A stretch of 26,665 nt of DNA from a virus. Below, piece after piece: positions 1-26,665 of this stretch (the first letter of the stretch is position 1; the number at the start of each line of letters is the position of its first letter). The stretch covers positions 1 to 26,665 of the IMG/VR virus record IMGVR_UViG_3300042905_002421. One strand, 5' to 3'. A program made the translations under genes and the position numbers. The notes below the pieces were generated by a model. That model made no database searches. It saw only the letters and a list, made by a program, of their open reading frames with translations, and was not told the origin of the DNA.

Positions 1-1724
1 TTAAAGTTGAACATGCAGAGATCAACGCACCTGCTTGGTCAGGTGCTTCTCATGTTTGTTTTAATTCACGATTACTTGGCAATCTAAATACTCCAAAAGA
101 GATTGCTGGTTTGCGTGGACTTGATCTGCATGAAGTTAGCCACATTCTTTACACACCAAGAGAAGGTTCAGAAATCTTTGAATGGTGCAGAGAGAATAAT
201 TATTTATTTGCTTACAATGCGTTAGACGATCAACGAATTGAAACTTTATTTACAACTCGTTATCCCTCAACGATTGATTGGTTCACATCAACAATTCTTA
301 TTCACTTTGTTGACGACCCACAAGCATTTGAAACTTCTTATGGCTTATTGCGTGGTCGGCAATACTTACCAACTGAATTGTTGGCACGATCACGCAACGC
401 ATATAAGTTCCAAGATCAATTAGATGAAATCTGCGAAATTGTTGACCAATATCGTGTATTAGTTTTTCCTGACGATACTGAATTAGCAAAAGATTTAATC
501 AAACGATTTGATGCGTTAATGCCAAAACAAGAAGTTCCCCAAGACGGATTAGCGGATTGGGAAAAAGATTTACTTGGCAAAGACGGCAAGAAAGTTGTGA
601 TCTCAATTAAATCCCCATTCGGTCATGGTGATAGACCGCATGAAGGTATAGAGAGTTCATCAACATCTCGCCCAGTTCCACCAATTCAACAAAAGCGTGA
701 TCGTGATAGGGCTAAAACAAAACCCATTAAAGATGATGCTAAATTGGCAGAACAATTAAAATCACAACCAGTAATTGAAATTGATTTAACTAATCAAAAT
801 AAAGATACTGATAGTGGTAATACTGCTGGTAATCAAACTCCTGATGATCAATCTGCATTATCAGATATGTTAAATAACATATTAGATAATCAACAGATTG
901 CTAACGAGATCAACGACATCATTAGACAAATTGGTGGCTTACCTTCTCTTGCTACCAATAACTCTAAAGAGCCAAATAAATCTCGGTATCAAAATCAAAA
1001 TCCTGATGCTCAAACTTTCCAAGCATCTCTATCTTTTAGTAGAGAGTTGGAAAGATTAAAAGCAACCTTTGACCCTGCTTGGAATAAATACCAATCACAG
1101 GGTCGCTTACAGGCGCATAGATATATGCGTGGTGATGATTTAGATACGATCTTTGATCAATGGTCAGAAGGTCAAGATGATGCGACAGAGATCGAGTGCG
1201 TAATTCTTTTAGACAATTCAGGTTCAATGAGTGGTCGCAAAGAAACTTCTGCTTATCGGGCTATGTATGCAATCAAGAGAGCATTAGATCGCATTAACGC
1301 AAACACCACAGTAATTACATTCAATACGATTGCAAATGTTTTGTATCGTGCTGATGAAAAAGCAACTGGTGTAATTCGTAATGCTGGCTCTCAGGGTGGA
1401 ACTAACCCAACGGAAGCAATTACTTATGCAACTAAAATACTTGCTGAAACTGAAAAACCAGTTCGTATTTTCTTTGCAATTACTGACGGAGAGTGGGAAC
1501 ACTATTCAGTTAGAGAAAATAACGAAGCAATTAAAAAACTAGGTAATGCTGGTGTATTAACTGCTTTTGCTTATATTGCTGATCAAGATGAATTAGTAAA
1601 TCTTGATCAAGAAAAATCGCACTATTGCGAAATTGGTGCGGTTGTAAATAACCCTCTTAACTTAATCGGCATGGCTAAATCAATCGTGAAGTATGCGATT
1701 AGTCGGAGATTAGTTAACGCATAA
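1..1724 (+). CDS. HExxH metalloprotease-like / VWA domain protein, 5' end missing
   Basis: The frame is open to the left edge of the window, so the true start lies upstream; a TTG at 111 is the first start-like codon but the reading continues before it. About 25 bases after that TTG the protein has HEVSH, a zinc-peptidase HExxH motif, followed by NALDDQRIE, which resembles the third-ligand region of CobT-like/VWA metallopeptidase-like proteins. A long polar, Asn/Gln-rich linker follows. The C-terminal third is a von Willebrand factor A domain with a MIDAS motif (D-N-S-G-S about residue 368 counted from the TTG, then GGTNPTE and ITDGEW). In bacteria and phages such proteins usually pair with a MoxR-type AAA+ ATPase encoded just upstream, which would be outside this window. 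The substrate is unknown. I am sure of the VWA domain and fairly sure of the metal site. Confidence 0.85.
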   Translation, partial: KVEHAEINAPAWSGASHVCFNSRLLGNLNTPKEIAGLRGLDLHEVSHILYTPREGSEIFEWCRENNYLFAYNALDDQRIETLFTTRYPSTIDWFTSTILIHFVDDPQAFETSYGLLRGRQYLPTELLARSRNAYKFQDQLDEICEIVDQYRVLVFPDDTELAKDLIKRFDALMPKQEVPQDGLADWEKDLLGKDGKKVVISIKSPFGHGDRPHEGIESSSTSRPVPPIQQKRDRDRAKTKPIKDDAKLAEQLKSQPVIEIDLTNQNKDTDSGNTAGNQTPDDQSALSDMLNNILDNQQIANEINDIIRQIGGLPSLATNNSKEPNKSRYQNQNPDAQTFQASLSFSRELERLKATFDPAWNKYQSQGRLQAHRYMRGDDLDTIFDQWSEGQDDATEIECVILLDNSGSMSGRKETSAYRAMYAIKRALDRINANTTVITFNTIANVLYRADEKATGVIRNAGSQGGTNPTEAITYATKILAETEKPVRIFFAITDGEWEHYSVRENNEAIKKLGNAGVLTAFAYIADQDELVNLDQEKSHYCEIGAVVNNPLNLIGMAKSIVKYAISRRLVNA

Positions 1725-1735
1725 CAAACAAATGT

Positions 1736-1767
1736 GGTGGAACATGGTCGGGGGGCTATGTTCCACC
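1736..1767 (+). terminator. Intergenic hairpin, possible weak terminator
   Basis: Ten perfectly paired bases (GGTGGAACAT at 1736-1745 with ATGTTCCACC at 1758-1767) close a G-rich 12-nt loop. It sits 12 bases after the stop of the VWA gene and before the Shine-Dalgarno of the next gene. It lacks a run of T, so termination would be inefficient; it could instead act as a processing or attenuation hairpin. Confidence 0.4.
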
Positions 1768-1793
1768 CTTCTAACAATAAGGAGAATAAATAA

Positions 1794-2414
1794 ATGAAAT
1801 CCGCAGACCTAAAACTAGGAACTAACTATGCAGTAATTCCAGCATGGGATTATTCATCAAGCGATAAGAAAAATCCTGATCGTGTGCAACGCAATCATGT
1901 TGCTAAGGCAACTCTTGTATCAACTGCAAAGTATGAATACAAAGTTTATAGATCAGACAAACAAGATGATCAAGCCTTTGCGCCAGCAAATAAAGGCTCT
2001 CGTAATGTTGGTTATTTAGTTTGTTCAGATGATTACAAAACAAATGGACAAGCAACAACAACAATCTTTTGGTTAGCAAGACCCCAAGATATTGTTGCTG
2101 AATATGCAACTCTTGAACCAAAGTGGGCTGAGAGAGAACGCCAAGAATTATTGGCAAAACAAAAACATGAAGCAGAGAGAGCAGAACAAGAACGCAAACA
2201 AAAAGAAGCAAGGGAATACCACGAACGAGTTTCTGCATCTTTACTTGCATCTCTAAAAACAATTCTTGGTGATCGTGCTAACAACATAACAGTTGATCAA
2301 CGCAATCGCAGGGTTGGAGATAACTATATTGAGGTTTCAGAGATGAACATTGATCTCAAAACCATGTCCATATTAATTGAGAAAGTTCTTGAAGCGAAAG
2401 ACTTGGTGGGTTAA
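1794..2414 (+). CDS. Hypothetical protein with central charged coiled coil
   Basis: 206 aa, preceded by a good AGGAG Shine-Dalgarno at about 1780. I do not recognise the family. The N-terminal half (to about residue 105) looks globular, with alternating beta-like stretches. Residues about 110-150 are a Glu/Lys/Arg/Gln-rich helix (WAERERQELL, then repeated EQERKQKEA-type heptads) likely to form a coiled coil. The last 50 residues look like a small alpha/beta domain. The stop codon shares one base with the start of the next gene (TAATG), so the two are probably translationally coupled. It could be an adaptor for the VWA system upstream, but nothing in the sequence proves this. Confidence 0.8.
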   Translation: MKSADLKLGTNYAVIPAWDYSSSDKKNPDRVQRNHVAKATLVSTAKYEYKVYRSDKQDDQAFAPANKGSRNVGYLVCSDDYKTNGQATTTIFWLARPQDIVAEYATLEPKWAERERQELLAKQKHEAERAEQERKQKEAREYHERVSASLLASLKTILGDRANNITVDQRNRRVGDNYIEVSEMNIDLKTMSILIEKVLEAKDLVG

Positions 2415-3148
2415 TGACTACACAAACAATTACTAAAGACAGTTTTTATCTTGAACGATTAAAAACTAAGTTCAATACTGGTGAAGCCTATTGGAGTGTT
2501 GGAGAAACCAGCACTTCAATTTGGCAACCACATACTCGCAATAAGTTTGATGTATTAACTGAACACAAATTAATTGATATAACTTTTGATGAACAAATCT
2601 ATAAAGGTTTTCAATTAATAATTATGAGATTTCAATATGAGTTCAGAACAGTTTTGGACTTAAATGGAAATCCAAGTTCAAATTACTTGGCTGATAGTGA
2701 TATTGGTGGCTACATGAACGATATTAGATCGTTTGTTTTTCACGAAAGTATTGCTTACGAGATTGGTGGCGTTGGCGATCTTAAACAAGAGTTAGATTGG
2801 TTAGGTCAGAGTGCCACTCTCTACATGTATGGCGGTGATACTGATGCAACTAAAACAATTAAAAAATGCCAAAAGAAATTAGATTTACTTTCACAAATTG
2901 CAAATGTGAGAGATGAATTAATTTCTATATCTACTGAAAGGGCTAGTTCATACGATACAAAAAATCCTTACAACATTAATGTAGGTGATCAGGTGTTTAT
3001 TCAGGCGCATGGTCGGTTGCGTAAGGGCAAGATCGTATCTACAACTGGTAGCCGATTTATTGTTGGCTATTTAACTCCTTCAAACCATGACGATCTAAAA
3101 TACAAAACTCTCAGATTGGATAGTTTATGGATACCAGCAAATCCATGA
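2414..3148 (+). CDS. Hypothetical protein with C-terminal SH3/Tudor-like segment
   Basis: 244 aa, starting in a TAATG overlap with the previous gene. The family is not recognised. The first 180 residues contain no obvious motif. From about residue 188 the pattern GDQVFIQAHGRLRKGKIVST resembles a small SH3-like or Tudor/KOW-like beta barrel (G-D-x-V, then a basic loop and a G-K-I-V strand), a fold often used to touch nucleic acid or protein. It is the third gene in a + strand run starting with the VWA protein, and its own stop overlaps the next start by ATGA. No transmembrane segment or signal peptide is visible. Confidence 0.8.
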   Translation: MTTQTITKDSFYLERLKTKFNTGEAYWSVGETSTSIWQPHTRNKFDVLTEHKLIDITFDEQIYKGFQLIIMRFQYEFRTVLDLNGNPSSNYLADSDIGGYMNDIRSFVFHESIAYEIGGVGDLKQELDWLGQSATLYMYGGDTDATKTIKKCQKKLDLLSQIANVRDELISISTERASSYDTKNPYNINVGDQVFIQAHGRLRKGKIVSTTGSRFIVGYLTPSNHDDLKYKTLRLDSLWIPANP

Positions 3149-3735
3149 AATCAAAACGAACTAAAGTGTGCATAGGTTGTCTTACTGCTTTGCCACTTAA
3201 TCGTTTTAATAAACACATAGACGGACAATACAAAGTTAGGGCAAGGTGTAAGCCATGCTTTGCCCTAATGCGTAAGGGTTCAGAAAAAAGAAAAACAGAA
3301 AAATTAAACTTACTTGCTAAGGGTAAAAAGCGTTGCAGTTATTGTCGCAAGATTAAATCACTATCACGCTATCAACCTAGAACTCATGCAAGCGGTAATA
3401 AGGGCTATGAGGGGGCTTGTAAGCCTTGTGTGTCTATTAGACAGGCAGAGAAACATCAGAACAACCACAAAAAAGTAAGAGAGTTTGTATTTAATTATTT
3501 ATTACAAAATCCTTGTATTGATTGTGGTGAAACTAATGTGTTGGCTTTGGAGTTTGATCACTTGCATAGTAAAAAGTTTAATATCGGAACTGCACTTGGT
3601 AGCAACCTTTTATCAACACAAATTAAATCAGAGATTAAAAAGTGTGCAGTTAGGTGTTCTAGTTGCCACCGAATTAAAACTCATAAAGAACAAAATAGTT
3701 GGAGATACCGACTAGTTATGGAAAGGAGTGCTTAA
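3145..3735 (+). CDS. HNH endonuclease-like protein with multiple CxxC zinc knuckles
   Basis: I prefer the ATG at 3145, which forms an ATGA overlap with the preceding stop; an in-frame ATG at 3127 would add six residues with no better ribosome site. The protein starts with two Cys repeats (CIGC...CKPC and CSYC...CKPC), each typical of small zinc-binding units in phage HNH proteins. The C-terminal half has CIDCGETN, then LEFDH, then a conserved IKKCAVRCSSCH segment and KTHKE, matching the LEFDH...CxxCHxxKT layout of HNH nucleases. Such enzymes cut DNA and act as homing endonucleases, packaging nicking partners or anti-competitor nucleases. There is no sign of an intron or intein next to it, so a free-standing role is likely. 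Confidence 0.75.
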   Translation: MKSKRTKVCIGCLTALPLNRFNKHIDGQYKVRARCKPCFALMRKGSEKRKTEKLNLLAKGKKRCSYCRKIKSLSRYQPRTHASGNKGYEGACKPCVSIRQAEKHQNNHKKVREFVFNYLLQNPCIDCGETNVLALEFDHLHSKKFNIGTALGSNLLSTQIKSEIKKCAVRCSSCHRIKTHKEQNSWRYRLVMERSA

Positions 3736-3894
3736 ATGAGATCAAAAACTTATTATCGAGTTCGAACTGGAGTTCGTATTCTATTTTGGAGTGCGTTGGC
3801 AGTTGGAACTTACTATTTAGCAACCCACATTAATTGGGTTGGTGATCACTATTGCTTTGGCACTATTGATCAATGTTATTTTGGGGGTAAATAA
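3736..3894 (+). CDS. Small single-pass membrane protein
   Basis: 52 aa, starting one base after the HNH stop with a strong AGGAG at 3724-3728. After a basic N-terminus (MRSKTYYRVRTGVR) comes one hydrophobic stretch (ILFWSALAVGTYYLATHI), then a short tail with two cysteines (HYCFGTIDQCYFGGK). The layout suggests an inner-membrane protein with the positive end inside and the cysteines outside, where they could form a disulfide. The function is unknown. Confidence 0.65.
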   Translation: MRSKTYYRVRTGVRILFWSALAVGTYYLATHINWVGDHYCFGTIDQCYFGGK

Positions 3895-4071
3895 ATGGGT
3901 TATGTAGAAATTGTTAGGCAAGTTCAAGATCACGAATTAGATACATGTGATCAATGTGAACAACAGGGTGTTAGAAGTAATGGTAAAACAATTACCGATA
4001 ATTACTCGCAAGATATTTTGTGGTTTTGCTATAACTGCGTAGAAGCACAAAAGAGATCACTCTCTCGATAA
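3895..4071 (+). CDS. Small zinc-ribbon-like protein
   Basis: 58 aa, with its ATG directly after the stop of the membrane protein and a G-run (GGGGGT) as the only ribosome-site candidate. Two Cys pairs, CDQC and CYNC, are separated by 23 residues, as expected for a zinc ribbon. It is followed by the structured non-coding gap. No enzymatic motif is seen; it could be a nucleic-acid or protein adaptor. Confidence 0.6.
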   Translation: MGYVEIVRQVQDHELDTCDQCEQQGVRSNGKTITDNYSQDILWFCYNCVEAQKRSLSR

Positions 4072-4080
4072 CTTAAAATT

Positions 4081-4217
4081 GTTGGGTAGGCGTTAACACA
4101 AGACTTGTCGGGGTTCTTTCATTCCCCACTCCTTTCGCTTGTGAAGGGCGGTCAAGACTTTTAATATCCTTAAATTGCTTTGGATAATAAGACGAGCCGT
4201 ATCTGCGCCTATTCAAC
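4081..4217 (+). ncRNA. Candidate structured RNA (riboswitch-like leader or small RNA)
   Basis: This gap between two small genes folds on paper into a compact multi-stem shape. P1 pairs 4081-4092 with 4206-4217 (12 bp including two G-U). P2 pairs 4100-4107 with 4153-4160 (AAGACTTG with CAAGACTT, one A-A mismatch). P2 encloses P3 (GGGG 4110-4113 with CCCC 4124-4127) and P4 (CCTTTC 4131-4136 with GAAGGG 4143-4148). P5 pairs TATCC 4165-4169 with GGATA 4182-4186. It does not fit a tRNA and I recognise no known RNA class. It ends 24 bases before the next ATG, so it could be a cis-acting leader or a separate RNA. The fold is by eye only. Confidence 0.45.
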
Positions 4218-4240
4218 TCCTAATAGAATTGGATTAATAA

Positions 4241-4396
4241 ATGTTTAATGAGAACCAAAAAATAAAAATACTTCAACAAAGAATTGAATATCAAAAATCT
4301 TTGGCTGAGGTTGCTCGTATGTTTGGAACTTCAAGAATACAAATTAGAAAAATAGAAGCCGAATACTTAAATCTAAAAAGGAAAAATAATGTTTGA
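4241..4396 (+). CDS. Small helix-turn-helix protein
   Basis: 51 aa. The segment SLAEVARMFGTSRIQIRKIEAEY reads as a helix-turn-helix of the kind seen in small phage regulators and transposase N-termini: a first helix with an A at position 3, a G-T-S turn, then a recognition helix. The rest is Lys/Gln-rich. The start is supported only by a weak GGA upstream, while its end overlaps the next gene by eight bases. It lies directly downstream of the candidate RNA, which could control it. Confidence 0.55.
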   Translation: MFNENQKIKILQQRIEYQKSLAEVARMFGTSRIQIRKIEAEYLNLKRKNNV

Positions 4397-4589
4397 TGAT
4401 TTACTTGATGAAAGTTTGTTTGATGAAACATTTGATAGCGAACCACAATGTAATTGTGAGTGTGGTTGTGAAGTTCCAGTATCGGGTCAATGTGTTGATT
4501 GCAGTAGTGATAATGGGCATCAAAATAATAATGGATTACCTAAATACGATCACTTAAACGAACTATTTACTACAAGGGAGAGCCAATGA
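4389..4589 (+). CDS. Small acidic Cys-cluster protein
   Basis: 66 aa with an AAGGA ribosome site at 4377-4382. The N-terminus is very acidic (DDLLDESLFDETFDSE). A compact Cys cluster follows (CNCECGC, then CVDC), giving six cysteines in about 25 residues, enough for one zinc or Fe-S site. Similar Cys-rich mini-proteins occur in actinobacteriophages, but I know of no established role. Its stop overlaps the next ATG (ATGA). Confidence 0.65.
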   Translation: MFDDLLDESLFDETFDSEPQCNCECGCEVPVSGQCVDCSSDNGHQNNNGLPKYDHLNELFTTRESQ

Positions 4590-4903
4590 ACCAAGAACAA
4601 GAGGACTTAGTTAAATCTATTAACTTTGCCAATGAGTTTATTAAAATTGTTCGTGGATTTAAGTTAGATCAAGAACGGCAAGATAGTTTGCCCCAAGAGA
4701 TAAAAGAGTATTTAGCCAATGAACACCTAAATCAATTAATTACAGATCAGGGATTAGAGCCTGAGATGTTAGTTTGGGGATTGTTGCACATGATTGAAAT
4801 ACTTTTGAAGTTTGCCAATTTACAGCCAAATGATTTAGTTGAAATCATGGATAAGTTTGTTGAAAGCATAACTAATGGGAACGGAGATAAAGATTATGAC
4901 TAA
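4586..4903 (+). CDS. Hypothetical helical protein
   Basis: 105 aa, starting in an ATGA overlap with the Cys-cluster gene and preceded by AAGGGAG. It is rich in Leu, Ile, Glu and Asn and looks all-helical; the stretch LVWGLLHMIEILLKFANLQP is amphipathic and could be a dimer interface or membrane-touching helix. The family is not recognised. It overlaps the WhiB gene by eight bases if WhiB starts at 4896. Confidence 0.7.
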   Translation: MNQEQEDLVKSINFANEFIKIVRGFKLDQERQDSLPQEIKEYLANEHLNQLITDQGLEPEMLVWGLLHMIEILLKFANLQPNDLVEIMDKFVESITNGNGDKDYD

Positions 4904-5219
4904 ACCTAAAAGCCAAGTGTCTTTTACTAAAGCAAGAAAAGTAATAAAGCCAGTTGAATTAAAAATACCAACACCTAAAGATATTGATGATGCACCTTGC
5001 CAAACAGTTGACCCTGAAATCTTTTTTCCTGATCCAACTGATAATGCTGGCATCACAAAAGCCAAAACTCTTTGTGGTAATTGTAATCAAGAAGTTAAAA
5101 CTAAATGTTTATCTTTTGCATTAACTAATAGAGTTCATTACGGAGTTTGGGGTGGACTAACTTCTGATGAAAGACAAACCCTACTTCGCAAACAGTATAG
5201 GAGTAAAAATGAGATGTAA
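4896..5219 (+). CDS. WhiB-family Fe-S transcription factor
   Basis: 107 aa from the ATG at 4896, which has CGGAG about ten bases upstream; an in-frame ATG at 4875 has a poorer site and would extend into the previous gene. The Wbl signature is present: APC..., then CGNC, a fourth Cys, and the diagnostic YGVWGGLTSDER turn followed by a basic tail. WhiB-like proteins bind a [4Fe-4S] cluster through four cysteines and work with the housekeeping sigma factor; they are confined to Actinobacteria and their phages. Here the gap between the third and fourth cysteines is seven residues (NQEVKTK) rather than the usual five. In phages such proteins can repress host whiB genes and affect superinfection. 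Confidence 0.9.
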   Translation: MTKPKSQVSFTKARKVIKPVELKIPTPKDIDDAPCQTVDPEIFFPDPTDNAGITKAKTLCGNCNQEVKTKCLSFALTNRVHYGVWGGLTSDERQTLLRKQYRSKNEM

Positions 5220-5316
5220 AAAATGTGGCGCACAAATTGATTACTCAGGAAGTAATGACGGCATTTATTGGTCTTGCCAAGATTGCGGTATTGATACAGA
5301 ACAGGAGATTGATTAA
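5209..5316 (+). CDS. Tiny zinc-ribbon protein
   Basis: 35 aa, with a strong AGGAG at 5199-5203 correctly spaced before the ATG. It overlaps the end of the WhiB gene by 11 bases in another frame. The whole protein is a rubredoxin/zinc-ribbon-like unit: CKKCG, 16 residues, then CQDCG, with an acidic tail. This is a complete minimal metal-binding fold and may be a regulator or adaptor. The ribosome site and the Cys pattern together make it a likely real gene despite its size. Confidence 0.65.
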   Translation: MRCKKCGAQIDYSGSNDGIYWSCQDCGIDTEQEID

Positions 5317-5483
5317 TGAACTTACCTTACGCAAAAAATCAAGTTGTGATTGAAGTTAGTGGTGGTGTAGCAGAAGTAATGCGTTGTCCTGACGGAATTG
5401 AGGTTTTAATTATTGATCACGATAACGAAATCAATGGTGGTTATGGTTCAGAAAAATGGAAACTATTATTTGGGGGGAATTAA
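5316..5483 (+). CDS. Hypothetical small beta-rich protein
   Basis: 55 aa, starting in a TAATG overlap. The sequence alternates like a small beta sheet (QVVIEVSGGVAEVMRCPDGIEVLIIDHD) and ends GGYGSEKWKLLFGGN. The pattern is recognisable as a small phage hypothetical, but it carries no functional motif. It is followed three bases later by the glycosylase-like gene. Confidence 0.6.
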   Translation: MNLPYAKNQVVIEVSGGVAEVMRCPDGIEVLIIDHDNEINGGYGSEKWKLLFGGN

Positions 5484-5486
5484 TTA

Positions 5487-5957
5487 ATGGTTAATACTTT
5501 TATTCCTTATCCTGATTTTGTTAAATCTGCTAAGGCTCTTGATTACAGGAGATTAGGTAAGCAACGAGTTGAAGCATGGCAAATACTTCGAGCCATAATG
5601 GGAATTAGTAAGGGCTGGCGTAATCACCCTGCATCAAACATGTGGCGTGGGCATGAAAGGGCTTTGTGCGAATACGGAATTGCAATCTGCCAAGAGTGGA
5701 TAGATCGTGGCTACAAAGATACTTTGTTGCCTAGTTTTGTGGCTATGCACTCAACCTTCCCTGATACTGGATTGCCGTTTTGGTTTGGTAATTCAGAATT
5801 GCATCAATCGCATCAATCTAATCTAAAACGCAAAGATGCTATTTATTATCAATTTAATGTGCCGACAGATTTACCTTATTTGTGGGCTGATACAAAAACT
5901 AAAACTACAAAGTGGGGAACTAAACCTAATGAAACTAAACAGAAAGTTGTTAAATAA
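5487..5957 (+). CDS. MSMEG_6728-like / pyrimidine-dimer glycosylase-related protein
   Basis: 156 aa, with GGGGGG about ten bases before the ATG. It carries the conserved blocks I associate with the MSMEG_6728 family, which is related to T4 endonuclease V (pyrimidine-dimer DNA glycosylase): NTFIPYPDF near the N-terminus, LDYRRLGKQRVEAWQIL, GWRNHPASNMWRGHE, and the C-terminal LPFWFG...HQSHQSNLKRKD...YQF and DLPYLW. The family is common in actinobacteria. The likely role is recognition or repair of UV-damaged DNA, but its activity has been little studied as far as I know. Its tail (TKTKTTKWGTKPNETKQKVVK) is basic and probably flexible. Family assignment is firm; function is inferred. Confidence 0.8.
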   Translation: MVNTFIPYPDFVKSAKALDYRRLGKQRVEAWQILRAIMGISKGWRNHPASNMWRGHERALCEYGIAICQEWIDRGYKDTLLPSFVAMHSTFPDTGLPFWFGNSELHQSHQSNLKRKDAIYYQFNVPTDLPYLWADTKTKTTKWGTKPNETKQKVVK

Positions 5958-5959
5958 AC

Positions 5960-6142
5960 ATGAGCGATTGGCTAACAAATACAGATATAGCGGAATTAAC
6001 AGGGTTGAAAGTAGAAACTCTGCACAGTTATCTAAGTCGCAACACCCTTCCCAAACCCGACAAATACATGGGGAGAACTCCAGTTTGGAAAACAGAAACG
6101 ATCAAACAATGGGCATCAGACCGAGAAGTGGAGATTAACTAA
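5960..6142 (+). CDS. Excisionase/AlpA-like helix-turn-helix protein
   Basis: 60 aa, starting two bases after the previous stop. WLTNTDIAELTGLKVETLHSY followed by a short basic stretch, R-T-P-V-W, and TIKQWASDR is the layout of a MerR-like winged helix-turn-helix as in phage excisionases and AlpA regulators (helix-turn-helix, wing ending in P-x-W, then a final helix). It is five genes upstream of the integrase on the same strand, which fits a recombination directionality factor, but a plain repressor or activator is equally possible. Confidence 0.65.
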   Translation: MSDWLTNTDIAELTGLKVETLHSYLSRNTLPKPDKYMGRTPVWKTETIKQWASDREVEIN

Positions 6143-6291
6143 TGGCATACATGAACATCTATCTTGAATTAAATGATGATCACGAAGGCGATAATGCACC
6201 AGCCTTTGCTCACAGTTTAATAAATTACACGATTGATGATTTAGTAATTAAAGATCAAATTAAAAACTACGAATGGGAGATAGTAGAATGA
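6142..6291 (+). CDS. Hypothetical small acidic protein
   Basis: 49 aa with a TAATG overlap to the HTH gene and an ATGA overlap to the next gene. It contains an acidic loop (LNDDHEGDNAP) and a helix, and ends NYEWEIVE. No family is recognised; the coupled overlaps on both sides are the main support. Confidence 0.55.
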   Translation: MAYMNIYLELNDDHEGDNAPAFAHSLINYTIDDLVIKDQIKNYEWEIVE

Positions 6292-6449
6292 ATAAAGATC
6301 AAGCAATTAAAGAGTTAGTTGAACTTCAACACACTTGGCGTGAAAGGCAAATTAGTGCTGAACAAGACGGAACTTCTGATTTTTTAATGTTAGACGGCGC
6401 AATATCAGGAATAGATATTGCGATTGATATTGTAAAGGAGATCAATTAA
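6288..6449 (+). CDS. Hypothetical small helical protein
   Basis: 53 aa, starting in an ATGA overlap with a GGGAG site just upstream. It looks like two helices: an N-terminal KDQAIKELVELQHTWRERQ and a C-terminal Ile/Asp-rich helix (GAISGIDIAIDIVKEIN). Small phage proteins of this two-helix kind are common and uncharacterised. It ends in a TAATG overlap with the next gene. Confidence 0.6.
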   Translation: MNKDQAIKELVELQHTWRERQISAEQDGTSDFLMLDGAISGIDIAIDIVKEIN

Positions 6450-6985
6450 TGGGTTTAGATATGTATTTGTATGCAGAAAAATATATGGGTGGTAATACTG
6501 ACCACCCTGAGTTGTATGCAGAGATTAAAAATCTTGCTGGATTAAAAGATTTACCAACTCCTGATTTTTCTAATGTAGTTGTTAAATCAATGGTTGGTTA
6601 TTGGCGCAAAGCCAACGCTATTCATGGCTGGATTGTTGATAAGTGTGGCAAGGGCGTTGATGAGTGCCAAACAATTTATTTAAGTGATGAGGATTTATTA
6701 AATCTAAGAAACGATTGCATCAAGGCTTTGGCAAATCCTAATCGTGAATACCAAATTGAAAACAATAAAGTGTTTTATCAATTATGTGATTACCTAAATA
6801 AATTAGAGCAACCAATCACAGTTGAAAATTATGAGAACCCACTTCAACCAGTTGAAGGTTTTTTCTTTGGTGGTAATGAATTGAGCGATTATTATTTTTA
6901 TCAACTGGAATATACGATTGATCTAATTACTTCCCTATTAGAGAGCGATCAAGAATTGAACTTTACTTATCAAGCCAGTTGGTAG
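6449..6985 (+). CDS. Conserved phage protein of the MGLDMYLY type
   Basis: 178 aa, with AAGGAG properly spaced before the ATG. It begins MGLDMYLYAEKY and contains MVGYWRKANAIHGWIVDK, then GVDECQTIYLSDEDL, which is the conserved skeleton of a widespread phage and bacterial family of unknown function. A C-terminal segment (EGFFFGGNELSDYYFYQL, then a YTIDLI helix) also matches the pattern I remember. It is probably a soluble protein with a binding pocket. It is the last gene of the left small-gene run; inverted repeats and a terminator follow. Confidence 0.75.
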   Translation: MGLDMYLYAEKYMGGNTDHPELYAEIKNLAGLKDLPTPDFSNVVVKSMVGYWRKANAIHGWIVDKCGKGVDECQTIYLSDEDLLNLRNDCIKALANPNREYQIENNKVFYQLCDYLNKLEQPITVENYENPLQPVEGFFFGGNELSDYYFYQLEYTIDLITSLLESDQELNFTYQASW

Positions 6986-7070
6986 GAACTAACTTTATTT
7001 AATTCCAGAAAAGTTAGTTCACGCTCAATTCCAGATCAACTAACTTATCTGGTGTTCCACCAAGTTAGTT
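6986..7070. repeat. Two GAACTAACTT inverted repeats
   Basis: Immediately after the stop at 6985, GAACTAACTTT (6986-6996) is mirrored by AAAGTTAGTTC (7010-7020). A second pair, AACTAACTT (7038-7046) and AAGTTAGTT (7062-7070), follows. The loops also share AATTCCAGA. Four copies of one 8-9 base word in 85 bases suggest binding sites for a recombinase or regulator, or stem-loops in the transcript. A related inverted repeat lies at 9253-9286 on the other side of the integrase-lysozyme pair. Confidence 0.6.
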
Positions 7071-7117
7071 CCCAAGCGCATAAGCCAAGTTGCCTACTCC
7101 GTATGTAATCCAAATCA

Positions 7118-7151
7118 CCCTCAGCCCTCATGGGGCTGGGGGTTATTTTTT
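7118..7151 (+). terminator. Rho-independent terminator
   Basis: CCCTCAGCCC (7118-7127) pairs over ten positions with GGGCTGGGGG (7133-7142), one of them T-G, around a five-base loop, and is followed by TTATTTTTT. This is a canonical intrinsic terminator ending the left small-gene run before the integrase promoter. Confidence 0.85.
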
Positions 7152-7178
7152 GATTAAGAACCTACTGACCAGTAGTAT
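7150..7178 (+). promoter_or_regulatory. Likely sigma70-type promoter for the integrase
   Basis: TTGATT (7150-7155) and TAGTAT (7173-7178) are separated by exactly 17 bases, matching four of six consensus positions at each box. It lies just after the terminator and about 50 bases before the integrase ATG. The -10 box overlaps the first CCAGTAG repeat, so a protein binding there would block it. Confidence 0.5.
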
Positions 7179-7215
7179 TACTCGCCAGTAGAAGGGTCAT
7201 TACTCGCCAGTAGAA
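7162..7215. repeat. CCAGTAG repeats, likely operator or integrase/excisionase sites
   Basis: A short palindrome, CTACTG-AC-CAGTAG (7162-7175), overlaps the promoter. It is followed by two perfect 17-base direct repeats, ATTACTCGCCAGTAGAA, at 7177-7193 and 7199-7215 (22-base period, two helical turns). CCAGTAG occurs three times at 7169, 7185 and 7207. The regular spacing points to co-operative protein binding on one face of the DNA. Confidence 0.65.
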
Positions 7216-7226
7216 CAGGGGAACTT

Positions 7227-8564
7227 ATGGCGTATGTAATCAAGCGCAACGGCAGATTTACTGGCTATTACAGGCTAGGCAATAGGCGGTTGTCGGCTGG
7301 CACATGGGCTAATGAAACCGAAGCCATGTATCACGCCATACAATCGGAGAAGCATGGCTCTATTGCCCCTTCAAAGGCTAATTTGAGGGTAGGCGATTTT
7401 ATAGATCAATGGCTGGCGGTGTCTGACCTCATGCCGATCACCAAGAAGGGCTATAAGTCGGTTCTAACTCGATTTGTAATTCCAGTTATAGGAGATCGAG
7501 AACTAACTTCCCTGAAGCCTTCAGACTTAGTTAAGTTAATTGATGATCTCAAACTAGGTGGCGTTAAACCCGCAACGCTAAATCAAGTTAAAGCCTCTCT
7601 TGGCTCTATGTTTTCAAAGTTAGTTAGTTCAGGTCAGTTAGAGAGTAATCCCACGCATGGAATTAAGATCAAGGTCAATCATGCCGATATATCTAATCTC
7701 CTAGCCCCTGATGATTTCAAGGAGATCGTGAAGCATTTACCGACACAAGGAACAAAATTATTCGCCCAATTTCTAGTAGCAAGTGGGTGTCGCTATGGTG
7801 AAGCAACGGAAGTAAGAGCAAAAGACATCAATTTCAAAACTGGCGAAATCTTTATTCAAAGGCGAGTTAGTGATCTAGGTAAGCAATACAACAATGGCGA
7901 GAGATTTCTAGTAGTAGATGCCACGAAGTCAGGGCATAAGAGAAGCCTAGTGATAGGAAAAGCCCTATTACAGCAACTAAAAGCGTATGTCCTAGCAAAA
8001 GGCATAGCAAAAGATGACTTGATGTTCCCAAGAACAATACTGCTGACCCCAAGTAAAATAGAAGGTTCACGAAGCGCAAAGCCCTCTCGACCATTCGAGA
8101 AAGGCGGAAAACAGTTCCAGCATGGAACTCTTTACTCCTATACACATGGGGGTTGCAGATGCGAAGGGTGTAGGCAAGCAGTAGCAAACTACCGCAAAGC
8201 CAAAGCCCAAGCAGAAGCACTAGCAAAAGCAGAGCAGGTAAGAAGCCGAAGCCGTAAGGCAAAGCAGAAGCATCAGCAGAAGCAAGAGCAAGGGAGTTTC
8301 ATCAACAATATGAGCCACATGCCTCGTGATGTATGGAGAACAACATGGAACAAAGCAATAGCCAAGTCCGCAATCGGCTGGTTTCCAAGAACTCACGATT
8401 TACGACATGCTAACGCTACGCAGTTATTAAAAAACGGCGTAGATCTACATGAAGTAAAAGAGCGACTAGGACACCAATCGATCAAGACGACAGAGCGGTA
8501 TTTACACCGCCTTCGTTCACACCAGTCAAAGGCATCTGAAAGTGCCAACGACTATTTGGAGTGA
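7227..8564 (+). CDS. int: Tyrosine-family integrase with inserted Cys motif
   Basis: 445 aa, with AGGGGAAC just before the ATG. Residues about 50-150 form the core-binding (SAM-like) domain; the catalytic domain follows. Active-site residues can be placed: Arg189 (SGCRYGE), Lys234 (DATKSGHK), His390 and Arg393 (HDLRHAN), His416 (RLGHQS) and the nucleophile Tyr425 (TTERYLH). The enzyme would catalyse site-specific integration between phage attP and host attB. Unusually, about 60 residues are inserted between the Lys region and HxxR: HGT...Y..GGCRCEGC (299-315) and then a Lys/Ala/Gln/Arg-rich low-complexity stretch to about 355. HGT...GCRCxxC is a small motif I associate with actinobacterial and actinophage proteins. 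The gene is more GC-rich than those before it. Confidence 0.93.
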   Translation: MAYVIKRNGRFTGYYRLGNRRLSAGTWANETEAMYHAIQSEKHGSIAPSKANLRVGDFIDQWLAVSDLMPITKKGYKSVLTRFVIPVIGDRELTSLKPSDLVKLIDDLKLGGVKPATLNQVKASLGSMFSKLVSSGQLESNPTHGIKIKVNHADISNLLAPDDFKEIVKHLPTQGTKLFAQFLVASGCRYGEATEVRAKDINFKTGEIFIQRRVSDLGKQYNNGERFLVVDATKSGHKRSLVIGKALLQQLKAYVLAKGIAKDDLMFPRTILLTPSKIEGSRSAKPSRPFEKGGKQFQHGTLYSYTHGGCRCEGCRQAVANYRKAKAQAEALAKAEQVRSRSRKAKQKHQQKQEQGSFINNMSHMPRDVWRTTWNKAIAKSAIGWFPRTHDLRHANATQLLKNGVDLHEVKERLGHQSIKTTERYLHRLRSHQSKASESANDYLE

Positions 8565-8566
8565 TG

Positions 8567-9166
8567 ATGAAAACAAACGCAAGAATAAGAGCCGAGCAGA
8601 TGCCAAAGGCAATAGTCAAAGCATCAGCAAAAGCCAAAGCAAGAGTAAAGGCACTAATACTTGGTGGGTCGATCTCGACCTTAGCCGTAGCATTTGGGGT
8701 AGCAACTACAACTGATGCAATAGCACCAACTAGAGCCGAAGCACTAATAGTGCAAGAAACAAAGACCGAAGCAACTTTGAAAAAATATGAGAACGCTCAT
8801 AAATTGACCGATACTGAATTGGTCGAGTTGCTTCGTGCCGTAGGCTTCACAGGTGAGAACCTGAAAGAAGCATGGGCAGTTGCTAAGAAAGAAAGTAATG
8901 GGCGACCTCTCGCTCACAATGGAAACACAAACACAGGCGACAACTCTTGGGGCATATTTCAAATAAATATGATCGGAGAGTTAGGTGAAGATCGTAGAAA
9001 GAGGTTTGGTTTAGAAACTAATGCCGAACTGCTCGATCCTGTGGTTAATGCAAGTATCGCCCACTACATGAGTAGAGGCGGTAAGGACTGGAGTTCTTGG
9101 CATGGAATTACACCAAAGACTAAACAGTTAATGGAACAGTTCCCTATCAAGAAGCCAAAGCAATAG
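8567..9166 (+). CDS. Lysozyme/SLT-like muralytic protein with N-terminal membrane segment
   Basis: The ATG at 8567 lies five bases after GGAG and is preferred over GTG 8561 and ATG 8564; it overlaps no more than the end of the integrase stop. The product is about 199 aa. A Lys/Ala-rich basic N-terminus is followed by one hydrophobic segment (ALILGGSISTLAVAFGVATT), a signal peptide or signal anchor. The C-terminal domain resembles the lytic transglycosylase/lysozyme fold of actinophages: VAKKESNGRP with the catalytic Glu (residue 109), SWGIFQINM, then NASIAHYMSRGGKDWSSW. It would cleave peptidoglycan outside the membrane, for lysis or entry. Its tight link to int suggests the two move as one cassette. 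Confidence 0.8.
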   Translation: MKTNARIRAEQMPKAIVKASAKAKARVKALILGGSISTLAVAFGVATTTDAIAPTRAEALIVQETKTEATLKKYENAHKLTDTELVELLRAVGFTGENLKEAWAVAKKESNGRPLAHNGNTNTGDNSWGIFQINMIGELGEDRRKRFGLETNAELLDPVVNASIAHYMSRGGKDWSSWHGITPKTKQLMEQFPIKKPKQ

Positions 9167-9221
9167 CAGAAGCCATAGCAAAAGCATAAGCAGGGAAAGC
9201 AATAGGAGAAGCAATAGGAGA

Positions 9222-9245
9222 AGCCCCATCAGAGATGATGGGGCT
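9222..9245 (+). other. Hairpin after the lysozyme gene
   Basis: AGCCCCATC (9222-9230) pairs perfectly with GATGGGGCT (9237-9245) around a six-base loop. No T-run follows, so a terminator is possible but not typical. It lies in the 134-base gap between the lysozyme-like gene and the 107-aa gene. Confidence 0.45.
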
Positions 9246-9252
9246 ATCTCAG

Positions 9253-9286
9253 AACTAACTCCCCTGGCAGCCAGGAGAAGTTAGTT
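9253..9286. repeat. AACTAACT inverted repeat
   Basis: AACTAACT (9253-9260) and AGTTAGTT (9279-9286) flank a smaller inner palindrome, CCTGG/CCAGG. The outer word is the same as in the repeats at 6986-7070, so related repeats bracket the integrase-lysozyme pair. Confidence 0.55.
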
Positions 9287-9300
9287 AGTTAGGGGTAATC

Positions 9301-9624
9301 ATGGGAGAACACTCATTTGTAGATCGGTATATGGAATTGGACAAGGGATACTTAAAACATAAACAAGAACAATATAAAGATTATAAACAACCTAACCTGC
9401 TTTATACAGAAGAATTGTTTTGGGATAAGTTAGTTCATTTAGGTTGGAGAAAAGATCACACAACAACAGAGTGTTTAGTATTGGTTTGCTCTGCTTGTGA
9501 ATTATCAATAACAAAAGTTGTTCTTAAAAATACCTCTGATGTCAGAGGATTATTAAGTGTAGACGAAAGAAAGCACCATCACCAAAGGTACTATTGCAAA
9601 GCAACAGCAAAAGCAAAGCAATAG
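9301..9624 (+). CDS. Hypothetical protein
   Basis: 107 aa with AGGGG before the ATG. It is rich in Lys, Tyr and Glu at the N-terminus, contains a possible metal site (CLVLVCSAC, then HHHQRYYC), and ends in the Lys/Ala residues encoded by the AGCAAA repeat (KATAKAKQ). I do not recognise the family. It is the last + strand gene; the next gene converges on it 35 bases away. Confidence 0.6.
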   Translation: MGEHSFVDRYMELDKGYLKHKQEQYKDYKQPNLLYTEELFWDKLVHLGWRKDHTTTECLVLVCSACELSITKVVLKNTSDVRGLLSVDERKHHHQRYYCKATAKAKQ

Positions 9625-9659
9625 CAAAGCAATAGCAAAAGCAAAGCAATAGCAAAAGA

Positions 9660-11213
9660 TTAGTAGTTATTTTTTAAATCTTCTAAAAATAAATCATGAG
9701 AAATAGTTTTTTGTATATTTTGTGTAGTTATTAAATTTGTATGTGTTTTATTAAAATACTGTAATTCTCTTTTATACTTTTTAAGTAACTGTTTATTAGG
9801 TAATTTATGCCCAAACAATACACACAAATAATCTTCCGTATTAAAATGAGATCCCTTTAAAGTTGAAAAAAAATCTGATTGAACTAAAATTCTTTCTTTA
9901 TTAATTTCTAATATATTTGTTATTAATTCTGGAGTTTTAGTATTTTGTATAAAATTTTTCCAAAACAATGTGTTTTCTTTATTAGTTACATAATGCCAAT
10001 ATATGTATTCAACTATAGAAAAACTACTAATTTCATTGTTATAATTAAAATTATCTTTAATAAATTTATTTTTTGTTAAAATATTATGTTTATTTGTAAA
10101 AAATTTTTGTAAATTAAAAATTGTTTGCATAAGAGAGGTTGCTTCTAAAGGTTCAACAAAACCTGCGGACAATCCTAACGCTAAACAATTTTTTATCCAA
10201 ATTTCTTTATAAGTTCCAGGTTCAAAAGAAAATAATTTGGGAGGAAAAATTTCAAAACCTAATTTATTTTCAATTTCTATTTTAGCATTATCTACCGAAA
10301 TTTGATTATTATCAAAAACGTAACCACACCCATACCTATTTTGTAATGGGGTTTTCCACATCCAACCATAGTCCATAGCAATTGCTTCTATATATGAAGG
10401 AATTTTTTCATGTTCTTTATTATTTAAGAAAAAGGGCAATGCTTTATTAGTAGGAAGATAATCTTTGTAAGATATCCATTTTGATAAATATTTTTTTCCT
10501 ATAATTAAACGTGCAAATCCAGTGCAATCAAAAACAAAATCTACATCTATACATAAACCATTCTCTAATAATAAATTAGAAATCTCTTCATCTTGATTTA
10601 AATTTATTTCTTTTACTTTACTTTCAATTCTTTTAATCCCCCTATTTTGTGCAACTTTTGATAAATAATCTGCTAATAATTTTGCGTCAAAATTTAAAGA
10701 CCAGGCTCCAAGTTGATTGTAATTTAAAATTGGATTTATATTATTAAACTCAGTTATTTTTGTAAAAGGAACTTTATTATTATTACAAATTTTATTTATA
10801 AAACAATATTCATCCATAGAAATATTATTTATGTAAGAATATAAATGAAATAAATTTGTGTCTAAATTAAATGAATCAAGGTACCCATTTTGTTCTGAAA
10901 TTTCAGGAATTAAATATTCAAATGGATGATAAAAATAATCTTCGTTTTTATTTGACCATCCAGTAAATTTTGCAGTAGTTTTAATTGTAGCATTCGTATG
11001 TTTTATTAAATCAGAAACTGGTATTCCCAAAAAATCCAATGCGTTTATTAAGTTTGGGGTAGACGCTTCTCCTGCTCCTAAAATACCTATTTCTTTACTT
11101 TCAATTAAAACAACATTATCGTCAGGAAAAATAACCTTTGTATATAAAGCGGTTAACCAACCAGCAGTGCCTCCACCTACTACAACTAAGTTATTTATAT
11201 GTTTATTTTTCAA
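9660..11213 (-). CDS. Flavin-dependent halogenase (tryptophan halogenase family)
   Basis: 517 aa from a TTG start with a good AAGGA five bases upstream. All family hallmarks are present: the FAD-binding GGGTAGW at 13-19; GAGEAST (46-52); NATIKTTAKF with Lys78, which aligns to the catalytic lysine (Lys79 of PrnA) that carries hypohalous acid; W-x-W-x-x-P at 284-289, the signature that suppresses monooxygenation; and GFVEPLEATSL at 351-361 with the partner Glu. The enzyme needs FADH2 from a flavin reductase, none of which is encoded here, so it would use a host reductase. It halogenates an aromatic or other substrate that cannot be named from sequence; a cyanophage relative, VirX1, is known. 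The gene is extremely AT-rich (bases 10021-10080 hold only six G or C). Confidence 0.92.
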   Translation of the reverse strand: MKNKHINNLVVVGGGTAGWLTALYTKVIFPDDNVVLIESKEIGILGAGEASTPNLINALDFLGIPVSDLIKHTNATIKTTAKFTGWSNKNEDYFYHPFEYLIPEISEQNGYLDSFNLDTNLFHLYSYINNISMDEYCFINKICNNNKVPFTKITEFNNINPILNYNQLGAWSLNFDAKLLADYLSKVAQNRGIKRIESKVKEINLNQDEEISNLLLENGLCIDVDFVFDCTGFARLIIGKKYLSKWISYKDYLPTNKALPFFLNNKEHEKIPSYIEAIAMDYGWMWKTPLQNRYGCGYVFDNNQISVDNAKIEIENKLGFEIFPPKLFSFEPGTYKEIWIKNCLALGLSAGFVEPLEATSLMQTIFNLQKFFTNKHNILTKNKFIKDNFNYNNEISSFSIVEYIYWHYVTNKENTLFWKNFIQNTKTPELITNILEINKERILVQSDFFSTLKGSHFNTEDYLCVLFGHKLPNKQLLKKYKRELQYFNKTHTNLITTQNIQKTISHDLFLEDLKNNY

Positions 11214-11225
11214 AAGATTCCTTTT

Positions 11226-11993
11226 TTAAATTAAATTTTTTTTAATTTCAGAAAGAACTTGTTCTCTAATATTTGCTTGTTGTGCCATTTTATATCTTTC
11301 TTTTAATAATTTAAATTTTCCATATCTACCAGGAGACTCAGATGATTCTTTAGTAAATCCAAGTAATTTTGTTGACATAACTATTCTTTTAAATTCAATT
11401 TTTTTGTCAGTTTCTATATGTAAATAAAATAAAGGATCTCCTTCTTTAATTTCAAAAAAATTAACATCTAAAGGAATGTGATAATCTAAGGTTAATAAAC
11501 GTGGCCATTGACCTATATCAAATTGACCTGTAGATAAAAGACTACCTTTTGCTGGGCTTACATTAGGAAAATAAGGAGCGGTAAATTTCATTAATACGGG
11601 TTGTTCAGAAAAAAAGAACCATTTCATATTATAAAGTAAATTTGAATAACCATCTAAAGTAGTTGCTCTAACTTTTGTAAGAGTAATTTTTCCGTTAGTA
11701 ATAAGGTCTTGAGAACCTTCTTCTTTGTGTATTGTTTTTAATAAATCTACTGGAAGTTCATGAGTGTCGTCTAAATTTGATAAAACAGTAAAAACATTAT
11801 TAAAATAATCTTTTGTCGCAGGACAAGAAAAAAATCCAATATTTGATGTTTTTTGTGGTCGTAATAAATTTAATACTGGTACAGGATCTCTATACAAAGA
11901 TGCCCAAATTTCATAATCAGAAACATAAGAGGCAGGACACCAATATATTATTAAATTATCTTCATCTTTATTATTCACAAAATTATTCTCCAT
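11226..11993 (-). CDS. Conserved phage protein paired with the halogenase
   Basis: 255 aa. No clear ribosome site precedes the ATG; translation is probably coupled to the reductase gene, whose stop is three bases upstream. The protein has the pattern I remember from an uncharacterised family of marine phage proteins: IIYWCPASYVSDYEIW near the N-terminus, FFSCPAT, WFFFSEQPVLMKFTAPYF, STGQFDIGQW and EGDPLFYLHIETDKK. The last 50 residues are a charged helix. There is no signal peptide or transmembrane segment. It shares the extreme AT-richness of the halogenase, so the two probably arrived together. It may supply, bind or present the substrate, but this is only an inference from position. Confidence 0.75.
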   Translation of the reverse strand: MENNFVNNKDEDNLIIYWCPASYVSDYEIWASLYRDPVPVLNLLRPQKTSNIGFFSCPATKDYFNNVFTVLSNLDDTHELPVDLLKTIHKEEGSQDLITNGKITLTKVRATTLDGYSNLLYNMKWFFFSEQPVLMKFTAPYFPNVSPAKGSLLSTGQFDIGQWPRLLTLDYHIPLDVNFFEIKEGDPLFYLHIETDKKIEFKRIVMSTKLLGFTKESSESPGRYGKFKLLKERYKMAQQANIREQVLSEIKKNLI

Positions 11994-11996
11994 TTA

Positions 11997-14036
11997 TTAA
12001 TTGTTAAGTTTAATTAACTTAACCTCACATGCATCAGTTGTACAGTAAGCCTCTCCTATGGCATCTGCAGCCATGCCAGCATACACTCCTGAAAGATCTA
12101 TAGGAAATAGTTTCATAACTCCCTCCGAATTATATTCGTCAACAGTAATTTGGGTATAAGGCATTTGAGGATATGTAGCATTACCAGAGGGCAAAAACGA
12201 AACGGTTTTAAGTTGTCCATCATACATGTGCAAAACCGTGCCAATGGCAGAAGATTCTGTTTCTGGATTAAAAGAAACAGTTACAGATACAGAATTATCT
12301 GACCAATATCTTTGTGCGGTTGCAGCAAGAGCCATTTTTTCATAAATACTCACATCTTTTTCAGAACGTTTAGCATTTGATTTAATTGGAAAAAATACAA
12401 CTGAAGTTGTATCAGGAGATTCACTTGCTGGTTCTATTCGATAGTTGGCCATTTTAAATAATGGCAACATCGGATCAGAATTAGCAAAACGAATAGCACG
12501 ATTAAAATATTCGCCACCAACAGTCCAATGAACGCCAGGTGATTCACCTGCCAGTATACTAACTGTTCCACTTGGCTTTACTGTTGTTGTCTTTATAGAC
12601 TCACGAATACCGAGCCACTCGGAATAAGTAGTGTCATAGGTTTTAATAACTTTATAACCTTCATCCATCCATTGACGAAGTACTGGTAGTCCTTTGTTAT
12701 CAGCAAAGTTTGCTACACCAGAAATAGATGTTCCTATACGACGATTACGTTGCATAATGGCATTAGTTTCTTCCCAATGAGTAGGAAGAAGAGTCACGGT
12801 CTTTGCATATAAATACGCAAACTTTAAGGTGCGTTTAAAATCTTCAATATCTTCATGACGATTTAAATATGTCTCAACTAATGTACAGCACTCATATGAT
12901 TCAAGAGATTGTTCTGCACATGGGTTATATCCCATAATTCGCCAGTCTTTGTTATTTTCAGGATCAGCCAATCGACCATATTTTCTAGAGATGTCCATCC
13001 AAACAACTCCTGGCTCTCCATTACGAGCAATACCATCAATTATGTTATCTAAATTATCCCCTACATTAACTGATACAGAGTTATTAGACATCCAAGCCCA
13101 TCCTGGCTTTTCTGGATTGTAAGAATTTCTTTCTGGAAATTTTTCTGCGTTTTTTAAATTTAGAAAATCTTCATCATCAATTCTGCCAATAAGTAACTCA
13201 GCAGACCGCCTAACGTTGCCAGATACAACACAAACCCCAATAAGATTCCCAATGTCAGCGATATCAATACGGGTAAGTTTCTGACCAGTACGTTCTTTGA
13301 AGATTCCATCGATGTAATCATGTAACCTAATGAGAGGCTCTGGACCCGCTGCTGTTCCACCAAATGTCTTGATGGGTTCGCCTGCCTTGCGAATTTCTTC
13401 ATAGTTAAACCTAGGACGTTTCGAGTCTGATCGTAGGTAAGCGTTAATAAGCGTGGCCGTTGATTCGACCCAGCCTTCTCTGGTATCTGGAATGACATAT
13501 GTTTCCCCCTCTTGTGGTGCATAAATGGTGAAGTCTTTATCGGCGCCCTTATCGTCGAACCCAACTCCAACCCCAAGCATACTAGCCTCCATTAAAAAAG
13601 CAAAAGGCTTGGCTGGATCAGTCTTAGTCATTGATGCAGTAGACACAAAAGCGCAGTTTTGCAATGCTGCAGAGTTGCGTTGAAGATTAACTAGTGGAGT
13701 TCCCATTACCCATAGACCACGTCCAGGTGGTGTCCACTTTAAATTCCATAAACGATCAAATGCCTCTTTGGCTGAGGAGGCTGCTTTGGCATCTGACCAT
13801 GGAAGGCGATTAGTTTTGGCGTGATCCTTCTGCAGTGAGTACATCCCATTGATGACTCTCTCACATACGTCTACCCATGTTTCCTTCGTACCATCTGGCT
13901 TAAGTCGTGAATAGGTTCTGAGAAAAGTAATTTCTCCTACCGAATTTCCCGCTGCATCTTGATACCCAAAAGGTGCCTTTCTTGTTTTATATGGTGCGAC
14001 AAATTCTTCGGCTAACTTAAAAGAAAAAAGACTCAT
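11997..14036 (-). CDS. nrdJ: Adenosylcobalamin-dependent (class II) ribonucleotide reductase
   Basis: 679 aa, ATG preceded by AGGGG. It matches the monomeric RTPR type of Lactobacillus: LQNCAFVST with the first redox cysteine, FGGTAAGPEPL, GNVRRSAELL, the finger-loop NPCAEQSLE with the radical-site cysteine, a partner cysteine 11 residues later in ECCTLVET, and a C-terminal C-x4-C pair (CTTDAC) that shuttles electrons. It reduces ribonucleoside triphosphates to deoxy forms using B12 and thioredoxin, feeding phage DNA synthesis without oxygen or iron. It has no intein and no second subunit. The first gene part (about 13200-14036) is clearly richer in G+C than the rest (about 11997-13200), suggesting recombination inside the gene. 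The 172-base gap upstream probably holds its promoter. Confidence 0.95.
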   Translation of the reverse strand: MSLFSFKLAEEFVAPYKTRKAPFGYQDAAGNSVGEITFLRTYSRLKPDGTKETWVDVCERVINGMYSLQKDHAKTNRLPWSDAKAASSAKEAFDRLWNLKWTPPGRGLWVMGTPLVNLQRNSAALQNCAFVSTASMTKTDPAKPFAFLMEASMLGVGVGFDDKGADKDFTIYAPQEGETYVIPDTREGWVESTATLINAYLRSDSKRPRFNYEEIRKAGEPIKTFGGTAAGPEPLIRLHDYIDGIFKERTGQKLTRIDIADIGNLIGVCVVSGNVRRSAELLIGRIDDEDFLNLKNAEKFPERNSYNPEKPGWAWMSNNSVSVNVGDNLDNIIDGIARNGEPGVVWMDISRKYGRLADPENNKDWRIMGYNPCAEQSLESYECCTLVETYLNRHEDIEDFKRTLKFAYLYAKTVTLLPTHWEETNAIMQRNRRIGTSISGVANFADNKGLPVLRQWMDEGYKVIKTYDTTYSEWLGIRESIKTTTVKPSGTVSILAGESPGVHWTVGGEYFNRAIRFANSDPMLPLFKMANYRIEPASESPDTTSVVFFPIKSNAKRSEKDVSIYEKMALAATAQRYWSDNSVSVTVSFNPETESSAIGTVLHMYDGQLKTVSFLPSGNATYPQMPYTQITVDEYNSEGVMKLFPIDLSGVYAGMAADAIGEAYCTTDACEVKLIKLNN

Positions 14037-14208
14037 GGACCCCTACCATTTCTATCTAGATGCAAATACCCCTCGATGGGAATGCATATTGTGACTGGTC
14101 TTAACCTATCACATATGTGTTAACTTTCTTTACTACTTATGGCAAAGATAAAAGGCTAAAGTTCCCTCCACTATGATCCATTGTTCTCCACCTGTTGTTA
14201 TCAGATAA
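14037..14208 (-). promoter_or_regulatory. Intergenic control region before the reductase gene
   Basis: This is the longest gap on the - strand. It contains a perfect palindrome CACATATGTG (14110-14119), a second palindrome GTTATC-A-GATAAC (14197-14209) that touches the stop of the gene before, and the AGGGG ribosome site of nrdJ. I could not place a convincing -35/-10 pair. The CACATATGTG element has ends like an NrdR box but is four bases too short. Confidence 0.4.
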
Positions 14209-15711
14209 CTACTCTTCAATAGATTGTTGAATAATTTTTGTTACTGTATCCTCTTTTAAAGTGTCAGGTAGTTCACGAAGTGCTTGTGCACGATCTCCAA
14301 AAATTGCAGAAAGAACTCCGCCAGAACTTTGACGCTCTGCTGTAATGCGTACAAATTCTCGATTCTCCTCTAACTCTTTTAAATTACCGACTAATTTAAA
14401 TAAACGGTCAATCTCTTGCGATACATTGGGATCAGCATACCCGCCATTCATTTCTTCTGCAAAACGCATAAAAGCCACTCTTTGGCCTTGCATTTCAATA
14501 ATTGCGTTAAGTAAAGCCTTTAGTTGATCTTTAGTCTTTACTTCGACAGGAAGATTGAAAGCACAACTATTGTCAGGCTTGAAAGCAGGACAATTCGAGG
14601 CAACAAAACAAGTGTTACATTGGCGAAGCGACGAGTGTTGGTTGTTAATAATTGGAACATCTTTAAGAACATCCTTTCCGTCTTCATCAGTTTCTACTAC
14701 CGTCTTCATCTTATACCCAAATACAGGTAAATTTTGAACCTCTGAAGGATCTCTTTGCACCACTTCATTTGTAGAAACTTTCCGCATTTCTAACTCACTG
14801 TTATCAGATGAGGGGGGTTCAAATCCCATTAAACCTGTCAATAACTCATCGCTGTTATCAGATAAGTTCTCTTCCTTACCACCTTCAATGATGTGAAAAT
14901 TTGGGCTTTTCTTGTCCATTGATTCCTCTAATCGCTTGTATGACCAGACTGCAACCTTAGTTGATTCCACCGCACTATCTTGCACAAACGCCAAATAGTT
15001 TAATCCAGCCTTCTCTACAATTGCTTTATAACGGGGGCGGGCTTGATCCTTCATTCGCTTGGGATAACGAACTAATTTGGTTCCATCCCAGATGATAGTT
15101 TCGCCTCTTCTCATTGGCGATAGCCATGACAATGTGCTAGCAGTGACAAATGGTATCTGTCTCAGATTGTCTGGCTTGGCACATCCAAGGGCATGATATT
15201 TAGTTCCAAACTCCTTAGAGTAACTTCTGGTAACGGCCGCTAAGTTAGTTACTTCCTCAATCTCAGCGTGAGGCAATAAGACGTTTCCGTATTTTTGAGA
15301 CATTTCTTTCAATGCTTGTAAGCCGTATTCTTGATGCCACACTACCCGTAATTTTGGATCGTTACTGAAAAAGGGGCGCTGTTTTTCCACCCAGTCTAAT
15401 CCTAGAGTTAGTGAGTCAAACTCCTGAAATGCGGTTGCCCTGTCCGCATTGTTAACTAAAAACTCTTGGTAGTCCGCTGCTAAATCAATTAATTCTTCTT
15501 TGGATAACCCAGCCTTATCAGCCTGCGCTGCACCTGACTCAATGTAGACCTTTGTTTCTGGATTAAAATGTTCGTTTATAAGCCATAACTTAGTTTTTGG
15601 TAAGCCCCGTTTACGAAGTCCCCAATAATTAAGTCCCATCGACTCAACTTTCATATCTTCAAGAAGAGTACGGTTAGACCCAACTTCCGTTCCATTAAAT
15701 ATTAGTAGCAT
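14209..15711 (-). CDS. TGT/DpdA-like fold fused to a C-terminal Cys-cluster domain
   Basis: 500 aa, starting in a TAATG overlap with the methyltransferase gene. Residues 1-260 read like the TIM-barrel of tRNA-guanine transglycosylases and phage DpdA DNA-transglycosylases: KVYIESGAAQAD at 54-65 in the place of the DSGG/DSGA loop, RVVWHQEYG (122-130), YHALGCAKPDNLRQIPF (172-188), then TASTLSWLSPMRRG (190-203). DpdA inserts 7-deazaguanine bases into DNA. However, the acidic residue expected in the first loop is Glu58, and the second loop lacks the usual Asp, so activity is uncertain. A linker with two SDNS repeats leads to a separate domain with Cys365, 368, 374 and 383 and a conserved helical segment (IEMQGQRVAFMRFAEEMNGG). 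No deazaguanine synthesis genes lie in the window. The fold assignment is tentative. Confidence 0.5.
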   Translation of the reverse strand: MLLIFNGTEVGSNRTLLEDMKVESMGLNYWGLRKRGLPKTKLWLINEHFNPETKVYIESGAAQADKAGLSKEELIDLAADYQEFLVNNADRATAFQEFDSLTLGLDWVEKQRPFFSNDPKLRVVWHQEYGLQALKEMSQKYGNVLLPHAEIEEVTNLAAVTRSYSKEFGTKYHALGCAKPDNLRQIPFVTASTLSWLSPMRRGETIIWDGTKLVRYPKRMKDQARPRYKAIVEKAGLNYLAFVQDSAVESTKVAVWSYKRLEESMDKKSPNFHIIEGGKEENLSDNSDELLTGLMGFEPPSSDNSELEMRKVSTNEVVQRDPSEVQNLPVFGYKMKTVVETDEDGKDVLKDVPIINNQHSSLRQCNTCFVASNCPAFKPDNSCAFNLPVEVKTKDQLKALLNAIIEMQGQRVAFMRFAEEMNGGYADPNVSQEIDRLFKLVGNLKELEENREFVRITAERQSSGGVLSAIFGDRAQALRELPDTLKEDTVTKIIQQSIEE

Positions 15712-16430
15712 TAAAGTACTTCTATTAATACTTGTAAATTACACAATGCTACATATTTGTATTTTACGTTATTTTTAGTGCAGTATTCTTGCCATGCTTT
15801 AAATTCATGATTTTTCCAACCAGGAAATCCAAAATATTCATCAAAAAGTATATAAGTTCCTGTTGCAATTCTAGTTGGCCCAATAGAATTAAGAACAGTA
15901 GAAGTTGATTCATAAGTATCACAATCTATGTTGATAAAAGAAAAAACTTTTGAATTTTTATTTAACCATTCAGGTAAAGTATCAGAAAAAGACCCTTTAA
16001 TTAAGGAAACATTGTTTTTTACTAAAGGCATTTCTCCATTTTTGTTAAATCCTCCTTTTGGATAATCTAATGAAAAGTCTTCTTCTAAACCTAAAAAAGA
16101 ATCAAAACCAAAAATGGTTTTGGGAAATATTAAATCCGCTAAATAATTTATTGAATCTCCTTCAAATACTCCAAACTCTGCTATATGACCGTCTATTTTT
16201 AATTTAGAAATAGCGCAATTCCACATTTGTCGTTTATTACCGTTTGTAAAAACAATTGCTTCAGACATGTTTTTTTCTGCATAATCTGCAGATTCTTCAA
16301 CTGCTCTTTTTAAAAGATAAATTGCAACACGATTTTGTTCATAAAGAGCAGTATCAACAATTGTTTGTTGAGTTTTAAGTGTTTGATCTTTAATTATTTC
16401 TTGTATTAACGAAAGTAATTCATTATTCAT
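15711..16430 (-). CDS. TylF/macrocin-type O-methyltransferase
   Basis: 239 aa, four bases after the HAD-like gene and without a clear ribosome site. It has the class I SAM methyltransferase motif IAEFGVFEGDS (83-93), the acidic loop FGFDSF around Asp110, a metal-binding segment INIDCDTYEST (167-177) and LFDEYFGFPGW (196-205). This is the order seen in TylF, NovP and MycE, Mg-dependent enzymes that methylate hydroxyls of sugars on antibiotics; many phage and marine relatives act on unknown sugars or glycans. The gene is much more AT-rich than its downstream neighbour. With the halogenase it gives the block a natural-product-like look. Possible targets are virion glycans, host surface sugars or a small molecule. 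Confidence 0.82.
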   Translation of the reverse strand: MNNELLSLIQEIIKDQTLKTQQTIVDTALYEQNRVAIYLLKRAVEESADYAEKNMSEAIVFTNGNKRQMWNCAISKLKIDGHIAEFGVFEGDSINYLADLIFPKTIFGFDSFLGLEEDFSLDYPKGGFNKNGEMPLVKNNVSLIKGSFSDTLPEWLNKNSKVFSFINIDCDTYESTSTVLNSIGPTRIATGTYILFDEYFGFPGWKNHEFKAWQEYCTKNNVKYKYVALCNLQVLIEVL

Positions 16431-16434
16431 AATT

Positions 16435-16923
16435 TTAATCAGACCAAAATTCTAAATCTTTTGGTTTTGCTGCCTCTCTACTTTTGTGTGTATTAACCCT
16501 ATCAATAGATTCTTCAATTTGATTCCAAGTTCTAACTTTTTTAGGAGCGTCAGGACGTCGTTCAACAGACAAATAGCCTGGATTCATAAACATAATAGCG
16601 GGAATACCTTGTTCTTCAAAAACCCAAGCACACATAGACGGGTCAGAATCAACATACATCTCTATTGGAGCACGAGAACGACTCATAACAAATTGTCTTT
16701 TTTTTAAGTCTTCGCCTTCTAAATAAAAAGAACGGTCAATTAAATCATCATAGTTAATAATTCCGTGAGAATTAAGCCAATGTTCTGCATCTTCTGTTTT
16801 TCTAGAGGTCATAATGGCTACACGATTATTAATATTTAGTGCATAGTAAAGCATTACTCCTGATCGGATTGGTTCTCCTGAGTCCGAACTAAGTACGCCG
16901 TCTAGTGATAGTAGTATGTTCAC
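16435..16923 (-). CDS. HAD-like protein with altered nucleophile
   Basis: 162 aa from GTG, with AAAGGA just upstream overlapping the end of the previous gene. The start MNILLSLDGVL aligns with HAD motif I (hhhDxDG), but the nucleophile position is Ser6; only the second Asp (Asp8) remains. Motif II-like AIMTSRK follows, then a cap-like segment with HWLNSHGI, a Lys region (DLKKRQF), and motif IV-like MYVDSDPSMCAWVFEEQGIPAIMF. This reads as a HAD fold with normal acid pair but no standard phosphoryl-accepting Asp, so it is probably not a conventional phosphatase. I believe related phage proteins share this SLDGVL start. It may bind a nucleotide or sugar phosphate. Confidence 0.7.
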   Translation of the reverse strand: MNILLSLDGVLSSDSGEPIRSGVMLYYALNINNRVAIMTSRKTEDAEHWLNSHGIINYDDLIDRSFYLEGEDLKKRQFVMSRSRAPIEMYVDSDPSMCAWVFEEQGIPAIMFMNPGYLSVERRPDAPKKVRTWNQIEESIDRVNTHKSREAAKPKDLEFWSD

Positions 16924-16924
16924 G

Positions 16925-17860
16925 TTATCCTTTTGCTCGGTATGTTGCCGCTCTACGAATTAGGGTCTGAGTATCTGGTAGTTCAATACCGTAAGTTTCG
17001 TCTGCTTGTTTTGCTTTGTATGCTGACCAGTACTCAGACAGTTGTTTTAAGGCAGGAACTGTTCCATATTTTTTACCAGCCTGCCATCTATAGTTGTAAA
17101 AATCGTCATATCCTTTGCCATCTTTTCTAAACGCAAATCTTCTTGAAGAATGAATATCGCTAAATAATGCTGATCCCTGCATTAAAGCAGTCTGTAAATT
17201 AAATTCAGCATTACGTCTAGAAGCAGGATTTTTTGCTCCTTGTAAATCTGTTAGGGCTTTAGAATATCTCATTACAATTTCTGAAGCCATAGAAGTATCT
17301 TTTTGAACTGCAGATTCCCAAACTGAATTTTGTTGAGCACCTTCTTTTTTAGGAAATACAGTCCATTCGTTGTGGGTTAGGTCATAGGCTGCATAAGGAT
17401 TTATAGTTCTAATGTCTGTTGCTCCAGGATTGACGTAAAAAGTTACTTCAAATCCATTCCAATTAGTCATTTCTGGTTGTAAATGTTCTCTAAATTCTTC
17501 GTTTAGCATCTTGCTAATTTCAATATCAGATAGTCCCATGTACTCAGGATGGGCTTTTCTAAATTGAATGTAATCAACGCCAATCAAAACATCTAAATCT
17601 CCTGGCTCACGGTCTGCAGACCACTGAAAAGAAACGGCAGAACCTGCAAGCCAGACAGTTGTCCATAGGTCTGGGTGACGATACACGTCATCTAAAAATC
17701 CAAATAATTTTTGCAGAATACCGTTACGGACCCAACCCTTTAACGTTGTATTAACAAACAATTTAGGGTCTAACTCTTCTTCAGGATCAGAAAAGTAAGA
17801 GGTAGCAGAGGCCTGTAATTGAACAGGGTTAACAAATCCACTTAAATCGCTCATAGACAT
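16925..17860 (-). CDS. Nucleotidyltransferase-fold protein
   Basis: 311 aa. VWLAGSAVSFQW (69-80) then EPGDLDVLIG (85-94) is the G-S...D-x-D signature of the polymerase-beta nucleotidyltransferase superfamily; FEVTFYV around 137 supplies the likely third acidic residue (Glu138). The C-terminal half is helical, with NPASRRNAEFNLQ and repeated aromatic residues. Such phage proteins may transfer a nucleotide to RNA, protein or a small molecule; the substrate is unknown. It is the first gene of the metabolic block in transcription order and its stop touches the HAD-like start. A second ATG six bases in (codon 3) is an alternative start. Confidence 0.75.
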   Translation of the reverse strand: MSMSDLSGFVNPVQLQASATSYFSDPEEELDPKLFVNTTLKGWVRNGILQKLFGFLDDVYRHPDLWTTVWLAGSAVSFQWSADREPGDLDVLIGVDYIQFRKAHPEYMGLSDIEISKMLNEEFREHLQPEMTNWNGFEVTFYVNPGATDIRTINPYAAYDLTHNEWTVFPKKEGAQQNSVWESAVQKDTSMASEIVMRYSKALTDLQGAKNPASRRNAEFNLQTALMQGSALFSDIHSSRRFAFRKDGKGYDDFYNYRWQAGKKYGTVPALKQLSEYWSAYKAKQADETYGIELPDTQTLIRRAATYRAKG

Positions 17861-17873
17861 AGTCTATGGCTCT

Positions 17874-18164
17874 TTAGGCTTGTGAGGTGTCTATGCCTCT
17901 GTCGCTTAGTGCATTTTTAAGTTTTTCTTTAAATTCTGCAACATTATCTTTAGGTTGTAGGTTTGCTATCACGGTTCTAGCAACCCTATCTGCAAGTAAT
18001 TGACTTTCTATGTCAGAGACTAGTTCTCTACTAGTTTGATAGATATCAAAGGTAGTTGCTTTGCGTAAAACAGCCTCACTTGGCTCAACTATTTCAGTAA
18101 ATACACTTCCATCTAATCTAATTCCAACGGTATATGCTGCTTGTACTACGGCTTCTTCTGACAT
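17874..18164 (-). CDS. Hypothetical helical protein
   Basis: 96 aa from the ATG at 18164, which shares a base with the stop of the gene before (TAATG); a longer in-frame reading to 18221 would overlap that gene. It opens MSEEAVVQAAYTVGIRLDG, has a middle EPSEAVLRKATTFDIYQTSREL helix pair and an acidic/basic C-terminus. The pattern resembles small phage proteins encoded near tail or regulatory genes, but no function can be given. Confidence 0.7.
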   Translation of the reverse strand: MSEEAVVQAAYTVGIRLDGSVFTEIVEPSEAVLRKATTFDIYQTSRELVSDIESQLLADRVARTVIANLQPKDNVAEFKEKLKNALSDRGIDTSQA

Positions 18165-18712
18165 TATTCTAGTCCAATCAACTTTCTCTTTCTCTGTGCT
18201 ACGGATACTGCTACAGGACAAAAGTCACAGAGATATGTTTTTGGTCCAGCAGATTCTTCATATTTTTCCATGCCTTCTGCTCTACGTTCTTTTATAGTTT
18301 TAGGAACTAACATCTTGTCTTTTATATGCCAATCAGAACAACCGTCTTTAGGCTTATTATGTTGACGATAGCAAGTCATAGCATCTTCCATAAAAGTAGA
18401 ACGTGAATCATAAAAGGTATCATCTACCTCTGCAATACCCGCAGATCCTCCGCCTTTTATTTGGCGAATAATTTCTTTTTTAGACTCTGTTTTAGCCCAG
18501 GCTTTTAAAGGTAATACAAATAGTTTACCTTTATGAGGTTCTCCAGAAGGAAACACATGCTGTTCACATGCAATTTCTAATAAGTAATCTTTTTCAGGTG
18601 CACCTTCATAAGGAGGTAATTCTTCTAAAGTTTGACATACAAGACAGTACAACAATCTAAATTGAGGTTCGTTGGTTTGTTTTTTCTCGCCAAGAATTGG
18701 AATGTTACTCAT
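18164..18712 (-). CDS. Zinc-binding-like conserved actinophage protein
   Basis: 182 aa with a strong GGGAG upstream. The N-terminal segment LLYCLVCQTLEELPPYEG and later LLEIACEQHVFPSGEPHKG match a Cys/His pattern I associate with actinobacteriophage proteins of unknown role. Further cysteines occur at MTCYRQH, DGCSDW, and CDFCPV near the C-terminus. Several zinc sites are likely. There is no enzyme motif. It is followed by a coupled small gene. Confidence 0.75.
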   Translation of the reverse strand: MSNIPILGEKKQTNEPQFRLLYCLVCQTLEELPPYEGAPEKDYLLEIACEQHVFPSGEPHKGKLFVLPLKAWAKTESKKEIIRQIKGGGSAGIAEVDDTFYDSRSTFMEDAMTCYRQHNKPKDGCSDWHIKDKMLVPKTIKERRAEGMEKYEESAGPKTYLCDFCPVAVSVAQRKRKLIGLE

Positions 18713-18748
18713 TATGCTCCCTTTAGTAATCCGTGTAGCCTAGCGTAC

Positions 18749-18925
18749 TTAGGCGGCTAAGGCTATTTTACGATGTCCTTGATCATGACCTAAACGGTCT
18801 GTTCTTTTAATTGAGTATCCACAGCAAGATTTACCCCTTTTTACGTTTGACTTTGGGTGTTTCTTGTTTGCCTTACCGCACTTACGAGAGTCATTACGAC
18901 CCCCACCACTCTTACTTCTCGCCAA
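18749..18925 (-). CDS. Small basic Cys-containing protein, probable TTG start
   Basis: I place the start at a TTG (18925) giving about 58 aa beginning MARSKSGGGRNDSRKCG; a longer frame to 18991 would overlap the previous gene by 80 bases. The protein is strongly basic (many Lys and Arg), with CG and CCGY and a His-rich end (GHDQGHRK). It could bind nucleic acid and zinc. The start is uncertain because the ribosome site is weak. Confidence 0.5.
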   Translation of the reverse strand: MARSKSGGGRNDSRKCGKANKKHPKSNVKRGKSCCGYSIKRTDRLGHDQGHRKIALAA

Positions 18926-19262
18926 GAGGTAAACCGTATTGTGGGTCTTTAGCCATATTATGACCACTCTGGAAGTGATCATTGAGTGCACGTTTTACAA
19001 TGTTTTGATGTCTAGAAGTTGTTACTGAATATTTAGATGTTGAGTGTTGCCATCCAGCATCGCCATGCCATGCAATTGGAGTTCCATAAGAACGAACTGT
19101 GTATGTTGGATTTGATTTACGATACTCACGGGTTTCATCATCTGACATATAGCCAGGACCAGTAGTACCTTCTACACCTGATAATGCTGCTGCTTGAAAT
19201 GGAATTTTATTAGCAATAAAATCTGGTGCTTTTGCTAAATTAGTTTTTGCTACTCTGGCCAT
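18912..19262 (-). CDS. Phage protein with DUF8033-like YSVTTSRHQ segment
   Basis: 116 aa from ATG 19262 (an in-frame start at 19295 would overlap the neighbour). The core VRSYGTPIAWHGDAGW, then KYSVTTSRHQN and VKRAL, is the repeated SYxTxIA...YSxTTxxHQ pattern of a widespread phage domain I recall as DUF8033; its role is unknown. The N-terminal 45 residues look disordered (Ala, Thr, Gly-rich). Confidence 0.7.
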   Translation of the reverse strand: MARVAKTNLAKAPDFIANKIPFQAAALSGVEGTTGPGYMSDDETREYRKSNPTYTVRSYGTPIAWHGDAGWQHSTSKYSVTTSRHQNIVKRALNDHFQSGHNMAKDPQYGLPLGEK

Positions 19263-19264
19263 AA

Positions 19265-19546
19265 TTAATCCTGAAACTGATCTGTGTTTAACCACGCATG
19301 TAGGTGGTGGGCTTCAACAATTGCAGATGCTGGTGCTGCTTTCTTGCCCTTATATAAAACACCTTGTGGAAGTTTAATGTTTGAATCGTGTTTGCCACGG
19401 TTTACGGCACTGATAGCACGTTTTGATGGGCCAAGCATTGATGCAGGAACTGGTGGATAATGATTTCCTTGCAAGTGTGCAAGCAATCCCATATCTTTGT
19501 TCTTGCCTTTCATTGAGGCGTATTCTGCTGCATGCATACTTCCCAT
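19265..19546 (-). CDS. Hypothetical basic protein
   Basis: 93 aa with AAGGA six bases before the ATG. His, Lys and Ala-rich with SAVNRGKHD, GVLYKGKKAAP and EAHHLHAWL; no recognised domain. It reads as a small, partly disordered protein and belongs to the chain of short genes between 18.7 and 23.3 kb. Confidence 0.65.
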   Translation of the reverse strand: MGSMHAAEYASMKGKNKDMGLLAHLQGNHYPPVPASMLGPSKRAISAVNRGKHDSNIKLPQGVLYKGKKAAPASAIVEAHHLHAWLNTDQFQD

Positions 19547-19555
19547 GATTAATCC

Positions 19556-19738
19556 TTAATCTCTAAAAGATTGGCGTTGAGTTTTTTGCATTCCTTGCAA
19601 CATTCTACCTGCCATGCCTTTACCCGCTACACTGGCTCTTGCAATTTTTGTTTCTGGGCCAGCATCTCTTACTGCACCACTTGCATAAGATTTTGGCGAA
19701 ACTCCAGAAGGAAATTGTTTAGGCTGTAGATTAGACAC
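19556..19738 (-). CDS. Hypothetical small Met/Gly-rich protein
   Basis: 60 aa from a GTG start, with GGTAAG nine bases upstream. The C-terminal half (ASVAGKGMAGRMLQGMQ) is Gly/Met-rich and basic, possibly one amphipathic helix. No family is recognised. Confidence 0.55.
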   Translation of the reverse strand: MSNLQPKQFPSGVSPKSYASGAVRDAGPETKIARASVAGKGMAGRMLQGMQKTQRQSFRD

Positions 19739-19740
19739 TA

Positions 19741-19941
19741 TTACTTACCTGGGTTTACCTTATTTGGGTATTCAGAAGTTGCAAAACCATAACCATAAAA
19801 TGGATGAAGTGATTGACGGTTGGCTTCAGTAGCAGATGACTCTGGACCTACTTCAGTATCAGGACGTACCTTGCGATACTTACCATCGGTTGCACCTTCA
19901 TCAAGTGACTTGTTCATTGAACGAGATGAGTTAACGGCCAT
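19741..19941 (-). CDS. Hypothetical small protein
   Basis: 66 aa, starting in a TAATG overlap with the previous stop. It looks disordered, rich in Ser, Gly, Glu and Asn, with HPFYGYGFATSEYP near its end. The gene sits in an unbroken chain, which supports it, but no function is visible. Confidence 0.6.
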   Translation of the reverse strand: MAVNSSRSMNKSLDEGATDGKYRKVRPDTEVGPESSATEANRQSLHPFYGYGFATSEYPNKVNPGK

Positions 19942-20135
19942 TATTTCTTCTTCCTGTTTGCCTCAATAACGGTTTCCACCGCTTGAGTCGATTGAGCATA
20001 CTGTTCTTTGCGAGATGCTGGATACTCTCCTGTTGAAGAAGATATTAATCCACCTGTATCTCTGACTAAATTATGCACCCTTTGGCGTTCTTTAGCACTC
20101 TGAATGCGGGTCCTTCTACGGTCATTAAACATCAT
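19941..20135 (-). CDS. Hypothetical basic helical protein
   Basis: 64 aa, ATGA overlap with the gene before. The N-terminus is very basic (NDRRRTRIQSAKERQRVHNL) and could contact nucleic acid; the C-terminus ends in a helix with TVIEANRKKK. No recognised family. Confidence 0.6.
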   Translation of the reverse strand: MMFNDRRRTRIQSAKERQRVHNLVRDTGGLISSSTGEYPASRKEQYAQSTQAVETVIEANRKKK

Positions 20136-20332
20136 GACATTTTATCCTTTACTCTTTTTGCATTTTTTGCAACAGTACAACCCATGCAATGACCTCCGTT
20201 TGAAAGAAATTCTACAGGATTTATAATCATTCCACAGGTAGGGCAAGGGGCTGAACCATTGTAACGAGTGGCGTTATCGGCAAGTAATTTAGCCTGTAAC
20301 TCCATAGTCATCATTCCGTCTCCGTCATTCAT
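20132..20332 (-). CDS. Small zinc-finger-like protein
   Basis: 66 aa from ATG 20332, sharing a base with the previous stop, with GAGG upstream; a longer frame to 20365 is not favoured. CPTCG and CMGC, separated by 18 residues, form a likely zinc ribbon, with His between them. The C-terminus is basic (KNAKRVKDKM). Probably an adaptor or nucleic-acid binder. Confidence 0.65.
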   Translation of the reverse strand: MNDGDGMMTMELQAKLLADNATRYNGSAPCPTCGMIINPVEFLSNGGHCMGCTVAKNAKRVKDKMS

Positions 20333-20529
20333 TAAAAACCTCTTCCACTTGCACATGTTTTGCAAACACGTCCTTGACCAGCATAATCCATAGCACCTTT
20401 TTTACCGCAAGATTCACATTTCCATTTTGGATTATCACCTTTAGAAACTTGTGATTTATTAACTAAACTCATGTATGAACCAGGAACACGCTTTGGGTCA
20501 TTACCACGATCAGGAACTATAGTTGGCAT
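20332..20529 (-). CDS. Small zinc-ribbon protein
   Basis: 65 aa, TAATG overlap with the preceding stop. The C-terminal third is a zinc ribbon (CESCGKKG, then GRVCKTCASG). The N-terminus is short and Asp/Arg/Pro-rich. It and the next gene form a pair of different zinc-binding proteins. Confidence 0.65.
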   Translation of the reverse strand: MPTIVPDRGNDPKRVPGSYMSLVNKSQVSKGDNPKWKCESCGKKGAMDYAGQGRVCKTCASGRGF

Positions 20530-20891
20530 TAGTTACTCCCTAGTGCGTTTCGTTCGGATGCTTGATAACCAGCAACACCGCCAGAGAACCAGGATACTCT
20601 TGGTTCAGAGTAATTTCTATCAATAGTAACTATGTCATCTATTCCAGGTTGAGTGCGATCACCATAACCATAGCGTTCTGGAAATAATTGAATCTGTGGA
20701 AGTGGTGGACGAACCATTTCTTGAATATCTTTTCCAGGTATGTTCATAACCATAAGAGCCTGTTGAGTTAAGCGTTCTTGGTTGGATGCCCATGGTCCTA
20801 GATAAGAGTACCTCTTGGCTACCTGATCAGGTTGTACAGGTGCACGCCAAGGCTTTGTATAATCATAAACGCCATCAAACTTTTGTGTCAC
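20529..20891 (-). CDS. Hypothetical protein
   Basis: 120 aa from a GTG start in a GTGA overlap with the previous gene. It is Pro, Tyr and Gln-rich (YTKPWRAPVQPDQVAKRY, PLPQIQLFPERYGYG), with IDDIVTIDRNYSEPR, and a Gly/Ala C-terminus. It may be an extended structural or linker protein. No family is recognised. Confidence 0.65.
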   Translation of the reverse strand: MTQKFDGVYDYTKPWRAPVQPDQVAKRYSYLGPWASNQERLTQQALMVMNIPGKDIQEMVRPPLPQIQLFPERYGYGDRTQPGIDDIVTIDRNYSEPRVSWFSGGVAGYQASERNALGSN

Positions 20892-21559
20892 CCTATTGCT
20901 CCTCTATGAGTTACCCATGATGTTGCCTGTACTTTATTTGGTACATCAACACCTAACTCGCCAGCAGCATGTTGATATGCGTGAACAAAGTGCTTATACC
21001 TACCCATTGAACTTAATCCTAAATCTTGTGACATAGTTCCTGTCTGTCGTGGAACCTTTAACTCTTCTAAATTCTTTGGCTTTCCTGAACCAGCAAAAGG
21101 TCTACCCATTGCAATGTCATATGCATGGCGATCAATTGTTACTGGCTCTTTATTACTTGGGTCATGGATGTTCTTAAAGAAACTAGTTACTTTATGTCCG
21201 CCTAGTACCTTCTCTGGCTCTTCTCCTGCGTGAATTCTTTTAGCCTTTTCAACATTTGCTGGAAGGAGGGCGCTCTTTACATCTCCAGTCTTTACTAACT
21301 CTTTTGCTTCTCTAACGTTTCTATCCCAATCGCTTAATGGGGATAATGCCGCAATAATTCCTGCGCCACGTTTTGTGTCGCCTCCACCAAGTTTAGTCGC
21401 TTCTTCATGGGCTTTTTCATACCACTGGTGTCCGCCCTCAACAAATGCTGGAGATGCTTCACGGTACTTTTTAATAACATTTTCTACATGATCTTTAAAC
21501 TGTGCTTGGGCAATGTTTTGATCCCAACGACCATGAGGATTAACTCCAAAGTAGGCCAT
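20888..21559 (-). CDS. Phage protein of the DUF7178 type
   Basis: 223 aa. The ordered blocks WYEKAHEEATKLGG, GAGIIAALSPLSDWDRNV, GGHKVTSFFKNI, VTIDRHAYDIAMG, and YKHFVHAYQHAAGELG with QATSWVTHR are the pattern of a widespread phage family that I recall as DUF7178. It is helical and could be related to DNA glycosylase-like helix-hairpin-helix proteins, but I cannot show this. The start has only a weak ribosome site one base after the previous stop. Function unknown. Confidence 0.75.
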   Translation of the reverse strand: MAYFGVNPHGRWDQNIAQAQFKDHVENVIKKYREASPAFVEGGHQWYEKAHEEATKLGGGDTKRGAGIIAALSPLSDWDRNVREAKELVKTGDVKSALLPANVEKAKRIHAGEEPEKVLGGHKVTSFFKNIHDPSNKEPVTIDRHAYDIAMGRPFAGSGKPKNLEELKVPRQTGTMSQDLGLSSMGRYKHFVHAYQHAAGELGVDVPNKVQATSWVTHRGAIG

Positions 21560-21560
21560 G

Positions 21561-22094
21561 TTATGCCCACGCAGGTCTTAAGTAAGCAAGCATTGCTTGA
21601 CGTCTTGCGTTAATTTCTCCAGGTTGATCTGCAACAGTGTTTGCTTTTCCGTCATTTACTAGATGTGGGGCAGGAGTTAATTGTGTTTGTGGCGCACTTC
21701 GTGGCATCATGTAGGTAACAGCACCGTTTATGTTTACTAATTTTGCTTTCATTTGACGTTCAATGCCTGTCATTGGGTGTATCTGTTCTGGCCAGTAGTA
21801 CATAGATGGCTCAATACGCTCACCTTTATGTACTCCTCTTTGATAAGCCTTTTGATTTACACGGTTCTTTACTGAGTCTAATAGTCTGTCATCTCTTCGA
21901 GATCGCATTGTTCCCAGATAACCATCTGGATATTCTGCTGATGGAATACGCCCAACACCCATGCGAGATGAATCCATTGCATCACGGGCTATAGGTGTTC
22001 CTGCACCACCCTGATTGTTATAACCATAAAGTCCACCGCCACCAAGTGATTGCCAGTTCTGTGATGCGGAAAAATTATTTACTCCACCAGCCAT
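21561..22094 (-). CDS. Hypothetical Gly/Met/Pro-rich protein
   Basis: 177 aa from the ATG in a TGATG overlap; a GTG one codon upstream is also possible. The N-terminus is Gly/Asn-rich, then RMGVGRIPSAEYPDGYLG and RRDDRLLDSVKNRVNQ. It is largely low in hydrophobic residues and appears disordered. No recognised domain. Confidence 0.65.
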   Translation of the reverse strand: MAGGVNNFSASQNWQSLGGGGLYGYNNQGGAGTPIARDAMDSSRMGVGRIPSAEYPDGYLGTMRSRRDDRLLDSVKNRVNQKAYQRGVHKGERIEPSMYYWPEQIHPMTGIERQMKAKLVNINGAVTYMMPRSAPQTQLTPAPHLVNDGKANTVADQPGEINARRQAMLAYLRPAWA

Positions 22095-22669
22095 CACACA
22101 CCTCTATTTCGGCGATTTTTTGCAATGGTTGCATATACTTCATTTACTGAAATCTTTTTACCTTTGTATGTAGAACCTCTACTTATTTGTGCTTGTTCTG
22201 CAAATTCTTGAGCCTTTGGTTTTGGCTCCATTCTTTCGTATTCTGCAGTTCTGTGTGCACTTGCTACAAATTCTGGGTTAGATTCAACACCAGGAACTTT
22301 ACGACCAAAATAAACGTTTCCACCCTGTGGGCGTCGTACATCTGTGCCACCTAAATCATACCCAGCAATTTGTTTTTGTTTTACGCCAGCCGTACGTGCT
22401 GCTGGAAGTGTTGTGTGTTTTTCACTGATGTCTGAAAATATTTTATCTCCAGATTTCCAAGCACCTTGATAAACATCGCCTTTTGCTTTATTAACATGTT
22501 CTTCTTTAAAACTCTTTGCTTGCTCTGCAGTGTATGGAGATTGTGTAATCTTTTCAGCACCAGGAATTGAAACCATAATTCCAGGACTAATAGGTGACTC
22601 TCCAGTTTTAAAACTACGACTTGCTCCGCCTTGATTGGCTAACTCTGCAAACTGTTCGTTACTAAGCAT
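22094..22669 (-). CDS. Hypothetical phage protein, possible virion-associated domain
   Basis: 191 aa from ATG 22669, overlapping the previous stop by eight bases; an upstream in-frame start (22786) would overlap that gene far more. SNEQFAELANQGGASR at the start and PGIMVSIPGAE...QGAWKSGDKIFSDISEKH...QKQIAGYDLGG resemble a motif order I recall in actinophage proteins (GYMVS.PG, then GxW..GD...DxS). That family is often linked to virion-associated or toxin-like domains, but my identification is weak. Confidence 0.6.
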   Translation of the reverse strand: MLSNEQFAELANQGGASRSFKTGESPISPGIMVSIPGAEKITQSPYTAEQAKSFKEEHVNKAKGDVYQGAWKSGDKIFSDISEKHTTLPAARTAGVKQKQIAGYDLGGTDVRRPQGGNVYFGRKVPGVESNPEFVASAHRTAEYERMEPKPKAQEFAEQAQISRGSTYKGKKISVNEVYATIAKNRRNRGV

Positions 22670-22916
22670 TAGGATTTGTACCCCCACGAGATGCAGGGAC
22701 TGTTGGAGACACAGAGGATGCGTCATCCCAATTAAATGTTGTGCCAGCGGTTTTTTTAGATAATGATAAAGGTCTATCTCCACCAAGACTTCTGTTTTTC
22801 CATGCGGTTGCTTGAGCAGCAGAGCCTGTTGTAGAAGCGCTAAGTGACAATGGCGGAGTTGCGTCTGGCGTTTGTGGCGCCAATGAACTGCCGAACTGTG
22901 AATTCGACAATGACAT
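22662..22916 (-). CDS. Hypothetical Ser/Thr/Pro-rich protein
   Basis: 84 aa from ATG 22916, two bases after the previous stop; an earlier in-frame start (22991) would overlap it by 74 bases. Ser, Thr, Pro and Gly dominate (SLSNSQFGSSL, TPPLSLSAS, SVSPTVPASRGG), so the protein is probably disordered. No family is recognised. Confidence 0.6.
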   Translation of the reverse strand: MSLSNSQFGSSLAPQTPDATPPLSLSASTTGSAAQATAWKNRSLGGDRPLSLSKKTAGTTFNWDDASSVSPTVPASRGGTNPNA

Positions 22917-22917
22917 T

Positions 22918-23334
22918 TTAGTAGGAAGAACCCATTCCGCCCTGGAAGTTAGGATTCTGACGTCCAGATACTGAGGGGATAGTTCTTGCATTTGTCATAG
23001 TTGAACCTGAGCAAGGATCAATGCAAGGCATGGTTGCAGTAATTTTGTATGCAGCACCCTTACGCTCTGATGCTTCAGCATTTGCTACTAACACATTTTT
23101 TCTATTTGCTTTAGTTCCATACATTGGCTCTGCTGCTTGTGTATTTTTCTTTGGCATTAATTTACCAACAGAAGGTGTACCACTTACATTAGTAAATGTT
23201 GCATTTGCACCAGAAGGGGTGTATTGATCTTGGCTAATATCTTTTTTCATTTTATTACCTGCTGACTCTAGGTGGTTTGAAGGCATGCCCATACGACGGC
23301 GCATTGCATGTCCCATATCTGTCCAATTTGCCAT
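22918..23334 (-). CDS. Hypothetical basic Met-rich protein
   Basis: 138 aa, with a textbook AAGGAG five bases before the ATG, probably the first gene of the small-gene block after a 37-base gap. It begins MANWTDMGHAMRRRMG and has a C-terminal CIDPCSGS and a Gly-rich tail. Mostly disordered in appearance. No function can be given. Confidence 0.7.
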   Translation of the reverse strand: MANWTDMGHAMRRRMGMPSNHLESAGNKMKKDISQDQYTPSGANATFTNVSGTPSVGKLMPKKNTQAAEPMYGTKANRKNVLVANAEASERKGAAYKITATMPCIDPCSGSTMTNARTIPSVSGRQNPNFQGGMGSSY

Positions 23335-23371
23335 GGTGACTCCTTAATGTAGGTATAAGGATAGAACTAAA

Positions 23372-23668
23372 TTAACTTGCTGTAATGGCGAATACAATGG
23401 CGGAAATTTCTCCGTCACGAGATTCAATAGTGGTAAATCCTGGTTTGCAAGTTAAATCTAGGCCCCTAGGAGCCACATATCCTCTAGATATAGCAATTGC
23501 TTTTACTGCTTGGTTTACTGCTCCAGCACCTACAGCACGTAGTTTTACCTCGTGTTTTTCATAAATAGCATGAGCGATTGCAGATGCAACACTTTGGGGA
23601 TTTGAACTTGCACTAACTCTTAAAAAAGGTTCATCATTAGAAATAGTAACTTCAGGTGTAGTTGTCAT
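23372..23668 (-). CDS. SpoVS-like Alba-fold protein
   Basis: 98 aa with AAAGGA upstream. After a short variable N-terminus the protein follows the SpoVS pattern closely: LRVSASSNPQSVASAIAHAI, KLRAVGAGAVNQAVKAIAIS, RGYVAP and GLDLTCKPGFTTIES, ending in a beta strand (ISAIVFAITA). SpoVS proteins are small members of the Alba superfamily, found in sporulating bacteria and many Actinobacteria and Deinococci, and can bind nucleic acid. A phage copy could control host or phage gene expression or RNA. It is the last gene of the DNA-processing block in transcription order. Confidence 0.85.
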   Translation of the reverse strand: MTTTPEVTISNDEPFLRVSASSNPQSVASAIAHAIYEKHEVKLRAVGAGAVNQAVKAIAISRGYVAPRGLDLTCKPGFTTIESRDGEISAIVFAITAS

Positions 23669-23723
23669 GTTTGGTAGTCCTTTGAGTCGAATTTATGTAC
23701 CGCTCCTAGAACATAGGGTAAGG

Positions 23724-24311
23724 CTAAAGTCTTGAGGCGTCTCTGTATTTAAAGTCCTTCATTTGTTCGGCAACTGCCTTCTCGACCTCATTATAGAAGT
23801 TTTTTCCTAAGAGCCTTGCAAGAGCGTAAGAGTCTGCAGCATTATCATCATTAAATTCTATGCCCCACCTTTTATATATCTGTAATAACATCTCTTGTTT
23901 TTTTGCATTTCCTTTACCTGCTGCAAATTTTTTAAGAGTCATAGGCGGAACCTTTAGGGGGTATTTTCTTGGGTCACCCTCATCAAAGTAATCAAAGATT
24001 GCTAGGCGAACTGTGGCTGATAACTCTCCAAGCACCAGAGCGGCATGGCTAGCAAGAACAGTTCCTTCCATGGCTATGTCTAAAATTTTATTATTGTTTT
24101 CCTCTAAATAATCAAAATGATCTATTAACCATTGCCTAATATCAGCAAGTCTTTCAATACCAAAATATGGGGACTTATAAACCCATGTAATATATTTTGT
24201 TGGATCTTCAAACTGTAAAGCAGTTAAAGCAAATCCAGTTAAAGACTGATCAATACCTAAAGTTACATCGCAGTCTTTTGGTAACTGACCATCAATCGCT
24301 TTGGTTGGCAC
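23724..24311 (-). CDS. RuvC-like Holliday-junction resolvase
   Basis: 195 aa from a GTG start overlapping the previous gene by 20 bases. VTLGIDQSLTGFA with Asp21, AMEGTVLASHA with Glu82, and FNDDNAADSYALARLL with Asp155 and Asp159 give the RuvC catalytic set, in the RNase H-like fold order. The enzyme would cut four-way DNA junctions in phage recombination or before packaging. Its position after an exonuclease-like gene and before SpoVS fits a DNA-processing group. The ribosome site is weak, so translation is probably coupled. Confidence 0.82.
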   Translation of the reverse strand: MPTKAIDGQLPKDCDVTLGIDQSLTGFALTALQFEDPTKYITWVYKSPYFGIERLADIRQWLIDHFDYLEENNNKILDIAMEGTVLASHAALVLGELSATVRLAIFDYFDEGDPRKYPLKVPPMTLKKFAAGKGNAKKQEMLLQIYKRWGIEFNDDNAADSYALARLLGKNFYNEVEKAVAEQMKDFKYRDASRL

Positions 24312-24585
24312 GGCGGTTTCTTTCGTCTATTACCATTTGAACAGTTCCTAGATAGCCCGCCCCGTCAACTAGGTTGTCTCTTTTTTGTTGATGAATTTCA
24401 CGACAAATTTTTACCCAAGCCATTGCCAATCCAACTTGCTCTTCAGTTATTTTGGCATTAAAAATAACTTCCCAGCCTTTAGCAATGCGATTAAAATTGT
24501 CTAACGGATGATCGTAAGACTTATTACGATCTCCAGTAATTAATCTTTGTGCCTCTTCTAGTATCGTTTCATTGTCCGAGTTCAA
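24292..24585 (-). CDS. DUF6378-like small phage protein
   Basis: 97 aa from a TTG start with AAAGGA seven bases upstream; it overlaps the protease gene by 17 bases. LEEAQRLITGDRNKSYDHPLDNFNRIAKGW followed by GLAMAWVKICREIHQQKRDN and DGAGYLGTVQM is a characteristic phage pattern that I recall as DUF6378, a helical family related in layout to MazG-like nucleotide pyrophosphohydrolases. That relation would imply dNTP clean-up, but it is not shown here. Confidence 0.75.
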   Translation of the reverse strand: MNSDNETILEEAQRLITGDRNKSYDHPLDNFNRIAKGWEVIFNAKITEEQVGLAMAWVKICREIHQQKRDNLVDGAGYLGTVQMVIDERNRRANQSD

Positions 24586-25426
24586 TATAAATTCCTTTCA
24601 CAAAATCATTGCTTGCTGGTTTTGCTACAGACTTTAAATATTTATAAGTATCTTGTATTGAACTTAATTTATTTGACGCCCACCAAGCAGACAAAGATGC
24701 TGTTGCAAATGATGTTCCGTATATATCTTTTTTTAACCCGTCCATTGTAGTTACAGTGTAGTTGTCTTTTAAATAAAAGTCTACTTTGCCCTGTGCATTA
24801 CTGTAAGACTGGATAATTCCAGCAGAATTAACCGATCCTACAGAAACTGTTTCCCTCCAACATCCTGGAGAAAATACAGGTTTTTTATTTCCATCATTTC
24901 CTGCAGGTGTTATTACTGGGACATTTACTTTTTTTAAAGTTTGTATATCTTTTTTAAAAGTTGCAGACGCCCTGCAAGTGGAAAAGGTGTTACCTTGAGA
25001 AAGATTAACTACAGATATATTATATTTTTTTTGATTATTTACTATCCATTTTAAAGCCATGTCTATGTCTTCTAAATAGTAATTAGCAGGATTTCCTTTA
25101 GGATCTATACCTACAATTCTAATCATAATAATTTTGGCCGAAGGATTACTCTGTAGAATTGCCGAAACAACAACAGTTCCATGTCCTAATACTTTGTTTG
25201 TAGATATAGGAGTGTTAGCCGCTCCTACTCCTTCCATTCTTTGTTTACCGTTAGGGCAAGTAAATTCAGAAACAATGCATACTTCATAAACAAGGTTATC
25301 TTTAAACAAAGAAGTATTTATTCCACTATCAATCACTGCTATTGATGGAAGTGGCTCTGCTTGGGTTGGTGGTACTTGTACGCTGTTAAGCAACACCAAC
25401 CCAATCAGAATTACTTTTTTATTCAA
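24569..25426 (-). CDS. Secreted subtilisin-like serine protease (S8)
   Basis: 285 aa from a TTG start next to GGATGG. Residues 1-23 form a signal peptide (KKVILIGLVLL, then TQAEP). The catalytic triad is complete: Asp33 (IAVIDSGI), His82 (GHGTVV), Ser239 (GTSFATAS), with the oxyanion Asn177 (PAGNDG). Two pairs of Cys (about 50/57 and 151/189) could form disulfides. There is no long propeptide between the signal and the catalytic domain, which is short for the family. It would work outside the cell or in the envelope. It is coupled to the secreted protein encoded just before, which might be a substrate or partner. Confidence 0.9.
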   Translation of the reverse strand: MNKKVILIGLVLLNSVQVPPTQAEPLPSIAVIDSGINTSLFKDNLVYEVCIVSEFTCPNGKQRMEGVGAANTPISTNKVLGHGTVVVSAILQSNPSAKIIMIRIVGIDPKGNPANYYLEDIDMALKWIVNNQKKYNISVVNLSQGNTFSTCRASATFKKDIQTLKKVNVPVITPAGNDGNKKPVFSPGCWRETVSVGSVNSAGIIQSYSNAQGKVDFYLKDNYTVTTMDGLKKDIYGTSFATASLSAWWASNKLSSIQDTYKYLKSVAKPASNDFVKGIYIELGQ

Positions 25427-26057
25427 TTAACCATCCAGCAAGCAAAACGTAAAATCTATTTAAGTATCTTTCAATTAATAAAAGTTTACCGTTAATGTTT
25501 GCTTCAAGTTGAGACCGTGTCTTAGGTGTGTCAAACATAGCCATTTCTTTTGTTAAACCTTCCGTTGCAGAAATGGTGGCAGAAGTATTTGCTAAAACTT
25601 TTGGATTAAAATTAATTTTTCCATTTACAAAACTATTTGAATCAAAAGTTACACTATTTGAATAAATAGTTGCGGTAAGCGTAGCAGTATCTACATTCTC
25701 AGTTTTAGTAACTGGAATTGGAATACTTGCTGATCCTTGAGTAAACACCTGTGCTTGTGCATCGTATTTAACTGGATTATCAACAGTACCCATATAACCG
25801 CCTTGATTTTGTCCAGTTACAGGATTTGCTGGTACTTGCAATACCAAAGAACATCCAGGACAACTTGTGTCATTTGGCATTCTTCCATTCCAAGAACCAC
25901 CTGATCCACAAACAGATGTAGTACAAACAATGGTATTGACAACAGTACCTGTTGAATCAACAACTGCGTATGTTGCCTCTCCATTTGCATTTGCAGGTAT
26001 TATTGAAACAGTTGTTAACACACCAACAGCAATTAATGTATTAATTATTTTTTTCAT
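25419..26057 (-). CDS. Secreted hypothetical protein
   Basis: 212 aa, ATGA overlap with the previous gene. It has a clear signal peptide (MKKIINTLIAVGVLTTVSII, then PANANG, a plausible cleavage site). The mature start is ATYAVVDSTGTVVNTIVC with four Cys in CTTSVCG and CPGC, suggesting disulfides. The middle is Thr/Ser/Asn-rich and probably beta; the end is helical (LLLIERYLNRFYVLLAGWLIE). No family with known function is recognised, though the YAVVDxxGxVxNxI opening is familiar from environmental phages. It is encoded together with the S8 protease. Confidence 0.75.
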   Translation of the reverse strand: MKKIINTLIAVGVLTTVSIIPANANGEATYAVVDSTGTVVNTIVCTTSVCGSGGSWNGRMPNDTSCPGCSLVLQVPANPVTGQNQGGYMGTVDNPVKYDAQAQVFTQGSASIPIPVTKTENVDTATLTATIYSNSVTFDSNSFVNGKINFNPKVLANTSATISATEGLTKEMAMFDTPKTRSQLEANINGKLLLIERYLNRFYVLLAGWLIE

Positions 26058-26518
26058 GTTATGAATGTATCCCTCCGTCCCCCTCGGGACTCGTTTGTTC
26101 TTCTTGTTATTTCCCTCGAAACTAAAGTGATGTCCCGTTCTTGATTAGAAAGCATCATCTCTAATATCTTGCGATAAGCATACCGTTCCTCATAGATATC
26201 CCCTAATTTTATAATCTCTGGATCAGTAGCAATTTGAGCCTTGGCTAGGCTAACAGTAGACCCCTTAGCCGCACTCCCCATCTTTGTGATAAGCATCACG
26301 TTTTCTTTCATATCTAAAGACCGTTGGGCATCACGCTCATTTAATTGAGCCTGAACTAACTGTGAAGCCAGGTAATCAGCCCAGCCAGTTAGTATGGTAA
26401 ACATCTCTGCAAGTTGTTCACTACTCAAGGCTGTTATATCAGGAGGTAGAGTTGCTTGTTCGTATTGTGGCTTAGGGAGAGCAAGTCCCTTCTTCATTAT
26501 CACATCTATTTCGCTCAT
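26054..26518 (-). CDS. Hypothetical protein after the exonuclease-like gene
   Basis: About 154 aa from ATG 26518, which forms an ATGA overlap; a TTG at 26548 would lengthen it without a better site. Soluble and helical, with LSSEQLAEMFTILTGWADYLAS, a central SLDMKENVMLITKMGSAA and a very basic end (SREITRRTNESRGGRRD). Phages often encode a recombination partner after the exonuclease, but this protein matches no family I recognise. Confidence 0.65.
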   Translation of the reverse strand: MSEIDVIMKKGLALPKPQYEQATLPPDITALSSEQLAEMFTILTGWADYLASQLVQAQLNERDAQRSLDMKENVMLITKMGSAAKGSTVSLAKAQIATDPEIIKLGDIYEERYAYRKILEMMLSNQERDITLVSREITRRTNESRGGRRDTFIT

Positions 26519-26665
26519 GCTTTTCCAATCGAAATGCAATACTTGCAACCATCAGGGTTTACATTACAGTCAGGTGAAACACCTGCCTCAACTGCGTCTA
26601 TTACCTTCTGTGCAGCCTTAAATATTCTTTCAACAACGTAGTAATCAGACTTAATTGTGAACTCT
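26515..26665 (-). CDS. C-terminal end of a RecB/Cas4-like exonuclease, partial
   Basis: Only the last 49 codons lie in the window; the frame runs off the right edge. The visible end reads SDYYVVERIFKAAQKVIDAV, then CNVNPDGCKYC and ISIGKA. Three cysteines in an NPDGCxxC setting match the C-terminal metal or Fe-S knuckle of PD-(D/E)XK exonucleases of the Cas4/RecB type in phages. The catalytic part is not visible, so the assignment is tentative. Confidence 0.5.
   Translation of the reverse strand, partial: EFTIKSDYYVVERIFKAAQKVIDAVEAGVSPDCNVNPDGCKYCISIGKA

Follow-up and report, generated by a model that had tools for sequence, protein, structure and literature searches.

Introduction

Both freshwater Actinobacteria and the phages that infect them are abundant, and the noncoding RNAs of phages are poorly known. 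GOLLD is one noncoding RNA that has been linked to phages. RNA families that combine extensive compensatory change with junction invariance over a GC range of 42–73% are uncommon, and earlier families of this kind often turned out to act as riboswitches or ribozymes or to bind proteins. A kink-turn (k-turn) follows a sequence rule in which three bulged nucleotides between two helices precede G-A and A-G (PMC5061560). Kt-23 in nature most often has U at position 2n, a state that marks a known non-standard class, and motifs of the k-turn type are known in seven riboswitch classes (PMC5061560). Here we describe an element that joins a k-turn-like bulge to a predicted three-way junction and that, on strong structural grounds, probably represents a real and new RNA family of actinobacterial phages, new at the level of the RNA family only and without any activity having been shown.

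A structured element between two small genes

The element lies between two small genes in the window, i.e. the whole 26,665-nt stretch of viral DNA that was analysed.

3895–4071, + strand: upstream gene for a small Cys-rich protein (open reading frame; no Pfam or PHROG match)
4081–4217, + strand: whole RNA element, from the first to the last base of P1 (137 nt; 150.7 bits with model R1 and 76.6 bits with model R2; covariation)
4241–4396, + strand: downstream gene for a 51-aa HTH protein (weak Sigma70_r4/HTH_28 match, E 2.8e-5; homologues found)

Its closing helix P1 has 12 bp, two of them G-U, and pairs GUUGGGUAGGCG (4081–4092) with CGCCUAUUCAAC (4206–4217). The earlier note had proposed an end-to-end 12-bp helix with two G-U pairs that has four more helices nested inside it, a three-way junction among them, spans nearly the whole intergenic gap and stands just before a small HTH gene. 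The helix is present exactly as claimed, the inner helices and the junction are also there, and the placement also held in the window, where the element occupies most of the gap between the stop codon at 4071 and the HTH start at 4241. The folding energy of 4081–4217 was -43.4 kcal/mol versus -31.2 +/- 3.5 kcal/mol for 200 dinucleotide shuffles (z -3.46), and only one of the 200 shuffles folded as well; the MFE z-scores were weak for the short members of the RNA family.

Relatives of the element

Homologues of the RNA were found in at least about 74 IMG/VR contigs with a GC content of 42–73%. Members range from 78 to 142 nt in length, and each of the 12 RNA-bearing records that were searched whole held a single copy. 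They were gathered by four routes. The HTH protein of the window led to 23 viral contigs sharing the same gap, and conserved-core patterns led to seven loci (L025, L041, L047, L065, L069, L070 and L071). A different neighbour protein (window 4586–4900), used without any RNA pattern, led to L122–L125, L129, L130, L131 and L132, and the RNA was present in 8 of the 8 loci reached in this way. A wider pattern combined with model R1 contributed about 36 more contigs at least, including the GC-rich members L176, L181, L142, L154, L163, L193, L220 and L232. With model R2, members scored 38.9 bits or more and 485 kb of unrelated loci reached at most about 21 bits, the one exception being L163, a true member among the control loci (39.5 bits). 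Loci L072–L075, L076–L098 and L141, together with most wider-pattern loci left unscored by the models, were taken as chance pattern matches.

Because AAGGGC, TCA and GTANCTGC, or near versions of them, were part of the patterns used for later members, these letters owe some of their invariance to the search. P1, P2 and the middle pairs of P3 were never fixed letters in the patterns, except for GG/CC in early ones. In the members found through the neighbour protein (L122–L125 and L129–L132) the junctions are kept, and P3 and the C/U of AYCUG vary.

Covariation and consensus structure

Two alignments were examined. In A5, which holds 13 sequences aligned by plain MAFFT without structural guidance, 99.7% of the cells of P1, P2 and P3 together were paired and 13 of the 23 pairs changed on both sides. 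The covariation score was 0.346 versus 0.151, none of 500 shuffles coming close, and pairing fell to 34–46% when the partners were slid by 1–3 columns. In A6, with 45 members fitted by model and hence leaning towards the structure, 97.5% of the cells were paired and both-side changes amounted to 222 cells versus 55 +/- 6 in shuffles. RNAalifold, given 13 relatives, drew P1, P2, P2b, P3 and P4 unaided, plus a three-pair extension of P3. As this comparison shows, the predicted shared fold is a three-way junction made of P1 (up to 12 bp), the P2 hairpin and the P3/P4 arm, with the following parts in the window:

4081–4092, + strand: P1 5′ strand GUUGGGUAGGCG (partner 4206–4217; compensatory changes in 11 of 12 pairs among 44 distinct members)
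4093–4096, + strand: J12, UUAA, UYAA in the family (column counts; its U may pair with G4205, a U-G pair in RNAalifold)
4097–4102, + strand: P2 5′ strand CACAAG (partner 4138–4143; compensatory changes in 6 of 6 pairs)
4110–4127, + strand: P2b hairpin GGGG...CCCC within the P2 loop (RNAalifold; seen in the window, L025, L047, L129 and L132; lacking in short members)
4138–4143, + strand: P2 3′ strand CUUGUG (covariation)
4145–4152, + strand: P3 5′ strand AGGGCGGU (partner 4196–4204; A4144 unpaired)
4153–4157, + strand: k-turn-like bulge CAA, then GA (L1–L3, 1b, 2b; CAN in 45/45 members, GA in 42/45)
4159–4192, + strand: P4 hairpin (variable in length and sequence; its pairs show compensatory changes)
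4194–4195, + strand: GA facing the bulge (2n, 1n; in the family UA in 26/45 and GA in 19/45)
4196–4204, + strand: P3 3′ strand GCCGU(A)UCU (A4201 bulged; covariation, RNAalifold)
4206–4217, + strand: P1 3′ strand CGCCUAUUCAAC (covariation)

The consensus reads P1 - UYAA - P2 hairpin - AAGR - GCNNU - CAN GA - P4 - (G/U)A - GNNGU - AYCUG - P1′, with the junction strands UYAA, AAGR and AYCUG near-invariant. Each of the P3 variants GCGAU, GCAUU, GCAGU, GCGCU and GCCGU is complemented on the opposite strand, and the two middle pairs occur as GG/CC, GA/UC, AU/AU, AG/CU, GC/GC and CG/CG. Wobble pairs flank them, G-U at position 1 and U-G at position 5, in 43–44 of 44 members. The R of AAGR covaries with the Y of AYCUG as G-C, G-U or A-U and never as A-C. 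P3 as a 5-bp helix only was replaced by an AGR/YCU extension across the bulged A, on the grounds that AUCUG is present in each of the three AAGA members and that RNAalifold also arrives at this helix.

The single-sequence MFE fold was dropped as a model since it breaks the covarying P2 and P3; in the window it places CUUGUC opposite GACGAG and captures just 46% of the pairs that are conserved. A pseudoknot between CCUU in the P2 loop and AAGG in J23 was also rejected, as no linker is available for it and CCUU does not occur in GC-rich members. In the window and in many relatives P2 faces competition from a weak alternative hairpin, CCUUUC/GAAGGG, which is missing from GC-rich members, and no conserved alternative pairing that competes with the fold was seen across the family. 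Separately, the P2-loop strand CUCCUUUC, found at 4128–4137 of the window and in relatives just before the 3′ strand of P2, is similar to the anti-Shine-Dalgarno sequence at the 3′ end of 16S rRNA; strands of this type are kept in most AT-rich members and missing in GC-rich ones.

The bulge between P3 and P4 meets the k-turn sequence rule, with CAN in all 45 members, G at 1b in 42, A at both 1n and 2b in all 45, and at position 2n G in 19 and U in 26. It thus carries a k-turn signature at the level of sequence only; the bend is inferred, and there are no data on folding or on the binding of an L7Ae-type protein.

Genome context

The window carries a WhiB-like gene (4896–5219), and WhiB-like genes are used as an actinophage marker (PMC10202952, PMC6802176); the window is therefore likely to come from a freshwater actinobacterial phage. 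A small HTH gene usually lies downstream of the RNA. In the window's group, the largest, the RNA starts 3–10 nt past a stop codon and ends about 20–30 nt before the next start, a spacing as expected for an element inside a compact operon, and in most freshwater members it stands just before the ribosome-binding site of the HTH gene. In L130 and L131 the RNA is found further upstream, and another gene separates it from the HTH gene. Other downstream contexts are a small gene (L130), a glycosyltransferase operon (L180), a tail gene (L142) and tRNA (L193 and L232).

An intrinsic terminator follows P1 by 1–7 nt in 9 of 45 members (L065, L069, L146, L188, L194, L199, L220, L222 and L248). These represent at least three lineages, among them the L065 group, the L069/L222 pair and L220, and the window's group has no such terminator. 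The terminator hairpins start outside P1 without overlapping it. In the L065 group the RNA is the last feature ahead of a strong terminator, which it has in common with a convergent ribonucleotide reductase gene, and the terminator of L065 is similar to annotated phage terminators. Three GC-rich phages have tRNA neighbours: in L163 a predicted tRNA lies upstream at a distance of about 45 nt, and in the other two the tRNA lies downstream, at about 70 nt in L232 (tRNA-Trp) and about 10 nt in L193.

Several other features were seen in these loci. In L267, a tRNA match of 102 nt (1396–1497, - strand), about 30 nt longer than the model and missed by ARAGORN, lies just after the RNA. A further structured element, about 135 nt long, immediately follows the RNA and precedes the HTH gene in L123 (3455–3592), L124 (3453–3592), L143 (2285–2420), L149 (2671–2806), L211 (4901–5036) and L247 (10622–10757, - strand). 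Its closing helix of about 15 bp shows compensatory changes (GGTAGAGATCATCGA/TCGATGATCTCTACC, GATAGAGATCGTCAA/TTGACGATCTCTATC and GGTAGAGATCACCAA/TTGGTGATCTCTACC), it contains an invariant ATCTTGCAAGATCGTTGA, and it has no Rfam match. L176 carries a gene with TROVE and vWA_Ro60 domains (Ro60) at approximately 5867–7495, and Ro-like genes occur in 340 named phages, mostly of Mycobacterium and Streptomyces. In the window itself, the protein encoded by 111–1724 (+ strand) has at its C-terminus a CobT-like VWA domain (Pfam CobT_C, E 3e-8), which is uncommon for a phage, and 9660–11213 (- strand) encodes a protein starting MKNKHINNLVVVGGGTAGWLTALYT that by eye resembles a flavin-dependent tryptophan halogenase. 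Intein-like insertions were noted by eye in the terminase large subunit ORF of L163 (ATP-binding loop region) and in a 682-aa ORF of L232.

Known or new

At the gathering threshold, Rfam 15 gave no match on the element in the window or in 17 other RNA-bearing loci, and permissive Rfam scans returned only weak matches far below threshold, the one strong match being the separate tRNA in L267. Neither ARAGORN nor Rfam found a tRNA or tmRNA in the element. No match was obtained among named phages by blastn with short core queries and whole elements, nor by model R2 on 16 whole records. A cellular origin was also considered and set aside: a pattern scan of 85k genomes gave four matches, judged to be chance, and nothing convincing emerged from Actinomycetota genomes with R1 on 296 and R2 on 396 of them (stricter filters, no positive control). 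The RNA appears to be confined to phages not yet in culture, a view limited by the small genome sample and the lack of a positive control; L181 may have a cultured prophage host, as inferred from its isolate-style IMG/VR name. No published description was found in the literature searched, which did not include a bulk 2023 survey of structured RNAs in viral contigs. That survey is said to have predicted thousands of candidate structured RNAs in IMG/VR contigs and may list this RNA unnamed.

The earlier note had suggested a possibly new structured RNA, neither tRNA nor tmRNA, and would have given it up if homologous gaps lost the P1 and P2 pairings or if the region turned out to be coding. The opposite of the former was observed, as the helices covary far above shuffles over related phage contigs and compensatory changes keep both pairings in every gap examined, and the latter did not occur, no frame being open across the family. 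With compensatory changes in P1 and P2, no Rfam family matching the element and no tRNA or tmRNA in it, the suggestion gains support.

Nature and possible roles of the RNA

The lengths of 45 members are spread evenly over the three remainders modulo 3, and no open reading frame is conserved across them. The wobble pairs kept in P3 are not required by DNA, which argues for an RNA rather than a DNA element, and the terminators near the element lie on the same strand as the RNA. Judged from such comparison of sequences, the element is RNA and not coding. That it might be no functional RNA at all, but part of a coding sequence, a protected site in the DNA or a chance fold, could be argued from the fact that one long helix can arise by chance and from the weak MFE z-scores in short members. 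However, compensatory changes far above both shuffles and slid controls, conserved G-U pairs, the lack of a conserved open frame and the presence of the family from 42 to 73% GC leave this next to no chance.

We favour, at a probability of roughly one half, a stand-alone phage RNA that acts in trans and is probably processed, for which no expression data exist. The gene would encode a small, highly structured phage RNA, in which the kink is inferred to fold P4 back so that the junction and the bulge form one compact core. The RNA would act in trans as a separate molecule, excised from an early operon transcript in window-like phages and with its 3′ end set by its own terminator in others. The invariant core may bind a single conserved partner, which could be a protein of the host or of the phage or else a small ligand, and the variable helices may serve only as a scaffold. 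This reading is supported by a structure that rests on covariation and RNAalifold, by the occurrence of a single copy per genome without any conserved alternative pairing, by the neighbouring tRNA genes in L163, L232 and L193, and by the intrinsic terminators of 9 of the 45 members, with the next gene convergent in the L065 group. Terminators 1–7 nt after P1 in at least three lineages argue for independence from the downstream gene, and a stand-alone RNA was ranked first because terminator and tRNA settings do not fit a leader of one gene. It is weakened by the leader-like position of the RNA about 20–30 nt before the HTH start codon in the largest group, by the lack of any identified conserved promoter (promoters were not analysed systematically) or obvious single-stranded antisense-like seed, and by the partly built-in invariance of the core in later members found by core patterns.

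A cis-acting, riboswitch-like leader, in which the junction binds a ligand or protein and alters translation or transcription of the downstream gene, would explain why invariant junction nucleotides accompany freely covarying helices and why most freshwater members stand just before the HTH ribosome-binding site, and k-turn-type motifs do occur in seven riboswitch classes (PMC5061560). However, the downstream gene is inconstant, with several unrelated contexts or, in the L065 group, only a convergent gene beside a terminator. None of the terminator hairpins overlaps P1, and no conserved structure in competition with the fold was found. The initial idea of a ligand-sensing leader of the HTH gene loses ground in particular, since several lineages have no such gene and a terminator directly after the RNA, L130 and L131 have an intervening gene, and three GC-rich phages have tRNA neighbours. 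The alternative offered by the earlier note, a phage regulatory RNA, stays possible. We consider a cis-acting leader unlikely. The same indifference to gene context, together with the single copy per phage and a compact three-way junction in which more than 15 unpaired or junction nucleotides are invariant, could point to a ribozyme that cleaves or processes itself and cuts phage transcripts, but such cleavage is hypothetical, no Rfam family matches, published small ribozymes included, and no cleavage site can be named, so that this seems quite unlikely. A Y-RNA-like partner of Ro60 (TROVE) was suggested by L176, whose RNA lies about 250 nt after the TROVE and vWA_Ro60 gene and near two tRNA genes. 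As a general rule this was largely rejected: TROVE is found in only 2 of 33 RNA-bearing records and is adjacent in only one of them, lying about 25 kb away in the second, neither R1 nor R2 matches any of seven named phages that carry TROVE, and Rfam gave no Y RNA match, which makes such a partnership highly improbable. What likelihood is left falls to roles other than those considered here. It is possible, and proposed only tentatively, that the invariant junction and k-turn core constitute a new class of aptamer or ribozyme, present once per genome in phages of many Actinobacteria. If true, this would be a ligand-binding or catalytic phage RNA unlike any described. The consensus is precise enough for the design of experimental tests.

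Comparison with known systems

Y RNA and bacterial Y-RNA-like RNAs are likewise small with an end-to-end helix, and the phage RNA once adjoins a TROVE gene, but it has no Rfam match and nearly all of its carriers lack TROVE. GOLLD, a large and ornate RNA of lakes and Lactobacillales, is likewise structured and noncoding and was first noticed in metagenomes from lakes; however, it is hundreds of nucleotides long, whereas the phage RNA measures 78–142 nt and does not match the GOLLD Rfam model. Orphan riboswitch candidates share conserved junctions, covarying helices and an often intergenic location on the coding strand, and differ in that the phage RNA has no constant downstream gene and no evident expression platform, its terminators lying outside the element. 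With k-turns such as Kt-7, Kt-23 and that of the SAM-I riboswitch, the likeness is one of sequence signature, including the U at 2n that is commonest in Kt-23 (PMC5061560). A k-turn, however, is a motif and not a family, and the phage RNA appears to embed it in a three-way junction with other invariant strands.

Follow-up and report, generated by a model that had tools for sequence, protein, structure and literature searches.

Why does a virus carry a gene for a flavin-dependent halogenase close behind a ribonucleotide reductase gene, and does the small conserved gene between the two belong to the same pathway? These questions are raised by a virus record from IMG/VR (26,665 bp), which may be a genome fragment and whose whole length is referred to here as the window. 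Three genes follow each other on the minus strand in the order of transcription: a gene for an adenosylcobalamin (B12)-dependent class II ribonucleotide reductase (RNR; 11997-14036; PF17975, PF21995, phrog_367), a gene for a 255-aa protein (11226-11993), hereafter the partner, which starts 3 bases beyond the RNR stop codon, and a gene for a 517-aa halogenase (9660-11213). This run converges on a plus-strand block consisting of a conserved 107-aa gene of unassigned function (9301-9624), taken from the list of open reading frames and found again in sibling phages, a SLT_3 lysozyme-like gene (8561-9166; PF18896) and a tyrosine integrase gene (7227-8564; PF00589). A PHROG match identified a WhiB-like gene at 4875-5219, from which we infer that the host probably belongs to the actinobacteria. 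Promoter and terminator scans returned signals at background level only.

The halogenase and its partner

The halogenase gene starts with a TTG codon at 11213, and AAGGAA lies six bases upstream of this codon. Its product matched PF04820 over residues 9-475 (303 bits, cut-off 21, E 5e-90) and phrog_2928 (E 1e-92). An earlier note on this DNA had described the enzyme as complete, naming Lys78, a W-x-W-x-x-P motif and GFVEPLE, and each of these was recovered: the protein contains a dinucleotide (FAD) motif at G13-G18, Lys78, WMWKTP at residues 284-289, where Thr replaces the canonical Ile of WxWxIP, and GFVEPLE at residues 351-357 with E354/E357. Across 22 aligned phage relatives, Lys78, W284, P289, E354, P355 and L356 are unchanged and the WxWxxP and FVEPLE motifs near-invariant. 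Among solved structures, tryptophan halogenases (Th-Hal, PrnA) match best, and VirX1 scored 162 bits. The AF2 model (pLDDT 90) superimposes on Thal, PrnA and RebH with TM-scores of 0.80-0.84 (PrnA 0.84), and alignment to PrnA places K79, H101 and F103 of that enzyme at K78, H96 and F98. PrnA, Thal, RebH, PyrH and Th-Hal thus resemble the window enzyme in fold, in the catalytic pair of Lys and Glu and in the positions of the H101/F103 aromatic clamp, but are only 22-26% identical to it. Sequence and model together confirm the product of 9660-11213 as a complete flavin-dependent halogenase within the tryptophan-halogenase superfamily. In PrnA and RebH, a C-terminal strap contacts both the carboxylate and the amine of the free amino acid; the phmmer alignment to PrnA stops short of this strap, and free tryptophan is therefore not indicated as the substrate.

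In a tree of 135 halogenases, the window gene is placed deep inside a phage-dominated clade, closest to the genes from contigs L025-L028 (66-72% identity; L025 72%, L026 71%). Comparison with L025 and L026 gave a dN of 0.18, a dS of 0.80-0.82 and a dN/dS of about 0.22, which indicates purifying selection on the protein.

The gene preceding the halogenase had been taken for a conserved, uncharacterised phage protein, and it does match phrog_17480 (E 7e-14), a family with no assigned function. The partner matched no Pfam family, and a tblastn search against GenBank phages found no relative, so that the family is represented solely on viral contigs from metagenomes, with 63 loci in IMG/VR. An alignment of the family revealed an invariant core motif, GQFDIGQW, and the dN/dS between the window partner and that of L345 is about 0.46. 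From its AF2 model (pLDDT 79), the partner is predicted to have a dUTPase-like beta fold: dUTPases were the closest solved folds in Foldseek comparisons with PDB and BFVD, at moderate scores (E 5e-4, TM by target 0.51-0.57, by query 0.3-0.36). The likeness is one of fold only. The dUTPase profile PF00692 matched none of 16 partner-family members at E up to 10, and a helical C-terminus takes the place of the tail found in trimeric dUTPases. We therefore reject a role as a dUTPase enzyme, given the lack of a profile match or detectable motifs. The partner is probably a distant relative of a DUF6065-like phage family (phrog_7084), as judged from a deeper alignment (hhalign probability 87%, E 4e-6), although a shallower profile comparison was insignificant (probability 0.7%) and the DUF6065 profile PF19541 did not match the partner family. 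The two are separate families by sequence, but both recur beside phage halogenases. A subtilase with a signal-like N-terminus, adjoining another secreted-looking protein, is encoded at 24569-26057 (-) in the window, and a similar subtilase-like protein recurs near the partner genes of L010-L021.

Both genes of the pair are more AT-rich than their neighbours, as had been noted earlier: the GC content is 24.1% for the halogenase gene (GC3 0.133) and 26.7% for the partner gene (GC3 0.105), as compared to 40% for the RNR gene and 44-45% for the integrase and SLT genes. At nearly every locus examined, genes of the two families are likewise AT-richer than the DNA around them, and the phages concerned differ in GC. 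However, a TylF-like methyltransferase gene at 15711-16430 (-), with a GC content of 27.5%, is as AT-rich as the pair, and the AT-rich island is therefore not exclusive to it. This composition fits either horizontally moving cargo or a common compositional bias, and alone it marks no single transfer event. The TylF-like gene is missing from 18 sibling loci that have the flanking transglycosylase-like gene and has a counterpart in L447 at 71%; its locus looks like a second cargo site. A 500-aa queuine tRNA-ribosyltransferase-like protein with a Cys cluster (phrog_887), possibly of the DNA 7-deazaguanine kind, is encoded at 14209-15711 (-).

A cargo slot behind the ribonucleotide reductase gene

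Sibling phages were found by searching IMG/VR with the RNR and the integrase of the window, and the site was surveyed in 75 unique contigs. In these siblings the borders are constant, with the RNR gene on one side, on the same strand as the cargo, and the block of the 107-aa, SLT and integrase genes on the other, while the content between them varies. This delimits a cargo slot, which in the window extends from the RNR gene to the convergent 107-aa gene (9625-11996). The slot is empty (36-48 bp) in 15 unique contigs that have the 107-aa border gene. Elsewhere it holds the partner alone (L345/L502, 59% identical to the window partner; L456, 49%), the halogenase alone (L026), or both, as in the window lineage. 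Further variants contain c0, a 94-aa tryptophan-rich membrane protein, together with the partner and the halogenase (L395, L478), with the halogenase only (L346, L448, L454), or with the halogenase and a DUF6065-like protein (L447/L455); L419 carries the halogenase and a small ORF. In four contigs (L464, L355, L427, L431) the slot is occupied by genes for a cobalamin adenosyltransferase (PF01923), an AdoMet decarboxylase (PF02675) and a secreted-looking protein, and here the adenosyltransferase is plausibly a helper of the adjoining B12-dependent RNR.

The window and L026 are collinear on both sides of the slot, with 83.5-85.4% DNA identity, and differ by one clean block of 792 bp that corresponds to the partner; the branching order of L026, L025 and the window fits either gain or loss. 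In the halogenase tree, the halogenases found in the slot require four changes, three of which are forced by well-supported branches, which means that halogenases of separate lineages entered the slot independently, at least three times. Independent repeat entry at one site suggests that these phages benefit from halogenase activity. The slot variants also provide natural contrasts, in that matched phages either have or lack the halogenase or the partner.

The earlier note had regarded the two genes as a portable unit. A strict pair, always moving together, is ruled out by L026, where the partner is missing, and by L345/L502 and L456, where the slot contains a partner but no halogenase. The search for co-occurrence that the note had proposed gave a mixed result. 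The partner lies directly 5' of a halogenase on the same strand, with a gap of -1 to +15 bp, not only in the window but also in L395, L478, L133/L134 and L117, so that the adjacency spans five lineages and three kinds of site. The pairs of L133/L134 and L117 are located at sites unrelated to the slot, and their stop and start codons overlap (-1 bp). On the other hand, any halogenase was present in only 10/50 partner records and a partner in only 6/50 halogenase records, and 48/57 distinct partner sequences had no halogenase within two genes.

Adjacency to a halogenase changes at least four times in the partner tree, as forced by well-supported branches. Where both genes share a record, they are marginally closer than under uniform placement: the distance is below 1 kb in 3/14 records other than the window (simulated p 0.02), and the combined Fisher p, with the window left out, is 0.10. 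Over all 75 slot contigs the two genes co-occur above expectation (p 0.011), whereas within filled slots they do not (p 1.0). Identities between pairs are incongruent, being 52% for the halogenases and 27% for the partners of L083 and L117, and 42% and 29% for the window and L133, which indicates that pairs were probably assembled more than once. Recurrent adjacency, in several cases with overlapping stop and start codons, makes some functional link plausible. From these gene arrangements we read the association as optional and recurrent rather than as a unit.

Halogenases in other phages

Halogenases had been called rare in phages, a view that the present searches overturn. A tblastn search with the window halogenase matched 64 phage records in GenBank, and at least 589 halogenase stretches were confirmed in a profile scan of IMG/VR. 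Halogenases have been reported in 20/153 cyanophages (PMC10452541) and in the lake actinophage DSL-LC01, an Actinomycetia phage (PMC10611076). The halogenase type is already known from many phages; the recurrent pairing with the partner and the cargo slot appear to be undescribed. VirX1 of a cyanophage (PDB 6qgm), the PrnA-like protein of Pelagibacter phage HTVC008M, which is the top GenBank phage match (38% over 83%), and the cyanophage "tryptophan halogenases" (phrog_2928) have the superfamily and the catalytic motifs in common with the window enzyme. Unlike these, the latter is located in an RNR-linked slot next to a dUTPase-fold partner, outside structural or T4-like modules. DSL-LC01 resembles the window phage as a WhiB-bearing, actinobacteria-assigned phage with a halogenase (PMC10611076), but its enzyme is only 27.7% identical, has altered motifs (GWVSKIP, IEPLD) and is encoded near collagen-like and glycosyltransferase genes.

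Among 98 representative halogenase loci, a 2OG-Fe(II) oxygenase was found at most five genes away in 45, and other recurrent neighbours were DUF6065-like proteins, APS kinase, carbamoyltransferase and further halogenases. The c0 gene (e.g., L121:9523-9804(+)), which has no PHROG match, lies 3' of about one third of these 98 halogenases, and its start often overlaps the halogenase stop codon. Among the 78 best c0 loci, a halogenase is the neighbour in 58. An exclusive partnership of c0 with halogenases is ruled out by copies among replication genes or modules. Common as these genes are, we know of no natural substrate of any phage halogenase; concrete leads to one are the dUTPase-fold partner, which recurs beside the enzyme, and c0.

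Possible roles of the pair

The best reading of the locus is that the pair forms an accessory operon of recent assembly, in which the halogenase would use FADH2 supplied by the host. Both genes would be accessory cargo inserted directly behind the class II RNR gene in a clade of phages that bear WhiB and probably infect actinobacteria, and would be co-transcribed with that gene. The earlier note had also stated that no flavin reductase is present; neither the Flavin_Reduct nor the FMN_red family matched within the 26,665-bp record, although this holds for a record that may be incomplete. Host flavin reductases would then supply the FADH2; from this, O2 and chloride or bromide, a hypohalous species would form, pass to Lys78 and react with an aromatic substrate positioned close to H96/F98, the counterparts of PrnA H101/F103. 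The dUTPase-fold partner would act in the halogenase pathway, where in the simplest case it would bind the substrate or prepare it, and the product might be directed at the infected cell or at its competitors. Because halogenases occur without the partner at the same site, it would not be strictly required. We consider it fairly likely that the pair is accessory cargo behind the RNR gene, with the halogenase acting on an aromatic substrate and the partner in the same pathway.

A lesser but serious prospect is that chance alone brought partner and halogenase into one slot, as two unrelated cargo genes that are both frequent in the accessory pool. Each of them occurs alone at this site in siblings, they are not associated within filled slots, and partners elsewhere mostly lack a halogenase; moreover, the nearest relatives of both window genes are solo genes, L345 for the partner and L025 and L026 for the halogenase. 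Chance sharing accounts less well for the pairs of L133/L134 and L117, which repeat order and strand at unrelated sites with a 1-bp overlap, and for the co-occurrence across the 75 slot contigs. The opposite extreme, along the lines of the earlier note, is an obligate two-gene unit that travels as one and has its substrate set by the partner. It agrees with the recurrence of the gene order in five lineages, but is very unlikely in view of same-clade halogenases without a partner (L025-L028), partners without halogenases and the incongruent pair identities.

Two further alternatives concern the halogenase itself. Rather than a free metabolite, it may modify components of the virion or the cell envelope, such as tail fibres, surface glycans or membrane-linked substrates, in keeping with relatives near tail-fibre-like (L025) or collagen-like (DSL-LC01) genes, with neighbouring 2OG-Fe(II) oxygenases in nearly half of the representatives, with relatives adjoining sulfotransferase, APS kinase and glycosyltransferase genes, and with the frequent position of such relatives immediately 5' of a small membrane protein. 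We regard this as rather unlikely for the window enzyme, whose gene lies between the RNR and the lysis and integration genes and has no adjoining membrane-protein or tail gene. That the protein is a flavoprotein of halogenase ancestry in which halogenation was lost is improbable: altered motifs in some phage relatives, such as that of DSL-LC01, and the Thr in the WxWxIP motif of the window enzyme would be consistent with such a loss, but its catalytic residues are all present, it is under purifying selection and its superfamily fold is predicted with high confidence.

A further reading starts from the slots of L395 and L478. Their trio of partner, halogenase and c0 might form the core of a halogenation module that is specific to phages and associated with the membrane, gained or lost for competition during infection, in which the dUTPase-fold protein would bind a nucleotide-like or envelope-linked substrate; the window phage, which is without c0 at this site, would carry a reduced form. 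We regard this proposal as doubtful. At other loci (L132, L135, L151, L124, L178), two to three halogenases occur together with several 2OG-Fe(II) oxygenases, DUF6065-like proteins and a carbamoyltransferase, a gene content that marks a large putative tailoring island of unassigned purpose. A halogenase 35% identical to that of the window was also found in L187 (CAMDML010000045.1), which is titled as a Klebsiella pneumoniae MAG and is possibly a mis-binned phage contig.
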